Source of the DNA: Chitinophagaceae bacterium | Lineage (GTDB): Bacteria; Bacteroidota; Bacteroidia; Chitinophagales; Chitinophagaceae | Direction: 5' to 3' | Assembly: GCA_023957755.1 (NCBI GenBank) | Contig: JAMLGT010000019.1 | Coordinates: 1-64,000, forward strand | DNA: 64,000 nucleotides | Shown: in pieces, positions 1 through 64,000 of the stretch | Layout of the letters: the number at the start of each line of letters is the position of its first letter | Position numbering within the stretch: the stretch's first letter is position 1 | Made by a program: the position numbers and the translations under genes | Notes under the pieces: generated by a model | What the model saw: only the letters and a program-made list of their open reading frames with translations | Database searches by the model: none | Told to the model about the DNA's origin: nothing

Positions 1-2
1 TC

Positions 3-182
3 CATAAAGTTATAGAACACTACACCTCGGGGATTCAGAAGTCAGCGACACTGGATAGCGCATTGCTAAAGCCCATTGTTTTGGATCCCAGAGAAAAATA
101 TGACCTGGAACGCTTCCTTTACACACTTACAGATTCCACATTCCTCATAAATCCGGCTTTTGGGTCGCCCAAGGCTAACTAA
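3..182 (+). CDS. Cytochrome c peroxidase (di-haem, MauG/CcpA family), C-terminal fragment
   Basis: This is the 3' end of a gene that enters from the left edge; about 59 codons are visible before a TAA at 180-182. The reading frame gives HYTSGIQKSATLD, then PIVLDPREKYDL, then FLYTLTDSTFLINPAF. This is the pattern of the extreme C-terminus of Bacteroidota di-haem cytochrome c peroxidases, where the SGIQ..TLD segment and the FLxTLTD..F..NPAF tail close the second cytochrome domain. Such enzymes reduce hydrogen peroxide in the periplasm with electrons from small cytochromes. The CxxCH haem motifs lie outside the window, so the call rests on the tail only. The next gene starts 136 bp later behind its own promoter box, so the two are probably separate transcripts. 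Confidence 0.6.
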   Translation, partial: HKVIEHYTSGIQKSATLDSALLKPIVLDPREKYDLERFLYTLTDSTFLINPAFGSPKAN

Positions 183-303
183 CAAACCGGCATTTGCATT
201 TGTTCCATAGTGCTTCCTGCAGGAGGATGAAGGAGGCAGTTAAAAACCTGTGATTTTTTTCAAAAAAAAACTCAAAAAACTTTTAAAAAGAGAAAAGTTT
301 CCA

Positions 304-311
304 TAGTTTTG
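304..311 (+). promoter_or_regulatory. Promoter -7 box TAGTTTTG for the TetR/RND operon
   Basis: TAGTTTTG fits the Bacteroidota -7 consensus TAnnTTTG. The box ends 8 bases before the ATG at 319, so transcription would start almost at the start codon. I see no clear -33 TTTG at the usual distance. The region from 183 to 303 is AT-rich with a short GCTTCCT/AGGAGGC hairpin near 210-235 and no gene. Confidence 0.5.
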
Positions 312-318
312 CGCCCCG

Positions 319-924
319 ATGGAAATCAGAGACAGGATAAAAAAGTGTGCAGAAGAGCTTTTTAGAGTGTATGGCATCCGTTCGGTTACGATGGATGAGA
401 TAGCGCTAAAGCTGGGCGTATCTAAGAAGACCATATACCAGAGCTTTAATGACAAAGGAGAATTGGTGGACGAGGTGACCAGAGATATTCTGGAAAACAA
501 CATCAAGCTGGCGATTGCCTCTCACGAGCAGGCCAGAGATGCGGTAGAAGAGTTGTTTTTGGCTATCAGAGCTATCCACACCTTTCTTACCGATTTGAAC
601 CCTTCTGTTTTGTTCGATATGCAGAGGGGATACCCCAAGACCTTTAAACGATTTCATGATTTCAGGTTTGGGTTTTTGTACCAAATGATTGTGGATAATA
701 TGAGGTGGGGAAAGAAAGAAGGGCTTTACAGGGAAGAGATAAATGAAGATATATATGCCAGACTCAGAATCGAAATGGTATCAATGGCATTTAATGAACA
801 GTTGTTTCCGAGATCGGGGTATGCGCTTCTGGAAATTCAGAAACAATCATTAAGTATGTATATGCACTCTCTGGTGACACCCAAAGGAAAAAAGCTGATT
901 GAAAAATACGCCGCTAAGGAATAA
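319..924 (+). CDS. TetR/AcrR family transcriptional regulator
   Basis: A 201-residue protein with an N-terminal helix-turn-helix at about residues 15-50 (SVTMDEIALKLGVSKKTIY) typical of TetR/AcrR regulators. The remainder is helical and should form the ligand-binding and dimerisation domain. The gene is first in a run with an outer-membrane factor, an adaptor and an RND permease, 19 bp ahead of the next ATG. This is the common Bacteroidota arrangement in which the regulator represses its own efflux operon. The ATG at 319 is preferred because the HTH starts at the expected distance and a TAnnTTTG box lies just upstream. The inducer cannot be read from sequence. Confidence 0.9.
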   Translation: MEIRDRIKKCAEELFRVYGIRSVTMDEIALKLGVSKKTIYQSFNDKGELVDEVTRDILENNIKLAIASHEQARDAVEELFLAIRAIHTFLTDLNPSVLFDMQRGYPKTFKRFHDFRFGFLYQMIVDNMRWGKKEGLYREEINEDIYARLRIEMVSMAFNEQLFPRSGYALLEIQKQSLSMYMHSLVTPKGKKLIEKYAAKE

Positions 925-943
925 AATATTTAAAACAGAAACA

Positions 944-2344
944 ATGAGACAATCCGTAGCCCTGGCAGTAGCCCTGATATTATGCTGCATTGCTCCCGGT
1001 GTGTATGCGCAAGACCAACCGGAAGTGCATCAGTTCACGGCGGATCAGGCAGTAGAATATGCACTGAAGCATTCCCTTCAGGTGCAGAATGCCTTGCTGG
1101 ATATTAAGGCACAACAAATGCAAAACAAACAGGTAACTGCAGCCGCGTTACCAAGCCTCAGTGCATCAGGTGGGATGAGTATGAATCCCAATGTGCAGGT
1201 AATGACCTTTCCCAACTTTATCGCTCAAAGCACTTATGCAGTATTAGTTGCCAATCAGGTAAAGAAAGGCGATGGTACGCCTATCACCGCTCCTGATGAT
1301 TTTGGAACCATTAACGCCGGTTTTGCCACAAAGTGGTCGTTGAGCGGTGGGGTAGATCTTACGCAGATTTTGTTCGACGGGCAGGTGTTTGTCGGACTCA
1401 TGGCACGCAATGCGGCTGTAAAGAATGCGGAATTAGCTTCCGAAGTGACCAGAGAGCAAATCAAGGCAAACGTGTTAAAGATTTATTACCAGCTTGCCGT
1501 CGGGCAACAACAGATTAGTACCATTGATGCAAACATCAAAAATGTAGAACAGCTCCTTCATGATACAAAGCTGATTTATCAGAATGGTTTTGCAGAGAAA
1601 CTGGATATAGATAAAGTGCAGGTGCAATTGAGTAACCTTCAGACACAAAGATTAAAAGCACAGAACCAGATCGATGCAGGTGTGGAAGCGCTTAAATTTC
1701 TTTTGGGAATGCCGATGCAGGACTCATTGGTGCTGACAGAATCTATTACAGATGATAAACTGAAATCAAATATTCTGGGCGAAGAATATCACTTTGAAGA
1801 CAGGGTGGATTATCAGCAGTTAAAAAATCTGGAGGAACTGAATAAACTGAATGTCAAACGTTATCAGCTTAGCAAATTGCCTACACTGGTATTTGCTGCT
1901 AATTATAGTAAGAATGCGCAGCGCCAGAGCTTCGACTTTTTTAAAGGTCCTTATTTTACTTCCTCTTTCTTAGCCCTGCGCCTTAACGTACCTATTTTTA
2001 GTGGATTGGGAAAGAATGCACAGATTGAAAGTGCCAGAATTACACTTCGGCAGACTCAGAATAATTTAAAACTTCTTGAATCGTCTATCACAAATGACAT
2101 CCGCCAGTCCAGACTTAACATGAAGACGGCGCTATACAATATGGATACGCAAAAGAAGAACATCGAATTGGCAGATCAGGTGTATAAAACGACTAAGCTG
2201 AAATACGAACAGGGAGTAGGAAGCAACCTGGAAATATCTTCTGCACAGACAGAACTCATCATGGCTCAGAACAATTATTACAGCTCTTTATATGATGCGA
2301 TCATCGCACGAATAGACTTCTTAAAGGCTGCCGGTAAACTTTAA
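944..2344 (+). CDS. TolC-family outer membrane efflux protein
   Basis: A 466-residue outer-membrane factor. The start is set at the ATG at 944, which begins a clear signal peptide (MRQSVALAVALILC ... VYAQ); an in-frame TTG at 899 lies inside the TetR gene and would add 15 non-secretory residues. The mature part shows two TolC/OEP repeats, each opening with a segment like AVEYALKHSLQVQNALLDIKAQQ and rich in long helices (for example residues 150-270 and 345-460). It should form a trimeric channel through the outer membrane and periplasm for the adaptor and RND pump encoded next. It starts 19 bp after the TetR stop and ends 24 bp before the adaptor gene. Confidence 0.93.
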   Translation: MRQSVALAVALILCCIAPGVYAQDQPEVHQFTADQAVEYALKHSLQVQNALLDIKAQQMQNKQVTAAALPSLSASGGMSMNPNVQVMTFPNFIAQSTYAVLVANQVKKGDGTPITAPDDFGTINAGFATKWSLSGGVDLTQILFDGQVFVGLMARNAAVKNAELASEVTREQIKANVLKIYYQLAVGQQQISTIDANIKNVEQLLHDTKLIYQNGFAEKLDIDKVQVQLSNLQTQRLKAQNQIDAGVEALKFLLGMPMQDSLVLTESITDDKLKSNILGEEYHFEDRVDYQQLKNLEELNKLNVKRYQLSKLPTLVFAANYSKNAQRQSFDFFKGPYFTSSFLALRLNVPIFSGLGKNAQIESARITLRQTQNNLKLLESSITNDIRQSRLNMKTALYNMDTQKKNIELADQVYKTTKLKYEQGVGSNLEISSAQTELIMAQNNYYSSLYDAIIARIDFLKAAGKL

Positions 2345-2368
2345 TTCAAACTATTAAGTAAATAAAAG

Positions 2369-3574
2369 ATGAATCAAATATTAAAATCTCTCCTTCCTGC
2401 CCTGGCTATAACTGTGATAGCATCTTGCGGGAGCACAAACGATAATGCAGACTCGTTGAGCAAAAAGAAAGCGGCACTGGAAAAACTCAAAACTGAGAGA
2501 ATAAGCCTCGATGGAAAAATAGATAAACTGGAAGCTGAGATTGCAAAGCTGGACACGGCTGCATCTGTTCAGAAACCCAGACTGGTAGTATTGACACCGG
2601 TATCAAAGTCGCAGTTTAACCATTACGTGACATTGCAGGGAAAAGTGGATCAGCAAAACATTAGCTATATCACCCCGTCAGGTCAGCCCGGCCAGATAAA
2701 AGCGATTTATGTAAAGCAGGGAGACCGTATCAGAAAAGGGCAACTGGTATTGAAGCTCGATGATGAAGTAATACGCCAGAATGTGGCTGCAATTAAGCAA
2801 CAGATGGGTACCGTTAATGCACAACTGGAACTGGCAAAGTCAGTGTACGAGCGGCAGAAAAATCTCTGGGCTAATAATATCGGAACGGAAGTGCAACTGT
2901 TGCAGGCGCGCACAAATGTAGAGACGCTGCAGGGACAGCTGAGTACTATTGAGGCTAATGCGAAAGCGGTGCAGGCTCAGGCAAATCAGAGCAATGTGTA
3001 TAGTGATGTAGATGGTATAGTGGATGATGTGACGGCCCATGTAGGGGAGACATTTACCGGCAATCCCCTCTCGGGAGGATATGTAAGGATTGTGAATAAC
3101 ACTGATATGAAGGTGGTAGTAACTGTTCCGGAAAACTATTCAGGTACTATCAGCAAAGGAAGTAAGGTAATCGTAGAGTTCCCTGATGGGAATCCTTCTT
3201 TTGAAAGCGTAATTTCCTTCATGGGGTATTCTGTGGGGCTTACCACCAGAGGATTTAATGCGGAAATAAAGGTTCCAAAAAATATGAGCCTGAAACCTAA
3301 CCAAACTGCTGTTGTAAAGATTCTTGACTATCAGGCGCCAAACACTATCGTGATACCTCTTAACACTATCCAGAATGATGAAGGGGGAAAGTATGTGCTG
3401 GTGGCAGCGTCCAGAAATGGCAATCTCGTGGCTGAGAAAAAGCAGGTTACCATTGGGAGATTCAGCGGAGATAGTGTAGAAGTATTGTCAGGACTGGAGC
3501 CTGGTGATGCCCTAGTTACCGAAGGATTTCAGGATCTGTTAAGCGGCCAATTGCTTAGCACTTCAGAAAAATAA
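2369..3574 (+). CDS. RND efflux periplasmic adaptor (membrane fusion) lipoprotein
   Basis: A 401-residue adaptor with a lipoprotein signal peptide: the lipobox VIASC puts the acylated cysteine at residue 20. A lysine/leucine-rich coiled coil (about 30-65) precedes the lipoyl half-motif (IKAIYVKQGDRIRKGQLVLKLDD, split here by position, about 110-132). A long helical hairpin (about 135-200), the second lipoyl half (VDGIVDDVTAHVGE) and beta-barrel and membrane-proximal domains follow. It bridges the RND permease and the TolC-like channel. The extra N-terminal coiled coil before the lipoyl domain is common in Bacteroidota adaptors. It is co-transcribed with its neighbours, with 24 and 44 bp gaps. 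Confidence 0.93.
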   Translation: MNQILKSLLPALAITVIASCGSTNDNADSLSKKKAALEKLKTERISLDGKIDKLEAEIAKLDTAASVQKPRLVVLTPVSKSQFNHYVTLQGKVDQQNISYITPSGQPGQIKAIYVKQGDRIRKGQLVLKLDDEVIRQNVAAIKQQMGTVNAQLELAKSVYERQKNLWANNIGTEVQLLQARTNVETLQGQLSTIEANAKAVQAQANQSNVYSDVDGIVDDVTAHVGETFTGNPLSGGYVRIVNNTDMKVVVTVPENYSGTISKGSKVIVEFPDGNPSFESVISFMGYSVGLTTRGFNAEIKVPKNMSLKPNQTAVVKILDYQAPNTIVIPLNTIQNDEGGKYVLVAASRNGNLVAEKKQVTIGRFSGDSVEVLSGLEPGDALVTEGFQDLLSGQLLSTSEK

Positions 3575-3618
3575 GTGAATAAAATTAGCATCGCTCCTGA
3601 TTCAAGAGCACATTTAAA

Positions 3619-6600
3619 ATGATTATGAAGTCATTAGAAAATTTTAATGAGAAGTTTAAGGAGTTCAAACCGACCAGTTGGTCTATTAAGAACAGGACTT
3701 CTATTTATCTGCTGGTAGTATTTGTCTCGCTGGTGGGAGTATTTCAGTTTATTACTTTACCCAAAGAGCGATTTCCGGATGTGGTAATTCCTACAGTATA
3801 TATCCAAACCATTAATGTGGGCAACTCCCCGATGGATATGGAGAAACTGGTGACGATCCCAATCGAAAAACAATTAAAGGGAATTACCGGCGCAAAAATC
3901 AATAAGATCAAGAGCACTTCCCTGCAAGACTTTTCTGCAATAATTGTTGAGTTCAGTACCGATGTAAACGTAGATGTGGCAGTGCAGAAGGTAAGAGACG
4001 CTGTAGATAAATCCAAAGCAGATTTACCCACCGGCCTCACTCAGGAACCGAATGTGCAGGAAGTAAGTCTTAGTGAGATGCCAATCATGTTTGTCAACCT
4101 CAGTGGCAATTATGATATGATCACGCTGAAAAAGTATGCAGATGATGCGCAGGACAAATTGGAAGAGCTTTCTGAGATTACCAGGGTGGACATTGTAGGC
4201 GCTCCTGAAAGGGAGTTCCAGATCAATGTGGACAACTACAAGATGCAGAGTGCCGGAATTACTTTCAATGATATCGCATCAGCAGTTCAGTATGAGAATA
4301 TGGATATCAGCGGAGGCTTGCTGGAGGTAGGGAATATGAAACGTACGCTGCAAGTGAAGGGACAATTTAAAACGAAATATGATATTGAGAAGGTAATAGT
4401 CCGTAATACTTCCGGAGCTCCTATTTATCTGAAAGATATTGCTACGATTAAGGATACTGTTAAGACAAGCGAAAGTTATTCGCGTCTGAATGGTAAGAAT
4501 GTAGTCACACTGAATATCATTAAGCGCGCAGGAGAGAATCTGATTCAGACATCTGATGACGTGAAGCAGGTGGTGGAAGATCTAAAAGCTAATTCTTTTC
4601 CTTCTAATCTCGACGTGCAGATTACAGGCGATCAGAGTAAGGCTACCCGAACCAGCTTTAATGATTTGGTAAACTCGATTGTAATTGGGTTTCTGTTGGT
4701 ATTGCTGATTCTGATGTTTTTTATGGGAGTTACCAATGCATTCTTTGTGGCATTGTCAGTACCCTTGAGCATGTTCGTTGCTTTTCTATTTATGCCGGCG
4801 GCAGATATCATCACGGGGACCAGCGTGACACTGAACTTCATTGTCTTGTTTGCGTTGTTGTTTGGCCTTGGAATTATTGTGGATGATGCTATTGTAGTGA
4901 TTGAAAATACACACAGGATTTTTACAAAGAATAAAGGAAAAGTCTCAGGGATCGAAGCCGCGCGGATGGCGGCGGGTGAGATATTTGTACCTGTGCTCTC
5001 CGGTACGCTCACCACCCTTGCACCCTTTGTGCCCTTACTATTTTGGCCCGGCATCATTGGAAAGTTTATGATATTCCTGCCCACGATGCTGATTTTCACT
5101 TTGACAGCCTCTCTGGTAGTTGCCTTTATTATGAATCCTGTATTTGCGGTTGACTTTATGACCCATCCGGAGCATGATGCACATCTTCAGAAGAAATCGA
5201 GGGTGTTTAAGAGTAAACCATTCCTTATCCCTCTGGTTGGAGGTATTCTACTCGATTTGTTTGGATTGACTTTCTTTGGAAACCTCTTGATTTTTATTTC
5301 TTTGGTTGTGGTATTAAATGTCTATGTGTTTGATAAAGCGATTCATAGTTTTCAGAACAAGATACTTCCTGCAATCATGGATCGCTATGAACAATTGCTA
5401 AGGTGGGCCGTGGCGAAGTGGAGGCCTGTATGGCTGCTACTGGGCATGGGGGTATTGCTGATTGTATCTGTACTTTTCTTTAAGGCCAGAAACGTGCCTG
5501 TGGTCTTCTTCCCGCAGGGTGATCCTAACGTAGTATATGTGTACCTGAAAATGCCTGTCGGCACAAACGTAGATTTTACTGACTCTGTCACGCATGTGCT
5601 GGAGAATAGAATTATGAAGGTGCTTAGTGATAAGTCGGGCAAGATGAGCCATGTTGTAGAGAGCGTGATCTCAAATGTGGCTGTAGGCGCCAGTGACCCT
5701 AATAGTGGAGACAGAACCACACAGCCTAACTTAGGCCGTGTTCAGGTTAACTTTATTGAGTATGAAAAAAGAGAGGGAATTTCCACAATGCCTTATCTCG
5801 ATTCCATTCGTAATGTAGTGAAAGGAATTCCCGGTGCACAGATATCAGTGGCACAGGAGCAAATGGGGCCACCCACTGATCCTCCTATTAATATTGAGGT
5901 ATCCAGTGAAGATTTTACAACGCTGACTTCAACTGCAGTAAACCTGAAAAGATACCTGGATAGTCTGCAAGTACCGGGTGTAGAAGACTTAAAGATGGAT
6001 GTGGACCTGAATAATCCGGAGGTAACACTAAAAATCAATCGTGAAAGGGCTTTGACGGAGGGGGTATCTACTGCACAGATAGGCCAGCAAATCCGGACAG
6101 CCTTATTTGGGCAGGAGGTTTCGAAGATTAAGGATAATGATGATGAGTATAAGATTTGGGTTCGGAATAATGAAGTACAGCGCCAGAATCTGACCAATCT
6201 GTTGAACATGAATGTGGTATTCAGAGATATGGCTTCAGGTGGACAGGTAAAGAGTATTCCAATCAGTTCGCTCGTAGATGTTGACTTCACAAGTACCTAT
6301 GGAAGCATTAAACGACTGAATGTAAAACGTGTAATCACACTATATAGTAATGTGCTGAGTGGCTATACACCCACAGAAGTGAACAAGGAATTGGGGACAG
6401 CAATCAAGGGATTTAATAAAGGCTCTAACGTAACAATCAAGCAGACAGGTGAAAGCCAACAGCAGGCTGAGACAGCCCAGTTTCTGGGGAAGGCCCTGGG
6501 TATTGCGCTCATGCTGATATTGTTTATTTTGGTGTTGCAGTTTAACTCTATCAGTAAGACGGTGATCATACTTACAGAAATTGTGTTTAGTGTGATTGGG

Positions 6601-7200
6601 GTAATTCTGGGATTCTCCATCACCGGAATGACAGTGTCTGTGGTGATGACAGGGATTGGTATTGTGGGATTGGCGGGTATTGTGGTGAAGAATGCGATCC
6701 TGGTTATCGACTTTGCGGATGAACTGCGGGGGCGTGGATTGAAGTTGAGAGAAGCAGTAATTCAGGCAGGGAAGATCAGGATTATTCCTGTGATGCTGAC
6801 AGCACTTGCAGCCATCTTCGCGCTTATTCCGCTGGCAGTGGGCTTCAATATCAACTTTATTACTATGTTCAGTGAACTGAATCCCCATATATTTTTCGGA
6901 GGAGATAGTGCTACTTTCTGGAAACCACTTGCATGGACAATTATTTTTGGGTTGGCTTTTGCATTCTTTATGACACTGATTTTAGTGCCTGGAATGTATC
7001 TGGTAGCAGAGCGGCTTAAGAGGCCGATGCGCAGACAGTTTGGCGGTAAATGGGTAAGCATGATGAGCATTCCGCCCCTGATTATTGTATTTATCCCCAT
7101 GATGATTTACACAATGTTGAGGCAGCGCTATAAGGTTAGAAAGAGAAGAGCTCGTTTGGGTGATAAGGTTGGGGAGGAATGGATAGGTAGTTGGTTTTAA
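3619..7200 (+). CDS. RND efflux pump inner-membrane permease (HAE1/AcrB-like)
   Basis: A 1193-residue proton-driven RND transporter. The TM4 aspartate pair essential for proton relay is present (IIVDDAIVVIE, D422-D423), as is the TM10 lysine (GIVVKNAILVIDF, K1024). Two large periplasmic porter regions lie at about 70-350 and 690-970. The protein is roughly 140 residues longer than AcrB. The extra length lies mainly between TM6 and TM7 (about 520-600, with added hydrophobic stretches FLIPLVGGILLDLFG and LLIFISLVVVLNVYVF) and at the C-terminus, where a further hydrophobic segment (PPLIIVFIPMMIYTML) precedes a basic tail. It completes a tripartite pump with the two genes upstream. The substrate is unknown; drugs, lipids or other hydrophobic compounds are all possible. 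Confidence 0.93.
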   Translation: MIMKSLENFNEKFKEFKPTSWSIKNRTSIYLLVVFVSLVGVFQFITLPKERFPDVVIPTVYIQTINVGNSPMDMEKLVTIPIEKQLKGITGAKINKIKSTSLQDFSAIIVEFSTDVNVDVAVQKVRDAVDKSKADLPTGLTQEPNVQEVSLSEMPIMFVNLSGNYDMITLKKYADDAQDKLEELSEITRVDIVGAPEREFQINVDNYKMQSAGITFNDIASAVQYENMDISGGLLEVGNMKRTLQVKGQFKTKYDIEKVIVRNTSGAPIYLKDIATIKDTVKTSESYSRLNGKNVVTLNIIKRAGENLIQTSDDVKQVVEDLKANSFPSNLDVQITGDQSKATRTSFNDLVNSIVIGFLLVLLILMFFMGVTNAFFVALSVPLSMFVAFLFMPAADIITGTSVTLNFIVLFALLFGLGIIVDDAIVVIENTHRIFTKNKGKVSGIEAARMAAGEIFVPVLSGTLTTLAPFVPLLFWPGIIGKFMIFLPTMLIFTLTASLVVAFIMNPVFAVDFMTHPEHDAHLQKKSRVFKSKPFLIPLVGGILLDLFGLTFFGNLLIFISLVVVLNVYVFDKAIHSFQNKILPAIMDRYEQLLRWAVAKWRPVWLLLGMGVLLIVSVLFFKARNVPVVFFPQGDPNVVYVYLKMPVGTNVDFTDSVTHVLENRIMKVLSDKSGKMSHVVESVISNVAVGASDPNSGDRTTQPNLGRVQVNFIEYEKREGISTMPYLDSIRNVVKGIPGAQISVAQEQMGPPTDPPINIEVSSEDFTTLTSTAVNLKRYLDSLQVPGVEDLKMDVDLNNPEVTLKINRERALTEGVSTAQIGQQIRTALFGQEVSKIKDNDDEYKIWVRNNEVQRQNLTNLLNMNVVFRDMASGGQVKSIPISSLVDVDFTSTYGSIKRLNVKRVITLYSNVLSGYTPTEVNKELGTAIKGFNKGSNVTIKQTGESQQQAETAQFLGKALGIALMLILFILVLQFNSISKTVIILTEIVFSVIGVILGFSITGMTVSVVMTGIGIVGLAGIVVKNAILVIDFADELRGRGLKLREAVIQAGKIRIIPVMLTALAAIFALIPLAVGFNINFITMFSELNPHIFFGGDSATFWKPLAWTIIFGLAFAFFMTLILVPGMYLVAERLKRPMRRQFGGKWVSMMSIPPLIIVFIPMMIYTMLRQRYKVRKRRARLGDKVGEEWIGSWF

Positions 7201-7350
7201 CAAAGGAGTCCTTCAGGGACATTAGGAGAAAAGTAAATAGTATTCAGGGTTTGTGCGGGTAGTGATTTCGTGGAGCACTTCCAGCGCAGACCCTTTTAAT
7301 TTTTTTCAGGGATTCTTTGTGAAAACTTTTCAACAGGACATCGATGCGAG

Positions 7351-7365
7351 TTCCTCTTTGAGGAA
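7351..7365. terminator. Small hairpin between convergent genes
   Basis: TTCCTC and GAGGAA form a 6-bp stem with a TTT loop, placed between the RND permease and the convergent permease gene. A second short stem (GTCC/GGAC) lies near 7207-7219, just after the RND stop. Neither is followed by a strong T run, so a role in termination is only possible. The rest of 7201-7382 holds nothing I recognise. Confidence 0.25.
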
Positions 7366-7382
7366 ATCACTTTAAACTGAGG

Positions 7383-8606
7383 TTAGGTAGTCTTCAGATC
7401 GAAGTGTTGTGAAGCTGCCTTCTGTGCCGGGAACCATGAGGCAACGAAAGCGATTATGAAAGCGGTGACAGTTACCAAAAGCAGGTCAGATGCTTCCATC
7501 TTCACAGGGAAATAATCAATGAGAAATGAGGAGCCATAGAGTTTAATGAAGTGATATTTCATCTGTAGCATTGAGATAAGAGTGGCAAGGATGATTCCAA
7601 TTACTGCGCCACCGGCAGCCAGTAGTAATCCTTCACTTAAAAATATTTTCCGGATAATGTGTTTGTCGGCTCCCATTGCCAGAAGCACACTGATATCTTT
7701 CTTCTTTTCTAACACCAGCATCGTGAGTGCACCAATTATATTAAAGGCGGCAATAATCAGGATAAGAGTGAGTACGGCGTAGATAAACCATTTCTCCATG
7801 CGCATGCTCTGGTAGAGGCTGGTATTCTGCTCGTATTTTGTCTGCACTTTATATTTATCTCCCAGTACCTGACGTAGTGCACGGGCAAATGTCTCTGCGT
7901 TCATGCCTTTAGCCAGTTGCACTTCGAGCGAGGTGTATTCATCATCTCTGTAGTTCATCTGTTGCCTCATAAACCCGATATTGGTAATCACATACTTATT
8001 ATCAAATTCCTGTTGGATAGCGAAACTTCCGGACAGATAAGCATTTCCTTCGCTGAGTGAAGAGAGCGGATTCCCGCCCTCAAAACCTGTTTTCTTGGGC
8101 AGGAACACTGTCAGCGGATAAATATTCTGGTCGGCAGACACATTCATTGCGCTTTCGATCCCTACACCTAATACCAGTAACGGATGAGAGGTATTGCCTA
8201 CATCAAAATTTCCCCTGTACATTTTGGAGGGCAATCCCGAAACTCTGAAGTAATTGCTATCCACCCCTTTCAGATATACGACAGTCTGTTGTGCATCATT
8301 TTGCAGAAGCGCTTTCTCTTCAATGTTTCTGGAAATGCCGGTTACACCCTGCATGGCGGCAATCTGGCTGAGTTGTTCATTAGTTAGAAAAATCGTTTTG
8401 CCAACCGGAGCTACCACTTTGATATCAGAGTAGAAGTTGGCATACAATGATTTTACGAGCGACTCAAATCCGTTGAAAACATTTAGGACAAGCACCTGGC
8501 AGAGTGTAGAGAAGGCAATCACCCCGGTGGTTACCCATGCAATGATATTGATGGCATTAGTGCTTTTCTTCGCTTTAAAATAACGCCAGGCAAAGGTGAA
8601 GTACAA
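7383..8606 (-). CDS. LolC/LolE-like lipoprotein-releasing ABC permease (FtsX fold)
   Basis: A 407-residue MacB/FtsX-type permease. TM1 is at about 20-45 (IIAWVTTGVIAFSTLCQVLVL), followed by a large periplasmic domain (about 50-265) and three C-terminal TM helices (about 270-298, 318-345 and 370-397), ending in the PAQKAA motif common to this family. In Bacteroidota such proteins are annotated as lipoprotein-releasing permeases that extract outer-membrane lipoproteins from the inner membrane, working with an ATPase encoded elsewhere. It starts 20 bp after rbfA on the same strand, so the two form an operon. No ATP-binding subunit gene is adjacent, so the Lol role is inferred from the fold. Confidence 0.85.
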   Translation of the reverse strand: MYFTFAWRYFKAKKSTNAINIIAWVTTGVIAFSTLCQVLVLNVFNGFESLVKSLYANFYSDIKVVAPVGKTIFLTNEQLSQIAAMQGVTGISRNIEEKALLQNDAQQTVVYLKGVDSNYFRVSGLPSKMYRGNFDVGNTSHPLLVLGVGIESAMNVSADQNIYPLTVFLPKKTGFEGGNPLSSLSEGNAYLSGSFAIQQEFDNKYVITNIGFMRQQMNYRDDEYTSLEVQLAKGMNAETFARALRQVLGDKYKVQTKYEQNTSLYQSMRMEKWFIYAVLTLILIIAAFNIIGALTMLVLEKKKDISVLLAMGADKHIIRKIFLSEGLLLAAGGAVIGIILATLISMLQMKYHFIKLYGSSFLIDYFPVKMEASDLLLVTVTAFIIAFVASWFPAQKAASQHFDLKTT

Positions 8607-8626
8607 TGGGTAATGGGTTATGTGGT

Positions 8627-9001
8627 TTATGAATCTTTGTTGTGGCCATCCTGTTTCTTAATGTCATCAAGAATCTGCTCGATTCTGAACACATGATCCA
8701 GCGTATCATCTTTATAAAATACCAGTTGAGGTATAATTCTTAACTGGTGCCTCATTCTCTTACCCAGTTCACCCCTGATTTCACTGCTGTGCGTTTTAAA
8801 TTTATTAAGCACTTCATTCTCATCACTGACTCTGAAGAGGCTTAAGTAGATTCTTGCTTCGTAGAGGTCAGGCGTCATTTTTACTGTGGATATTGACACC
8901 ATACCTCCTCCCTGCATATTTAATTGCATTTTCAGAAAGATATCATTAAGCTCTTTTGTTATTTCGGCAGCTACCTGTTTTTGTCTTTTTCCTTCAGTCA
9001 T
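8627..9001 (-). CDS. rbfA: Ribosome-binding factor A
   Basis: A 124-residue RbfA, the KH-like protein that binds the 30S subunit and helps mature the 16S rRNA 5' end. It opens with KRQKQVAAEITKELNDIF, has the central VSISTVKMTPDLYEARIYLS strand-helix region, and ends with the diagnostic HQLRIIPQLVFYKDDTLD and IEQILDDI segments. Length matches the family. It is first in a two-gene operon with the LolC/E-like permease. Its promoter region is the 64-bp divergent gap with the ABC exporter; a TAATTTTAC sequence on this strand near 9025 resembles a -7 box. Confidence 0.93.
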   Translation of the reverse strand: MTEGKRQKQVAAEITKELNDIFLKMQLNMQGGGMVSISTVKMTPDLYEARIYLSLFRVSDENEVLNKFKTHSSEIRGELGKRMRHQLRIIPQLVFYKDDTLDHVFRIEQILDDIKKQDGHNKDS

Positions 9002-9033
9002 CTTGATCGGTGTTGGTTCAGGGTAAAATTAGT

Positions 9034-9040
9034 TACTTTG
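9034..9040 (+). promoter_or_regulatory. Possible promoter box for the ABC exporter
   Basis: TACTTTG is one base shorter than the TAnnTTTG consensus. A TTG at 9013-9015 lies 18 bases upstream, near the usual -33 spacing. The start codon follows at 9066. It lies in a 64-bp gap that must also hold the rbfA promoter on the other strand. Confidence 0.35.
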
Positions 9041-9065
9041 CCATTAATTTTATTAAACCGAGTCA

Positions 9066-10892
9066 ATGAAGAGTTTAAGGACGGTTTTCAGGTACGTAAA
9101 ACGATATCCACGGTTAATCATATCCTATTTTTCACTTAATATTCTTTCTAATATTTTTTCAGTGGTCTCGCTTGGACTGATGAGTCCGTTCCTGCTCCTG
9201 GTTTTTAAAAAGCAGGATACACTTGCTGAGGCAGCGAGCCAGTCAGGTTCTCTTGAAAAAATCAACCCGGTTAATTATCTGAAAGTCTATTTATCCGAAA
9301 TTTTGAATCAGCCTAACGGAGATATTAAAGCGCTGGGAATTATCTGTGTACTGATTCTTTTGTTTGTGATACTCAAGAATATTTTTTTATACTCAGCTGT
9401 ATATTGCCTGACGCCCATCAGGAATGGTGTGCTGAATGATATGCGCAGCCACATGTATCAGAAAGTGCTTCGGCTGCCTATCAGCTTTTTTAATGATCAA
9501 CGCAAGGGTGACATCATGAGCCGGTTGACCAATGATCTTAGCGATGTGGAAACATCTGTGGTCAATCTGCTGGAGACTCTTTTCCGGGAGCCGGTGACGA
9601 TTATATTGTTCTTTTCATATCTGGTCATCCTCAGCCCTCCACTCACCTTATTTCTTGTTTTATTTTTCCCCGTAACAGGCCTCATAATCGGGCGGATCGG
9701 CAGGTCGCTCAAGAAACAAGGTACCGTTGTGCAGGAGAAGCTGGGCCATATTCTGAGCACCGTAGAGGAAACACTGGGTGGCATGCGGATAATAAAGGCC
9801 TTTAATGCGGAAAAAGTGCAGTTTGATCGTTTTGAAAAGCAGAATGAGGAACTTTTCAGGAGCAAGAACAGGGTAAACCGTAAACGGGATCTGGCCTCTC
9901 CGTTAAGCGAGGTGCTGGGAGTGGGTGCTGTGGTGTGTGTATTGTGGTATGGGGGCAGGCTGGTATTAAGAGATTCATTCCTGGATCCGGGAGATTTTCT
10001 TTCCTATATCCTGGTCTTTTCACAGGTGATACAGCCTCTGAAAAATCTTTCAACTGCTGCTTACAATATTCGCAAGGGGGCTGCAAGCCTGGAGCGTATT
10101 GAACACCTGCTCAACGAGCCGGAAGTGGTGGAGAATCCTGTGAATCCGGTTATTTTGAAATCATTTGAAAGAAGTATTGAGTTTCGGAATGTGTCTTTCT
10201 CTTATAAAGATGTAAAGATTCTTGAAGATATCAGCCTGACCATCGAGAAGGGTAAAACGGTAGCATTTGTTGGCTCGTCAGGAGCAGGTAAGAGTACGCT
10301 GGTTGACCTGATACCCCGCTTCCACGATGTCACCTCGGGTGAGATTTTGATTGATGGAATCGATATTAGAAAATACGACCTTCATTCATTGCGCGAACAA
10401 ATGGGTATTGTGACACAGGAACCTATTTTATTTAATGATACCATAGCAGGTAATATTGCGATGGGTAAAGCAGAGATTGAGCGTGAGCAGATAGTAAGAG
10501 CTGCTGAAATAGCCAATGCAGCCGTATTTATCGGGCACAAAGAAGAGGGCTATGATACCCGGGTGGGGGAGCGTGGGAGTAAACTCAGTGGAGGAGAACG
10601 CCAAAGGGTGACCATTGCCAGAGCGGTATTAAAGAACCCTGCGATTCTTATTCTGGATGAGGCTACTTCCTCCTTGGATACAGAGAGTGAAAAGCTGGTA
10701 CAGGATGCGATTGATCACCTGATGGAAAATCGTACCAGCATTGTAATTGCACACAGGCTGAGTACAATTAAGAATGCAGATGAAATTATAGTATTAAAAA
10801 AGGGCAGGATTGTAGAAAGAGGGAACCATCAGTCGCTGGTGGCATTAGACGGAATGTATAACCGTCTGGTAAGTATGCAGGAAATAAAATAA
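9066..10892 (+). CDS. ABC exporter, fused permease and ATPase (MsbA-like)
   Basis: A 608-residue half-transporter with an N-terminal six-helix ABC membrane domain (about 15-345) and a C-terminal nucleotide-binding domain. Walker A is GSSGAGKST at 403-411, the signature is LSGGERQR at 507-514, Walker B is ILILDEATSSLD, and the H-loop is in IVIAHRLSTI. It should work as a homodimer. Proteins of this type in Bacteroidota include the lipid A flippase MsbA, and the length fits, but the substrate cannot be assigned from sequence. It is divergent from rbfA and stands alone; the next gene starts 73 bp later. A second paralogue lies at 40332-42101. Confidence 0.9.
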   Translation: MKSLRTVFRYVKRYPRLIISYFSLNILSNIFSVVSLGLMSPFLLLVFKKQDTLAEAASQSGSLEKINPVNYLKVYLSEILNQPNGDIKALGIICVLILLFVILKNIFLYSAVYCLTPIRNGVLNDMRSHMYQKVLRLPISFFNDQRKGDIMSRLTNDLSDVETSVVNLLETLFREPVTIILFFSYLVILSPPLTLFLVLFFPVTGLIIGRIGRSLKKQGTVVQEKLGHILSTVEETLGGMRIIKAFNAEKVQFDRFEKQNEELFRSKNRVNRKRDLASPLSEVLGVGAVVCVLWYGGRLVLRDSFLDPGDFLSYILVFSQVIQPLKNLSTAAYNIRKGAASLERIEHLLNEPEVVENPVNPVILKSFERSIEFRNVSFSYKDVKILEDISLTIEKGKTVAFVGSSGAGKSTLVDLIPRFHDVTSGEILIDGIDIRKYDLHSLREQMGIVTQEPILFNDTIAGNIAMGKAEIEREQIVRAAEIANAAVFIGHKEEGYDTRVGERGSKLSGGERQRVTIARAVLKNPAILILDEATSSLDTESEKLVQDAIDHLMENRTSIVIAHRLSTIKNADEIIVLKKGRIVERGNHQSLVALDGMYNRLVSMQEIK

Positions 10893-10965
10893 TCGGTATC
10901 CCCTGACTGATTTAATTTAACATTGCCTGTATTGAGTTTGTTGCACTGAGTGATTATTTTAGCGT

Positions 10966-12597
10966 ATGCTTTATTTCTTGTATCCGGAACGGTTATTATT
11001 ACTTGGACTGGTCGTATTGCTTGGACTTGTATTCGGATATGTGGTACGGTGGAAAAAGGGGGTAATTAAAAAAATCGGTGATGAGCCTTTAGTGCGGCAG
11101 CAGATAGCACAGTATGCCCCCTGGAAATTCAGACTTAGGTTTGTGCTTTTCGCAGTGGCGATTGGGTTGTGTGTTTTTGCGTTGACAGGCCTCGTGTCCC
11201 CCGATCCTACTCAAAAGATTACAAAATCCGGTAAGGACATCATTGTAGCGCTGGATGTAAGTAAAAGTATGCTGGCTACTGATATCCAGCCAGACCGGCT
11301 GGAACGTGCAAAACAGGTAATCGCAAGGGTTATTAATGCTTTTCCTGATGATCGTATAGGTCTGGTTGTGTTTGCAGGCAGGGCCTATCTTCAAATGCCG
11401 TTAACAATTGACCATGATGCAGCCAGAATGTTTGTTGCCACTACACGGCCTGAAGACATTCCTACCCAGGGGACAGACCTGGGTAGAGCGCTTGAAATGA
11501 GCATGAATGCATTTGATCTCAAAAGTAAGAGCTACAAGATGGTACTGCTTGTAAGCGATGGAGAAGGCCATGATCCGGATGCAGTGAAGATGGCATCGGA
11601 ATTGGCAAAGCAGGGTATCATGATTAACACCGTGGGAATAGGATCCCCTACGGGTTCTACTGTTCCCGATCCACTGACCGGTCAGCCTAAGACTGACTTG
11701 CAGGGTCACACTGTAATATCTAAACTGAATGAACAAACGTTATCCGAGATTGCGGCAACTGCACATGGCACTTACAGGTTTTATACAAATACCGACGATG
11801 TGGTGAATGCGATAAAAGCACAGATGGATAAAATAGAAGAAATGCCTGTGTTTACAGAGAGCGCTTACCTGTCGTTCAGGCAATATTATTGGTATTTTCT
11901 TCTGGGTGCCTTTGTATTATTGATAGCAGAAGCCATGATTTCCGAAAGAAAAAAGATCAGGAAGCCCGTAATAGCGACTTTGCTGTTGTTGTCATTGTGC
12001 AGTACCCGGTCTTATGGGCAATCTGTAAACCGGATGATTACTGGTGGTAACAAAGCTTTTAAAGAAAGCCGGTTTGAAGATGCGGAAAAAGAATATGAAG
12101 CCGCAATGGCTCGTCAAAAGAAAAATAGCGATGTGGCAGGTTTTAATCTCGGGAATTCATTCTACAGAAGGAATCAGTCTGACAAAGCTGTAGCAGCGTA
12201 TGACAAAGTAATTAAAACTACAAAGCGGCCCGACATCAGACAGCAGGCCTATTATAATAAGGGAGTGGCCTATCAGCAGGCGCAGAAAGTGCAGGAAAGT
12301 ATATTAGCTTATAAAAACGCTTTGTTGCTGAATCCAGGTGATGAGGCTGCACGGCAGAATTTGCAAAGGCTCTTAAAGCAACAGCCTCCTCAAAAGCAGC
12401 CGGAAAAGAAGAAGGAAGAGAAACAAAATAAAAACCAGAAAAAACAGGAGCAGCCACTTACACAAAAACCTGCAAAAATATCTCAGAAAGAGGCTGAAGA
12501 TAAATTGAAGGCATTGTTGGAGAATGAAAAGGCACTTCAGGAGAAGATGCGCAAGGTGGCACCAATTTCTTCAAACCGGCCAGAAAAAGACTGGTAG
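10966..12597 (+). CDS. BatB-BatC fusion: VWA domain plus TPR protein
   Basis: A 543-residue protein that joins two usually separate Bat (Bacteroides aerotolerance) proteins. Residues 1-330 look like BatB: two N-terminal TM helices (about 8-27 and 57-77), a VWA domain with the MIDAS motif DVSKS (D97, S99, S101), TQGTDL and VSDGEGHD, then a TM helix near 307-325. At about 332-352 a segment ending in SYGQS looks like a leftover signal peptide of BatC. It is followed by TPR units (about 355-460) and a Lys/Gln/Glu-rich tail. VWA proteins of this group bind metal ions and act as envelope chaperone-like factors. The other bat genes are not adjacent. A TATTTTAG sequence ends 4 bp before the ATG. Confidence 0.88.
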   Translation: MLYFLYPERLLLLGLVVLLGLVFGYVVRWKKGVIKKIGDEPLVRQQIAQYAPWKFRLRFVLFAVAIGLCVFALTGLVSPDPTQKITKSGKDIIVALDVSKSMLATDIQPDRLERAKQVIARVINAFPDDRIGLVVFAGRAYLQMPLTIDHDAARMFVATTRPEDIPTQGTDLGRALEMSMNAFDLKSKSYKMVLLVSDGEGHDPDAVKMASELAKQGIMINTVGIGSPTGSTVPDPLTGQPKTDLQGHTVISKLNEQTLSEIAATAHGTYRFYTNTDDVVNAIKAQMDKIEEMPVFTESAYLSFRQYYWYFLLGAFVLLIAEAMISERKKIRKPVIATLLLLSLCSTRSYGQSVNRMITGGNKAFKESRFEDAEKEYEAAMARQKKNSDVAGFNLGNSFYRRNQSDKAVAAYDKVIKTTKRPDIRQQAYYNKGVAYQQAQKVQESILAYKNALLLNPGDEAARQNLQRLLKQQPPQKQPEKKKEEKQNKNQKKQEQPLTQKPAKISQKEAEDKLKALLENEKALQEKMRKVAPISSNRPEKDW

Positions 12598-12656
12598 CTT
12601 TTCAAAGCAGTAGTTTGTGGATACCTGGCCTCTTCCAAAAATCAAATTTTATGATA

Positions 12657-14969
12657 CTAGTTTACCATAAACCGTATAGCCTGTTTCATTCCCTCAGCCT
12701 GGAGTTGAAGGAAATACACACCGGTAGAGAGTGAGTGGACATCTATTTCCAGAATGTATTGGTCGGGAGATTCCACACCTTTGGAAAGCGTTCTTCCATA
12801 AGTGTCAATTACTCTGTAATCCAGCTTTCCGCTATATATCGGCAGTTTTACTTTTAGCATGCCTCTGGCAGGATTTGATAATATTACTGCCTGGGCGCCA
12901 CGGTCAGGTGCAGTGACTTTAATAATCTGTGAATAAAGTGTCTGGCCTGATTTTAATGTGACTCTTGCTCTGTAATAGATGGTGGTGTATTGTATTTCAT
13001 CTTCTGCGCCAAATATTCCGGCTCCTTCAGTAGCCATTTCTTTAAGTTGATTGAAGTTGCTTCCATCTGCACTTTTTTCCAAAACAACCTGACGTACATT
13101 ATCTACCTCTGATAACTTCAGCGAAGCTGTGTTTTTCCCGCCATTTGTCCTGATTGTAAAGTTTTCTATATCTGTCGCCACGGGTGCGCCTTGTAATGTC
13201 TCGCCGGTGGCCAGGCTCATTGAGTAAGGATCGAAGCTGACTGATGTAGGTTTAAAGCCAAGGTAAACTTCTGGTGTAGGGGTGCCACCAAATACAACAC
13301 CGTCTCCTCCAACCGATACACCATCCACTCCTCTGTCGAATAAAACAATCAACGTGTCTTTACCTCCGTCGCCCTGTACTCTGAGCGGTATTACAGTGGA
13401 ATAATAACCTACAGTGGATCCTGTACTTTTGGATTGCCCGTAAATGCCGAATCTGATTTTATCAGCACCCACTGCCTGCCATTGAATGGCGTTTGCACCC
13501 GAATAGTCAGGGTATCCGTTCCCTACTGCAAAGGACTCGAAGAAGCCGGTCAGATCCAGGCCTGGAACCACTGCCTCCATGTGAGCTTGCAAATCGTCGG
13601 TAACTGCTGAACCATAGGCAAGTTTAGGGTCATTCAGATAATTCCTGCATGCAAGAAAAAATTTATCATCTCCCAATAAGGTGCGTAACATGGAAACCAC
13701 CATGCTGCCACGTTCATATACTGTAGAACCGTAGGTACTACCCCATAGTGTGTTAGAGTTTTCAATCAGAGGCTCCGGTATGATGCAGCCATAATCTTTA
13801 AGTGGAGCACTCAGTGCTCTTGATTTAAAAATACTTCTGGTAGCCACCGGGTCGATTCCAAGAAGTGGCACATTTTCGCAGGCTATAATTTCCCCATAGC
13901 GTGCAAATCCTTCAGAGAGCCATAAATGCTGCCAGTTGGCCATTGTGACTTTGTTGCCAAACCATTGATGCATCAGCTCGTGCGCCACAATTCTCCCGCT
14001 GTTGAAAGCGCCAAAACTCATGCCTGAGAAGGTCTGGTGCTCCATCCCCCCATTAAAACCAAATTCGTACATGCCATACTTTTCATTTTTATAAGGATAA
14101 TCTCCAAACAGGTTACTGAATACCTGCAATTCATCCTTACATGCGTCATAGATGGTAAGTTGGTGTTCGGTAGGCGTGCGGCCTTTAGAGATGTAGTACA
14201 TTACGGGCATGTCGGTGCCTCCAATATTTACAGTGCCTCTGTCGTAAATGTTATATTGAGTGACGGCTATACCTACAAGGTAAGATGCAATCGGGTATTT
14301 GTGTTTGAAGGTAGTTGTCCTGGTGCCATTTTCAATTATCGTGCTTGTGATGATTCCATTTGCGGCAGGAGTATAATCTTCAGGTGTATGGATGATGGTT
14401 GTAATACTGTCAATTTTGTCCTGCATATCTGCTTTGCATGGCCACCAATCTTTGTCTTCATAAGACTCTGAAAGCGTATAGAACAAAGGATACCCGGCGT
14501 TGGGAATTAATTGGGCACCATGTGCATTCCCTGATTTTGGTGGAGGTGCCCCATCGTAAAAGATTGTTACAGAATCCAATTTGCCTTTGGTAAGGGTAGA
14601 TTGCAGGTCAATAGTCAGCACGTCAGGATTGCCACTTGACGGGAAGGAGTGAGGGACTATGGTGCCATGATATTTCACCACCAGGTTGCTATTATCATAA
14701 GCCGCTTTGTTGAGGTCGAAGGTGACCTGTGTTACATTATTCTCAGTAGTTTCAAACCAGGTAGTCACACTACCTGAAATACGTTTTTCCTGAGTGGGAT
14801 CGATATTCCAGTCAAACCGGTGATGTTTTACGTCAATATTGGCACCGGTGCCGCTATGGCCCGTTGATTGGATAAAACTTGTATGGTAATATGGATGATC
14901 CTGTGCTTTCAGGAGGGTAACAAGACAAAGGCCTCCAAATAACAATGCAATACCTTTTAAAGAGTGCAT
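12657..14969 (-). CDS. Secreted M1-family metallopeptidase with T9SS sorting domain
   Basis: A 770-residue secreted aminopeptidase-like protein. A signal peptide (MHSLKGIALLFGGLCLVTLLKAQ) leads into the M1 N-terminal beta domain. The gluzincin motif is complete: H330-E331-L-M-H334 with the third zinc ligand E353 in LSEGF, the canonical spacing. The exopeptidase motif reads GGMEH (about 310-315), a variant of GAMEN. Residues about 693-770 are a type IX secretion C-terminal domain (ILSNPARGMLKVKL ... STGVYFLQL), with a linker domain before it. It should be exported by T9SS and anchored at or released from the surface to trim peptides. The gene stands alone, convergent with the Bat fusion gene. 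Confidence 0.92.
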   Translation of the reverse strand: MHSLKGIALLFGGLCLVTLLKAQDHPYYHTSFIQSTGHSGTGANIDVKHHRFDWNIDPTQEKRISGSVTTWFETTENNVTQVTFDLNKAAYDNSNLVVKYHGTIVPHSFPSSGNPDVLTIDLQSTLTKGKLDSVTIFYDGAPPPKSGNAHGAQLIPNAGYPLFYTLSESYEDKDWWPCKADMQDKIDSITTIIHTPEDYTPAANGIITSTIIENGTRTTTFKHKYPIASYLVGIAVTQYNIYDRGTVNIGGTDMPVMYYISKGRTPTEHQLTIYDACKDELQVFSNLFGDYPYKNEKYGMYEFGFNGGMEHQTFSGMSFGAFNSGRIVAHELMHQWFGNKVTMANWQHLWLSEGFARYGEIIACENVPLLGIDPVATRSIFKSRALSAPLKDYGCIIPEPLIENSNTLWGSTYGSTVYERGSMVVSMLRTLLGDDKFFLACRNYLNDPKLAYGSAVTDDLQAHMEAVVPGLDLTGFFESFAVGNGYPDYSGANAIQWQAVGADKIRFGIYGQSKSTGSTVGYYSTVIPLRVQGDGGKDTLIVLFDRGVDGVSVGGDGVVFGGTPTPEVYLGFKPTSVSFDPYSMSLATGETLQGAPVATDIENFTIRTNGGKNTASLKLSEVDNVRQVVLEKSADGSNFNQLKEMATEGAGIFGAEDEIQYTTIYYRARVTLKSGQTLYSQIIKVTAPDRGAQAVILSNPARGMLKVKLPIYSGKLDYRVIDTYGRTLSKGVESPDQYILEIDVHSLSTGVYFLQLQAEGMKQAIRFMVN

Positions 14970-15079
14970 ATCCGGATGGTTGAATCTGGTTAATAAAATG
15001 ATTTCTAAAATTACATTTTTTAATATGCAGGTGGAAGTTTTTGGTGGTAATTCTTTGGGAAGTCACGACCTTTGGGCTT

Positions 15080-15829
15080 ATGATTTTCTCGACACGCGGA
15101 ATTGTATTGCGGACTGTAAAGTATGGAGATACGAGTATTATTGCTACTGTTTATACGCAGTTGTTCGGGCTGCAGTCCTATCTGATAAATGGTGTGCGTA
15201 CTGCAGGAAAATCATCTACAGCTTATCTGTACCAGCCGGCGTCTATACTCTCGCTTCAGGCCTATCATAATGAATTGAAAAACCTGCAACGGATTAAGGA
15301 AGCGTCGTGGTCGCATGTATATTCAGGAGTTTCAAATCATGTGATTCGAAACACTGTGGCGTTGTTTATTGTAGAGCTATTGCAAAAAGTAATACGCCAT
15401 GAGGAGCAGAATGAGGAGCTTTACAATTTTACTGAAAAGACCCTGCTCCTGCTTGACAGGTGTGTACTTTCAGAAGCTGCTGACATCCCGGTTATCTTTT
15501 CTTTGGCATTGACTGAATTTCTAGGATTCAAGCTTGTAAATAATCATTCTGCATCCCATCCGTACTTTAACCCCGAAGAAGGAAAATTTACAGTAGAGCT
15601 GGGAGACCAGACGATTCCCGACGATCCTGATTTTCATAAACTTTATTCTGAGCTGCTTAGTATTTCAGAATTTTTTAATCCGGAACAGGAAGGAAATCCT
15701 ATTCCTGCACTTAAATTGAATGGGTACCTCAGGCGGCGGATTTTAAGGGTAACTGAAACCTATTTTAAGTGGCATATTCCCGGGTTTTCAGAATTAAAGA
15801 CACTTCAGGTTTTTGAGCAGATGGCGTGA
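15080..15829 (+). CDS. recO: DNA repair protein RecO
   Basis: A 249-residue RecO. The N-terminal OB fold is recognisable (STRGIVLRTVKYGDTSIIATVYT), and the helical C-terminal part has the usual length. RecO anneals SSB-coated single-stranded DNA and helps load RecA with RecR. The start is placed at the ATG at 15080 (MIFSTRGIVL), where family members begin; an in-frame ATG at 15041 would add 13 residues and overlap the probable promoter (GACCTTTG at 15067-15074, close to TAnnTTTG). No Cys4 zinc motif is visible, as in many Bacteroidota RecO. It is divergent from the aminopeptidase gene. Confidence 0.9.
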   Translation: MIFSTRGIVLRTVKYGDTSIIATVYTQLFGLQSYLINGVRTAGKSSTAYLYQPASILSLQAYHNELKNLQRIKEASWSHVYSGVSNHVIRNTVALFIVELLQKVIRHEEQNEELYNFTEKTLLLLDRCVLSEAADIPVIFSLALTEFLGFKLVNNHSASHPYFNPEEGKFTVELGDQTIPDDPDFHKLYSELLSISEFFNPEQEGNPIPALKLNGYLRRRILRVTETYFKWHIPGFSELKTLQVFEQMA

Positions 15830-16285
15830 AAATGTACTGACTTTTGTGGGCTAATTAATATTTTGAGATGCTGGAAGATGAAAATTCTTCTATAGCCCGG
15901 AGGGCCTATAATGATAATAGTCACCGGCAGGCCGTGGGCAGCGGATGAATCGTTATTCCAATCCTGAAAGGATTGGAGATTTTACAACAAATATTTCTTA
16001 TCAAATGCAATTCTATTTTTAATCCACAGGCATTTATATTCAGCAAAAAAGGCTTTCCTTTTCATGGTGTTCCAACTTCCTGTTTCATTGTTATTTGTTC
16101 GCCCCTTTCAGGGTTGATTCTACAACAATTTTAAATACCCCCGACATAACCTGGGACTATTCAAATTCAGGCCCTTCGGGCTTTAATAGTACTTCAAATT
16201 ATTAATTGGTTCCTTTGTAGTCTTATACCTTCAAAAAGGCTCATTTGAATTACCTTTGCCGACCTAAAAGCTGTTTTATATTAGT
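15830..16285. other. Intergenic region with two hairpins, possible degraded repeat
   Basis: No gene is seen in these 456 bases. CCAATCC (15958-15964) and GGATTGG (15970-15976) form a perfect 7-bp stem with a TGAAA loop, extended by a T-A pair. A second hairpin (16169-16183, AGGCCC/GGGCTT with one wobble pair, TTC loop, then TTTAAT) may act as a weak terminator. Stretches such as CCCGGAGGGCC and ACCGGCAGGCCGTGGGCAG are GC-rich compared with the flanks. From memory this resembles intergenic repeats seen in Chitinophagaceae, but only one copy is present here. Confidence 0.35.
16251..16258 (+). promoter_or_regulatory. Promoter -7 box TACCTTTG for prfA
   Basis: TACCTTTG matches TAnnTTTG exactly and lies 27 bases before the prfA ATG. 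No TTTG is found at the normal -33 distance. Confidence 0.5.
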
Positions 16286-17350
16286 ATGCTTGATAAACTG
16301 GAAGCTATACAAGCGCGGTTCGACGAATTGGGGATAGCCCTGACTAATCCTGAAGTAGTAAACGATAATAAGCGCTATCGCATGCTTAGCAAAGAGTATC
16401 GCGATCTTGAAAAAATTGTAAATGCCCGTAAACAATACCTGAAGATATTAGAGGATATCGAATTTAACAAAGAGGTTTTAGCTGGCGATGATGAGGAAAT
16501 GCGCGACCTGGCCAAAGAAGGCCTGCCGGGACTGGAAGAAGAAAAGGAGAAGCTTGAAAGTGCGATCCGTCAACTCTTGATCCCCAAAGACCCACAGGAT
16601 GAGCGCAACTGTATTCTGGAAATCAGGGCAGGTACAGGAGGGGATGAGGCTTCTTTGTTTGCAGGAGATTTGTTGAGAATGTACTCCAGATATTGCGAAA
16701 ATAAAGGATGGCAGATTGCCATCCTGAGTGAGAATGAAGGAACGGTAGGCGGCTATAAAGAAGTGCAATTAGAAGTGAAGGGAGATGATGTATATGGTAC
16801 CCTGAAGTTTGAGAGTGGTGTGCATCGTGTACAACGGGTTCCGGACACAGAAGCCAGCGGACGTGTACACACGAGTGCCGCAACTGTTGCCGTAATGCCT
16901 GAAGCAGATGAAGTGGATGTGGAAATAAGGGAAAGTGATGTGAAAATGGAGACAGCCAGAAGTGGTGGAGCCGGTGGGCAGAATGTAAATAAAGTTGAAA
17001 CGAAAGTAATGCTCACGCATATTCCAACCGGTGTTGTGGTGATGTGTCAGACAGAAAGAAGCCAGTTGGCCAACCGTGAAAAAGCAATGCAGATGTTGCG
17101 TACAAAATTGTACGAAGAACAGGTGCGTAAACAGGAAGAAGAGATTGCACGCCGCAGAAAAAGCCTTGTGAGTACAGGTGACCGGTCAGCAAAAATTCGC
17201 ACCTACAATTATCCTCAGGGTAGAGTAACAGATCATCGTATTGGAATGACGGTTTATAATCTTGATGATGTAATGAATGGCGAGATTCAGGAGTTTATTG
17301 ATGCATTGCAATTTGCAGAAAATGCAGAAAAACTTACGCAACATTCATAA
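16286..17350 (+). CDS. prfA: Peptide chain release factor 1
   Basis: A 354-residue class I release factor. The codon-reading tripeptide is P186-D187-T188 in [16 protein letters not shown]; the PxT form identifies RF1 (UAA/UAG) rather than RF2, which has SPF. The peptidyl-hydrolase motif G230-G231-Q232 sits in [16 protein letters not shown], where the Gln is normally methylated by PrmC. Length and domain order match the family. It has its own promoter box and is followed by a repeat-rich region; prmC is not in the window. Confidence 0.97.
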
Positions 17351-17494
17351 CATATTGAGTGTGAATAACTCCCTTTGATTTTTCAGCAAAATCATTGTGA
17401 ACCCCTTGCAGTGTGAGGTTTAAAGCTTTGATAAAACTATCTAAATGCTTTATTAAAATCAGTTCCGGAATTATTTTGAGAATATGTGATGCGC

Positions 17495-17502
17495 TACCTT
17501 TG
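17495..17502 (+). promoter_or_regulatory. Promoter -7 box TACCTTTG, candidate for a small RNA
   Basis: A perfect TAnnTTTG match about 145 bp after prfA with no ORF following. A TTTG at 17475-17478 lies 16 bases upstream, slightly close for a -33 element. About 100 bases downstream is a hairpin followed by a T run, so the pair could bound a short transcript. Confidence 0.4.
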
Positions 17503-17507
17503 TACTG

Positions 17508-17606
17508 GTTTTGAAAGAAACCATTTCAAAGAAAGAAATTAAATTTTTCTCATAAGCAGTTAGTTTTGGTAAACGGCCCTTGTTTCTACTCGGGCCTTCT
17601 TTTTTG
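17508..17606 (+). ncRNA. Candidate small RNA ending in an intrinsic terminator
   Basis: If transcription starts about 6 bases after the TACCTTTG box, an RNA of roughly 100 nt would run to the T-rich end near 17606. Its 5' part can form TGGTTT/AAACCA or, alternatively, TTTGAAA/TTTCAAA. Its 3' part is a hairpin GGCCC (17575-17579) / GGGCC (17592-17596) with a 12-base loop, then TTCTTTTTT. No ORF of useful size fits. The 3' 52 bases are repeated almost perfectly at 18283-18334, again followed by a T run. I do not recognise the family. It could instead be only a duplicated terminator. Confidence 0.35.
17545..17596 (+). repeat. 52-bp direct repeat, copy 1
   Basis: This block matches 18283-18334 at 51 of 52 positions; the single difference is ACTC versus ACTT in the loop of the hairpin. 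It begins TTTTCTCATAAGCAG and ends with the GGCCC...GGGCC stem. Flanking sequence does not match, although both copies are followed by a T run. Confidence 0.9.
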
Positions 17607-17639
17607 CCCGGAAAGCAGTAGTAATAATTGAATATCACT

Positions 17640-17773
17640 ATTGTCCGATTAAGTTGGGTTAAAGCCCACCGGGCTTAAGTTTTATATTTGTTACCCTGCC
17701 CTTTAAGGTAGGGCTATGAAAGTCTTACTCAACCAGGGCTTCAGCCACATTTTAAATAATTTAACCGGACAAT
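17640..17773 (+). mobile_element. MITE-like 134-bp element, copy A
   Basis: The element has 16-bp imperfect terminal inverted repeats: ATTGTCCGATTAAGTT at the left and, read on the other strand, ATTGTCCGGTTAAATT at the right (14 of 16). A second copy of exactly the same length lies at 47746-47879, with 121 of 134 bases identical. Internal stems include AAGCCC/GGGCTT and CCCTGCC/GGTAGGG. Flanks of this copy share the 10-mer ATAATTGAAT (17624-17633 and 17775-17784), which could be a target-site duplication, but it does not abut the inverted repeat on the left. It encodes no protein. It lies 25 bp beyond the stop of the convergent small membrane gene, so it may also serve as a terminator. Confidence 0.75.
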
Positions 17774-17797
17774 GATAATTGAATTTTTTTTTGTGGA

Positions 17798-18091
17798 TTA
17801 ATTAAAAAGGTTTGTCTCTCTCCGCAAAAAGTATAGTGTAATCGCACTTGCAGCGAGCAAAATAGCCGGAAGCAGTATTACGGTCAGGCTTATATTCTCA
17901 GATTGATTTGTATTTAAAGAGTGATTGGTCTTTTTAATGAATTTGTAGGTTGTTATTCCCTCGATAATCATCAGTACAGATCTGAGAATGAGATATGCCA
18001 GGGCAATATGAACGGAAAAAGGATCGGGTGAAAAAATTAATACGATGAAGGATACTATAATCAGAATGGTATATAGAAATCCTTTTTTCAT
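17798..18091 (-). CDS. Small hypothetical membrane protein
   Basis: A 97-residue protein with three predicted hydrophobic segments (about 5-20, 26-44 and 68-88) and a short polar loop (KKTNHSLNTNQSEN). I do not recognise a family. Basic N-terminal residues MKKG before the first hydrophobic helix fit an inner-membrane protein. It sits between the MITE-like copy A and the second copy of the 52-bp repeat, on the strand opposite to its neighbours, so it may have arrived or been trapped with that rearrangement. The ORF is short, but its hydrophobic pattern is not what chance would usually give. Confidence 0.55.
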   Translation of the reverse strand: MKKGFLYTILIIVSFIVLIFSPDPFSVHIALAYLILRSVLMIIEGITTYKFIKKTNHSLNTNQSENISLTVILLPAILLAASAITLYFLRRETNLFN

Positions 18092-18282
18092 TTATTGAGC
18101 CGTTGAAAATTAAAGACTTATCTAAAATAATGAAGATTCAAATGGCATCCAATAATTCTTTTTCTCCGGATTTTGAGAGATAAGTGGGATACAGTTTTAG
18201 AAAACTTTTGCAGTTGATGCTGGTGGCATCTGTGTTTTGGCATCAGTTTTGCCTTATATAGAGTATAAAGTTCGAAATACAA

Positions 18283-18334
18283 TTTTCTCATAAGCAGTTA
18301 GTTTTGGTAAACGGCCCTTGTTTCTACTTGGGCC
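18283..18334 (+). repeat. 52-bp direct repeat, copy 2
   Basis: Second copy of the block at 17545-17596, with one mismatch. The GGCCC...GGGCC stem is followed by AATTTTTTTT, a convincing intrinsic terminator end. Upstream, CAGTTTTG (18243-18250) resembles a weak TAnnTTTG box, so this copy might also end a short transcript. Confidence 0.85.
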
Positions 18335-18496
18335 AATTTTTTTTGACACAACTGTGATACTTCTTCGTGCGATTTTTTGTTCGGCACGAATTGTGTTCTA
18401 AAAAAGAATTGAATAAAGAGCACATTAATCTCACTAGCGAATTAGTGTGCATCGTGTGTAAGAAAAAAGACATTTATATTTATAAAAACGAACGTT
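18335..18496 (+). promoter_or_regulatory. Structured region upstream of the transglutaminase-like gene
   Basis: Two strong hairpins lie here. TTCGTGC/GCACGAA (about 18364-18390) is enclosed by outer ACACAA/TTGTGT arms. GCACATTAAT (18420-18429) pairs with ATTAGTGTGC (18441-18450), and the same right arm can instead pair with the inner CACTA (18432-18436). Such mutually exclusive stems ahead of a gene are compatible with a regulatory leader, but no known riboswitch pattern is recognised. The upstream part of this gene-free stretch (18092-18282) holds nothing clear. Confidence 0.3.
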
Positions 18497-19102
18497 ATGA
18501 GGCTTCTGCCTGAATCTGATAATGTAAAGGATTTCCTTGGCGAATTCCCACCCGTGATTGAATTTGATACTCCTTTGGTGAAAGAAAGAATTGAGAAAAT
18601 AAAATCTGCAACCTCATCTCCAAAAGAAAGAGCCCGGATGGCTTTTGAAATGGCCCGAGATAAAATTGCCCATTCGTTTGACACAGGGAGTACTGTGATT
18701 ACTGTCAATGCAGAGGATGTGTTGAAGAAAAAAGAAGGAATTTGTTTTGCTAAGTCTCATTTGCTTGCCACATTATTGCGTGGTATGGGAATCCCCGCAG
18801 GATTTTGTTACCAGCGGGTGTTGCGGGCAGGAACGGTAGATTCTGGTTATGCGCTTCATGGATTAAATGCAATTTATTTTGATGACACAGGGTGGTTCAG
18901 AGTAGATCCACGTGGAAATAAAGTGGGTGTCAATTCGCAATTCTCAATTGAGAACGAACAATTGGCATATACGATTAAGCCGGAACTGGGCGAGGTAGAT
19001 TATCCTTACATCTTTATGCATCCGCTCACCTCAGTTTTAGACTCGATGCATGAATCTATTGATTGCCACCAACTCTTTTTTAAGCGACCGGAACTGATAT
19101 AA
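18497..19102 (+). CDS. Transglutaminase-like cysteine protein
   Basis: A 201-residue protein with the transglutaminase-like triad: C83 in EGICFAKSHLLATLLRGMGIPAGF, H121 in YALHGLNAIYF, and D137 in RVDPRGN. In bacteria such domains act as proteases or amide-hydrolysing enzymes rather than cross-linkers. There is no signal peptide, so the protein is probably cytoplasmic. It stands alone, 194 bp before osmC. The upstream region has several hairpins and the second 52-bp repeat. The substrate is unknown. Confidence 0.85.
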   Translation: MRLLPESDNVKDFLGEFPPVIEFDTPLVKERIEKIKSATSSPKERARMAFEMARDKIAHSFDTGSTVITVNAEDVLKKKEGICFAKSHLLATLLRGMGIPAGFCYQRVLRAGTVDSGYALHGLNAIYFDDTGWFRVDPRGNKVGVNSQFSIENEQLAYTIKPELGEVDYPYIFMHPLTSVLDSMHESIDCHQLFFKRPELI

Positions 19103-19296
19103 ACCGGTTGTGACACTTTATCAAAAAAGACTTCCTGAGTTGTGCAGCCGGGATGCCTTCTATACCTTTCGTGTGCTCGTAAATTATTATTTCCGTTTTT
19201 CACAAATTCGTTATCGGCTGATTCTGGAGGTTGGCGCGTCATTTGTTGAGTAGCAATTGAACAATTATTATCGAAAAAGTAAAAATCTTAAAAAGT

Positions 19297-19716
19297 ATGA
19301 AAAAGCATGTAGCAAATGCAGAATGGAAAGGGTCAATCAAAGAAGGTAAAGGAACTATCTCCACCAGGAGCAAAGTATTGGATAGTACAGCCTATTCCTT
19401 TATTAGTCGTTTTGGAGACGGGGCTGGCACTAACCCCGACGAGTTGTTAGCCGCATCTCATGCAGGGTGTTTTGCAATGGCGCTGAGCCTGATATTGGGA
19501 CAGGCTGGTTTTACTCCGGATTATATTGATGCCAGAGCTGAAGTAACCATGGATCCTGATAAATTGGAATTGACCGGTTCGCATCTGACTGTGAAAGCTA
19601 AAGTACCGGGCATTTCGAAAGAAAAGTTTATGGAGTGTGCGGAAGCAGCTAAAGGCGGATGTCCTATTAGCAAAGCATTGAAATTTCCGATTTCGCTTGA
19701 TGCAACATTGGAGTAA
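19297..19716 (+). CDS. osmC: OsmC-family peroxiredoxin
   Basis: A 139-residue OsmC-type peroxidase. The two redox cysteines are in the expected places: C58 in ASHAGCFAMALSL and C122 in AKGGCPISKAL. The N-terminal AEWKGSIKEGKGTIST and the GTNPDELLAASHA segment are typical of the OsmC subgroup rather than Ohr. The enzyme detoxifies organic hydroperoxides in the cytoplasm. It is monocistronic and followed by a long perfect terminator hairpin. A 194-bp upstream gap contains no strong promoter match. Confidence 0.93.
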   Translation: MKKHVANAEWKGSIKEGKGTISTRSKVLDSTAYSFISRFGDGAGTNPDELLAASHAGCFAMALSLILGQAGFTPDYIDARAEVTMDPDKLELTGSHLTVKAKVPGISKEKFMECAEAAKGGCPISKALKFPISLDATLE

Positions 19717-19740
19717 TAGAATGATGAGATGGTTTTAAAA

Positions 19741-19778
19741 ACGCGATAGGGCTGCTCGAAATGGCAGCCCTATTGCGT
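19741..19778. terminator. Strong bidirectional terminator between osmC and susD
   Basis: A 15-bp stem (19741-19755 with 19764-19778, one wobble pair) contains the core ATAGGGCTGC/GCAGCCCTAT and an 8-base loop. It is followed by TTTATTGTTT on the + strand. It lies between the convergent osmC and SusD genes and can serve both. Confidence 0.85.
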
Positions 19779-19797
19779 TTATTGTTTAAAGTTATGG

Positions 19798-21297
19798 TTA
19801 TAGCGGGTTTTGAACTGAGTTCTCATTCGCGTTCAATTCATCTTTTGGAAGAAGGAATTGCCATATATTTCCGCCGGTAGGTACAGACATTACACTGGCA
19901 ACCGAAGGGTCTGCGTTCGTTCCGGTTCTGTCTAATGGTAAGTTCAGTCGTTTCAGATCATAAAACCTGAAACCTTCTCCCCACAGTTCAACACGGCGTT
20001 GCAGCATGATTTCATCGATCAGCGCTTGTCCGGTGTTTACAGACATGGTGTAACTGGGATCTCTGTTTACTGCGAGTGTGTATAACACTTGAGCGGCCTG
20101 TGCGTCTTTACCACCTTGTCTTGCCAATGCTTCTGCCTCTATGAGGTACATTTCCGCAGCACGCATCAATGGCACGTCTCCGATACTGCTTCCGCTTCCG
20201 GCCGGAGCAATGAATTTGCGGCTCATATATTTATGACGGCTTCCACCCGGAGGGATAGGGAATGCGGTGTTTGTGCCTGTAGGATCCCATACTTCCTTAC
20301 GAATATCTGTTGCAGATATAGTGTTGTAAAGAAGAGAGTTTATACATTTAGGATTACCTCGGATGTTCGTAGAGTTAAAGTTAGCAGACATATACGCAAA
20401 GAACGAATAGAAGTAAGTTGTCTGATCCTGTACCTGGTGAGAACCCCACATCCATTCAGGATTCTTATAATCATTAAACCCACTTAAGTACTGTGCATTA
20501 CTCATCAAAGTGAACCCTTGCCTTGCCTCATTTGCAAATTGTGCAGCTGTAGCATAGTCCTGCATTGCAAGTGCTACACGTGCTCTGAATCCATTTGCTA
20601 CATTCACATTAATGTGAGAAGCATTTGTCCTGGCAGGGATTCCTGTGAGATTTGTAATGGCATCGCTCAAGTCTTTAATGATTTGTTTATACACATCATC
20701 TACGGACGATCTTGGTATCTGCTCTTTGGTAGGCTCCAATACTAACGACAGCCCAAGCCCACTGTTTGCACCTCCGTTTACATAACGCTCACCGAAAAGC
20801 TGAATCATCTGGAAGTAAGCCCATGCTCTATACGCCTGCGCCTGTCCTTTGATTGCCCGTTTGTCGGTATCCGGTCCTTCAGCATTGTCAATGTTGGCTA
20901 TGATCATGTTGGCATTGGTAATGATGTCGTAGTAAAACTGGAATTCAAAATAAACAGTCCATGAATTTTCATTGCGGTGGTCGAGCCATTGATAGGTCGA
21001 AACAAACCACCCGTTTCCACGAGTTGAGAATACCAGGTCTTCTCCCAATACATCCATGTCGATCATATTCTTGCTCTGTCCACCCTGATCCTGACGGCTG
21101 TTATATTGGATGTAGAGTGACCTGTGGATACCATTAATGGCGTTCCACGCATTTTTAGTAGTCTTGAATATGTCCTGGTCACTCACCGAAGCGTTCGGTG
21201 AAGTTTCCAGATAATCTTTCTTACAACCTGTCAGTATAAAACTGCCTGCCAGAAAGATTACTAATGTGCTTAATAATATCTTTTTCATATTCTTCAA
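19798..21297 (-). CDS. SusD/RagB-family nutrient-binding lipoprotein
   Basis: A 499-residue surface lipoprotein. The lipobox FILTGCKK places the acylated cysteine at residue 25. The body has the SusD helical TPR-like fold signs: KTTKNAWNAINGIHRSLY near the N-terminus, AQAYRAWAYFQMIQLFG (about 150-167), RAAEMYLIEAEALARQGG, and the C-terminal RRVELWGEGFRFYDLKRLN. It would sit as a lid on the SusC transporter encoded just upstream (1-bp gap) and capture its ligand. No glycoside hydrolase, protease or regulator is beside the pair, so the nutrient is unknown. A second ATG at codon 4 (21288) is an alternative start. Confidence 0.95.
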   Translation of the reverse strand: MKNMKKILLSTLVIFLAGSFILTGCKKDYLETSPNASVSDQDIFKTTKNAWNAINGIHRSLYIQYNSRQDQGGQSKNMIDMDVLGEDLVFSTRGNGWFVSTYQWLDHRNENSWTVYFEFQFYYDIITNANMIIANIDNAEGPDTDKRAIKGQAQAYRAWAYFQMIQLFGERYVNGGANSGLGLSLVLEPTKEQIPRSSVDDVYKQIIKDLSDAITNLTGIPARTNASHINVNVANGFRARVALAMQDYATAAQFANEARQGFTLMSNAQYLSGFNDYKNPEWMWGSHQVQDQTTYFYSFFAYMSANFNSTNIRGNPKCINSLLYNTISATDIRKEVWDPTGTNTAFPIPPGGSRHKYMSRKFIAPAGSGSSIGDVPLMRAAEMYLIEAEALARQGGKDAQAAQVLYTLAVNRDPSYTMSVNTGQALIDEIMLQRRVELWGEGFRFYDLKRLNLPLDRTGTNADPSVASVMSVPTGGNIWQFLLPKDELNANENSVQNPL

Positions 21298-21298
21298 A

Positions 21299-24200
21299 TT
21301 AAAAGTTTACGTTGATACCTGCTGTGATGATTCTGGCAGGGGTATAACTGTTAGAGTTAGTACCGGCAAAGCTTTGATTGATGTTGGTGCCCTTGCGCTT
21401 AGAGAACAGGTACACGTTTTCAGCACCGATAAATACCGATGTATTCTTCGCATTGATTCTGTCGTTTAACGACTTTGGCAAATCATAGGAGAAGGTAACA
21501 GAACGGATATTGAGGAAGCTCGCGCCCAACAGCCATCTGTCAGATGCGGCACCGAAGATGCTCAGTGCATTGTTTTGCATTCTTGGAACGTCGGTAATAT
21601 CGCCGGGCTTTTGCCATCTCTTCAATGCGTCTTTGTGTAAAGCCTCACCATAGTTTCCAGCGCCCATGATTCCTGCGTAAGTATTATCGTAAACCAATCC
21701 CCCAATTTGATATTGCAGCAGGAAATTCACTGTAAATCCTTTATACGCAAAAGTGTTTTCAATTCCTCCAAAAAGGTCGGGAATAGCAGTTCCTGCATAA
21801 TGATATTTCGCATTGTTGACATCAGTAGTAACTGTATCTATATTACCATTTTTATTAGTCTTAAGACGGACTCCGGAACCGGTAGTGTTATTAGCAGCGT
21901 ACAAAGCCGCTCCATCGTCAGGATCTACGCCATACCAATCCCTTAGCCAGTAATCATAAATGGAATGGCCTTGCATGAGTTTCTTAGTACCACTGATTTG
22001 CTCAGGGTTCTCTGCAGGCATTTTAGTGATTCTGTTTTTAACGGTACTTGCGTTCACCTTTAAAGTCCAGCTAAAGTCTCTGCCTTTTACTACTTCTCCA
22101 ATCACTTCGGCTTCAATACCACTGTTGTACATATTTCCGATGTTGGTGGGAATGCTGAATCCGCCATCTGACAGTGGGGTCTGTACATCGAAGATCAAAC
22201 CGGAAATCTCTCTGTGATAATATTCAATACTACCTCTCAGGCGGTTTTTCAAGAGACCGAAGTCCACTCCCACGTCAAAAGGTTTACTGGTTTCCCATGT
22301 GATTAATGGGTTGGGCAATTGAGATTGTAATGCGCCTGGTTCGTCGGCGTTATTACGTCCAAGAGAATAAAGGCTCTGGTAGGCATAGTAAGTACCTACG
22401 GCATCGTTTCCTAACTGGCCATACGAGCTTCTTAGTTTCAGTGAGTTTACCCAGTCAATTCCGTTCATGAATTTTTCCTTGTCGATTCTCCAGGCAAGAC
22501 CTACTCCGTAGAAGTCGGCCCATCTTACATCTTTAAAGAAGCGACTGTTACCATCCCTTCTTACGTTGGCACTGATAAAGTACTTTCCGGAGAAGTCATA
22601 GTTTACACGACCGAAATAGCTTTCGATTCTGTATTCAGACTTTGAAGAAGTAAGGCTGTTGATGGTTGAGAAGTTAGGAAATTCCACACTTCCCTGAAGC
22701 ACTTCCCCTTGCTTGGATCCTGAAAGTGACTGATAGGTGTAATCGTAGTTTTCGTGACCTGCGGTAGCACCTACATTATGTTCGTTGAATCGTTTGTTGA
22801 AGTTAAGCACCTGGTTGAAAGTGTAGCTGATAGTCTTTTGGTTTGCTTTACTTGCTCTTCCTGCAGGAGCTCCATCACCCACAATCGTGTTTTCGTAGGT
22901 AGATGAGTTATAGTCAGTAATATCGGCACCGATATTTGTTGCAAAGTTGAGCCAGTCTGTGAAGTAAAGGTTAGTATAAGCACGTCCGCTTATAGTGTTC
23001 CTGCGGAAGTCATTCTTATTAAGCTTTGTTTCTTCGACTACGTGCCTTCCCGGATACGCACCGGAAGGACGGTTGGGGATACCAAGGCCGAGCCCTCCCA
23101 TATTTCCAAGATCATAAATTCTGTTCCCGAATTCATCAAGGAGATATTCACCTGTAGTCATGTTGTGTGCATACACAGGATAGATTGGCCCAATACCTCT
23201 TGAGAAGAAGAATGGATTGACATATCCTGTGCTGCTTCCATCACTTGCCTGGTTAGAAGTGTTAACTGCTCCTGAAATGTTGAGTCCGGTCTTAATCCAT
23301 TTCTGGGGTTGGGTGTTGATTACTAACCTTCCTGTAAATCTCCTCCAGTCTGATCTGATCAAATATCCTTTCTCGTTGATAAAGCCAAAGGAACCCAGGT
23401 AATCAGACTTATCGTTTCCTCCGGAATAGGAGAGTACATATTCATTCCTTACGCCCTGGCGAATCAGTTCTTTAGCCCAGTCCAAATCATCAGGGTAAAG
23501 CAATTCCGCATTTGGATTGATTGTTCCGTCCACCCTTACGATGTCATTATCCGCAATTCCTTTAAATGGATTGTAAGCCAATTGGGCTTTGATGCCATTG
23601 GTTGCGTTCTGGGCTGCCTGAGCAGGTGTTTGTCCTGCACCGGTAGTAGGATAAATAAGTGCATTTCTCATAGATTCCCACATCAGAGGGTAATATTCAA
23701 ATGGATTTACCCTTTCGTATTCAGGAAGGCCACGGCTGCTATACCCCTGTGTGGCTTTGATCGATAAGTTGTTTTTGTTTTTTGCTCCTTTGCGGGTTGT
23801 GATCATGATCACCCCGTTGGATGCACGGCTTCCCCATAGTGCTACAGTTGAAGCGTCTTTAAGAGTAGTGATCGTTTCGATGTCGTCACTATTTAAGTTA
23901 CCCAATCCACCATCGTAAGCGATTCCGTCCACTACGATGAGTGGACCATCACTGGCTGAGATAGATCCAAATCCGCGGATTCTGATTCCGGGAGAGCTGC
24001 CGGGGCTTCCGCCGGCGGCAGTAGTTTGTACACCAGGGCCTGTGGCTACGATAGCATTCAAAGGATTCATAATTCCTCTGTTCTTGAAGTCGTCACCTGA
24101 TACCTGATTAGCCGATCCGGTGAAGTCACCTTTTTTTACCTGGCCATACGCTACCACGATTACTTCTTCCAGGCTCTTGTCAACTCTGGAGAGTGCAAGA

Positions 24201-24469
24201 GTAATGAAGTTGTCCGCAGGGATTACGGCTTCTTTGCTTTCCCTGCCCACACTGGAAAATACCAACCTGGTAGCATTAGAAGGTACTGTAATTGAAAAGT
24301 TACCATCCGATGTAGTGATGGTACCGGTTTTACTTCCCGGCATGGTGACAGAAACATCAGATAACGGTGCACCGTTTTCGTCAATGACTTTCCCCTGTAC
24401 TTTTTTTTGTGCTGTAAGCTGCAGGCTAAAACAAATTGCAGCTACAAAAAAGAATAGCAATTTTCTCAT
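21299..24469 (-). CDS. SusC/RagA-family TonB-linked outer membrane transporter
   Basis: A 1056-residue SusC-type transporter. After a signal peptide (MRKLLFFFVAAICFSLQLTAQ) comes a carboxypeptidase-like regulatory domain (about 22-100). The TonB box region EEVIVVAYGQVKKGDFTGS follows, then the plug (VDGIAYDGGLGNLNSDDIETITTLKDAST) and a 22-strand barrel. No secretin/TonB (STN) N-terminal extension is present, so this is not the anti-sigma-signalling type. It imports an oligomer, presumably sugar or peptide, powered by TonB, together with the SusD protein encoded 1 bp downstream. The 5' leader carries a 37-bp inverted repeat. Confidence 0.96.
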   Translation of the reverse strand: MRKLLFFFVAAICFSLQLTAQKKVQGKVIDENGAPLSDVSVTMPGSKTGTITTSDGNFSITVPSNATRLVFSSVGRESKEAVIPADNFITLALSRVDKSLEEVIVVAYGQVKKGDFTGSANQVSGDDFKNRGIMNPLNAIVATGPGVQTTAAGGSPGSSPGIRIRGFGSISASDGPLIVVDGIAYDGGLGNLNSDDIETITTLKDASTVALWGSRASNGVIMITTRKGAKNKNNLSIKATQGYSSRGLPEYERVNPFEYYPLMWESMRNALIYPTTGAGQTPAQAAQNATNGIKAQLAYNPFKGIADNDIVRVDGTINPNAELLYPDDLDWAKELIRQGVRNEYVLSYSGGNDKSDYLGSFGFINEKGYLIRSDWRRFTGRLVINTQPQKWIKTGLNISGAVNTSNQASDGSSTGYVNPFFFSRGIGPIYPVYAHNMTTGEYLLDEFGNRIYDLGNMGGLGLGIPNRPSGAYPGRHVVEETKLNKNDFRRNTISGRAYTNLYFTDWLNFATNIGADITDYNSSTYENTIVGDGAPAGRASKANQKTISYTFNQVLNFNKRFNEHNVGATAGHENYDYTYQSLSGSKQGEVLQGSVEFPNFSTINSLTSSKSEYRIESYFGRVNYDFSGKYFISANVRRDGNSRFFKDVRWADFYGVGLAWRIDKEKFMNGIDWVNSLKLRSSYGQLGNDAVGTYYAYQSLYSLGRNNADEPGALQSQLPNPLITWETSKPFDVGVDFGLLKNRLRGSIEYYHREISGLIFDVQTPLSDGGFSIPTNIGNMYNSGIEAEVIGEVVKGRDFSWTLKVNASTVKNRITKMPAENPEQISGTKKLMQGHSIYDYWLRDWYGVDPDDGAALYAANNTTGSGVRLKTNKNGNIDTVTTDVNNAKYHYAGTAIPDLFGGIENTFAYKGFTVNFLLQYQIGGLVYDNTYAGIMGAGNYGEALHKDALKRWQKPGDITDVPRMQNNALSIFGAASDRWLLGASFLNIRSVTFSYDLPKSLNDRINAKNTSVFIGAENVYLFSKRKGTNINQSFAGTNSNSYTPARIITAGINVNF

Positions 24470-24491
24470 GTTAAGATATTTTAATAAAAAT

Positions 24492-24528
24492 GCTCAAAAG
24501 GCTTTAACGACGTTAAAACTTTATGAGC
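24492..24528 (-). promoter_or_regulatory. 37-bp near-perfect inverted repeat in the susC leader
   Basis: Two 18-base arms around a central A at 24510 match at 15 of 18 positions; the inner TTTAACG/CGTTAAA and the outer GCTCA/TGAGC are perfect. The repeat ends 22 bp before the susC ATG. It could fold as a hairpin at the very 5' end of the mRNA, or bind a dimeric regulator. Confidence 0.6.
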
Positions 24529-24532
24529 GGCG

Positions 24533-24541
24533 GTAAATATA
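24533..24541 (-). promoter_or_regulatory. Possible -7 box TATATTTAC for susCD
   Basis: On the minus strand TATATTTAC resembles TAnnTTTG with A for G. If used, the transcript would start at about 24528, exactly where the inverted repeat begins. Confidence 0.35.
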
Positions 24542-24926
24542 TTGATTAACATGATATAAAGTGTATTTAAAGCGGTTTCTCATCTCTGTCTATGGCATTT
24601 TTTCTTTAAATATTTTTCAATGGTATCCATAATAATAAGGAAACACTTGATAATATCCTTTGTAACTATGAATGCTTAGATAATTTCAAATACACGCTAA
24701 ATGCATATAGATAGAATTTATTTATTTTTTTAGTCATTTTAGGATAAATATTTATAATGTTTTTCAGTCAATTATTTTTTTGACAATCGGAAATTTCCCG
24801 GCAGTTCCTTTTTACTCCAGGTCTGATGTTATTTTGATAACTTTAAAAGTCCCATGTTTTTTGTAGAGAGCTGTTTAAGGGGGGAATAGTGGTGTGGGTA
24901 ATTTGTTGACTTTTCGTACAACGGTC
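24542..24926. other. AT-rich divergent intergenic region
   Basis: About 385 bases between susC and the Gre-like gene. It is rich in A/T runs, with no ORF, no clear hairpin and no complete TAnnTTTG box that I would assign to the downstream gene. A GTG at 24894 opens the same frame as the Gre-like protein but is not the likely start. Confidence 0.4.
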
Positions 24927-25427
24927 ATGAGTAGAGGATTTGTAAAAGAAGGCGATCAGGAAGAGATTCCATTAATCCCTCCGAGAGCACCACTGCCTCC
25001 TGGGGTAGCTAATTACGTTACCCGTGAGGGTTATGATGCATTACTTCGGGAAAAAGAGGAACTTGAATCAGAAAAGCGAAATCTGCCTCCGGGAAATGAA
25101 GGAGAACGCAGGCGAGCGGCACTGTTTATTGATGGCAAACTGAAATTGCTCTTGCAGCGGATCGCATCTGCAAGAATTCTGGATGTGCAAAACCAGAGTA
25201 AGGAAGTTGTTCGCTTTGGTGCTGTCGTTGATTTTTTGGATGGAAAAAAGAATATGAGGTTTCAGATAGTAGGAGTGGATGAGGCTGACATTAAGCAGGG
25301 TAAGGTGGCATTTACAGCGCCCATAGCAAGAGCCTTGATAGGTAATAAAGAGGGTGAGATTTTAGATTTCGTTAGGGGTGGGAGAACGCAAAAGCTTAAG
25401 ATTCTGAAAATCACCTATCCGGAATAA
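24927..25427 (+). CDS. GreA/GreB-like factor without the catalytic acidic tip
   Basis: A 166-residue protein of the Gre fold. The C-terminal FKBP-like domain is clear (VRFGAVVDFLDG, MRFQIVGVDEADIKQGKVAFTAPIARALIGNKEGEI, split here over about 93-145), and YVTREGYDALLREKEELESEK begins the N-terminal coiled coil. The loop that in Gre factors carries the Asp/Glu residues for RNA cleavage (GDxxENAEY) reads NEGERRRAALFIDGK, so transcript cleavage is unlikely. Start chosen at ATG 24927 (MSRGFVKEGDQEE), the N-terminus I recall for Bacteroidota relatives. It may bind the RNA polymerase secondary channel as a regulator. It stands alone, with a terminator after it. Confidence 0.82.
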   Translation: MSRGFVKEGDQEEIPLIPPRAPLPPGVANYVTREGYDALLREKEELESEKRNLPPGNEGERRRAALFIDGKLKLLLQRIASARILDVQNQSKEVVRFGAVVDFLDGKKNMRFQIVGVDEADIKQGKVAFTAPIARALIGNKEGEILDFVRGGRTQKLKILKITYPE

Positions 25428-25526
25428 TTATTCTTTCCAGATAGGGGATCACAATGATATGAATCATTACCGCGTCATGCAGAAATAGAGTGTTTGAAAA
25501 AATTATTATTGATTAATTGAATAATG

Positions 25527-25545
25527 ATCACCTTTTCAAGGTGAT
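25527..25545 (+). terminator. Intrinsic terminator after the Gre-like gene
   Basis: ATCACCTT (25527-25534) and AAGGTGAT (25538-25545) form a perfect 8-bp stem with a TTC loop, followed by GTTTATTTACTTTTA. It separates the Gre-like gene from the downstream oxidase gene. Confidence 0.65.
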
Positions 25546-25588
25546 GTTTATTTACTTTTACGCACGTTAAAAAAATGAAAGTCTGGTT

Positions 25589-26992
25589 ATGAGTCAAAAG
25601 GCGATAGAGCAATCAGTGCTGAATTCCTTCAGGGAAATTTGTGGAGATGCTTTTGTGATAACAGAAGGGGAGGATAAAGAGAAGTATGCAGAGGATCATA
25701 CGGAGACGCTGCACTTCATGCCACAGGTGGTGTTGAAACCCCGGTCTGCGGAAGAGATCAGCAGAATATTGAAGATATGTAATGCCCACCTGATCCCGGT
25801 GACCCCACGTGGGGCAGGTACTGGTCTTACGGGTGGAGCATTGCCTCATCTTGGAGGCGTAGTTATCTCCACTGAACGCTTTAATACGATTCTTGAAATA
25901 GATGAAAAGAATCTGCAGGTGACTACAGAACCCGGAGTGATTACTCAGGTGTTGATGGATGCGGTAAAGGAGAAAGGCCTTTTTTACCCGCCTGATCCTG
26001 CCAGCAGGGGGTCTTGCTTCATTGGAGGGAATATTTCAGAAAACAGCGGTGGACCCAAAGCGGTAAAGTATGGCGTGGTGAAAGATTATGTCCTTAATCT
26101 GGAAGTGGTACTTCCTTCGGGTGAGATCATGTGGACGGGGGCAAACGTCCTGAAAAATGCTACAGGGTATAACCTGACCCAATTGATTGTAGGCAGTGAA
26201 GGTACTTTAGGTATTGTTACCAAGATAGTACTGAGACTTTTGCCTCATCCTAAACACGATTTGCTAATGCTGGTGCCTTTCAGGGAAGTTGAAAAGGCTT
26301 GTGAGGCAGTGAGTGCTATCTTTCGGGCCGGATACACTCCCAGCGGCCTGGAGTTGATGGAGATCGATGGTCTGAAAATTGCTGTTCGTTCGCTTGATAG
26401 CACTTCTGTTCAGGTGACAGAAGATACCGCGGCTCATTTGATTGTAGAGGTGGATGGAAACCACATGGACACCCTCATGCAGGAAATAGAAGCTATCTCT
26501 GAAGTGTTGATGCAATATGACTGTGGAGAGATTTATTTCGCTGACAATGCAGCACAAAAAGAAGAATTGTGGAAAGTAAGGAGGAGGTTGCCCGAAGCTG
26601 TGAAGAACGATGGATACTCAATAGAGGAAGATACGGTAGTACCCAGATACCAGCTTCCTGCACTCATAAAGGGAGTGAAAAAGCTGGGTGATGAATATGG
26701 ATTCAAGTCAGTGTGTTTTGGCCATGCAGGAGATGGCAATTTGCATATCAGGATAAAGAAAGAAGGAACAGATAACACCCAGGATGATCCGGAAATCATA
26801 AAGTGTCTGAGGGCGTTATTCGCACTTGTAAAAGAATTAGGGGGCACTATTAGCGGAGAGCATGGAATTGGTTTAGTGCAGAAGCGGTTTATGGATATCA
26901 TGTTCACGCCCTCGCAGATTGATTTAATGAAAGGAATCAAAAAAGTATTTGACCCCAATAATATTCTGAATGCGGGGAAAATTTTTGATTGA
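25589..26992 (+). CDS. glcD: FAD-linked oxidase, glycolate/D-lactate dehydrogenase type
   Basis: A 467-residue flavoprotein of the GlcD / D-2-hydroxyacid dehydrogenase family. The PCMH-type FAD-binding half contains PRGAGTGLTGG (73-83) and the GGNISENSGGPKAVKYG segment (about 148-164). The C-terminal FAD-oxidase domain ends with the diagnostic GHAGDGNLHIR and SGEHGIGLVQKRFM. It should oxidise glycolate, D-lactate or a related 2-hydroxyacid and pass electrons to the quinone pool or a partner. No glcE/glcF or iron-sulfur partner is nearby. A 5-codon ORF (ATG at 25575, MKVWL) ends by overlapping this start codon as ATGA. Confidence 0.88.
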   Translation: MSQKAIEQSVLNSFREICGDAFVITEGEDKEKYAEDHTETLHFMPQVVLKPRSAEEISRILKICNAHLIPVTPRGAGTGLTGGALPHLGGVVISTERFNTILEIDEKNLQVTTEPGVITQVLMDAVKEKGLFYPPDPASRGSCFIGGNISENSGGPKAVKYGVVKDYVLNLEVVLPSGEIMWTGANVLKNATGYNLTQLIVGSEGTLGIVTKIVLRLLPHPKHDLLMLVPFREVEKACEAVSAIFRAGYTPSGLELMEIDGLKIAVRSLDSTSVQVTEDTAAHLIVEVDGNHMDTLMQEIEAISEVLMQYDCGEIYFADNAAQKEELWKVRRRLPEAVKNDGYSIEEDTVVPRYQLPALIKGVKKLGDEYGFKSVCFGHAGDGNLHIRIKKEGTDNTQDDPEIIKCLRALFALVKELGGTISGEHGIGLVQKRFMDIMFTPSQIDLMKGIKKVFDPNNILNAGKIFD

Positions 26993-27050
26993 CGAGGCAT
27001 GAAAGCTACCTGTGTTGTAGTCTCATGGTATTAGCCATGACGGCGAGAAG

Positions 27051-28043
27051 CTACTCCACCAGCCTGGCAATCCTGCCTCCTGAACCTGCGAGAAAAACTG
27101 CACTACCTTTCTTCGCTTTGCGCACAACGTGGAAAGAGGTGCCGCTGATTTGTTTCCAATTTTTTCCGTCATCATTACTGATATCCACACCGGTTAACCC
27201 ACAGGTAATCCACCGGCTTCCCTTTATATACTCTACACAACTCCTGTAGCCGCCGGGTGGGGTAGTGGGCTTTATCCAGTTCTTACCTCCATCGTAAGAA
27301 ATAGCAGCATTCCCGGTGTTGTCGGCCGGTTGGTTAAAGTCTCCCCCGACTACAACCATTGTCTTGTGTTTCTTGATGGCGATAGAGTTTGCACCTGTGG
27401 ATTCCTTGCCCTGAAGTATTGGGATTTTTATTTTTTCATCTCTGACAAACAGGTTTGATTCCCTGCCGCCACTGATAAATACAGCTTCATCTTTTTTTAG
27501 TTTCCTGATGTTAGTTCCGCTGGCAGCAATGCAGGCTTCACCCGGTGCTGCAATCGGCCGGAAAGACTCGGGAATAGACTGCCATGATTTTCCTCCGTCG
27601 AAAGTGCGCCCGATGAAGAATCTCCCCTGCTGTGGGTCGCCAATTACTATTCCGCTCATATCATTCCAGAACTCCATTGCGTCCAGAAACATGGAACTGT
27701 CAGTATTCTCATACACTTTGTCCCATGTGTTTCCGCCATCGTGGGTACGAAGGATGTAGGCAGGGGAGGCGGTACCCATGATGATTGCCGTCTTTGCATC
27801 AAAGGCTTCAATATCTCTGAAGTCAACCTTTTCGTAACCGGCCACTGTTTTCCACGTGAAGGTCTTACCCCCGTCTGTACTAAGTGCAACCTGTCCTCTG
27901 CTGCCGCTGGCCCAGATGATATTATTATCAACCACAGAGAGCCCTCTGATTGAAATGGAACGATTGCTATCGAGCACTTCGATATGTTGAGCTGTCGCCA
28001 TACTGCTGCATGCAATAAGAGCGAGGAAGAGGAATTTTTTCAT
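27051..28043 (-). CDS. Secreted Asp-box (BNR/YCF48-like) beta-propeller protein
   Basis: A 330-residue protein with a signal peptide (MKKFLFLALIACSSMATAQ). It carries at least five Asp-box repeats of the form S/T-x-D-x-G-x-x-W/F: STDGGKTF, THDGGNTW, TFDGGKSW, SYDGGKNW and SNDDGKNW. Such repeats build the blades of sialidase-like or YCF48-like propellers. It is often annotated in Bacteroidota as an oxidoreductase, without proof. No catalytic arginine triad of a sialidase is evident. It is convergent with the glcD-type gene and starts 41 bp after the stop of the upstream permease gene (29482-28085), so both may be in one transcript. Confidence 0.82.
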   Translation of the reverse strand: MKKFLFLALIACSSMATAQHIEVLDSNRSISIRGLSVVDNNIIWASGSRGQVALSTDGGKTFTWKTVAGYEKVDFRDIEAFDAKTAIIMGTASPAYILRTHDGGNTWDKVYENTDSSMFLDAMEFWNDMSGIVIGDPQQGRFFIGRTFDGGKSWQSIPESFRPIAAPGEACIAASGTNIRKLKKDEAVFISGGRESNLFVRDEKIKIPILQGKESTGANSIAIKKHKTMVVVGGDFNQPADNTGNAAISYDGGKNWIKPTTPPGGYRSCVEYIKGSRWITCGLTGVDISNDDGKNWKQISGTSFHVVRKAKKGSAVFLAGSGGRIARLVE

Positions 28044-28084
28044 AAGTGGGGTTTGTTAATGTTTAATTGACTGAGTGCTCTAAT

Positions 28085-29482
28085 TTAAGAAGAAGCTTTC
28101 TTTTTCTTCCCAAACCAATAATATAACGGAACGCCAATCATGATTAAAACCAATCCGATACCGGCTTCTCTTGGGCGTGTAAACACGGTGTTTACAATCA
28201 GCGTGGCACAAAAAATAATGAAGAGGGCCGGCACTAGAGGATATCCCCAAACTTTATAGGGACGGGCGACATCAGGCATCCTCTTTCTTAGAATGAATAC
28301 TCCTAATGTGGTAGCACCATAAAAGATAAAGGCTGCAAAGATCAGCATATCCGTAAGTTGGTCAAATGTTCCGGACAATACTAACAGACATGCCCATACA
28401 CATTGATACCAGAGCGCATTTCCGGGTACGTGCTCTTTGTTTACTACTGCCATTTTCTTAAAGAATAGCCCTTCGCTGGCCATGGCGTATGATGTGCGCG
28501 CATTACTCATAATCGTGGCATGCGTACATCCAAACGTTGATAGTAGGATAAGTACGGAAATAAAGGTGACTCCTGCCGTGCCCCAAAAAGTCTTTACTAC
28601 CTCAATAGCGGCTACCTGATTGCCGGCAGCATTTACTGTTTCCATCTGATCTACAGGCATTGCAGCCAGGTAAGCAGAGTTGGCCACAAGATAGAGCACA
28701 ATCACAACTGAAAGGCCTATTATTAAAGAAAACGGAAGATTGCGATGTGCATTTTTTATTTCACCTCCGAGAAATCCGATTGAGTTCCATCCTTCGTAAG
28801 CCCAGAAAGCGGCCAGCATTGCTGTAAAAACGGCACTGATTGTCACCGTACTGCCATCAGAAGTAGCAAATGAAAAAGCCCTTGAATAGTCAGCATCTGG
28901 TGTAGTGCTTGCTCCGAAAGTGATGACCAGTACACCACCGATTACCAGGATTAAAATGATGGTGCTGAGGTTAGCGCCCATTTTGAGGCCACGGCTATTA
29001 AACCATGTGAGAAAAATAATAAGCGCCATAGCAGCCAACTTCACATTGAATCCCTGAAAGGGATAGAAGATGCCAAAAAGATTTACACTTTCCAATGAGG
29101 CAAATACCTCAGGAAGGTTAAGTAAAGAATGGAGAGACTCTGCAAACACATAAGCGACAGAGGCGATAGCAGCGGTCTTGATTGCTGCAAAGTTGGCCCA
29201 GCCATATAAGAAAGAGAAAAATCTGTTATATATTTTTTTGTAATAAGCATATTCGCCACCGGTGTCGGCCAGCATACTTGCGATCTCAGCATTGCTGACA
29301 GCACCAAACATTGTGATAATACCTCCCAGTAACCAGCAAACCAATATCCACCCGGAAGAGTGTAGTTCAGCTGCCATTGGTGCTACTTTTTTGAATATTC
29401 CGGATCCGATTACATTGCCCAGAACCAGGACTATTGCGAAGCCAAGGCCAAGTGAGCGATTGAGCTGAGAGTGATTCTGCAT
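28085..29482 (-). CDS. APC-superfamily amino acid permease
   Basis: A 465-residue transporter with about 12 hydrophobic helices. TM1 contains the unwound substrate-binding motif GNVIGSGIFKK, and TM6 has FWAYEGWNSIGFLGGE, both typical of amino acid/polyamine antiporters of the LAT-like branch. It should move amino acids across the inner membrane. No partner gene identifies the substrate. The upstream region contains no clear promoter match. The downstream Asp-box gene follows after 41 bp on the same strand. Confidence 0.9.
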   Translation of the reverse strand: MQNHSQLNRSLGLGFAIVLVLGNVIGSGIFKKVAPMAAELHSSGWILVCWLLGGIITMFGAVSNAEIASMLADTGGEYAYYKKIYNRFFSFLYGWANFAAIKTAAIASVAYVFAESLHSLLNLPEVFASLESVNLFGIFYPFQGFNVKLAAMALIIFLTWFNSRGLKMGANLSTIILILVIGGVLVITFGASTTPDADYSRAFSFATSDGSTVTISAVFTAMLAAFWAYEGWNSIGFLGGEIKNAHRNLPFSLIIGLSVVIVLYLVANSAYLAAMPVDQMETVNAAGNQVAAIEVVKTFWGTAGVTFISVLILLSTFGCTHATIMSNARTSYAMASEGLFFKKMAVVNKEHVPGNALWYQCVWACLLVLSGTFDQLTDMLIFAAFIFYGATTLGVFILRKRMPDVARPYKVWGYPLVPALFIIFCATLIVNTVFTRPREAGIGLVLIMIGVPLYYWFGKKKKASS

Positions 29483-29653
29483 GAGCTTAGTTTTTTTATA
29501 GTTTTTAAATATAGATAACTTTTTCAGAAATCAGGGATGGGGTTGTTTTCTGTTTTCCACATTTTGGGTTATACTTGCATCCGTGATTGGAATAGGGAAG
29601 AAGGAGAGGCCTCCTCGTTTTTGCAGGAGGTATGAATTTAAGAAAGTTCAAGA

Positions 29654-30064
29654 ATGAAATATTATAAGTTCGTTGCAGTAATTGCCTGTGCGTTATTAAT
29701 AGTGAGTTGCTTTCTGCCGTGGGCATTTTATCCTGACAGAAATGAAGTATTTACCGGTTTTTACAGCTATCAGAACCTCTTTGGAAAACCGGGGAAGGTT
29801 TTTATCTTTTTTGCTGTAGTCTATTTGATATTTGTTTTTATCGACCGGATGTGGGCCAAGAGGGTAAACATTTTTGTAGCAGCAGTATGCATTGCTTACC
29901 TTATTCGCACCTATATTTTATATACCCAGTGCTATTTCGGCACCTGTCCCGAAAAAAGAATAGGTATCTACCTGCTTATCGGAGGAGCTATTTTATTGCT
30001 GATGACAGCACTCCTTCCGCGAATGGAACTTAAAGAGGAAAAGGAAGACCAATCAACGGAATAA
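29654..30064 (+). CDS. Small hypothetical integral membrane protein
   Basis: A 136-residue protein with four hydrophobic segments (about 5-23, 48-66, 72-92 and 104-121) and an acidic C-terminal tail (KEEKEDQSTE). I do not recognise a named family; the layout suggests a four-helix inner-membrane protein. The last 12 bases overlap the end of the convergent OstA-like gene. A TATACTTG sequence at 29580-29587 region is a weak promoter candidate. Function unknown. Confidence 0.7.
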   Translation: MKYYKFVAVIACALLIVSCFLPWAFYPDRNEVFTGFYSYQNLFGKPGKVFIFFAVVYLIFVFIDRMWAKRVNIFVAAVCIAYLIRTYILYTQCYFGTCPEKRIGIYLLIGGAILLLMTALLPRMELKEEKEDQSTE

Positions 30065-32017
30065 GTCCGTCCTGCTTTTAGGCCTTCGGTTGTCGAGCCA
30101 TTCAAAACCGGGTAGTAGCTTTTGGTCTTCAGGGATCTGACTCATGGGGTAAGCCTTTCCTTTCACCTGATTAATATAAATTACTTTATTCAGTTCTCCT
30201 TTTTTGAATAGCATATCGATAGCATCGGCCGATGCCCGTTTCATACCGATATAAGAACTGTCTTCGTCCTGAAGATAATAGACGCTTTCGCCCGGGCTGC
30301 CTTTTACACGTATATGATCAAATTTCTGATCGAGAAAATAGGCATTCAGTGTTTTGCCGGAAAGCTGATTGAAAAATCCTTCAGGGGTTTGGTTTACTAC
30401 CATTGCCCGGTCAAATACGTAGAGCCTGTCAGCTTCTTTGTTTTTAGTGAACAGAAACATGGTGTCGCCTGAAACCTGTGAGTTTTTATTCCATACGACA
30501 GGATTTTTGTAGAGGCGAAATACGGAATCTCTTGTAGAAAAAAATAAACTGTCACAGACACTTTGCAGTGAGTCGTTATAAATACGCACATTGTGAAATG
30601 CCATAAAATAGCGTACGCTATCATCAGATTGTCTGAGTGAGTCTGTGGGTGTTTGGTTGTTCAGGGAGTCACTTTCCGGATGTGTTGTCTGCACGGCGGC
30701 CGTCGAGTCGGCCTTCTCTGTGGAGCTGCGCTCTGTCGAAGGTTTCCTGGCAGGATTATTTGCGTCTGATTTTTCCTGTATCTCAGGAGGTATGGTTCGG
30801 TTGAGTGAAGTATCAGCCCTGCTTATTTTTTTATGTCCGGTTGAATCTTGAATTGCAACAACTCCAGGGGCTGAAAGTGTGTCTTTTGGAAGAAGGATTG
30901 GGTGGGGCTTGGCTGAATCAGTAGGAGTGTGAATTATACCTTTATTTAATAACCCGGCTGACGAGTCTGCCCTGACAGAGTCAATTTTTTCGCTCTGGCG
31001 GCCAGAAATGGCTGTGGTGGAATCGTTAGCGTAAAATAATTTATCGTCAACCGTTTTTGCGAGTGCTGTGAATATCGTATCTGCGGCAGTATAGGTACTG
31101 TCTTTGTCTTTTGTAAGAATTAGTATCGGTTTTCGGGTGGCCAGTACTGAGTTATTCTTTTTATCCATGAATGTCTGATTGCTCAGCAGTACGAAACCTT
31201 CTGCGGAGTCTATCACTACTCCGTTGCCTTCCATCTGTATATTGTCCGTAGCGCCCTCCAGCGCCATCATGTCGGCTGTGTAGATGCGTCCGGTAGAGTC
31301 TGTAACTGTGGAACGACGTGTGAAAAATGCATCGCCTGTATCTGTGTTATAACTTCCCTGAGAGGTGATTACTTCTATCTCGTCGTTCCATAAATAGGTG
31401 TATGTGGTGAAGGTAAGCACTGCATTATTCATATTATATACCAGCGTATCGGTACGGATATGGTTTTTAGGGCCATCCATTTTCACATTTTTCTTGAAAT
31501 AGACATCTTTGGTATCTGCGTAGTAGGTGCCTTCTGTTGAGGTAATTACATTCTTGTTGTTAATCACCTTGCCACCTTTATAATAGTTTCCGATGCCCTG
31601 ATCGAGATTATAGTCGAGCTCAGGTGTGGTAAGGTTTCCTTTCTTTCCGGTTAACCTTACATTATTCCTGAGAACGGCAATTTTTGTTTCACCGGAGTAG
31701 GTAAGAAAGTCCGAGTAAATATGAACCGTGTCACCATCACTGATATGGATGTTGCCAAATGCCATCATGCGTCTGGTGGCCAGATTGAGCGCCATACTGT
31801 CCGCAAAGAATGTAGTTCCTTTTTGCCTGACTACAGCACCTCCTGCGAGGGTTTGTAATGTGCCTGTATCCGTCTTGATCATACGCATACTGGGGCCACG
31901 AATAATTTCAAAGTCTCTAAGTGTATCCTGAGCAGGTTGTGGAACAGTTATATCCTGGGCAGAAGTGTTGGACGCTACACCTCCGAGAATGGATAGTAAT
32001 AGGATGAGATACCGCAT
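30053..32017 (-). CDS. OstA-like (LptA-type) periplasmic protein
   Basis: A 654-residue protein with a signal peptide (MRYLILLLSILGGVASNTSAQ) followed by OstA/LptA-like beta-jellyroll repeats: GGAVVRQKGTTFFADSMALNL, GNIHISDGDTVHIYSDFLTY, and ALEGATDNIQMEGNG, covering about 45-320. A Ser/Thr/Asp/Pro-rich linker (about 325-470) leads to a second jellyroll part (about 475-640) that includes YNDSLQSVCDSLFFSTRD and MFLFTKNKEADRLYVFDRA. In Bacteroidota this long form probably acts in the periplasmic LPS bridge. It lies 1 bp after the MCE gene and near lptD, which supports a lipid-transport role. Confidence 0.85.
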   Translation of the reverse strand: MRYLILLLSILGGVASNTSAQDITVPQPAQDTLRDFEIIRGPSMRMIKTDTGTLQTLAGGAVVRQKGTTFFADSMALNLATRRMMAFGNIHISDGDTVHIYSDFLTYSGETKIAVLRNNVRLTGKKGNLTTPELDYNLDQGIGNYYKGGKVINNKNVITSTEGTYYADTKDVYFKKNVKMDGPKNHIRTDTLVYNMNNAVLTFTTYTYLWNDEIEVITSQGSYNTDTGDAFFTRRSTVTDSTGRIYTADMMALEGATDNIQMEGNGVVIDSAEGFVLLSNQTFMDKKNNSVLATRKPILILTKDKDSTYTAADTIFTALAKTVDDKLFYANDSTTAISGRQSEKIDSVRADSSAGLLNKGIIHTPTDSAKPHPILLPKDTLSAPGVVAIQDSTGHKKISRADTSLNRTIPPEIQEKSDANNPARKPSTERSSTEKADSTAAVQTTHPESDSLNNQTPTDSLRQSDDSVRYFMAFHNVRIYNDSLQSVCDSLFFSTRDSVFRLYKNPVVWNKNSQVSGDTMFLFTKNKEADRLYVFDRAMVVNQTPEGFFNQLSGKTLNAYFLDQKFDHIRVKGSPGESVYYLQDEDSSYIGMKRASADAIDMLFKKGELNKVIYINQVKGKAYPMSQIPEDQKLLPGFEWLDNRRPKSRTDLFR

Positions 32018-32018
32018 C

Positions 32019-33029
32019 TTACTGTTTTATAACCTTAAGGGTATCATCAATTAAAGGTGCAGTGAGAAAATCCTTTTTGTCTTTCTTTCCAAAGACAGAG
32101 ACATTTACATATCTTCTGGGGTGTACCCGGATATCATCAAGCAGGATATTAAGTTTATGGGTGGTCGACTCCAGATTATTATAGAGGCCTTTGTCATTGA
32201 GCAACATACCCAGCGATCCGGATTTTCCGTTAATTGCCTCGGCTCCTTTCCTGAATTCGTTGATTGCCATATTAAGTGTATCAAGCGTTTTTTCCAGGTC
32301 CACAGCGGCGAACCGTGAGGTGGCTGTATTTACCTGGGTAAGGATGCTGTCAATCTTTTCATTTTGATTGCTCAGGTTACCCGTAATAGCGTTGATGTGG
32401 TTGAGTGAGCCGGGAATAACACCATTATTTTTATCAAGTAAGTATTCCAATGAACGAGCTGACACAATAAAGGATTGGGAGATGCTATCCAGGTTGCCTA
32501 CGATGTGTTTAAGGCTGTTTTTAGTCTCTGAGTCAAATACTGTGTTTACAATGTTAAATACAGAGTCAAGTGATTTCACCGCATTCTTTACTTCATATAG
32601 TACCGGATTGATAATCTTCATTGCCTCATCAAGTGCACCACTGCCTTCCTGTGTCTGAAGAAAATCGCCTTCCCGGAGCAATTTGCTACTGTCACCCAGA
32701 CGGATTTCAAGTGAGGGGCTGCCCAGAAGGTTTGGGTTAATCACAGCAACAGAATTGGCGGGAATATTCAGCTCCTTTTTGAAGGAAACTGTTACTGTAA
32801 TTTTTTTCATATCTGTTCCGCCATCGATATTAGCTACTTTGCCTACATGCATCCCGTTTATAATAACAGGATTAGAATTTGCAAGGCCCAGCACATCCGA
32901 GAAGACGGCATACATTTTTATTTCTTTATGAAATAAAGTATTCCCTTTTAGAAAATTAGATCCGAAAATCAGCAGTACGATTCCTGATATAACCAGTAGT
33001 CCGATTTTGGTCTCATTATTAATCTTCAT
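32019..33029 (-). CDS. MCE/MlaD-family lipid transport protein
   Basis: A 336-residue protein with one N-terminal TM helix (about 9-26, IGLLVISGIVLLIFGSNFL) and an MCE domain at about 38-115 (YAVFSDVLGLANSNPVIING, NPNLLGSPSLEIRLGD). The helical C-terminal half should form a tube or needle. MCE proteins ferry phospholipids between the inner and outer membranes as hexamers with an MlaFE-type ABC core; no mlaE or mlaF is adjacent here. It is translated with the OstA-like protein (1-bp gap). A CTATTTTGC sequence on this strand near 33047-33053 may be the promoter. The 135-bp gap upstream also holds an AAACCC/GGGTTT stem. Confidence 0.9.
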   Translation of the reverse strand: MKINNETKIGLLVISGIVLLIFGSNFLKGNTLFHKEIKMYAVFSDVLGLANSNPVIINGMHVGKVANIDGGTDMKKITVTVSFKKELNIPANSVAVINPNLLGSPSLEIRLGDSSKLLREGDFLQTQEGSGALDEAMKIINPVLYEVKNAVKSLDSVFNIVNTVFDSETKNSLKHIVGNLDSISQSFIVSARSLEYLLDKNNGVIPGSLNHINAITGNLSNQNEKIDSILTQVNTATSRFAAVDLEKTLDTLNMAINEFRKGAEAINGKSGSLGMLLNDKGLYNNLESTTHKLNILLDDIRVHPRRYVNVSVFGKKDKKDFLTAPLIDDTLKVIKQ

Positions 33030-33164
33030 AATAGCTATTGTGGGTGCAAAATAGTGAAATATTAAGCGAGTGAAAACCCGGCGGGTTTATTTTGGGCACT
33101 TTGGGCACTTTCCACTGTCGATTTGCCTGCGTTGAAAGTGTTATCAACTGACTTGCACCAATGC

Positions 33165-34163
33165 TTAATTTCCCACTGTAGTGGCAGCAGGTCTGGTGGG
33201 GCCGTCAATTTGATCGCGGTATTTTATAATAGCTTTTGCAATTGCTTCGGCAATTTCTTTTTGACCGCTTTCACTGTTTAGGTATCGCTCGTCGTCATAG
33301 TTTTGAACAAATCCGGTCTCGATAAGGATTGCAGGCATTTGGGTGGCATGTAGTACCCAAAGTCCTTCTTCTCTTTGCCATACCCCCAGATTGGGGCGAC
33401 CGGTCTGCGCTATTTCTTCCTGTACCAGGTTAGCCAGCAGATAACTTCTGCGAAAATATTTCTGAGAATACAGTAACGCACTGGCCTTCCACTCAGGGCT
33501 GGAGTAGTTTACCTGATATGAACTATCCTCAGTGTCGGTTATAAAATCTGCTTCGCTATTTTCCATCGCCTTCACTTTTTCGGCAGTCTGCCTGGCCACC
33601 AGCACAAGGGTGCTGGTGCCTTTGCGAGTGGTGGGGATTTTATAGTATTCCTTGATCGGCACTTTCTTCACCTGCTTGGTTACTACTTTTTTCTTGTTCT
33701 TACCGGTACCCACATATTTTGTGTGGTAAACTACTTTGTCTTTATACCCCAGAATTCTGGAGCCTGTTTTTAAGGGAACGGCATCTGCGTGAATACATAC
33801 GAAGAGGTCGCCATTATGATCGTTGGCGAATTTCGCTTTTTCCTTTACACTCATTGTGGTGTCATTGGTCCGGGTTGGGATTACATTTACATCAGGCATT
33901 TGTTTTTTGAGGATGTCCACCAGCTTCAGAGAAATGCCGAGTACGATATCTTTTTCTTTTGACCGGAGTGATCCTTCGTATTCACCTACAGTACCGTTGG
34001 CAGTACCACCGTGTCCCGGGTCCACAATAATAGTTTTCAACTTCTTTGAAGATTGACCATACACAAAAGAAGCCTGGCCCAACGCCAGAAATCCGGTTGC
34101 AAGTGAAATAAGCAAAATCCGGAGTGACGTTGTTTTCAACACATCAGGATATTTGAATTGCAT
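33165..34163 (-). CDS. N-acetylmuramoyl-L-alanine amidase (Amidase_3)
   Basis: A 332-residue zinc amidase that cleaves the bond between muramic acid and the stem peptide in peptidoglycan. A signal or membrane anchor sequence covers about 13-36. The Amidase_3 zinc ligands are visible: H51 in VDPGHGG, E70 in SKEKDIV, and H125 in FVCIHADAV. The catalytic glutamate lies in AILIETGFVQN. An insertion of about 50 residues rich in Lys (about 145-185) follows the third ligand, as often seen in Bacteroidota AmiC-like enzymes. It is first on the minus strand, divergent from lptD. Confidence 0.9.
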   Translation of the reverse strand: MQFKYPDVLKTTSLRILLISLATGFLALGQASFVYGQSSKKLKTIIVDPGHGGTANGTVGEYEGSLRSKEKDIVLGISLKLVDILKKQMPDVNVIPTRTNDTTMSVKEKAKFANDHNGDLFVCIHADAVPLKTGSRILGYKDKVVYHTKYVGTGKNKKKVVTKQVKKVPIKEYYKIPTTRKGTSTLVLVARQTAEKVKAMENSEADFITDTEDSSYQVNYSSPEWKASALLYSQKYFRRSYLLANLVQEEIAQTGRPNLGVWQREEGLWVLHATQMPAILIETGFVQNYDDERYLNSESGQKEIAEAIAKAIIKYRDQIDGPTRPAATTVGN

Positions 34164-34231
34164 CGCTTAGAAAGTACGTTTTTTAGGGTTTTATCAGCTA
34201 ATCTTTACGGTGCCTTATATGGAATAACACT

Positions 34232-34239
34232 TATTTTTG
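34232..34239 (+). promoter_or_regulatory. Promoter -7 box TATTTTTG for lptD
   Basis: An exact TAnnTTTG match 13 bases before the ATG at 34253, implying a 5' leader of only a few bases. Confidence 0.5.
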
Positions 34240-34252
34240 TTGCCCGCCCACT

Positions 34253-37027
34253 ATGTACCACATTTTTAAATTCATGACTGTGAGAATGTTTAAGGTTTGT
34301 ATTACCACATTCCTGATATTGGCAATCATGAGTTTTAATAGTGCTGCATCGTGGCCGGGTCACAAAACATCCGATGTTAATTCATACAGGATTTATCCAA
34401 AGAACGGCAATTTTTACGTTTCAAAAAAGCAAAAATTAATTATAGATACACTGCCTGCAGGCAAGAAGGTAATATTGGATACCTTACTACGAAATGTTTC
34501 TGATACAGCCAATGTTTCTGATTCCCTAAGAGATGTTAAAAGTAATGACACGCTTCCTTACAGATTGTCCAAAAATGCATTGGTGGCTCCTGTGGAGTTT
34601 TCTGCCGAGGATTCTATGGTTCTGGACATTCCCGGCAGGTCGGCTAAGGTATATGGAAAGGAATCTAACCTTCTATATAAAGATAATGATGTGAAAGCAC
34701 CGGTAATCGTGTATGATATGAATACAGGAGATATCAGCGCCTCTCTGGTCAAAGACAGTGCGGGAAAAGTCATTGAGCGTCCCAGTTACAAGTCGGGTGA
34801 TATGACTACCGAAAGTGATTCCTTCAGATTTAACATGAAGACAGGCAAGGGCCTTACAAAAGGTACATACACCCAACAGGGAGAGATGTACGTTTATGGT
34901 GAAAGTATTAAGAAGATTGACAACGAGGTGCTTTTTGCTTATAAGGGCAGGTTTACTACCTGTAATCTGGATACACCTCACTTTGCATTTGCATTTACTA
35001 AAACTAAGTTTATCAATGATAAAATGGCCCTGACGGGACCAATACATCCTGAAGTGGAAGGAGTGCCTATCCCCATCTATTTGCCATTCGGTATATATCC
35101 GCTGGCCCAGGGGAGGCATTCAGGATTGCTGGCGCCAAGTTTTGTAACCAATGAGCAGCGCGGACTGGGGCTTGAGGGGCTTGGATATTATAAAGTATTA
35201 GGTGAATACTGGGACTTTATCCTGCAAACGTCTATTTATTCTTATGGTGGTTGGTCGTTATCTGTGAATCCAAGGTATTCCAAGAGATATAGATATAATG
35301 GTAGTTTCTTATTAAATATCCAGCACTTTAATTTCAATTTTAAAGGAGATCCTGATTTTGGTACCAACCGGAGTTTTAATATTCAGTGGGTACATTCTAC
35401 AGATGCAAAATCAAGGCCGGGTGTCACTTTCTCCGGCAATGTGAATGCGGGGAGCAGCAGTTACAATTCGTATGTGCCGAATAACCCCATGCTCAATATC
35501 AGCAATATGATGAGTTCCTCTATACGTTATAGTAAAACCTGGAAAGGAACTCCATTTAACCTTACAGTGGCAGCTAATCATCAACAGAATACTAATCTGA
35601 AACAGATTACACTTGATCTGCCAACTATCAATTTTTCGATGAGTACGATATATCCTTTCAGGAAGAAGGAAAGAGCAGGAGAAAGCAAGTGGTATGAGAA
35701 TATCGGATTCGGATACAATATGGACACAAGGTCCACTGCCACCTTCTATGACACGGTGAAGACCAAATCGATTTTTCAACAAATCAGAGATACGGTAAGG
35801 TGGGGTGCAAGGCACAGAATACCAATCAGCCTGTCATTGCCGCCACTGGGGTTCTTTCAGGTTTCGCCGAGCGTAAGTTATGATGAAACATGGTTTCAGG
35901 TAAAGTCAATCCATTATTACAATCCCACGGGTGACACCCTTTTGACCAGATTGGAGAAGGGACTTTATACAGCGAGAAATATGTCGTTCGGATTGGGAGC
36001 CAGTACCAGGATTTTCGGGATGCTAATGGCTAAGAAAAAAGATGCCAGGATAATAGGGATAAGACACGAAATCAGGCCTACAGTTACAGCCAGTTATCAA
36101 CCTGATTTCCAGAAGCGGAATTATTATTTCCTTACTGATTCACTGGGAAGGAAAACGCGTTATGCCTATTACGAAAGCAGGTATAATCTGAACCCTTTAT
36201 ATTCTCCTGGAGAATTTGGAGGACTGACTTTTTCCATTGATAATAATGTTTCAATGAAAGTGCGTAGCAGGAAAGATACCGGGGAAGCGGCAATAAAGAA
36301 GATATCTATCATCGATGCCTTCAGCATTAGCGGAAGTTATAATTTCCTGCAGGACTCCTTTAAGTTTCAACCCATTTCAATGAGTGCCTCCAGCAACCTC
36401 TTTAATAAGGTCAGCCTTACAGGTTTCGCTTCTTTTAATTTGTATGAAGTGAATGATTCAGGCAGGCCTGTCAATCGACTGATTTGGAAACGCAAACCTA
36501 TTTCGCTGGGGCGGCTTACATCTGCCAGTTTATCTTTGAGCAGTAGTTTTCAGGGGGGTAATAAAAAGACCGGTGAAGAGCCGGGGTTGAAGCCCAATGG
36601 GTATCGTCCTGAAAGTGGATACTCATTGGATGAATTCAATCAGGAACTGGCGTATATCAATGCACATCCGGGAGAGTATGCAGATTTTAATATCCCCTGG
36701 TCGTTGAATTTTTCATATTCTCTTTCTCTTAACAGGCAATTCCTGATGAATTATGGGTTTAAGTCGACTGTGAGTCAGAATCTTAATCTGGGAGGTACAG
36801 TAAACCTTACACCCAAATGGCAACTGGGGTTACAGACTTACTATAATATTAGTGATGGTACTCTGAATCCCATGACATTATCTCTCAGCCGTGATTTGCA
36901 TTGCTGGCAGATGTCAGTGAGTGTGTCTTCCGGTATGTATCGCTATTTCAGCATTAACATAAGCCCGAAAGCACCTATTCTACGTGACTTGAGAGTAAAT
37001 AAGACTGAAAGTTTCAGAAGGTTGTAA
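34253..37027 (+). CDS. lptD: LptD-like LPS assembly outer membrane protein
   Basis: A 924-residue protein with an N-terminal export signal (the hydrophobic core CITTFLILAIMSFNSA follows several Met codons; ATGs at codons 8 and 12 are alternative starts). An OstA-type jellyroll spans about 110-270 (GRSAKVYGKESNLLY, ETDSFRFN-like strands). The LptD barrel follows, marked by LPFGIYPLAQGRHSGLLAPSF at 277-297 and many aromatic amphipathic strands to the end. LptD inserts LPS into the outer leaflet. It lies divergent from the amidase-MCE-OstA genes, which makes a compact envelope cluster. The LptE partner is not seen here. Confidence 0.88.
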   Translation: MYHIFKFMTVRMFKVCITTFLILAIMSFNSAASWPGHKTSDVNSYRIYPKNGNFYVSKKQKLIIDTLPAGKKVILDTLLRNVSDTANVSDSLRDVKSNDTLPYRLSKNALVAPVEFSAEDSMVLDIPGRSAKVYGKESNLLYKDNDVKAPVIVYDMNTGDISASLVKDSAGKVIERPSYKSGDMTTESDSFRFNMKTGKGLTKGTYTQQGEMYVYGESIKKIDNEVLFAYKGRFTTCNLDTPHFAFAFTKTKFINDKMALTGPIHPEVEGVPIPIYLPFGIYPLAQGRHSGLLAPSFVTNEQRGLGLEGLGYYKVLGEYWDFILQTSIYSYGGWSLSVNPRYSKRYRYNGSFLLNIQHFNFNFKGDPDFGTNRSFNIQWVHSTDAKSRPGVTFSGNVNAGSSSYNSYVPNNPMLNISNMMSSSIRYSKTWKGTPFNLTVAANHQQNTNLKQITLDLPTINFSMSTIYPFRKKERAGESKWYENIGFGYNMDTRSTATFYDTVKTKSIFQQIRDTVRWGARHRIPISLSLPPLGFFQVSPSVSYDETWFQVKSIHYYNPTGDTLLTRLEKGLYTARNMSFGLGASTRIFGMLMAKKKDARIIGIRHEIRPTVTASYQPDFQKRNYYFLTDSLGRKTRYAYYESRYNLNPLYSPGEFGGLTFSIDNNVSMKVRSRKDTGEAAIKKISIIDAFSISGSYNFLQDSFKFQPISMSASSNLFNKVSLTGFASFNLYEVNDSGRPVNRLIWKRKPISLGRLTSASLSLSSSFQGGNKKTGEEPGLKPNGYRPESGYSLDEFNQELAYINAHPGEYADFNIPWSLNFSYSLSLNRQFLMNYGFKSTVSQNLNLGGTVNLTPKWQLGLQTYYNISDGTLNPMTLSLSRDLHCWQMSVSVSSGMYRYFSINISPKAPILRDLRVNKTESFRRL

Positions 37028-37042
37028 GGGAGATTATACCGG

Positions 37043-38605
37043 TCAGGATGGTTTGTATTCACCAAACACTTTCCGGAGTGTATCCGCTATTTCTCCCAGT
37101 GTTATTTTTTGCTCTACAGCCTTTATTACCGGTGGCATGAGATTAGAACCCGATATTGCGGCTTCCCTGATTTCATTGAGCGCATGTTCAGTTATCGAGC
37201 TGTCTCTTTCCTGCCTTAGTTTCTGGAGTTTTTTTATCTGAACTTCCCTAATACTATCATCCACACTGAATGCAGCCTGAGGTTCTGGTGCATCGTTGGT
37301 AAAGGCGTTCAGCCCTACAATTGTCTTTTCGCCACTTTCAATTTTTTTCTGGTATTCATAGGCGCTTGCAGCTATTTCGTTTTGTATAAACCCATTCTCG
37401 ATTGCAGTGACACTACCTCCAAGAGCATCCACTTTTTCTATGAGGTGCCTTGCAGCATCTTCTATGGAAGCGGTCAGCGACTCTACATAATAACTGCCCG
37501 CAAGTGGATCGGCGGTATTAGCTGCTCCACTCTCAAACGCAATTACCTGTTGTGTCCGGAGGGCTATGGAAGCAGCCTCTTCGGTAGGTAGGTTGATGGC
37601 CTCATCAAATCCATTGGTGTGCAGGCTCTGTGTGCCTCCCAATACAGCAGCCAGTGCCTGGATAGTAACTCTGCTGATATTGTTCATTGGCTGTTGGGCG
37701 GTCAGGGTGCTTCCTCCTGTCTGCGTATGGAATCGGAGCATAAGTGCTTTAGGGTCTGTAGCGCCGAAGTCCTTCATAATCCTGGCCCACATTGTACGTG
37801 CGGCTCTGAACTTGGCGACTTCCTCAAAGAGATCGTTGTGGGCATTGAAGAAGAAAGAGAGCCTTTTTCCAAATACATTAATATCAAGGCCTTTTTCAAG
37901 TGCAGCTTTCACGTAGGCTTTACCATTGCTCAGAGTAAATGCTACCTCTTGTACGGCATTGCTTCCTGCCTCGCGAATGTGATACCCTGATATGGAGATG
38001 GTGTTCCAGTGAGGCAATTCCCTGCTGCACCATTCAAAGATATCTGTGATGATGCGCATGGAGGGTTGTGGCGGATAAATATAAGTGCCTCTGGCCGCAT
38101 ATTCTTTCAGAATATCATTTTGAACGGTACCACGTATTTTCTTCAGGTCGGCACCCTGTTTTTTAGCAAGTGCCACATACATGGCAAGCAGAATAAATGC
38201 AGTGCTGTTGATGGTCATGCTGGTGGATACATCTTCCAGTCTGATCTGGTTGAAGAGCGCTTCCATGTCTTCCAGAGAATCAATAGCTACCCCCACCTTA
38301 CCTACTTCGCCTTCGGCCATAAAGTGGTCGCTGTCGTATCCGATCTGTGTGGGGAGATCAAACGCAACACTCAGGCCGCTTACCCCCTGTGATAGTAGGT
38401 ATTGATATCTTCTGTTGCTCTCTTCTGCTGTACTAAAGCCGGCATATTGCCGCATAGTCCATAGCCTTCCTCTGTACATATCCGGCTGAATGCCACGGGT
38501 ATAAGGAAACGACCCCGGCGGGGAATCAGAACGGTGAGATGGGATATCTTCTTTATTATATACAGGCTTTATTTCAATTCCGGAATCTGAAATGGCTTTT
38601 TTCAT
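37043..38605 (-). CDS. Methylmalonyl-CoA mutase-type acyl-CoA mutase, catalytic subunit only
   Basis: A 520-residue B12-dependent acyl-CoA mutase catalytic domain (TIM barrel). The residues that recognise a carboxylated acyl group in methylmalonyl-CoA mutase are kept: Y54 in [14 protein letters not shown] (Y89 in the Propionibacterium enzyme), R172 in [11 protein letters not shown] (R207) and H209 in [10 protein letters not shown] (H244). Isobutyryl-CoA mutases have Phe and Gln at the first two. The protein stops before the cobalamin-binding domain (DxHxxG), so it needs a separate small subunit, which is not in the window. It follows the 170-residue membrane-anchored protein gene by 18 bp. 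Confidence 0.9.
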
Positions 38606-38623
38606 GACCGAAAGGTAAGCCTT

Positions 38624-39136
38624 CTACATTAATTTCTGGGCCTCGTAGTTGATAGCATCGTGAACCAGATTAGACAAAGTAGCCTTTGGGTTTCTGATCG
38701 TGAAATCCACTATCTGTTTGCTGAGATCCATTGCAGATGCATGCGGTGGAAGAGAGGAAGCCAGTTGGTTGATGATGTAAATATTTTGTTCTTTGAGATT
38801 GTTTACCGCTTTCCAGATATCGGGCAATACATATATCTGCTGGCTGACATTGTACTCATATTCCTGTTTAATATTTTCAATAAGCGCACCCTGCATTTCT
38901 CGCGACGATAATCCTGCATTCGGAATCCGGGTAACCAGATTTTGAAACGATATTCTCTCGGTGAGGACAGAAAGCCTTTCATAAGCCTGAAGCCTTAACT
39001 TAAGTGTATCTGAGTCTGAAGTCCGGGGCTTTTCCTTCATTAACTTTTTAAGAGAATTTATTTCTGTCAAAGCCCAGGCAAAGCAGAGAATTAATACCAG
39101 TAAAAGTATAATGACAATAGTTTCAATTGTTGACAT
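38624..39136 (-). CDS. Hypothetical protein with one N-terminal membrane anchor
   Basis: A 170-residue protein with a single N-terminal hydrophobic helix (about 5-25, IETIVIILLLVLILCFAWAL) and a soluble, helix-rich, charged remainder that would face the cytoplasm. Segments such as LQAYERLSVLTERISFQNLV and FTIRNPKATLSNLVHDAINYEAQ look well conserved in character, and I believe related Bacteroidota proteins exist, but I cannot name a function. The mutase gene follows 18 bp downstream on the same strand, suggesting co-transcription. Confidence 0.75.
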   Translation of the reverse strand: MSTIETIVIILLLVLILCFAWALTEINSLKKLMKEKPRTSDSDTLKLRLQAYERLSVLTERISFQNLVTRIPNAGLSSREMQGALIENIKQEYEYNVSQQIYVLPDIWKAVNNLKEQNIYIINQLASSLPPHASAMDLSKQIVDFTIRNPKATLSNLVHDAINYEAQKLM

Positions 39137-39474
39137 GGAGGAGGCGGATTTTGTTTTTATTGATCATTAATGAGCTCTCCTGAGCAATTTGGATGGGGCA
39201 CAAAGAATAAAATTAGTTTTTCTGCTGTTGCGGACAAAGTATTAACGGCATTTTTGAGGAACTATTATAGAGAAAGGTTCAATTTTCTGTTCAAATCGGG
39301 TGCGACTATGATGAAAAATGAATTTTTCGGTAAAAATCCTGAGATCCGAATGTATTTTTTCTTCCCGTGAAAAGCGTTTCATTTCCGGCAGCTCATGATA
39401 CGGCCTTATAATTTAAGAATCTGTTATTGGTTTTGGATGAAGAAAAAGCTAAATTTACACACCCCTTTTCTATT
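39137..39474. other. Divergent intergenic region without a recognised gene
   Basis: These 338 bases separate the minus-strand hypothetical gene from the L,D-transpeptidase gene. A 66-codon ORF at 39170-39370 shows no family features and no start signal, so I do not call it. TAAATTTAC (about 39449-39457), 18 bases before the next ATG, is a plausible -7 box variant for the L,D-transpeptidase gene. Confidence 0.4.
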
Positions 39475-40245
39475 ATGAAAACCACAAAGACTTCAAAATT
39501 CATAATTCTTTTCTTGCTGCTGTGCACTTTTCAATATGGCTTTGGCCAATATGCAGCATCCCGAATACAGCGTGCTACAGATAGGGTAAGTACTGCATTT
39601 GAGACTAAAGAAGCCCTTTTAAAAAAGGAGTTCAGTGAGAAGCATTTGGTGTGGCCGGCTAAGTATTTGTATATCAGGAGCTTTAAATTTGATGCGCAGC
39701 TTGAAGTGTGGGTTAAGAATGATTTGAAGGAAGATTTCCGGCTTTTTAAAACCTATCGGGTATGTATGGCGAGTGGCACGATGGGGCCTAAGCGAATGGA
39801 AGGAGACTTCCAGGTGCCCGAAGGATTCTATTATATTAATGAGCTAAATCCCAAAAGCCTTTATCATCTGGCCCTTGGGCTGAACTATCCTAATACCTCC
39901 GACAAAATTCTAAGTGATGCACAAAGGCCGGGAGCTGGTATTTATATTCATGGCAGTTGTGTTTCAGTAGGGTGCATTCCCGTAACTGATGCTGAAATCG
40001 AAGAGCTCTATGTATTGGCTTCTTATGCACGTGAAGAGGGGCAGGACTTCGTGCCGGTACATGTTTTCCCCATCAGGTTTGATAACAAAAAATCTGTTGA
40101 TTACCTGAAACAGCTTTATAAAGACAATCCTGAAATGATAAAGTTTTCTGCGCAGTTGGAAAAAGCATTCAACGAGTTTCAGAATACTCACAGGTTGCCC
40201 GTGATACTCACTGACCCCAAAGGGAATTACGTATTAGGTTCCTGA
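39475..40245 (+). CDS. L,D-transpeptidase (YkuD family), secreted
   Basis: A 256-residue protein. The ATG at 39475 starts a clean signal peptide (MKTTKTSKFIILFLLLCTFQYGFGQ); an in-frame TTG at 39427 would add 16 residues and is rejected. The YkuD active-site motif is present as IHG (H159) followed by SVGC, with catalytic C167. The family cross-links or modifies peptidoglycan stem peptides, or attaches proteins to them, in the periplasm. The long form with RVCMASGTMGPKRMEGDFQVPEGFY-like strands (about 100-125) matches Bacteroidota murein L,D-transpeptidases. Confidence 0.88.
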   Translation: MKTTKTSKFIILFLLLCTFQYGFGQYAASRIQRATDRVSTAFETKEALLKKEFSEKHLVWPAKYLYIRSFKFDAQLEVWVKNDLKEDFRLFKTYRVCMASGTMGPKRMEGDFQVPEGFYYINELNPKSLYHLALGLNYPNTSDKILSDAQRPGAGIYIHGSCVSVGCIPVTDAEIEELYVLASYAREEGQDFVPVHVFPIRFDNKKSVDYLKQLYKDNPEMIKFSAQLEKAFNEFQNTHRLPVILTDPKGNYVLGS

Positions 40246-40319
40246 GCCATTCCGTTTACGGAAGAACTGCCGCCTCGTTTTATTGTAAAACTTTAGGTAT
40301 TCACCTTGATTCTTAAAGC

Positions 40320-40327
40320 TAATTTTG
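40320..40327 (+). promoter_or_regulatory. Promoter -7 box TAATTTTG, near-leaderless
   Basis: An exact TAnnTTTG match separated from the ATG at 40332 by only 4 bases. Transcription would begin at or inside the start codon, suggesting a leaderless mRNA for the ABC exporter. Confidence 0.5.
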
Positions 40328-40331
40328 CGCC

Positions 40332-42101
40332 ATGAAATTACTACTGGCGTATTTAAAACCATACAAATGGCTGATGGCGCTGACACTGCTGATGGCAGCA
40401 ATTAATCAGGTGTTTTCGCTTCTGGATCCTTTGATCTTTGGTAAGATGTTCGATAAGTATGTGACCAACCGTGATACTGTTGAACTCGCGCGTGGTGAGT
40501 TTCTCTGGGGTGTAGCAGGTTACCTTGGCCTGCTCATAGGGGTAGCTATGGTATCCAGAATTGCCAAGGCTTTTCAGGATTATTTTGGAAATGTGGTTGT
40601 CCAAAAATTTGGCGCCCGGATTTTTACTGACGGCCTTCGGCATAGCCTGAAGCTGCCATATTGGGATTTTGAGGACCAGCGAAGTGGAGAGACACTTTCA
40701 ATCCTGAGTAAAGTAAGAAGCGATACTGAAAAATTTATTACCTCATTTAATAATATACTTTTTGGAATTTTTGTAGGCATTGTATTTGTTGCCGTGTATT
40801 CCTTCTCGTTACATTGGTCTATAATGCCTGTTTATGTAGCAGGAATTGCGTTTCTTTCATTGCTGACAAGCGTATTGAGTAGGAAGATTAAGAAGATACA
40901 GAAGAGGATTGTAGGGCAGACGAATGATCTGGCGGGTGCCACTACCGAATCGCTCAGGAATATCGAGCTGGTAAAAAGCCTGGGTTTAACCAACCAGGAA
41001 ATACTCAGGCTAAACAGAAATACTTACAAGATATTGGGCTTAGAACTCCAGAAGGTAAAGAGTATCCGTACACTGAGTTTTATTCAGGGCACATTTGTAA
41101 ACTTTCTGCGGCAGGTGATTCTTTTTATACTCTTATGGCTTATTTATGAGCATACGATAACGCCCGGGCAATTGATGACACTTACGTTCTACTCCTTCTT
41201 TATTTTCGGCCCTTTACAGGAGGTGGGAAATATTATTATCTATTACAGGGAAGCGGAGGCATCGCTTAATAATTTCAGGGAACTGATGAAGAAAGAACCT
41301 GAACCCAGACCTTTGAATCCGGTACCTCTTGGCAGTATCACTTCCCTGGAATTCAAAAATGTCAGCTTTCAACATAAGACTGCTGACCATCCTGCCGTGT
41401 CACATTTTAGTTTCAATGCGAAATCCGGGGATACGATTGCCTTTGCCGGCCCCTCCGGTTCAGGAAAAAGCACACTAGTCAAGCTCCTGGTTGGCCTTTA
41501 TCGGCCTCAGGAAGGAAATATCCTTTACAACGGGTCGGACCTTGAAAATATAGACCCTGATGTACTCAGAAAACAGCTTGGGTTTGTGACCCAGGATACC
41601 CAGTTATTCGCGGGAACCATCAGGGAAAACTTGTTGTTTGTAAATCCTGAGGCTACAGATTCGCAAATGCTGGAAGTGCTGAAAAGAGCAGCCTGCTATA
41701 ACCTGTTGGAACGCGGGGGCCGGGGATTGGATACTTTAATTGGCGAGGGAGGTGTAAAAATTTCGGGAGGAGAAAGGCAACGGCTCTCAATTGCAAGAGC
41801 ATTGCTTAGAAATCCTAACCTGTTGATATTCGACGAGGCAACTTCTTCATTAGATTCGCTGACTGAAGAAGAAATTACCAGAACGATTATCGATGTGTCT
41901 TCCCGCAAAGAGCAAATCACTATTTTAATTGCACACAGGCTGAGTACAATAATGCATGCTGATAAGATTTATGTGCTGGAAAAAGGTAGCATTATAGAGC
42001 AGGGAACACATCATACCCTTATTGAACAAAAAGGGCTTTATTATGCTATGTGGAGGCAACAAATTGGTGAGCGAAGTTCGTTACTTCAATCCATTTCCTA
42101 A
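40332..42101 (+). CDS. ABC exporter, fused permease and ATPase
   Basis: A 589-residue half-transporter with a six-TM exporter domain (about 10-310) and a nucleotide-binding domain: Walker A GPSGSGKST (about 374-382), signature ISGGERQR, Walker B LLIFDEATSSLD and the H-loop LIAHRLSTI. The signature begins with Ile rather than Leu. It is of the multidrug/lipid type and should form a homodimer, or a heterodimer with a partner elsewhere. The substrate is not readable. It follows the L,D-transpeptidase gene by 86 bp and precedes pyrF by 41 bp. Confidence 0.88.
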   Translation: MKLLLAYLKPYKWLMALTLLMAAINQVFSLLDPLIFGKMFDKYVTNRDTVELARGEFLWGVAGYLGLLIGVAMVSRIAKAFQDYFGNVVVQKFGARIFTDGLRHSLKLPYWDFEDQRSGETLSILSKVRSDTEKFITSFNNILFGIFVGIVFVAVYSFSLHWSIMPVYVAGIAFLSLLTSVLSRKIKKIQKRIVGQTNDLAGATTESLRNIELVKSLGLTNQEILRLNRNTYKILGLELQKVKSIRTLSFIQGTFVNFLRQVILFILLWLIYEHTITPGQLMTLTFYSFFIFGPLQEVGNIIIYYREAEASLNNFRELMKKEPEPRPLNPVPLGSITSLEFKNVSFQHKTADHPAVSHFSFNAKSGDTIAFAGPSGSGKSTLVKLLVGLYRPQEGNILYNGSDLENIDPDVLRKQLGFVTQDTQLFAGTIRENLLFVNPEATDSQMLEVLKRAACYNLLERGGRGLDTLIGEGGVKISGGERQRLSIARALLRNPNLLIFDEATSSLDSLTEEEITRTIIDVSSRKEQITILIAHRLSTIMHADKIYVLEKGSIIEQGTHHTLIEQKGLYYAMWRQQIGERSSLLQSIS

Positions 42102-42142
42102 TTTGCAATGCTGAATTATAAAACTTAAAACAAAGGAAAACA

Positions 42143-42943
42143 TTGAACAGACAAGGAATAATAGAAGCAATCAGAAGCAGGAAGAGTTGCCTTTGCGTGG
42201 GGCTCGACCCGGATATGGCAAAGCTGCCCGGGCATTTGCCCCGGAACGCAGCCGCAATTACCGCTTTTAATAAAGAAATAATAGATGCTACCAGGGACCT
42301 CTGTGTGGCATATAAGCTGAATACGGCGTTTTATGAGGTATTGGGAGCTACAGGATGGAAAGTTATGGAGGAGACAGTCGGCTATATAGGCAACAAACAT
42401 TTTCTGATAGCGGATGCCAAACGGGGCGATATTGGGAATACCTCTGCACAGTATGCAAAGGCGTTTTTGGAAAATATGCCTTTCGATGCAATTACAGTGT
42501 CGCCTTATATGGGGAGCGACAGTATTCAGCCATTCCTTGGGATCCCCGAAAAGTGGGTGATTATTCTTGGCCTCACCAGCAACAAAGGAAGTATCGATTT
42601 TCAGAAGCAACCTTTAGGGGATGGGCATCTCTGGGAGCGGGTACTCCAGACCACCTCCGGCTATGGTTCAATGGAAAACCTGATGTATGTGATCGGAGCT
42701 ACACAGGCAACCGATCTGAAAAGGGTAAGAGAAATTCTTCCCGGTCACTTTCTGCTGATTCCGGGCGTAGGAACACAGGGAGGCAGCGTGGCCGAAGTGA
42801 TGGCGAACGGATGCAATAGAGATTGCGGGCTGCTCATAAATGTGTCCAGGTCAATCATGTTTGCAGGCGGTGGCCATGATTTTGCGATAGCCGCCCGCCA
42901 GGCAGCTTCCCGCTTTCAGAATGAAATGAAAGATTATCTTTGA
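42143..42943 (+). CDS. pyrF: Orotidine 5'-phosphate decarboxylase, TTG start
   Basis: A 266-residue OMP decarboxylase of the longer (type 2) group, which makes UMP. The catalytic segment is D91-A-K93-R-G-D96-I-G in LIADAKRGDIGNT, and the N-terminal VGLDPD strand is present. Translation must start at the TTG at 42143, preceded by AAAGGA at 42133-42138: the first in-frame ATG falls inside the GLDPDMAK strand and would delete part of the active site. A TTG start is unusual among the genes here. The upstream gap has TAATTTG over the previous stop codon, so pyrF may have its own promoter. Confidence 0.92.
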   Translation: MNRQGIIEAIRSRKSCLCVGLDPDMAKLPGHLPRNAAAITAFNKEIIDATRDLCVAYKLNTAFYEVLGATGWKVMEETVGYIGNKHFLIADAKRGDIGNTSAQYAKAFLENMPFDAITVSPYMGSDSIQPFLGIPEKWVIILGLTSNKGSIDFQKQPLGDGHLWERVLQTTSGYGSMENLMYVIGATQATDLKRVREILPGHFLLIPGVGTQGGSVAEVMANGCNRDCGLLINVSRSIMFAGGGHDFAIAARQAASRFQNEMKDYL

Positions 42944-42986
42944 GCACTTTATTTTTAATCCTCTTACTCAAAATTGAATTTTAGCT

Positions 42987-44168
42987 ATGGCACAACAGGA
43001 TTTATTTCAATCGCCTGATTATTTTAACGTAGATGAATTACTGACCGACGAACATAAACTCATTCGTGAAACAGTGCGGAATTATGTGAAGAAGGAAATT
43101 TCTCCCATTATCGAAGACTATGCCCAGAGAGCTGCTTTTCCGCAACAGATTGTAAAGCAACTTGGAGATTTGGGATGCTTTGGTCCCACTGTGCCTGTAG
43201 CGTATGGAGGAGGCGGGCTTGACTACATATCTTATGGACTGATGATGCAGGAACTTGAAAGAGGAGACAGTGGCGTTAGAAGTACGGCCAGTGTACAAGG
43301 ATCACTGGTGATGTTCCCGATATACGCTTATGGCAGCGAAGAGCAGAAGAAAAAATATCTTCCCAAATTAGCCTCTGGGGAATGGCTGGGATGCTTCGGG
43401 CTTACAGAACCTAATCATGGCAGCGACCCGGGGTCTATGGAGAGCCGGTTTACAGATGCAGGCGACCATGTGATTCTTAATGGCAGTAAGATGTGGATCA
43501 GTAACGCACCTTATGCACAGGTGGCGGTTGTTTGGGCCAAAGGTGAGGACGGAGTAGTGAAAGGAATGATTCTGGAACGCGGCATGGAAGGATTTTCCAC
43601 ACCTGAAACACATGGCAAATGGAGCCTGAGAGCCAGTGCGACAGGAGAGTTGGTTTTCGATAATGTGAAGGTGCCTAAGGAAAATATCCTTCCGGGGGTG
43701 AAAGGGCTTAGAGGGCCATTGAGTTGTCTGACAAAAGCCCGTTACGGAATTGCCTGGGGAGCGGTAGGTGCTGCAATGGATTGTTACTATACGGCTTTAA
43801 AGTATTCACAGGAGCGCACACAGTTTGGTAAGCCTATTGGTGCGTTTCAGATTCAGCAGAAAAAGCTTGCTGAGATGGTTACAGAGATCACGAAGGCACA
43901 ACTTCTCAACTGGAGAATGGGGGTTCTTATGAATGAAAACAAAGTGACACCTCAGCAGGTAAGTATGGCCAAGCGGAATGCCTGTGAAATAGCCACACAT
44001 ATTGCGCGGGATGCACGGCAAATGCTGGGCGGAATGGGTATTACAGGCGAGTTTTCAGTGATGCGTCACATGATGAATCTCGAAAGCGTCATTACCTATG
44101 AGGGGACACATGATATCCACCTGTTGATTACAGGGTTGGATGTGACCGGATTTAATGCGTTTTCGTAA
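42987..44168 (+). CDS. Acyl-CoA dehydrogenase, glutaryl-CoA dehydrogenase type
   Basis: A 393-residue FAD acyl-CoA dehydrogenase. Diagnostic segments are GCFGLTEPNHGSDPGSM (flavin and substrate loop), WISNAPYAQVAVVWAK, and the C-terminal TYEGTHDIHLLITG with the catalytic base E372. The position of that Glu and the EGTHDIH motif match glutaryl-CoA dehydrogenases, which oxidise and decarboxylate glutaryl-CoA to crotonyl-CoA in lysine and tryptophan breakdown. No other gene of that pathway is nearby. It starts 43 bp after pyrF; a TGAATTTTAG sequence before the ATG is a poor promoter match. Confidence 0.88.
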   Translation: MAQQDLFQSPDYFNVDELLTDEHKLIRETVRNYVKKEISPIIEDYAQRAAFPQQIVKQLGDLGCFGPTVPVAYGGGGLDYISYGLMMQELERGDSGVRSTASVQGSLVMFPIYAYGSEEQKKKYLPKLASGEWLGCFGLTEPNHGSDPGSMESRFTDAGDHVILNGSKMWISNAPYAQVAVVWAKGEDGVVKGMILERGMEGFSTPETHGKWSLRASATGELVFDNVKVPKENILPGVKGLRGPLSCLTKARYGIAWGAVGAAMDCYYTALKYSQERTQFGKPIGAFQIQQKKLAEMVTEITKAQLLNWRMGVLMNENKVTPQQVSMAKRNACEIATHIARDARQMLGGMGITGEFSVMRHMMNLESVITYEGTHDIHLLITGLDVTGFNAFS

Positions 44169-44221
44169 GAATAGAATTGTTTGCAATAGCAAATGATCGT
44201 TGAATCCTTTAAATATCTGAT

Positions 44222-44734
44222 ATGAGTTTGCCAAATGTTTTTCTTATTGGGTTTATGGGTAGTGGCAAAAGCCATTGGGGGAAGATATGGGCCAGGAAGA
44301 ATCACCTTTCATTTTCAGATCTGGATAGCGAAGTAGAGAAGGCATTTGGAATGAGGATAGTGGATATTTTTGAGAAACATGGTGAGGACAAGTTTCGCGA
44401 ACTTGAAAAGTACCATCTCAGGAAAATTGAACATTTAACAGGGCATCTGGTTTCCTGCGGAGGAGGTACGCCTTGTTTCTTTGATAATATGGAATGGATG
44501 AAGAAGAATGGAATGGTGGTTTATCTGAAAGCGTCACCTCACTATTTATTGGATCGGGTAATGGAAGAGACGAGTGAAAGGCCGCTGCTTAAAGAAGTGA
44601 ACAGATCGGAATTGCTGTTTTATATTCAGAAGAAATTGAATGAGCGGGCACCAGTTTATGAACAGGCTGATATTATTTTGAATGCAGAATCGCTTGATAA
44701 CACAAGCCTTGAAAAAGTATTTGAGACCGCGTAG
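44222..44734 (+). CDS. aroK: Shikimate kinase
   Basis: A 170-residue shikimate kinase. The P-loop is GFMGSGKS at 10-17, the shikimate-binding Asp lies in FSDLDSEVE, and the SCGGGTPCF segment (about 79-87) and the lid TSERPLL (about 118-124) are as expected. It phosphorylates shikimate at the 3-OH in the common aromatic pathway. It lies 53 bp after the acyl-CoA dehydrogenase and 58 bp before a DUF423 gene, so it may be in either transcript. No other aro gene is in the window. Confidence 0.94.
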   Translation: MSLPNVFLIGFMGSGKSHWGKIWARKNHLSFSDLDSEVEKAFGMRIVDIFEKHGEDKFRELEKYHLRKIEHLTGHLVSCGGGTPCFFDNMEWMKKNGMVVYLKASPHYLLDRVMEETSERPLLKEVNRSELLFYIQKKLNERAPVYEQADIILNAESLDNTSLEKVFETA

Positions 44735-44792
44735 TGTCTTTGTTTTTTAATGATAGCTTCATGCAGCTATCACTACCCTTTAAACAATTATA

Positions 44793-45191
44793 ATGCAGAA
44801 GAATTTTTTTATGTTAGCTGCGCTCATTGGAGCTTTGGCCGTGGCATTGGGTGCATTTGGAGCCCATGGGTTGAAGCGGGTGGCTTCTGAAGATGTGGTG
44901 GCAGTATTTGAGACAGGAGTCAGATATCAGTTTTACCATGTGTTTGCATTGTTGGCTACTGCACTTTCATTCGGATACGGAAATGAAAGGCTATTGAAAT
45001 GGGCAGGCAGATTTTTTCTGTTGGGTATTTTATTGTTTTCAGGTTCTTTGTATCTCATTACATTATTTAAAGTTCAGGGAGTAGAAGGTATGTCGTGGAT
45101 AGGGCCGGTAACTCCCTTGGGTGGGGTGTGCCTGATAGCCGCCTGGGTATTATTGTTTTCAGCAATTGCGAAAGGGAAGCTAAAAAAATAG
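44793..45191 (+). CDS. DUF423 family membrane protein
   Basis: A 132-residue protein with four hydrophobic helices (about 5-25, 45-62, 67-87 and 100-124). The N-terminal LGAFGAHGLK motif, the FETGVRYQFYHVFAL segment and the GPVTPLGGVCLIAAWV segment identify the widespread DUF423 (YwdK/YgdD-like) family. Its biochemical function is not established. It ends 70 bp before ftsK, which has its own promoter box. Confidence 0.92.
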   Translation: MQKNFFMLAALIGALAVALGAFGAHGLKRVASEDVVAVFETGVRYQFYHVFALLATALSFGYGNERLLKWAGRFFLLGILLFSGSLYLITLFKVQGVEGMSWIGPVTPLGGVCLIAAWVLLFSAIAKGKLKK

Positions 45192-45247
45192 CCGGACAGA
45201 CAATCCAATCAAAGCAATACGACAGAATGGATAAGCCGGCTAAGAAT

Positions 45248-45255
45248 TATATTTG
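45248..45255 (+). promoter_or_regulatory. Promoter -7 box TATATTTG for ftsK, near-leaderless
   Basis: An exact TAnnTTTG match with only 6 bases before the ATG at 45262. The TTG at 45253-45255, an apparent in-frame start, is part of this box, which argues that translation begins at 45262. Confidence 0.5.
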
Positions 45256-45261
45256 CACATA

Positions 45262-47718
45262 ATGGCAACCAAGAGAAAACCGACAAAGAAGAAGACGAAG
45301 AGCTCATCGGGGTTTAAGGAGGATAAGGTTGAAAAACTGAAACTGAAGGAACTTGCAAAAGATGAGCGCTCTCATAAAATTGCAGGAGTGATATTACTCC
45401 TGACGGGGGTGGTACTTTTCTTTTCTTTTACTTCCTATTTATTTACATGGAAACAGGATTTTTCCCTGGTACAAAAAGGTGTTTCAGTGTTGTGGTCATC
45501 CGGCGATCAACCTGTAGCAAACTGGCTCGGTACTGCGGGCGCCTATTTATCTGATCTGTTTTTCAGAGGGGGATTTGGCATTTCCTCCTATTTATTCTGT
45601 CTGGTATTTTTTGTTTTGGGTATTAATCTGATCAAGGGGAGAAGCTATTTTTCAATTGCCCGGAATTTGAGATATGTCGTGGTAGGGATTCTCGTATTTT
45701 CTGTAGCCGCCAGTTTTCTTACTCATAAGGTAGGCAGAGTGGAAGTGCCTGCTGATGAGGGTGTAGCGTTCTTCTGGGGAGGCAGGGCTGGCGATGGCAT
45801 CAATGAGTGGTTGCAGCATACGATAGGGTATCTGGGAACCGCATTGCTGATTCTGGTATGTTTTCTTAGTTATGTGATTTGGAGGTTTAATCCGGCATTC
45901 AGACTAAAAAAATCAACTGAAACCGAAGATGAGGAAGAGGTGGAGCTGGAGACTGAAGAAGAAAGTGATGAGGAGATCAGGCCTCTTACCAATATCAGCC
46001 TGAAAGAAGAAAAGGAGCAGCAGCCGATGCTTCTTAAAGAAAAGGATATAGCGCCCAAACCTAAACCTGCCGCACCGGAGAAACCCTTTGTTCCTTTTCC
46101 CAAAGAGATATCTTCAGGAACCGGTCTTACACTTGAAGTGAAAAATGCTGATGCACTGAATAAGGCAGGCATGGGAACTGAGCCTTCGGATAAGGATAGC
46201 AGTGAGCACAAGATTACCCAGGCTCCTTATGATCCTGTGATAGACCTGCCCAACTATAAATACCCGACACTTGATTTGCTGGAAACACATGGAAGCGACA
46301 AGATAGTGCAGGATGCCTCCGAACTGGAAGACAATAAAATAAAGATTGAGGAGACACTGCGCAATTATGACATAGGTATTCAGAAGATTTATGCTACGGT
46401 AGGCCCTACGGTTACCCTGTATGAAATTATTCCCGATCCCGGAGTGCGCATTTCCCGGATAAAGAATCTTGAAGACGATATTGCGTTAAGCCTCGCAGCA
46501 CTTGGTATTCGTATTATTGCACCTATCCCGGGCAAAGGAACCATTGGTATCGAAGTGCCTAATCTGAAGAAGACAATAGTAAGCATGAAGGCTTTGCTGG
46601 GGTCAGATAAATTCAGAAACAGTAACTTTCAACTTCCGATCGCGCTGGGAAAGAAAATAGATAATGAGAACTTTATAGTTGACCTTACTTCCATGCCACA
46701 CCTGCTGATGGCCGGAGCCACCGGACAGGGCAAGTCTGTAGGGGTGAATGCCATATTGGTTTCTCTGCTTTATAAAAAGCACCCTTCACAAATTAAGTTT
46801 GTGCTTATAGACCCTAAGAAAGTGGAACTCAGCATCTATACCAAAATTGAGAAGCATTTCCTTGCAAAACTGCCCGGTGAAGAAGATGCAATCATCACTG
46901 ATACCAAAAAGGTAATACATACGCTGAATGCGCTCTGTACGTTGATGGATATTCGTTATGATCTGATGAAAGAAGCGGGAACACGGAATATTAAAGAGTA
47001 CAACCAGAAGTTTGTATCCCGACGGCTCAATCCGGAGAAAGGTCATAAATACATGCCGTTCATTGTATTGGTTATTGATGAGTTTGCAGACCTGATTATG
47101 ACTGCCGGAAAGGAGGTCGAAATGCCTATAGCACGGTTGGCTCAGTTAGCCCGTGCAGTGGGTATTCATCTTATAATTGCTACACAGAGGCCCTCTGTAA
47201 ATATTATTACAGGCGTTATCAAAGCTAACTTCCCGGCGAGAATTGCTTTCAAAGTAAGCAGTAAGATAGACAGCAGAACGATTCTAGATACCGGAGGTGC
47301 AGAACAACTAATAGGAAAGGGCGATATGCTGATCAGTTATAATGGTGAGCTCACAAGGCTCCAGTGTGCTTTTGTAGATACACCTGAGGTTGATAATGTA
47401 ACTGATTTTATCGGAGACCAGAAGGGGTATGCTGAACCCTTTGAGCTACCGGAATATGTGGATGAACGCGAATTCGAAGCTAAAAACATCGATGCCGCGG
47501 ACCGCGATCCGCGCTTTGAAGAAGCTGCATTGCTGATAGTACAGAGCCAGAGTGGAAGTACCTCTTTATTGCAACGTAAGATGCAGTTGGGATACAATCG
47601 TGCAGGCCGACTGATGGATCAGCTGGAAAGCGCCGGAGTTGTAGGCCCCAGTCAGGGAAGTAAACCCAGGGATGTACTCGTAAAGACTGAACAGGAACTG
47701 AGAGATTACATCAGTTAA
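45262..47718 (+). CDS. ftsK: DNA translocase FtsK/SpoIIIE
   Basis: An 818-residue septal DNA pump. A Lys-rich start is followed by about four TM helices (within 35-205), an acidic linker (about 210-330, runs of Glu), and the RecA-like motor with Walker A GATGQGKS at 485-492 and Walker B IVLVIDEFADLIM. The C-terminal winged-helix gamma domain that reads KOPS-like sites (about 750-818, LLQRKMQLGYNRAGRLMDQLE) is present. It moves chromosomes during division and activates XerCD at dif. The start at 45262 is chosen over the TTG at 45253. The second MITE-like element begins 28 bp after the stop. Confidence 0.95.
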   Translation: MATKRKPTKKKTKSSSGFKEDKVEKLKLKELAKDERSHKIAGVILLLTGVVLFFSFTSYLFTWKQDFSLVQKGVSVLWSSGDQPVANWLGTAGAYLSDLFFRGGFGISSYLFCLVFFVLGINLIKGRSYFSIARNLRYVVVGILVFSVAASFLTHKVGRVEVPADEGVAFFWGGRAGDGINEWLQHTIGYLGTALLILVCFLSYVIWRFNPAFRLKKSTETEDEEEVELETEEESDEEIRPLTNISLKEEKEQQPMLLKEKDIAPKPKPAAPEKPFVPFPKEISSGTGLTLEVKNADALNKAGMGTEPSDKDSSEHKITQAPYDPVIDLPNYKYPTLDLLETHGSDKIVQDASELEDNKIKIEETLRNYDIGIQKIYATVGPTVTLYEIIPDPGVRISRIKNLEDDIALSLAALGIRIIAPIPGKGTIGIEVPNLKKTIVSMKALLGSDKFRNSNFQLPIALGKKIDNENFIVDLTSMPHLLMAGATGQGKSVGVNAILVSLLYKKHPSQIKFVLIDPKKVELSIYTKIEKHFLAKLPGEEDAIITDTKKVIHTLNALCTLMDIRYDLMKEAGTRNIKEYNQKFVSRRLNPEKGHKYMPFIVLVIDEFADLIMTAGKEVEMPIARLAQLARAVGIHLIIATQRPSVNIITGVIKANFPARIAFKVSSKIDSRTILDTGGAEQLIGKGDMLISYNGELTRLQCAFVDTPEVDNVTDFIGDQKGYAEPFELPEYVDEREFEAKNIDAADRDPRFEEAALLIVQSQSGSTSLLQRKMQLGYNRAGRLMDQLESAGVVGPSQGSKPRDVLVKTEQELRDYIS

Positions 47719-47745
47719 TCACAGTATCTATTATAATTTTATATT

Positions 47746-47879
47746 ATTGTCCGATTAAGTTGGACTAAAGCCCACTGGGCTTAGGTTTTATATTTATTAC
47801 ACTACCCTTTAGGGTGGAGCTATGAAAGTCTTACTCAACAAGGGCTTTAGCCACATTTTGAATAATTTAACCGGACAAT
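47746..47879 (+). mobile_element. MITE-like 134-bp element, copy B
   Basis: Same length and same 16-bp terminal inverted repeats as copy A (17640-17773), with 13 substitutions and no indels. The internal stem AAGCCC-ACT-GGGCTT followed by AGGTTTTATA can act as a terminator for ftsK. The stem CTACCC/GGGTGG keeps base pairing although its bases differ from copy A. It occupies almost the whole gap between convergent ftsK and thrC, ending 10 bp from the thrC stop. No obvious target duplication is visible. Confidence 0.75.
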
Positions 47880-47889
47880 GATAATAATC

Positions 47890-49191
47890 TTACTTAAAAC
47901 CGGACATCAATAATTCCTTGAATGCTGACATCGAAGTCGATATCTTCCTGCTATAGCTTTCTTTGAGCGCAAGATTTTCTATTTTGCCAGGCGCCTGAAT
48001 TTTTTGAGATACCACGGGTTGCACAGTCTCACTGAATTTTGCAGGGTGTGCAGTTTCCAGAAAAATACCTGCTTCACCCTTATTGTTTTCTAAATGAGCT
48101 TTCAGTGCCAGATATCCGACTGCTCCGTGAGGATCCATGATATAACCTGTCTTTTCAGCTATGGCACGAATGGCTTCCAGTGTTTCTGCTGATGTAAAGC
48201 GGTAGGCAGATATATGCCTCCTGATTGCTGCATGATTATTTTCGAACAACGCCAGTACCCGCTGAAAGTTACTTGGCTTACCCACATCCATTGCGTTAGA
48301 GACTGTCGGGATGGTGTCGCGTGCAGACGTGTCTCCACTTTCAAGATACCTTACAAAAAGATCGTTCTCGTTACATGCAGCAAGGAATTTCCTGACAGGT
48401 AGCCCTCGCTTGCCGGCCAATAAGCCTGCACAAATATTACCGAAGTTGCCGCTAGGCACACTTATAACCGGAGCCTGCCCGAGAGGCCATTGCTTTACTG
48501 CAATGAAATAGTAAAATTGTTGCGAGAGCCATCTGGCAATGTTAATCGAGTTGGCAGAATTGAAGTGGTATCGCTGAGATAAGTCCCTGTCGGCAAATGC
48601 CTGCTTTACCATAGCCTGGCAATCATCGAAGGTGCCACTCACTTCACAGGCAGTAATATTTTTCCCGTAGGTAGTGAGTTGAAGCCTTTGAGTCTCACTT
48701 ACCTTGCCGGATGGGAATAGAATGATGACATCAACGCCTTCTACTTCGTAGAAAGCATCAGCTACGGCTCCGCCTGTGTCTCCTGAAGTGGCCACCAGAA
48801 TGGTTATCTTCTTTTCAGATTGTGCTACAAAGTATTCGAGACATCTGCTGAGGAATCGCGCTCCTACATCTTTGAAGGCAAGGGTAGGGCCATGAAAAAG
48901 CTCCAATGCGTACACATTGCTTTCAACTTCTCTTAATGGAAATTCGAAGGGGATCGTTTCTTCTACAATCCTTCTAAGAGCCGGTTTGTCGATATCAGTG
49001 CCAACAAATGGCAGGATAGTCTGGAATGCGATTTCCTCATTACTGAATGCTCTCCAGTTTTGACGGAATTCAGGAGTAAGAAGAGGTATTGATTCGGGGA
49101 AAAACAACCCTTTTTCCGGTGCCTGTCCCATCAGTACGGCTTCTTTAAAACTGACTTTGTATTGCCGGTTATTTAGACTATAGAAATTCAT
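47890..49191 (-). CDS. thrC: Threonine synthase
   Basis: A 433-residue PLP enzyme that converts phosphohomoserine to threonine. The PLP lysine is K107 in GPTLAFKDVGARF. The phosphate-binding and substrate segments are present (VATSGDTGGAVADAFY at about 135-150, FNSANSINIARWLSQQFYYF at about 210-229, SVPSGNFGNICAG). It is the last gene of thrA-thrB-thrC; its ATG overlaps the thrB stop by 4 bases (ATGA), which suggests coupled translation. It ends beside the MITE-like copy B, which may terminate the operon. Confidence 0.96.
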   Translation of the reverse strand: MNFYSLNNRQYKVSFKEAVLMGQAPEKGLFFPESIPLLTPEFRQNWRAFSNEEIAFQTILPFVGTDIDKPALRRIVEETIPFEFPLREVESNVYALELFHGPTLAFKDVGARFLSRCLEYFVAQSEKKITILVATSGDTGGAVADAFYEVEGVDVIILFPSGKVSETQRLQLTTYGKNITACEVSGTFDDCQAMVKQAFADRDLSQRYHFNSANSINIARWLSQQFYYFIAVKQWPLGQAPVISVPSGNFGNICAGLLAGKRGLPVRKFLAACNENDLFVRYLESGDTSARDTIPTVSNAMDVGKPSNFQRVLALFENNHAAIRRHISAYRFTSAETLEAIRAIAEKTGYIMDPHGAVGYLALKAHLENNKGEAGIFLETAHPAKFSETVQPVVSQKIQAPGKIENLALKESYSRKISTSMSAFKELLMSGFK

Positions 49192-50099
49192 ATCAGTGGA
49201 GTTTGTTTCAGGGTAGTGACATATGTTTTATAATCTACCCCTAGGCTTTGATAGACAGTTGTCATTTCCCGGACAACTCTTTCGGCGGTTTCTTTTTCGC
49301 GGCTAAACATAAACATTGAAGGGCCTGAGCCGGCAATGCCACCACCGAGCGCACCGGCGGCCAGGCACCTGGCTTTGACCTCCTCAAATCCGGGTATTAG
49401 TATGCTTCGTGAGGGTTCAAATATCACGTCGTGAAGCGATTTCCCAATGAGGGTGTAGTTGCCTGTGCAAAATCCGGCTACAAGTGAGGCTACATTTGAC
49501 CATTGCGTGATTGCTGATTTTAGCGGCACTTCTTTTCGGATAATCTTTCTGGAGTCAGAAGTCTTTACTTCTATTTGCGGGTGTATAATACTCACATGTA
49601 GCTCCGGCACAGGAATACTCACTGCGTCAGGAGGTTGTAACGACTGAATAATGCTCACACCACCTAACAGGCATGGAGCTACGTTGTCGAGGTGTGCGAC
49701 GCCACCCGCGACTTTCTCCCCCTGCATAGCGAAGTACAGAAGCTGGCTTTTTGTAAAAGGATTGCCCAATACCATATTTGCAGCTGCCACTGCCCCCATG
49801 GCACTGGCAGCACTGGATCCCAGGCCACTTCCGGGTTTGATATTCTTATGAATTCCCACATCGAAACCGATGGTACTGCTTACTTCATTCAGAAGTGCCT
49901 GCAGGGAAACACCGGCCACATTGAGCGCAGGGTCTTCAGGCAATTCAAAATTATCTGTATGGTGAATTCTAATCCCGGGTTTTTCCGAAAGCTTTAGTGT
50001 GATTTCATCGTAAGGCGCTGACACTGCAAACCCGAGCACATCAAATCCGCAGACGATGTTGGCGATGGTGGCCGGTACTCTTAATTTTACTTCATTCAT
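49188..50099 (-). CDS. thrB: Homoserine kinase
   Basis: A 303-residue GHMP kinase that phosphorylates homoserine. The N-terminal RVPATIANIVCGFDVLGFA and the glycine-rich ATP loop PGSGLGSSAASAMGAVAA (about 91-108) are diagnostic, as is the C-terminal AGALGGGIAGSGPSMFMF. It is the middle gene of the thr operon, 24 bp after thrA and overlapping thrC by 4 bases. Confidence 0.96.
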   Translation of the reverse strand: MNEVKLRVPATIANIVCGFDVLGFAVSAPYDEITLKLSEKPGIRIHHTDNFELPEDPALNVAGVSLQALLNEVSSTIGFDVGIHKNIKPGSGLGSSAASAMGAVAAANMVLGNPFTKSQLLYFAMQGEKVAGGVAHLDNVAPCLLGGVSIIQSLQPPDAVSIPVPELHVSIIHPQIEVKTSDSRKIIRKEVPLKSAITQWSNVASLVAGFCTGNYTLIGKSLHDVIFEPSRSILIPGFEEVKARCLAAGALGGGIAGSGPSMFMFSREKETAERVVREMTTVYQSLGVDYKTYVTTLKQTPLI

Positions 50100-50123
50100 T
50101 TCTCTTGCTTTAGAGATGAAGAC

Positions 50124-52568
50124 CTAACGGACAGCTCTCAGTATATCCGCGAATACTCCCGAGGCAGTCACCTCAGCACCGGCTCCTGCTCCCTTTATGA
50201 TTAACGGTTGTTCGGTGTACCGTTTTGTGTAGTACAACACAATATTATCTTTTCCATATAGGTGATAGAAGTCCTGGTCTTCGCTGATTTCCTTCAGCCC
50301 GGTCCGGGCTTTTCCGTTTTCAAAGGTCGCTACATATTTCAGTTTCCTGCCATTTTTCCGGGCTGATGAAAGTAACTTTCTGAAGTGGTCTTCATGCTTT
50401 TCTACCTGTTCGTAAAAGTTTTCAATACTCCCCTGCATGGTGGCTTCCGGCAGGAAAGAATCGTTCTCAATATCACTGAGTTCCAAAGGATATCCTGATT
50501 CTCTGGCGAGAATTAATATTTTTCGCATTACATCAGTACCACTCAGGTCAAGCCTTGGATCTGGTTCGGTATAACCTTCAGCAGCAGCCTTCCTTACTAC
50601 CTCGGCAAAAGAAGTGCTGCCATCATAATTGTTAAATACAAAATTGAGCGTACCGCTGAGCACAGCCTCTATCCTGGTAACCTCGTCGCCACTCTTCAGG
50701 AGATCGTTCAGCGTATTGATAACAGGCAGTCCTGCTCCTACATTTGTTTCAAAAAGGAAGGATACGTTATGCCTTGAGGCCAGCGATTTCAGTTGCTGAT
50801 AGTATGCATATTCTGATGATCCTGCGATTTTGTTACAGGCAACGACCGAAATACTCTTTTGGAGCAGTAAAGGGTATTGCCTTGCTACATCTGCATTTGC
50901 AGTGACATCTACGAATATCGAATTACGCCTGTTTTCATTTCTGATTTTATCGATGAATGCGGGCAGGTCCATCTTGTCGGCGTTTTGCAATTCCTGTTCC
51001 CAGTCTTTCAGGCTTACACCACTGTGGCTGAATAGCATTTTTCTGCTATTCGCTATTCCCGCAATTTTGATGTTAAGGAATAATTTTTCTTTCAGATATT
51101 TTGATTGTTGCAATAACTGGCCAATCAGCTTTCGGCCTACGTTGCCGGTGCCGCAGATATAAAGGTTGATTTCCTTGTAGGTATCTTCAAAGAATTCTTC
51201 GTGTAATACATTCAGTGCCTTTTTTACATCGTTTGTAGAGATAACCGCTGAGATATTCCTCTCCGAGGAGCCTTGTGCTATTGCCCTTACATTAATCCCG
51301 TTTCTACCCAGTGCACCAAACATCTTACCGCTGATACCCGATCTGCTTTTCATGCTGTCGCCTATAATTGCTACTACGGACTGGTCTTTTTCTATCCTCA
51401 CCGGTTTTAGTTTTCCGGTTTCTATCTCCATGGCAAAGCAGTTATCCAGAGCTTTCTTAGCCTGTTTGGCGAGTGTATCTTCAATAACCACGCAGATGCT
51501 ATATTCTGAGGAGCTTTGCGTAATAAGAATCACATTTATTTTTTCGGTGGCCAGTGTCTCAAAAAGCCTTTTGGAAAAACCGGGGATACCAATCATACCG
51601 CTGCCTTCTACAGTAAGCACGGCCATTCCTTTCATACTACTCAGTCCTCTTACCGCATTGCCATTGTGCTCGATGTAGTCATGGATTTTTGTTCCGGCAT
51701 CCTCGGGATGAAATGTGTTCTTTACAAGGATGGGGATTTTTTCAGGGAAAGCAGGTGCAATGGTTTTAGGATAAATTACTTTAGCGCCGAAGTGTGATAG
51801 TTCCAAAGCTTCTTCATACGATAACTCGTGAATGATGCTGGCATTCTTGACCACTCCGGGATCAGCAGTCATCATTCCTGAAACATCTGTCCAGATCTCT
51901 ATTACTTTAGCGTGCAGTGCAGCGCCTAAAGCAGAAGCTGTATAGTCTGATCCCCCTCTTCCAAGTGTGGTGCGGTTTCCTTCAGCGTCACTTCCCGTGA
52001 AACCCGGAAAAACGAATACCTTACAGCCTGAGGCGCTTATTAGTGGCTCCACCAGTTCTCTGGTTTTTCTGATATCTATAGTGGCTTTACTATGTTCGCT
52101 GTTTGTGCGGATGAGCAGGCCGGAGTTCATCCATTCATTAGGAATACCTCTTTGCTTCAATATCTCAGAGAAGATTAGTGTAGAAAGCACTTCTCCATAG
52201 CTTAGTATCAGGTCGTAAGTATGTGGGGTAAGTTCTCTTACCAGGAACACACCTTTGCAGATATCTTCTACTTCGTTGCATAATTCTTTTATACGTGTGA
52301 GTATGCTGCTCTGGTGTTGTACGTCTATAGTCTCCTTGATTACCTCCAGATGCCTTTCGCATATATTATTGAGAATATCAGAATATCGGTTATCCTGAGC
52401 AAGGGCGGCCTGTGCCGCTTCGATAAGGCTGTCGGTCACTTTGCTCATTGCTGAAAGCACGATTACTACCTTTTCATTGTGTGTACAGGTATCTGATATG
52501 ATGTTGTAAACTCTTTCAATATTATTTGAATTGGCTACGGAGCTTCCTCCGAATTTGAGTACGCGCAT
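50124..52568 (-). CDS. thrA: Bifunctional aspartokinase / homoserine dehydrogenase
   Basis: An 814-residue fusion catalysing the first and third steps from aspartate to threonine. The aspartokinase domain begins with VLKFGGSSVAN and has the TLGRGGSDYTA and EIWTDVSGMMTADP segments. ACT regulatory domains follow (about 310-460, with MIGIPGFSKRLFETLA and SRSGISGKMFGALGRNGINV). The homoserine dehydrogenase starts with the NAD(P)-binding loop GTGNVG at 473-478. ACT domains suggest feedback inhibition by threonine. Upstream, a 29-codon leader ORF rich in Thr and Ile codons points to attenuation as a second control. Confidence 0.97.
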   Translation of the reverse strand: MRVLKFGGSSVANSNNIERVYNIISDTCTHNEKVVIVLSAMSKVTDSLIEAAQAALAQDNRYSDILNNICERHLEVIKETIDVQHQSSILTRIKELCNEVEDICKGVFLVRELTPHTYDLILSYGEVLSTLIFSEILKQRGIPNEWMNSGLLIRTNSEHSKATIDIRKTRELVEPLISASGCKVFVFPGFTGSDAEGNRTTLGRGGSDYTASALGAALHAKVIEIWTDVSGMMTADPGVVKNASIIHELSYEEALELSHFGAKVIYPKTIAPAFPEKIPILVKNTFHPEDAGTKIHDYIEHNGNAVRGLSSMKGMAVLTVEGSGMIGIPGFSKRLFETLATEKINVILITQSSSEYSICVVIEDTLAKQAKKALDNCFAMEIETGKLKPVRIEKDQSVVAIIGDSMKSRSGISGKMFGALGRNGINVRAIAQGSSERNISAVISTNDVKKALNVLHEEFFEDTYKEINLYICGTGNVGRKLIGQLLQQSKYLKEKLFLNIKIAGIANSRKMLFSHSGVSLKDWEQELQNADKMDLPAFIDKIRNENRRNSIFVDVTANADVARQYPLLLQKSISVVACNKIAGSSEYAYYQQLKSLASRHNVSFLFETNVGAGLPVINTLNDLLKSGDEVTRIEAVLSGTLNFVFNNYDGSTSFAEVVRKAAAEGYTEPDPRLDLSGTDVMRKILILARESGYPLELSDIENDSFLPEATMQGSIENFYEQVEKHEDHFRKLLSSARKNGRKLKYVATFENGKARTGLKEISEDQDFYHLYGKDNIVLYYTKRYTEQPLIIKGAGAGAEVTASGVFADILRAVR

Positions 52569-52592
52569 TATTTTAAGTTGTAAGAATGTTGG

Positions 52593-52693
52593 AAAAAAAC
52601 AGAAATAGACTGACGGATGGTTATAATAATTACATACCCTTGCGGGTAATACCTGTAGTGGTAATCGTAATATTATGAAGGATTGACACCTTC
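52593..52693 (-). promoter_or_regulatory. Candidate thr attenuator structures
   Basis: On the transcript, GAAGG (52693-52689) pairs with CCTTC (52681-52677). Further on, TACCC pairs with GGGTA around a GCAA tetraloop (52648-52635), a stem that overlaps the end of the Thr/Ile codon run and approaches the leader stop. A run of seven U follows at 52599-52593, preceded by only a 3-bp CAG/CTG stem. ACAGAA near the first stem could instead pair with UUCUGU just before the U run. The terminator is weak by Escherichia standards, so the exact mechanism is uncertain. Confidence 0.45.
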
Positions 52694-52719
52694 TGTGAAT
52701 ATGATCCGCTTGATTTCAT
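52630..52719 (-). CDS. thrL: thr operon leader peptide
   Basis: A 29-codon ORF, ATG at 52719-52717 and TAA at 52632-52630, ending 61 bp before thrA. Residues 16-25 read NITITTTGIT, five Thr and three Ile within ten codons, very like the ITITTTG run of the Escherichia coli thr leader peptide. Ribosome stalling at these codons when threonyl- or isoleucyl-tRNA is scarce would control transcription into thrA. A TAGATTTG promoter box lies 7 bases before the ATG, so the peptide would be read from a nearly leaderless mRNA. Support is the codon run plus its position; the downstream attenuator stem is weak. Confidence 0.7.
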   Translation of the reverse strand: MKSSGSYSQKVSILHNITITTTGITRKGM

Positions 52720-52726
52720 ATAGGCG

Positions 52727-52734
52727 CAAATCTA
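52727..52734 (-). promoter_or_regulatory. Promoter -7 box TAGATTTG for the thr operon
   Basis: An exact TAnnTTTG match on the minus strand. A TTG lies about 23 bases upstream, near the usual -33 distance. The predicted start, about 52721, falls just before the leader-peptide ATG. Confidence 0.55.
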
Positions 52735-52783
52735 TATGAAAAGATTTTGATTGAGAACAAAAAGAGAAAAAAATATTTTTTCT

Positions 52784-52859
52784 ATTGTCCGGAAAAGGTG
52801 GCTAAAGCCCGATAAGCATCGGTTTTAGTTTTTTTACTCAGGGTCTGATTGTAGCACAA
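52784..52859 (+). repeat. Degenerate partial copy of the 134-bp element
   Basis: It begins with the same end, ATTGTCCG, and keeps the GTGG-CTAAAGCCC stretch and a GGTTTTA tract in the order seen in copies A and B. The central stem is replaced by CCGAT-AAGC-ATCGG. The right-hand inverted repeat is not recognisable; a CACAAT at 52854-52859 may be a remnant. It lies just upstream of the thr promoter. The remaining 52860-52988 shows no gene or signal I can name. Confidence 0.5.
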
Positions 52860-52988
52860 TGAGTATCTTTCTCAATTAGTACTTTAGCCTGGTTGCGAAT
52901 AACTCAAACGGGAAGCACCGACTTTTTAAAAATAGAAGCGTAACATCCTCTTGTTTTTTAGTTAATGCTGCTAAAGATTTTATAGAGC

Positions 52989-54005
52989 TTACCTTACTCT
53001 GAAAATATAAGTAAATGGTGTTTGTAACAGAATCTGAAAGTCCATTACAAATCCGTGTTCTCTTGCATAAGTATTGTCCAGCCACAGACTCTCTTCCTCA
53101 TTAAGTCGTTGCCGGGCCTTACTGATTGTATGGCGGAGCCCGATGATGCCCGCAGGAGCATTAAATCGTTCCACCGTTTTATTGTCTGTCAGGGTGGAAG
53201 CTTTTCTCAGTGCAATCGGGCGTACACCCACTATGGACATATCTCCTTTCAGCACATTAAAGAGTTGTGGAAGGTGGCAAAAGCCTGCTTTCTTCAGTAT
53301 CCTTCCGAAGAAAAATTTATGTGATTGCGTGGTGTGGGCATCCGGCTGTGGCATGCAGAACTGATATAACCTGAATATTTTGTAATACTGTCCGGTACAT
53401 TCAGTAGAAGTGATGAGAGTACTTTTTATTGCAAATTTCAGGTACAGTGTGATGATGGCAATAACAGGCAGGAACATGGTGAGTAGGGAGGCAGATACAA
53501 TGATGTCGAAAATTCTCTTCCCTGTTGATATTCCTGATGATGGCTGATATAAGATGTTACTTTTCTGGTGTGGGAGATGTGAAGCGCCTGGTATTTCGCA
53601 TGGCCTTTCGATATCTACCAGTTCGTCGGCAAAGCTGAGGCTGTCCAGTTTTCTGATTTCTGCCGCCGGCCTGCGATTAATATTATATACAATGGGTATC
53701 ATGCAACTCCACCTGGCAGAATGAAGGTAAAGTACGAAATCGCAAAATGCTTTCTCATTCAATGGAAGGTCAATGAATATGAAATCCGGTGTCAGGTTTA
53801 GTGTATGAAGCTTGTCCAATGTTTTTTGAGCACCGGGGTAACCGGTCTCTGCATGGGTGTTGCGCACACCATAGTGTTGCCTCGCGTATTGTTCGTTTTC
53901 TCCTATATACAGAAATAGTCCTGTGCGATGAAGCGCATCTTTTACAATATGAGGTTTCGTCTCCCGAATGGGTGTTGTTTCTTTGTGTAGAATTCCAGTA
54001 ATCAT
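52989..54005 (-). CDS. Sugar-transferase homologue with receiver-like N-terminus, catalytic pair missing
   Basis: A 338-residue protein. The C-terminal part is of the bacterial sugar transferase family (WcaJ/PglC-like): membrane segment KRIFDIIVSASLLTMFLPVIA (split; about 163-190), then LPQLFNVLKGDMSIVGVRP (245-263). In active family members LPQL is preceded by Asp-Glu, the catalytic pair; here those positions are C243-H244. The N-terminal part (about 30-140, with TPDFIFIDLPL, D79) resembles a response-regulator receiver but lacks a clear KP motif. It follows the pseudo-receiver gene by 59 bp. It may be inactive and regulatory, or use a different chemistry. No glycosyltransferase cluster is adjacent. 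Confidence 0.78.
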   Translation of the reverse strand: MITGILHKETTPIRETKPHIVKDALHRTGLFLYIGENEQYARQHYGVRNTHAETGYPGAQKTLDKLHTLNLTPDFIFIDLPLNEKAFCDFVLYLHSARWSCMIPIVYNINRRPAAEIRKLDSLSFADELVDIERPCEIPGASHLPHQKSNILYQPSSGISTGKRIFDIIVSASLLTMFLPVIAIITLYLKFAIKSTLITSTECTGQYYKIFRLYQFCMPQPDAHTTQSHKFFFGRILKKAGFCHLPQLFNVLKGDMSIVGVRPIALRKASTLTDNKTVERFNAPAGIIGLRHTISKARQRLNEEESLWLDNTYAREHGFVMDFQILLQTPFTYIFRVR

Positions 54006-54064
54006 TTGTCGCTCAGTTAGGGTTAAAAATTAATTATTGGAGTTCCATTGAATATTGGGGATTA

Positions 54065-54484
54065 TCAATTCAGATTTAAAAACTTTCTTTTCTTAAATAA
54101 TACTTCAGAGGTGCTAACGGGGTAGCATATACTTTTTACTGAGTCAGCCAGACGCAATGGGTCAAATGGTTTGCGGAAGAAAGCTGCTACTTCATAGACA
54201 TCACGTATCTGGCTTAGTTGTTGATCTTCGTAATCGGACAGCATCACTACGGGGATCTCTCTGAAAAACGCACTTGAATCCAGATGATGTAGCAGCGCTG
54301 CCGGGAGCATGTTGCGCTGTTCCACGCTTAACACGATACAATCAAAATCTGCGCAGGGCAACTGGTCCATTGCATCAAAAATATTGTTAACCACACTTAC
54401 TCTGAAAGAGTCGCTCAATACCGTCTTAATCACCATTCCCAGGGAATTATTTGACTCTATACAAAGCACCTTCTTTTTCATCAC
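54065..54484 (-). CDS. Pseudo-receiver (response-regulator-like) protein
   Basis: A 139-residue stand-alone receiver domain. The fold signs are present: KVLCIESNNSLGMVI at the start, IPVVMLSDYED (S83 at the Thr/Ser switch position) and FFRKPFDP (K105, conserved lysine). The phospho-acceptor Asp is missing: the strand reads CIVLSVEQ, with S53 where Asp is expected, and the acidic pocket has only E10. Phosphorylation in the usual way is therefore unlikely. It precedes the sugar-transferase homologue by 59 bp on the same strand, so the two probably form an operon. A perfect palindrome lies 25 bp before its start. Confidence 0.8.
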   Translation of the reverse strand: MMKKKVLCIESNNSLGMVIKTVLSDSFRVSVVNNIFDAMDQLPCADFDCIVLSVEQRNMLPAALLHHLDSSAFFREIPVVMLSDYEDQQLSQIRDVYEVAAFFRKPFDPLRLADSVKSICYPVSTSEVLFKKRKFLNLN

Positions 54485-54508
54485 TCGATTTATTAAAACA
54501 ACTTATAA

Positions 54509-54528
54509 AATCAATTAACTAATTGATT
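54509..54528. promoter_or_regulatory. Perfect 20-bp palindrome, candidate operator
   Basis: AATCAATTA and TAATTGATT form a perfect 9-bp inverted repeat around AC, 25-44 bp upstream of the pseudo-receiver ATG. The size and position suit a site for a dimeric repressor. The sequence is AT-rich, which raises the chance of coincidence. Confidence 0.45.
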
Positions 54529-54847
54529 ATCACAGGAAATAGTTGCTTCAGAAGGATAGTGGAAGTCTGCTTGTTTTAGGTTAGTCCGTGCTCAACCAGC
54601 AGATGGTGCGTCGGGGGCGGTTATGCGCCCATCCACACACAGGTTAGTAATTATAACTCTCACAAATTTAATTAGTTTGATAGGAAATGCAAGAGTGCGG
54701 CCAACCTTTTTATCAGGTAATTTTTTCCATGTGGAATCTTTAATGCAAGGAGAATTGAGGTAGGGATTGTTTACACAGGGATTGGCAGGGAAATTGAAAA
54801 ATTTCACAGAAACCTCAAATATTCTTAAATTTAATAAAAATTATACC
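54529..54847. other. Intergenic region, no gene recognised
   Basis: About 319 bases between the divergent pseudo-receiver and the downstream hypothetical gene. A GC-rich patch near 54598-54650 (GGGGGCGGTTATGCGCCC) can form a short stem. An in-frame TTG at 54767 extends the next ORF but is not the likely start. No promoter box is convincing. Confidence 0.35.
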
Positions 54848-55252
54848 ATGATCAAATTCAGCGACTTAAAGGCGGGAGACTACGTCCTGGCGAATTCTGA
54901 TGGAAAGGTATGGATGGGGGAGGTGACGAGTTTCAACCGCGATGAAAAGGAAATTGGGGTGGACAATGGCGTTCAGGAATTCTTCTTTAAAAGTGAAGAG
55001 TTGAATCCTGTTCCACTGGATGACAACACACTCCTAAAGATGAGTTTTAAGAAGCAGGCCAACGAAGATGGCACCGTGAAGTATATGAAAGGTGCTTTTC
55101 GGCTTCTGACTCCGGGTAAAGACAATTTTTCAAGGTTTGAGATGTGGTATAAGGATGAAAAGCGCATCATCCTCGATCCAATTTATCTGCACCAGTTGCA
55201 GAACCACTACCTTGAGATGACTAAGGTGCATCTTACCGATCAGCCCATTTAG
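54848..55252 (+). CDS. Hypothetical protein
   Basis: A 134-residue soluble protein starting at the ATG at 54848 (MIKFSDLKAGDYVLANSDGK). The in-frame TTG at 54767 would add 27 residues of no evident character. The N-terminal part looks like a small beta-barrel (KAGDYVLAN, GKVWMGEVTSF, EIGVDNG), and the C-terminal half is mixed alpha/beta with aromatic residues (FSRFEMWYKDEKRIILD). There is no signal peptide, membrane helix or known motif. I do not recognise a family. It is convergent with the lipoprotein gene, 31 bp apart. Confidence 0.7.
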   Translation: MIKFSDLKAGDYVLANSDGKVWMGEVTSFNRDEKEIGVDNGVQEFFFKSEELNPVPLDDNTLLKMSFKKQANEDGTVKYMKGAFRLLTPGKDNFSRFEMWYKDEKRIILDPIYLHQLQNHYLEMTKVHLTDQPI

Positions 55253-55283
55253 AAGGTTATTTACAAATGCGATCTGTGGGAGG

Positions 55284-55985
55284 TTATTTCAGTACAGCCT
55301 CCTTCAGGGTGGTTTTTATGTCGATGTTTTTCTTCACCGTCATAAAATCAATTTGCATGACGGTTGTGTTTTCTATAAGGCCTACCTCGGGTGCATAGTA
55401 GGAATCAATATTATTAATGAAATTCTGTACAGGAATTGTAACTGTAGAGATGGTGGTATGTACATGAATCACGTCGCTATAGTTCTTGCCACCTACCGTA
55501 CGGTTGCCGATGTCGGATATTTCATAAGACACTTTCAAGGGAACCTGACCGAATGGATAATCTGGCACCTCAATATTAAAATCCTGGCTCCATTTGGTAC
55601 CCGGTAACGTTTTGTCCTTTAAATAAAGCAATTCGATATGCGATCCCAGGCCGCCCGGTAGTGTGTCATACCTGAAATAGTCTGAACCCAGTTTCGATAA
55701 GTACTGACTCCCCCCAAAGGAATAGTCGTAGATATGATAGGTTCTGCCGTTGATAGAAGTATCCTTCGGAGTAGAGGTAATGGTGAATTCGGAGATCTCC
55801 GGTGTGCCGGATGAGTTATCAACCTGGGTATAAGTCCAACTGCTTCCCGAGTTAATATTCATGTAATTGGTCTCTTTTGGCGGTTCCTGCTCAGATTTGT
55901 TCTTTTTACAGGCGGCAAAAAACAGCGAAAAAGTCAGCAACAGGAGTATGTTTCTCAGGGTAATAAAGGAAAAAATTTGTTTCAT
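55284..55985 (-). CDS. Hypothetical lipoprotein
   Basis: A 233-residue lipoprotein. The start is set at the ATG at 55985, because it opens a lipoprotein signal (MKQIFSFITLRNILLLLTFSLFFAACKK) with the acylated cysteine at residue 26; an ATG at 56093 would add 36 residues before it. The mature part is beta-rich (SSWTYTQVDNSSG, EFTITSTPKDTS, YAPEVGLIENTTV), resembling small outer-membrane or periplasmic beta proteins of Bacteroidota. KK after the cysteine and no SusD features are seen. Function unknown. It separates infA from anything upstream. Confidence 0.78.
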   Translation of the reverse strand: MKQIFSFITLRNILLLLTFSLFFAACKKNKSEQEPPKETNYMNINSGSSWTYTQVDNSSGTPEISEFTITSTPKDTSINGRTYHIYDYSFGGSQYLSKLGSDYFRYDTLPGGLGSHIELLYLKDKTLPGTKWSQDFNIEVPDYPFGQVPLKVSYEISDIGNRTVGGKNYSDVIHVHTTISTVTIPVQNFINNIDSYYAPEVGLIENTTVMQIDFMTVKKNIDIKTTLKEAVLK

Positions 55986-56139
55986 TACAGGGTGATATTT
56001 GGTGTTAATAACGGATTTTTGGACCCTTTTAAGGTGCTTAGCGGGCCAATCTGTCAAAAAAATGGTAATTATTCGCCATATTTTTATCCACAAAGGCTTT
56101 GCAAAGCTATAATTTTTTCAATTATTAAGTTAATAAGCA

Positions 56140-56147
56140 TATCTTTG
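56140..56147 (+). promoter_or_regulatory. Promoter -7 box TATCTTTG for the alpha operon
   Basis: An exact TAnnTTTG match 17 bases before the infA ATG. Because the upstream gene is divergent, this should be the main promoter for infA to rplQ. Confidence 0.55.
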
Positions 56148-56164
56148 CGCTCCCAAAATCGAAA

Positions 56165-56386
56165 ATGGCGAAGCAAGCACTTATAAAACAAGACGGTACA
56201 ATTCTGGAAGCCTTATCCAATGCCATGTTTAAGGTGCAGTTAGAGAATGGCCATGAGATTTTGGCAACCATTAGTGGTAAGATGAGGATGCACTATATCA
56301 GAATCTTACCGGGTGATAAGGTAGGAGTAGAGATGAGCCCTTATGACTTGTCAAGAGGACGCATCATTTTCAGATATAAAAACTAA
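56165..56386 (+). CDS. infA: Translation initiation factor IF-1
   Basis: A 73-residue S1/OB-fold protein ([20 protein letters not shown], then [44 protein letters not shown] spread over residues 29-72). IF-1 binds the ribosomal A site during initiation. It opens the alpha operon here; secY and map, which precede infA in many Bacteroidota, are absent, and a divergent lipoprotein gene takes their place. Confidence 0.97.
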
Positions 56387-56419
56387 AAACGACGCCGTAA
56401 GGCACAAAAAAGACTTATC

Positions 56420-56536
56420 ATGAGAGTAAGGGCATCTATAAAAAAGAGAAGTGCAGACTGCAAGATTGTACGTCGTAAGGGCAGGCTGTATGTGATTAAC
56501 AAAAAGAACCCAAGGTACAAGCAAAGACAAGGTTAA
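56420..56536 (+). CDS. rpmJ: 50S ribosomal protein L36, zinc-independent form
   Basis: A 38-residue protein (ATG 56420, TAA 56534-56536) with [10 protein letters not shown] at the start and KHKQRQG-like ending YKQRQG. Of the four zinc ligands of the classical form only C14 remains; the others are Ser, Asn and Tyr, so this is the C-minus type that needs no zinc. It lies 33 bp after infA and 25 bp before rpsM. Confidence 0.95.
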
Positions 56537-56561
56537 ACTCTAATAAAAACGAAAACTCAAT

Positions 56562-56942
56562 ATGGCGCGTATAGCCGGTATAGATTTACCAAAGAATAAA
56601 AGAGGAGAAATTGGCCTTACCTATATATATGGTATTGGTCGTAGCACAGCTCAGTATATCCTCGATAAGGCAAACATCAGTCACGATAAGAAAGTGAGTG
56701 AGTGGAATGATGATGAGCAGGCTGCTATCAGAAATATTATTGCAGCAGAAATTAAGACTGAAGGTGCATTAAGAAGTGAGGTGCAGACACACATCAAGAG
56801 GCTGCTCGATATTGCATGCTACCGCGGGTTAAGGCATCGTAAAGGATTGCCGGTTCGTGGCCAGCGCACTCGTACCAACAGCCGTACAAGAAAAGGAAAA
56901 CGTAAGACAGTAGCGGGTAAGAAAAAAGCACCGAAGAAGTAA
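56562..56942 (+). CDS. rpsM: 30S ribosomal protein S13
   Basis: A 126-residue S13 with [20 protein letters not shown] at the start, [12 protein letters not shown] helix-turn, and the basic tail [19 protein letters not shown]. It binds 16S rRNA in the 30S head and contacts the 50S subunit. The gene's stop codon lies inside a terminator-like hairpin (56932-56949), and 124 bp separate it from rpsK. Confidence 0.97.
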
Positions 56943-56955
56943 TTCTTCGCTTTTT
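56932..56955 (+). terminator. Terminator-like hairpin across the rpsM stop codon
   Basis: CGAAGAA (56932-56938) pairs with TTCTTCG (56943-56949) around GTAA, followed by C and six T. It has the form of an intrinsic terminator inside the operon, though the stem is AT-rich. It may reduce or control transcription into rpsK-rpsD-rpoA-rplQ. Confidence 0.5.
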
Positions 56956-57066
56956 TGTTTCCGGGCTTAATTAATAATTCTGTGTATGCCGGATCTCTCA
57001 TTTTAAGCCGGAGGGAGGCAAAAACAGGCCGCAATAGCGGAAAAAATTTAATGATTACCTACAATT

Positions 57067-57459
57067 ATGGCAAAAGCAACAAAGGCCACTGCAAAGAAGA
57101 GAGTAGTAAAAGTGGACAATTATGGTGATGCGCATATCACCGCAAGTTTCAACAACATTATCATCAGTCTTACCAACAAGCAGGGTCAGGTAATTTCCTG
57201 GTCATCTGCCGGTAAAATGGGATTTAAGGGTTCCAAGAAAAATACGCCCTATGCCGCTCAGATGGCAGCAGCAGATGCAGCAAAGACTGCAATGGATGCA
57301 GGTTTAAAGCGGGTGGATGTATTTGTAAAAGGCCCCGGATCAGGTAGAGAAGGTGCTATAAGGTCTCTTTCCCAATCAGGACTTGAAGTAGTGCAGATTA
57401 AGGACATTACTCCTCTGCCTCACAATGGTTGCCGTCCTCCTAAAAAGAGAAGAGTATAA
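57067..57459 (+). CDS. rpsK: 30S ribosomal protein S11
   Basis: A 130-residue S11. After a basic start, [40 protein letters not shown] and the C-terminal [17 protein letters not shown] are diagnostic. It sits on the 30S platform near the mRNA exit. The 124-bp spacer upstream has no clear TAnnTTTG box but holds two GCCGGA repeats. Confidence 0.97.
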
Positions 57460-57545
57460 TTTTTATTTCATCACATAAACAGAGGGCATCTCATTGATTT
57501 TAGATTTTTAATGATGGGTTGCCGACAATAAAAAATCAAAAAAAT

Positions 57546-58151
57546 ATGGCTCGTTACACAGGACCAAAAACAAAAATTTCCAGAATTTTCGGAGAACCGA
57601 TTACAGGGAATGGTAAATGGCTTACCAAGAACAGTAATCCTCCGGGAATGCATGGTGCAGCAAGGAAAAGAAAAAGCCTTGGCGAATATGCACTTCAGTT
57701 GAGGGAAAAGCAGAAGGCAAAATACACTTATGGCCTTTTGGAAAAGCAATTCAGAAAAACATTTAATGAAGCTGCCCGTCGTAAAGGCGTTACCGGTGAA
57801 ATGCTTATTAAGCTTCTGGAAGCACGTCTGGACAATACCATTTTCCGTATGGGTATTGCGCGTAGCAGACAGGCTGCCCGTCAGCTTGTATCTCACAAGC
57901 ATATCACCGTGAATGGTGAAGTGGTAAATATCCCTTCTTATTCATTAAAGCCGGGAGATGTGATTGGGTTGAAAGACAGAAGTGCGCACAATGAACATAT
58001 CACTTCAAACCTTCAGCCAAAGAATCCTAAGTTCAACTGGATTGATTGGAATGAAAGCACTATGAAAGGAACTTTTCTGGCATACCCTGAAAGGGAGAGT
58101 GTTCCTGAAAATATTAAGGAATCACTGATAGTGGAATTGTATAGTAAATAA
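57546..58151 (+). CDS. rpsD: 30S ribosomal protein S4
   Basis: A 201-residue S4. Translation starts at the ATG at 57546 ([13 protein letters not shown]); an ATG at 57519 would add 9 residues. The S4 RNA-binding domain is clear ([38 protein letters not shown]). The N-terminal zinc-knuckle cysteines of some S4 proteins are missing, the C-minus form. S4 is a primary assembly protein and in many bacteria represses the alpha operon. The 86-bp spacer upstream can fold (CATT/AATG with flanking GGGCA/TTGCC). Confidence 0.97.
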
Positions 58152-58198
58152 ACTGTACAGAAAATTTAATCAATTCAATTCAAAACAAAATCGATAAA

Positions 58199-59194
58199 AT
58201 GGCCATTTTAAATTTTGTAAAACCTGATAAAATTGTTCTTCAGAAAAGCACAGATTTTGAAGCACAGTTTGAATTCAAACCATTAGAGCCCGGGTATGGT
58301 GTTACCATCGGTAATGCACTGCGCAGGGTTTTGTTGAACTCGCTGGAGGGATATGCTATTGTGGGGGTGAATATTGCGGGTGCTGATCACGAATTTGCGA
58401 CTATAAAGGGAGTAACCGAAGACGTTACTGAAATCATCCTAAACCTGAAGCAGGTACGTTTTAAAAGAAAAACAGTACACGAGCCGGGAACCGAAAAGCT
58501 CACCCTGAACCTGAAAGGAAAAGCAGAATTCACTGCCGGAATGATTGGTGAGGTATCTCCGAGTTTCGAAGTGATGAATCCTGATCTGCTGATCTGCACG
58601 ATGGATCCTACCGCAAGACTCGATATAGAGTTGACCATCAACAAAGGAAGGGGATATGTGCCGGCTGAAGAAGCTAAAGAAAAGAGTAACCATTTCGGTT
58701 ATATTCCAGTGGACGCAATCTATACGCCGATTAAGAATGTAAAGTATAGCATTGAAAATACCAGGGTGGAACAGCGGACTGACTTTGAAAAGTTGGTTAT
58801 GGAAGTAGTTACTGATGGTACTATTCACCCGGAAGAAGCTGTGAAGCAGGCTTCAAGAATCCTGATCCAACATCTTATGATCATCACGGATGAGAATATC
58901 ACCTTTGATAACAAAGAAGAGGAGAAGGAAGACCTGGTAGATGAACAAACGCTGCAATTGAGAAAGGTATTGAAGACTCCTCTGGAAGACTTAGACCTCT
59001 CCGTAAGGGCATTCAACTGTCTGAAAGCTGCTAAGATCAACTCTCTGAGTGAACTGGTACAATATGAGCAGGAAGACCTGATGAAATTCAGAAATTTTGG
59101 TCAGAAGTCACTGAGCGAAATAGAACAGGTACTCCAGGACAGAGGCTTGAATTTCGGAATGGATTTGACCAAGCTGAAATTAGATGACGAATAA
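58199..59194 (+). CDS. rpoA: RNA polymerase alpha subunit
   Basis: A 331-residue alpha subunit. The N-terminal assembly domain has FEFKPLEPGYGVTIGNALRRVLLNS (split across residues 24-48), and the C-terminal domain has LSVRAFNCLKAAKINSL and FRNFGQKSLSEIEQVL, the helix-hairpin-helix that touches upstream DNA and activators. Length is standard. It lies 47 bp after rpsD and 28 bp before rplQ. Confidence 0.98.
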   Translation: MAILNFVKPDKIVLQKSTDFEAQFEFKPLEPGYGVTIGNALRRVLLNSLEGYAIVGVNIAGADHEFATIKGVTEDVTEIILNLKQVRFKRKTVHEPGTEKLTLNLKGKAEFTAGMIGEVSPSFEVMNPDLLICTMDPTARLDIELTINKGRGYVPAEEAKEKSNHFGYIPVDAIYTPIKNVKYSIENTRVEQRTDFEKLVMEVVTDGTIHPEEAVKQASRILIQHLMIITDENITFDNKEEEKEDLVDEQTLQLRKVLKTPLEDLDLSVRAFNCLKAAKINSLSELVQYEQEDLMKFRNFGQKSLSEIEQVLQDRGLNFGMDLTKLKLDDE

Positions 59195-59222
59195 TTTTTA
59201 AAGAATATAAAAAGATAATAGT

Positions 59223-59738
59223 ATGCGCCACGGTGATAAAATCAATAATCTGAGCAGAACTGCCAGCCATAGAAAAGTATTGCTGAGCGGCCTGGCCTGT
59301 CAGCTTATTGAGCATAAAAAAATAGTGACCACATTAGCTAAAGCTAAAGCCTTGAGGCCATTCGTAGAGCCCCTGATCACCAAGTCAAAAGAAAATACCA
59401 CTCACCAACGCCGTATGGTATTCAGCTATCTGGGCAAGAAAGAAGCTGTCATGGAATTGTTTGATAACGTGAGCCCTAAAGTGGGAGGCAGAGCAGGTGG
59501 ATACACCCGCATCATTAAACTGGGTAAGAGGGTTGGTGATAATGCAGAATTAGCATTAATCGAACTCGTAGATTTTAATGATATCTATGGTAAGGGTGTG
59601 GGAGAAACAGCGGCTAAGAAGACCAGGACGAGAAGAGGTGGAAGTAAAAAGGCTGCAGCGGCTGAGGAAAAGGCTGAAGAGGTAAAGAGCGAGCCGGCTG
59701 CTGAGGAAGCACCTAAAGAAGATGCGGCTGAAGCATAG
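59223..59738 (+). CDS. rplQ: 50S ribosomal protein L17 with C-terminal acidic extension
   Basis: A 171-residue L17. The core ([20 protein letters not shown] to about residue 125) matches the family; the C-terminal 45 residues are an Ala/Glu/Lys-rich tail ([15 protein letters not shown]) commonly seen in Bacteroidota. L17 lies near the peptide exit tunnel. It ends the alpha operon and is followed by a strong terminator. Confidence 0.97.
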
Positions 59739-59765
59739 GTAATCGGACCAATTAGATAATTATGT

Positions 59766-59797
59766 AAACTTCGAATAAATATGTTCGAAGTTTTTTT
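59766..59797 (+). terminator. Intrinsic terminator of the alpha operon
   Basis: AAACTTCGAA (59766-59775) and TTCGAAGTTT (59784-59793) form a perfect 10-bp stem with an 8-base loop, followed by a run of T to 59797. It lies 27 bp after the rplQ stop. Confidence 0.9.
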
Positions 59798-60165
59798 ATT
59801 CGAGCTGTTTGAAGCGCTTTATGCGAGTTTCTTTTTAAGCAATTGCCTTGAACTCCTTTTGATTTCGGGGGGATCAAACACAGATTATATAGCTCAGGGT
59901 TGCAACTATCGTGGGTGAGGTCGCGCCATGAATGGTGGTTTATCCTGATCCTTCAGGGGCATTAATTCTTAATCGACATCAGCATGCCGATCAGGGATAG
60001 TTTCAGAAGCGTATGGGCATCAGGGAAAGTAATCAGTGCGATATTCCTTAACCAGGCAAAGATTCATCTACCGCTTCCCGGCGTTATTTTTGGGTAAATA
60101 ATGAAGATACCAGGATTAGACTATGCAAACAGCCCTGAAACCATGCCAGATGGGATTACAGGGGT
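59798..60165. other. Intergenic region without a recognised gene
   Basis: About 368 bases between the alpha operon terminator and the convergent peptidase gene. TCCTTCAGGGGCATTA (about 59950-59965) resembles TCCTTCAGGGACATTA near 7208-7223, with one mismatch, which hints at a scattered short repeat. No ORF or RNA gene is evident. Confidence 0.35.
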
Positions 60166-61281
60166 TTATTTCTTAATTGGCAGTTGCTCGATAGGGAGGG
60201 CAGGTGCAGTGTGCCCCTGATATCCGGTCATTGTCCGGGCAGCAACCAACGAGTTCCAGATAGCTTCTGAAGTAGCTTCTATTGCAGCCATAAAAAGTTG
60301 TGAGGTTTCGTCATTTAACAGTAATTCTTGTGTGGTAGTAGTTTCCTTTCCTGAGTAGGGGACTCTCAGCCCGGTAGCTGTTGAAAAAGCAATCACGTAA
60401 TCCCCACTCCCGTTTGATGCAATTCCGCCTGTGTTACCAATTCCCATGAATGCCCTTTTAGCAAGGCGCATCAGATTACGGTGATCAAGTGGTGCATCTG
60501 TAGCCACAACCACCATACATGAGCCATCTACGTTGTTGAGTAGCTTGTTACTGAAACTGAACTTCTGTAAATATTTTCCTGCTGGGAAACCAGCAATATT
60601 TAATACGCCTCCAAAGTTCGATTGCACCAATACCCCTACCGTATATCCGCCCAGTGAGGTGGGCAGCACACGTGAAGAGGTGCCGATTCCTCCTTTAAAG
60701 CCAAAGCATACCGTTCCGGTGCCGGCGCCTACATTTCCTTCAGCCACCTTACCCGTAGAGGCTGTATTAATAGCCTGAAGCACATCGTCGGTGGTTACGT
60801 GCATCCCTCTGATATCATTCAGAAAGCCATCGTTGGTTTCGCCCACTACTGCATTCACCGATTGCACCTTTTCGTTTCCTTTTTGTCTGAGGGTGTATTC
60901 TATTACAGCCCGCATGGCAGTAGAAACGCTTAGGGTATTAGTAAGTACGATGGGGGTCTCGATATTACCCAGTTCATTTACCTGCGTAATGCCCGCGAGT
61001 TTGCCAAAGCCATTTCCTACATAAATTGCTGCGGGTACCTTCTGCTGAAAAATATTTCCTTCATAGGGTAGGATGGCAGTAACGCCGGTACGTACGGAGT
61101 CACCCTTTATGAGTGTGGTATGGCCCACCTTCACACCAGACACATCTGTAATACTATTGAAGGAACCGGAGGGCAACACTCCGGGGGTAACACCATAATC
61201 ACGGAGTCTTTGCTGAGATTGGACTTGTATTGTCATACTTGAGAATATAAGAAATAGGAAGAGTAGAGGCAGGATTTTCAT
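60166..61281 (-). CDS. P1-family (DmpA/BapA-type) peptidase, secreted
   Basis: A 371-residue protein. The start is the ATG at 61281, which opens a signal peptide (MKILPLLFLFLIFSS ... QVQSQ); a TTG 18 bases upstream is rejected. It belongs to the P1/S58 family of N-terminal nucleophile aminopeptidases. The autocleavage site is G253-S254 in VDGSCMVVVATDAPLDHRN, where the freed Ser becomes the nucleophile. The segments GVKVGHTTLIKG, VGETNDGFLNDIRG and GNVGAGTGTVCFGFKGGIG are typical. It should release N-terminal (possibly D- or beta-) amino acids in the periplasm or outside. Confidence 0.9.
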   Translation of the reverse strand: MKILPLLFLFLIFSSMTIQVQSQQRLRDYGVTPGVLPSGSFNSITDVSGVKVGHTTLIKGDSVRTGVTAILPYEGNIFQQKVPAAIYVGNGFGKLAGITQVNELGNIETPIVLTNTLSVSTAMRAVIEYTLRQKGNEKVQSVNAVVGETNDGFLNDIRGMHVTTDDVLQAINTASTGKVAEGNVGAGTGTVCFGFKGGIGTSSRVLPTSLGGYTVGVLVQSNFGGVLNIAGFPAGKYLQKFSFSNKLLNNVDGSCMVVVATDAPLDHRNLMRLAKRAFMGIGNTGGIASNGSGDYVIAFSTATGLRVPYSGKETTTTQELLLNDETSQLFMAAIEATSEAIWNSLVAARTMTGYQGHTAPALPIEQLPIKK

Positions 61282-61373
61282 ATTGAAGATTATTGACAAT
61301 GATACTTTTTTGGGTCAGAAAACATACAGTGAAAGATTGAAAAAATAATAAGCGTCCACATTCACATAAAGTA

Positions 61374-61381
61374 TAAATTTG
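61374..61381 (+). promoter_or_regulatory. Promoter -7 box TAAATTTG for the arginine decarboxylase gene
   Basis: An exact TAnnTTTG match 33 bases before the ATG at 61415. A clear -33 element is not seen. Confidence 0.45.
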
Positions 61382-61414
61382 CTCAATTTATCAAAAAAAT
61401 TCTTGTGACGGAAA

Positions 61415-62812
61415 ATGAATAATACCTACCACGATCTCGTAGATCAGACCTTCAACTTTCCACAGGAAGATATACATCTGAAAAATGGATATCTGCAATT
61501 CAATGAAGTAGATGTAAAAGGCTTAATTGACAAGTACGGCACTCCGTTAAAGTTCACCTATCTGCCTAAAATCGGAATGCAGATTAATAAAGCCAAAGAC
61601 ATGTTTGCCAGGGCTTTTAAAAAACACAAGTACGAAGGAGAATACCATTATTGTTATTGTACAAAGAGTTCGCATTTCTCATTTATTGTGGAGGAAGCGC
61701 TGAAACATGATATTCATCTGGAGACATCCTACGCCTATGATATAGACATTATCCACAGCCTTTATAAGAAGAAAAAAATCACAAAAGACACCTACGTGAT
61801 TTGTAACGGGTTTAAAGAGAAAAGTTACACAAAGGCTGTAGCCAGACTGATCAATTCCGGATTCAGGAATGTGATTCCTGTTTTGGATAATAAAGAGGAA
61901 CTTAAGGCATACAGGAGATCGGTAAGGTCACCGTTCAAAATTGGTATTCGGGTAGCAGCAGAAGAAGAGCCTTCCTTTCCCTTTTATACTTCGAGGCTTG
62001 GTATCAGGAGCAGGGATATTCTCGAATTTTATGTGGACGAGATTGAAGGAAATGAAGATCGCTTCCAATTAAAGATGCTTCACATTTTTCTGAATAAGGG
62101 AATCAAAGATGATATTTATTACTGGAGCGAATTGAATAAGGTGATCAACTTGTATTGCCAGTTGCGGAAGATATGCCCTGAACTTGATTCTATTAATATA
62201 GGAGGAGGATTTCCGATAAAGCACTCACTCGGATTCGATTATGATTATCAGTTTATGATCAATGAAATTGTGAGGAACATTAAATCGGCCTGTAAGAAGA
62301 GTAAAGTGCCTATGCCGAATATCTTTACTGAGTTTGGCAGTTTCACAGTCGGTGAAAGCATGGCAAATATCTATAGTGTGATTGGCCAGAAGATGCAAAA
62401 CGATCAGGAGACCTGGTATATGATTGATTCTTCCTTCATCACAACGCTCCCTGATACCTGGGGTATTGGTGAGAAATTTCTGATGCTGCCAATTAACAAG
62501 TGGGATGTAGAATATCAGAAGGTGAAACTGGGAGGAATGACCTGCGACAGCAATGATTATTATGATAGTGAAGAGCATATCAATGAAGTGTTCTTACCCA
62601 AGATCGAAAATGGAGAACCTCTTTATGTAGGCTTCTTCCATACGGGAGCGTATCAGGATCAGATCAGTGGGTATGGTGGAATCAAACATTGCCTGATCCC
62701 CTCACCGCAGCATATCATTATCGACAGAGATAAGAATGGTAAACTGGTTGAACGTGTATATGCCAAACAGCAGTCAGCACAGTCCATGCTTAAAATCCTC
62801 GGGTACAAATAG
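61415..62812 (+). CDS. speA: Arginine decarboxylase (fold III, PLP-dependent)
   Basis: A 465-residue PLP decarboxylase of the alanine-racemase fold. The PLP lysine is K84 in YCYCTKSSHFSF; the phosphate-binding loop is INIGGGFPIKH (about 268-278), and the cofactor/substrate segments EFGSFTVGES and GMTCDSNDYY are present. The length and overall pattern match the short biosynthetic arginine decarboxylases of Bacteroidota, which make agmatine for polyamine synthesis. Meso-DAP or ornithine as substrate is less likely. Downstream agmatine genes are not in the window. Confidence 0.85.
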   Translation: MNNTYHDLVDQTFNFPQEDIHLKNGYLQFNEVDVKGLIDKYGTPLKFTYLPKIGMQINKAKDMFARAFKKHKYEGEYHYCYCTKSSHFSFIVEEALKHDIHLETSYAYDIDIIHSLYKKKKITKDTYVICNGFKEKSYTKAVARLINSGFRNVIPVLDNKEELKAYRRSVRSPFKIGIRVAAEEEPSFPFYTSRLGIRSRDILEFYVDEIEGNEDRFQLKMLHIFLNKGIKDDIYYWSELNKVINLYCQLRKICPELDSINIGGGFPIKHSLGFDYDYQFMINEIVRNIKSACKKSKVPMPNIFTEFGSFTVGESMANIYSVIGQKMQNDQETWYMIDSSFITTLPDTWGIGEKFLMLPINKWDVEYQKVKLGGMTCDSNDYYDSEEHINEVFLPKIENGEPLYVGFFHTGAYQDQISGYGGIKHCLIPSPQHIIIDRDKNGKLVERVYAKQQSAQSMLKILGYK

Positions 62813-62813
62813 T

Positions 62814-62836
62814 CCGGAGAGGTGATTCACCTCCGG
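62814..62836. terminator. Hairpin between speA and the phosphoesterase gene
   Basis: CCGGA and TCCGG, plus GGTG and CACC, pair around an ATT loop with a 2-base bulge (GA). It lies 2 bp after the speA stop and between convergent genes. There is no T run, so intrinsic termination is uncertain. Confidence 0.45.
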
Positions 62837-62861
62837 CGATTAACCAAAGCGAATCGTCTTA

Positions 62862-63749
62862 TTAATTCTTCCAGATGTCTGTAATCGCGTCTGCCTTTGC
62901 ATTGCCCGAAGCAGGAAGCCGGTACAGTGCTTCTATGGTTCGCAGCACATTGTAGTGGTCTATGCGCTGGTTGTATCGTCCGGGTTTTACCATTGGCCCT
63001 ACAAAGAAGGTTGGAATATGGTTTGGTGCCTTGAAGTCATCCTCATCAAAAGTGAAGATCAGCAGGCTGTTATTTTTCTTTGCCCATTCCACATACTTCG
63101 ATAAGTTCTGTTTTAACCATTGATCCCCTCTGCGGATAGCTTCTCCATCGCCAGATGCGCCTATGTTGTGCATATCATGATCCATGTCCGGAATTACAAA
63201 GCAGACGGTAGGTAGCTTTGAAAAGTCTGTGGGGAACTCCGTCATGGGTTTGCTGACTGAAACCGGAAGCTGATTAGTTTTGGTGCCAATCCAGTTGACC
63301 CACGGGCAGTGTTTACGGCCATACAGATATGATTTTGTGATAGTGCTTTTCTGATAATAGCATCCTGTGAAATCACCGGTGGGCATGGTCTGTGCAAAAC
63401 CTCCAAAGCTATACTTCGCCTTGATAAGGTAAGCCCCCAGGTTGGCCGAAGTGAAAGTGACATTCTTGAGGCATTTATCATCTTTCACCCCCTGTGTATT
63501 TCCTGAAAACAATGCAATGTAATTAGGCTGGCTGGGATGCTGAACCCCATGTGCGTCGGTAAACAAAGCGCTTTCTTTGGCAAGTTCATTAATATAAGGC
63601 GCGTATTTTGATCCTATAATTTGGTCAAAACTGTGGTTTTCTTCCATTACAATAATGATATGGCTTGGCCTGGGAAGCGTAGCGGTGGCGGGTTTGGAAG
63701 ATGGAAGAAGGAATAGCAAGGCAAAAATGCAGGCGAATAAAAGTTTCAT
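62862..63749 (-). CDS. Secreted phosphoesterase-family protein (acid phosphatase / phospholipase C type)
   Basis: A 295-residue protein. The start is the ATG at 63749, opening a signal peptide (MKLLFACIFALLFLLPSSKPATA); an ATG at 63824 would add 25 residues before it. It belongs to the phosphoesterase family related to phospholipase C and acid phosphatases: the metal-binding VMEENHSFDQIIGSKYAPYIN (about 34-55, split), the HPSQPNYIALFSGN loop, PDMDHDMH and LLIFTFDEDDF. It should hydrolyse phosphate esters outside the cytoplasm. It stands alone on the minus strand. Confidence 0.87.
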   Translation of the reverse strand: MKLLFACIFALLFLLPSSKPATATLPRPSHIIIVMEENHSFDQIIGSKYAPYINELAKESALFTDAHGVQHPSQPNYIALFSGNTQGVKDDKCLKNVTFTSANLGAYLIKAKYSFGGFAQTMPTGDFTGCYYQKSTITKSYLYGRKHCPWVNWIGTKTNQLPVSVSKPMTEFPTDFSKLPTVCFVIPDMDHDMHNIGASGDGEAIRRGDQWLKQNLSKYVEWAKKNNSLLIFTFDEDDFKAPNHIPTFFVGPMVKPGRYNQRIDHYNVLRTIEALYRLPASGNAKADAITDIWKN

Positions 63750-63916
63750 AAATGAAAGGTTTGTTTCTAAATTCCTTGTGTGTTGCGAATTGAAGATGAT
63801 TAGGTCAAACAAATCTCTTGCCAAATACGAGTAGGCTACCTGATACCCTTCAAAGCACGGTTAATCTGTATTTCAGGATCAGGGGTTTGTCCAGAACTGA
63901 GATGGTGACATAAAAA

Positions 63917-63946
63917 AGTCCTGCAGCGTATTCGCGCTGCAGGACT
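63917..63946 (-). terminator. Intrinsic terminator for a gene entering from the right
   Basis: AGTCCTGCAGCG (63917-63928) and CGCTGCAGGACT (63935-63946) form a perfect 12-bp stem with a 6-base loop. On the minus strand it is followed by TTTTTTA, so it ends the minus-strand gene whose tail lies at the right edge. Confidence 0.85.
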
Positions 63947-63971
63947 AACCTTAAACATTCTATTGAAACCT

Positions 63972-64000
63972 TTATTTTACTGCTATTTCTTTGGGTGTTA
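63972..64000 (-). CDS. C-terminal end of a gene cut by the window edge
   Basis: On the minus strand the frame TPKEIAVK followed by TAA (63974-63972) is open to the edge. Only eight codons are visible, so the product cannot be named. The strong minus-strand terminator 26 bp downstream supports a real gene ending here. Confidence 0.4.

Follow-up and report, generated by a model that had tools for sequence, protein, structure and literature searches.

A conserved threonine/isoleucine leader peptide ahead of thrABC, mostly without an intrinsic terminator, in parts of the Bacteroidota

The window (the whole stretch of 64,000 nucleotides analysed here, from a Chitinophagaceae bacterium) carries on its minus strand a promoter box, a short leader ORF, thrA, thrB and thrC in this order, which raises the question of whether the short ORF senses the products of the operon and by what RNA architecture it could pass the signal on to thrA. 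An earlier note on this DNA had described a 29-codon ORF with the run NITITTTGIT ahead of thrA, and reading the sequence bears this out: the ORF starts with ATG, ends with TAA and encodes MKSSGSYSQKVSILHNITITTTGITRKGM, with five Thr and three Ile among the ten codons of the run (Table 1). The thrA start at 52568 lies 61 nt downstream of the leader stop, and the 814 aa product matches aspartate kinase/homoserine dehydrogenase I with 1020 bits (cut-off 726). In our judgement it is fairly probable that the thrABC leader peptide senses Thr/Ile through the position of the ribosome, within an architecture that dispenses with the terminator in parts of the Bacteroidota.

Table 1. Features of the thr locus in the window
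Feature	Position	Strand	Basis
-7 promoter box TAGATTTG	52727..52734	-	read directly
thr leader peptide ORF, 29 codons + TAA	52630..52719	-	ORF list and relatives
CATAT copy 1, within leader ORF	52699..52703	-	read directly
H0 hairpin GAAGG-UGUCAAU-CCUUC, directly upstream of Thr run	52677..52693	-	folding compared with shuffles
Thr/Ile codon run NITITTTGIT, codons 16-25	52645..52674	-	read directly
H1 hairpin UACCC-GCAA-GGGUA	52635..52648	-	read directly; covariation among relatives
CAG/CTG 3-bp stem + U7 run, probably not functional	52593..52612	-	stem absent in L004
thrA, bifunctional aspartate kinase/homoserine dehydrogenase	50124..52568	-	profile match
thrB, homoserine kinase	49188..50099	-	
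thrC, threonine synthase	47890..49191	-	

The Thr/Ile run of the window is not a chance feature, because eight Thr/Ile per 12 codons were reached in only 0.56% of cases when the 260 nt ahead of thrA were shuffled 5000 times in two-base blocks, and because relatives have such a run as well. The search for ThrA covered 20 genomes of the genus (own genome included) and a named genome collection, from which the best 80 of 389 matches were kept; the sample therefore leans toward close relatives, and it includes duplicates of one genome or species (L004/L033, L011/L056, L013/L040, L001/L016). Within this sample a comparable leader was found in 80 of 96 thrA upstream regions, the window counted (77 with a score of at least 8, plus L005, L014 and L095 recognized by eye). 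The 16 regions without a leader include three with less than 130 nt of upstream DNA (L066, L071, L074) and one in which a hairpin is kept but not the Thr/Ile run (L024). The relatives to which the window is compared most often below are L016, which is near-identical to it, and L004, whose ThrA is 82% identical. Leader length ranges from 25 to 34 codons (53 sequences, with the start codon picked by a script), and the median distance from the first Thr/Ile of the run to the stop, roughly assigned, is 11 codons. Thr and Ile make up 43% and 15% of the last 15 codons, compared with 9% and 13% of the preceding 13 (77 leaders); the run is conserved while the remainder of the peptide drifts. Among Ile codons ATA accounts for 22% in thrA vs 3% in the leaders. 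A short predicted leader ORF with a run of codons for the product amino acids before the biosynthetic genes, as in a classical attenuator, is present here, and the leader probably senses amino-acid shortage as it does in E. coli. In other families, Met codons occur in or beside the run (L252, L245, L248, L257, L258, L259, L262, L296, L185, and by eye L186, in a frame that differs from the script's choice). They would fit sensing, homoserine being the shared precursor of Thr, Ile and Met in the aspartate pathway, and these leaders look as if methionine were sensed too.

Upstream of the leader, the box TAGATTTG occupies 52734-52727, and a TTG at 52760-52758, 23 nt further upstream, is presumably a candidate -33 TTG element. 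That the leader ORF begins just after such a box had been noted before and is confirmed, with a gap of 7 nt to the ATG. Of 63 relatives, 37 have a TAnnTTnG box between 5 and 40 nt ahead of the leader start, compared with 62 of 1240 random sites. The description of the mRNA as "almost leaderless" holds for the window species and for L004, where the gap is likewise 7 nt, but less well for the other relatives, given a median gap of 12 nt among the 37 with a box; the script chose GTG as the leader start codon in 17 of these 37. TAnnTTTG is given as the sigma-A -7 box of Flavobacterium in the available part of one report (PMC9723704).

The check suggested for this locus, an alignment of upstream regions from Chitinophagaceae, came out in favour of the leader: the Thr/Ile codons are kept, and a hairpin at the stop codon (H1) carries compensatory changes. 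Its typical form in relatives is ACAACCCG-UUAA-GGGUUGU, in which the last Thr codons make up the 5' arm. The stop codon sits in the loop in many relatives and 2 nt past H1 in the window. In an alignment of 46 sequences, 21 cells are changed on both sides vs 6.2 in shuffles (0 of 500 shuffles reached this value) and 90.6% of cells pair vs 31-46% after sliding, and the number of further pair types is not above shuffles (5 vs 5.1). Among 89 sequences, one pair of H1 (69 C-G, 15 U-A) exceeds all 30 nulls simulated on a tree; since a T/C column pair, four columns apart and forming no base pair, also exceeds all of them, this test has alignment artefacts. A further alignment of 76 matches, mostly new and fitted to our covariance model R1, has 20 cells changed on both sides vs 4.7 in shuffles, and in it neither the pairs changed on both sides (3 vs 2.2; 160 of 500 shuffles) nor the number of pair types stands above shuffles. 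Two of the five covariation measures thus give no clear support, and taken together the alignments demonstrate a predicted stop-codon hairpin that is conserved with compensatory changes.

H0 sits in the ORF before the run, and its stems vary among relatives (e.g. GUAGC/GCUAC or UUGCAAC/GUUGCAA). Its folding energy has a mean z of -1.50 in 63 sequences, 27 of them below -1.5 (window z -1.2), compared with -0.24 for the stretch upstream (10 of 62 below -1.5) and +0.56 for the stretch downstream (0 of 12); H0 was spotted by eye before testing, so that its z is not a blind test. Past H1 follows a CATAT motif, 6-9 nt beyond the hairpin end in 80 of 101 cases, and another 14 cases at distance 0 look like misplaced hairpin calls. 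CATAT-like motifs come in two copies: the second, after the stop, is present in 54 of 63 leaders, and an early one lies in the leader ORF of 39 of 60 relatives vs 8 of 120 control windows, counted with the pattern ATAT[CTA][AG], which the window's own CATATTC does not match. Early copies fall in one reading frame in 34 of 39 cases; a reason at the level of the peptide is possible, and we have dropped the view of this copy as a frame-free RNA element. Downstream of CATAT lies H2, a weak GGC-loop-GCU hairpin. A further pair on the inner side of this stem is possible in 51 of 85 cases vs 36.3 in shuffles (some of the hairpins having been placed wrongly), but in terms of energy the 84 sequences of the main set fold no more stably here than shuffles do (mean z +0.13; -0.37 in 20 sequences of other families). 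H2 is likely real but not proven, and there is little conservation from H2 to thrA.

The window's copy is divergent within its family. It keeps the Thr/Ile run, H0, H1 and the first CATAT, and shows no clear second CATAT and no clear H2. Under R1 it scores 18.6 bits (E 3.15), below an unrelated place in its own genome (19.6 bits), and with a cut-off of E 0.01 the own genome drops out of the matches. The leader RNA of the window folds no better than shuffled (z -0.39). In its predicted fold a helix GCGGAU/AUCCGU (52709-52704 with 52618-52613) could enclose the whole leader; L004 has a counterpart (ACGGAU/AUCCGU), and helices of this type have no support in the wider family.

R1 finds one site each in 112 of 195 genomes of the family and matches 40 of 395 genomes of the phylum: ten from the same family, 17 and two from two other families of the same class, and 11 from one family in another class. 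A ThrA-like start lies within 160 nt in 56 of 58 fetched R1 sites, the exceptions being L138 and L145. An Rfam search of positions 49000-59000 of the window (E up to 5) had no match over the leader and four matches elsewhere, all below gathering, and the loci of 14 relatives had no match to Rfam 15 at gathering. The element is a candidate RNA family; across these 15 sources, nothing in Rfam 15 matched it.

What the leaders mostly do not have is an intrinsic terminator. In a scan for a hairpin followed by a U run, 8 of 109 leaders of the present type reached the threshold used for them, -9 kcal/mol; the hairpin is H1 itself in L090, L128, L148 and L159, it is H2 in L141 and it includes H1 in L170, so that only L054 and L091 have a terminator-like hairpin of their own. 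With these two exceptions, the intrinsic terminator that a classical attenuator has between leader and thrA is absent from the 109 leaders, and the scan detected no terminator-like hairpin in L001 or L004. The controls gave strong hairpins: E. coli thr has one of -20.0 kcal/mol with a U run, and the thr leaders L178 and L185 of other Bacteroidota reach -17.2 and -18.5; the values are -12.9 to -18.8 for his leaders (all nine examined, out of 11 loci; -15.4 in the own genome) and -12.3 to -18.9 for Bacteroid-trp (10 of 10 sites). In the phylum sample, scanned at -12 kcal/mol, 27 of 92 thrA upstream regions have a Thr-rich leader (score at least 8); the other 65 lie below that score, and among them L180, L185, L186, L239 and L258 have a leader by eye. 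Seven of the 27 have a terminator of -12 kcal/mol or better and 20 do not (L237 is doubtful); L185, with a leader score of 7.5, also has one. CATAT occurs in 12 of the 20 leaders without a terminator (11 by pattern, L183 by eye) vs none of the seven with one (Fisher p 0.008, for related sequences and counts entered by hand). In the family set, L091 combines a terminator-like hairpin with the lack of CATAT, while L054, which has both CATAT and a -10.3 kcal/mol hairpin before a U run, speaks against a strict either-or.

The supposition that the leader is a Bacteroidota variant of attenuation is supported by the conserved leader together with the missing standard terminator. Sensing by stalling of the ribosome is very likely, the layout of the parts speaking well for such a sensor. 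We propose that scarcity of charged tRNA-Thr (or -Ile) would make the ribosome stall in the run; because the run lies between H0 and H1, a ribosome held up early in it would, given its size, mask H0 while H1 could still form. With charged tRNA in good supply the ribosome would reach the stop codon in or beside H1 and open it, and the state of H1 and CATAT would set whether expression continues into thrA. For the output step our guess is that control of elongation is most likely, by pausing of RNA polymerase at H1/CATAT and/or by Rho-dependent termination where no stalled ribosome shields the leader RNA, which is rich in C and poor in G; Rho-dependent leader control of the tna-like or toiL-like kind is the comparison for this. 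The C-G skew of the leader RNA (0.23 vs -0.08 in thrA windows) would suit Rho, although it is partly a result of the Thr codons and confounded by them. Three pairings that might have formed a mutually exclusive antiterminator helix failed. The leader start with the linker after H1 matched no better than mismatched pairs (z 0.2, 63 sequences; a weak shuffle signal, mean z -0.61 in 53 sequences, and no covariation), for the 3' arm of H1 and the CATAT linker the mismatched combinations did better than the matched ones (p 0.99, 104 sequences, with H1 wrongly placed in some), and the Thr run paired with the thrA start no better than synonymous controls did (mean z +0.34, n 60). A covariation scan over all columns, in which variable regions align poorly, yielded no such helix either.

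Three other explanations have to be weighed against this. The locus could be a classical attenuator of the E. coli thr kind whose intrinsic terminator, a short stem and a U run, is weak or atypical. The earlier note had pointed to a 3-bp stem (CAG/CTG) with U7 and to an unusual or incomplete terminator; stem and U7 (52599-52593) are indeed present, U runs after a weak stem recur in another family (e.g. L156, L161), and thr leaders with terminators exist in the phylum (L178, L229, L230, L231, L249, L259, L296, L185). However, L016 keeps the stem and continues with TAATTTTTT, and L004 is without the stem; since the stem is missing in one relative and the U run broken in the other, the element has no support as the end point of the mechanism and is probably not functional in the window. 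With just two of 109 leaders having a terminator-like hairpin of their own and strong hairpins in the controls, we consider the classical form improbable. Translational control, in which the position of the ribosome on the leader sets the accessibility of the thrA start, with or without later Rho termination, would suit leaders without a terminator, and it has a precedent in the control proposed for E. coli toiL-topAI, as described in part of that report (PMC12121999). It is unlikely, albeit less so than the weak terminator, given that the stretch from H2 to thrA is little conserved and that the complementarity of the Thr run to the thrA start does not exceed synonymous controls; control of elongation is favoured over it.

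The ORF might also sense nothing, and be a constitutive small protein or an aid to re-initiation. Short leader ORFs near a gene may raise its translation, with a distance peak of 11-14 nt in Bacteroidetes according to the available text of one study (PMC4833913), but the leader stop lies 61 to 217 nt before thrA across the 80 leaders, far past that peak. Moreover, the Thr/Ile run is kept while the remaining peptide drifts, and we hold either version to be very improbable. Sensing by ribosome position without a terminator remains the preferred reading. We suggest, tentatively and as a thing that could well be otherwise, that the Bacteroidota have two exchangeable outputs for one thr leader-peptide sensor, either a textbook terminator or H1 with CATAT. 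In at least two classes H1 followed by CATAT at a near-fixed distance would take the place of the terminator, and this arrangement might be read by RNA polymerase, the ribosome or some other factor. If true, this would be a novel route from ribosome stalling to gene control. Within one phylum, one sensor precedes one and the same gene both in a form with a terminator and in a form lacking it, and the latter has conserved RNA parts of its own, which makes possible a simple experiment on how stalling leads to gene control without an intrinsic terminator.

Leader-peptide control has been proposed in this phylum before. For Flavobacterium psychrophilum, leader-peptide attenuation has been proposed for amino-acid operons from transcript maps (PMC9723704), which makes its elements similar to ours; unlike ours, the new 5' elements include pheA and hisG, and the words "thrA" and "threonine" are absent from the main text of that report, as far as it was available. 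For Bacteroides thetaiotaomicron, part of another article (PMC7366714) mentions long 5' UTRs that contain short, leader-like ORFs, and among the matches listed, mainly from the open-access literature, there was no report of a thr leader in Bacteroidota. Bacteroid-trp RNA (RF01692), catalogued in Rfam (PMC2864571, in the part available), resembles the present element as a Bacteroidota leader with a run of product codons (WWW, in 10 of 10 sites), but it has a canonical terminator in all ten (two of them below the family cut-off). In L201, a genome of the same order, ilvD is preceded by MNNKQLSVILSIIISVVNIY and, by eye, a terminator-like hairpin; such a leader was not seen in the other nine ilvD loci examined. 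The own genome has a his leader as well (L197, MYLITLHHHHHHSCIQAS, on contig C12 near 200700), with similar leaders in members of the genus. These his leaders share organisms and logic with the thr leader and differ from it by their canonical terminator, present in all nine examined of the 11 loci. E. coli thrL, which has an Rfam family, Thr_leader, likewise carries a run of Thr/Ile codons in a short leader ORF immediately ahead of thrABC; there the run is followed by a terminator of -20.0 kcal/mol, whereas the present leaders conserve H1 and CATAT instead.
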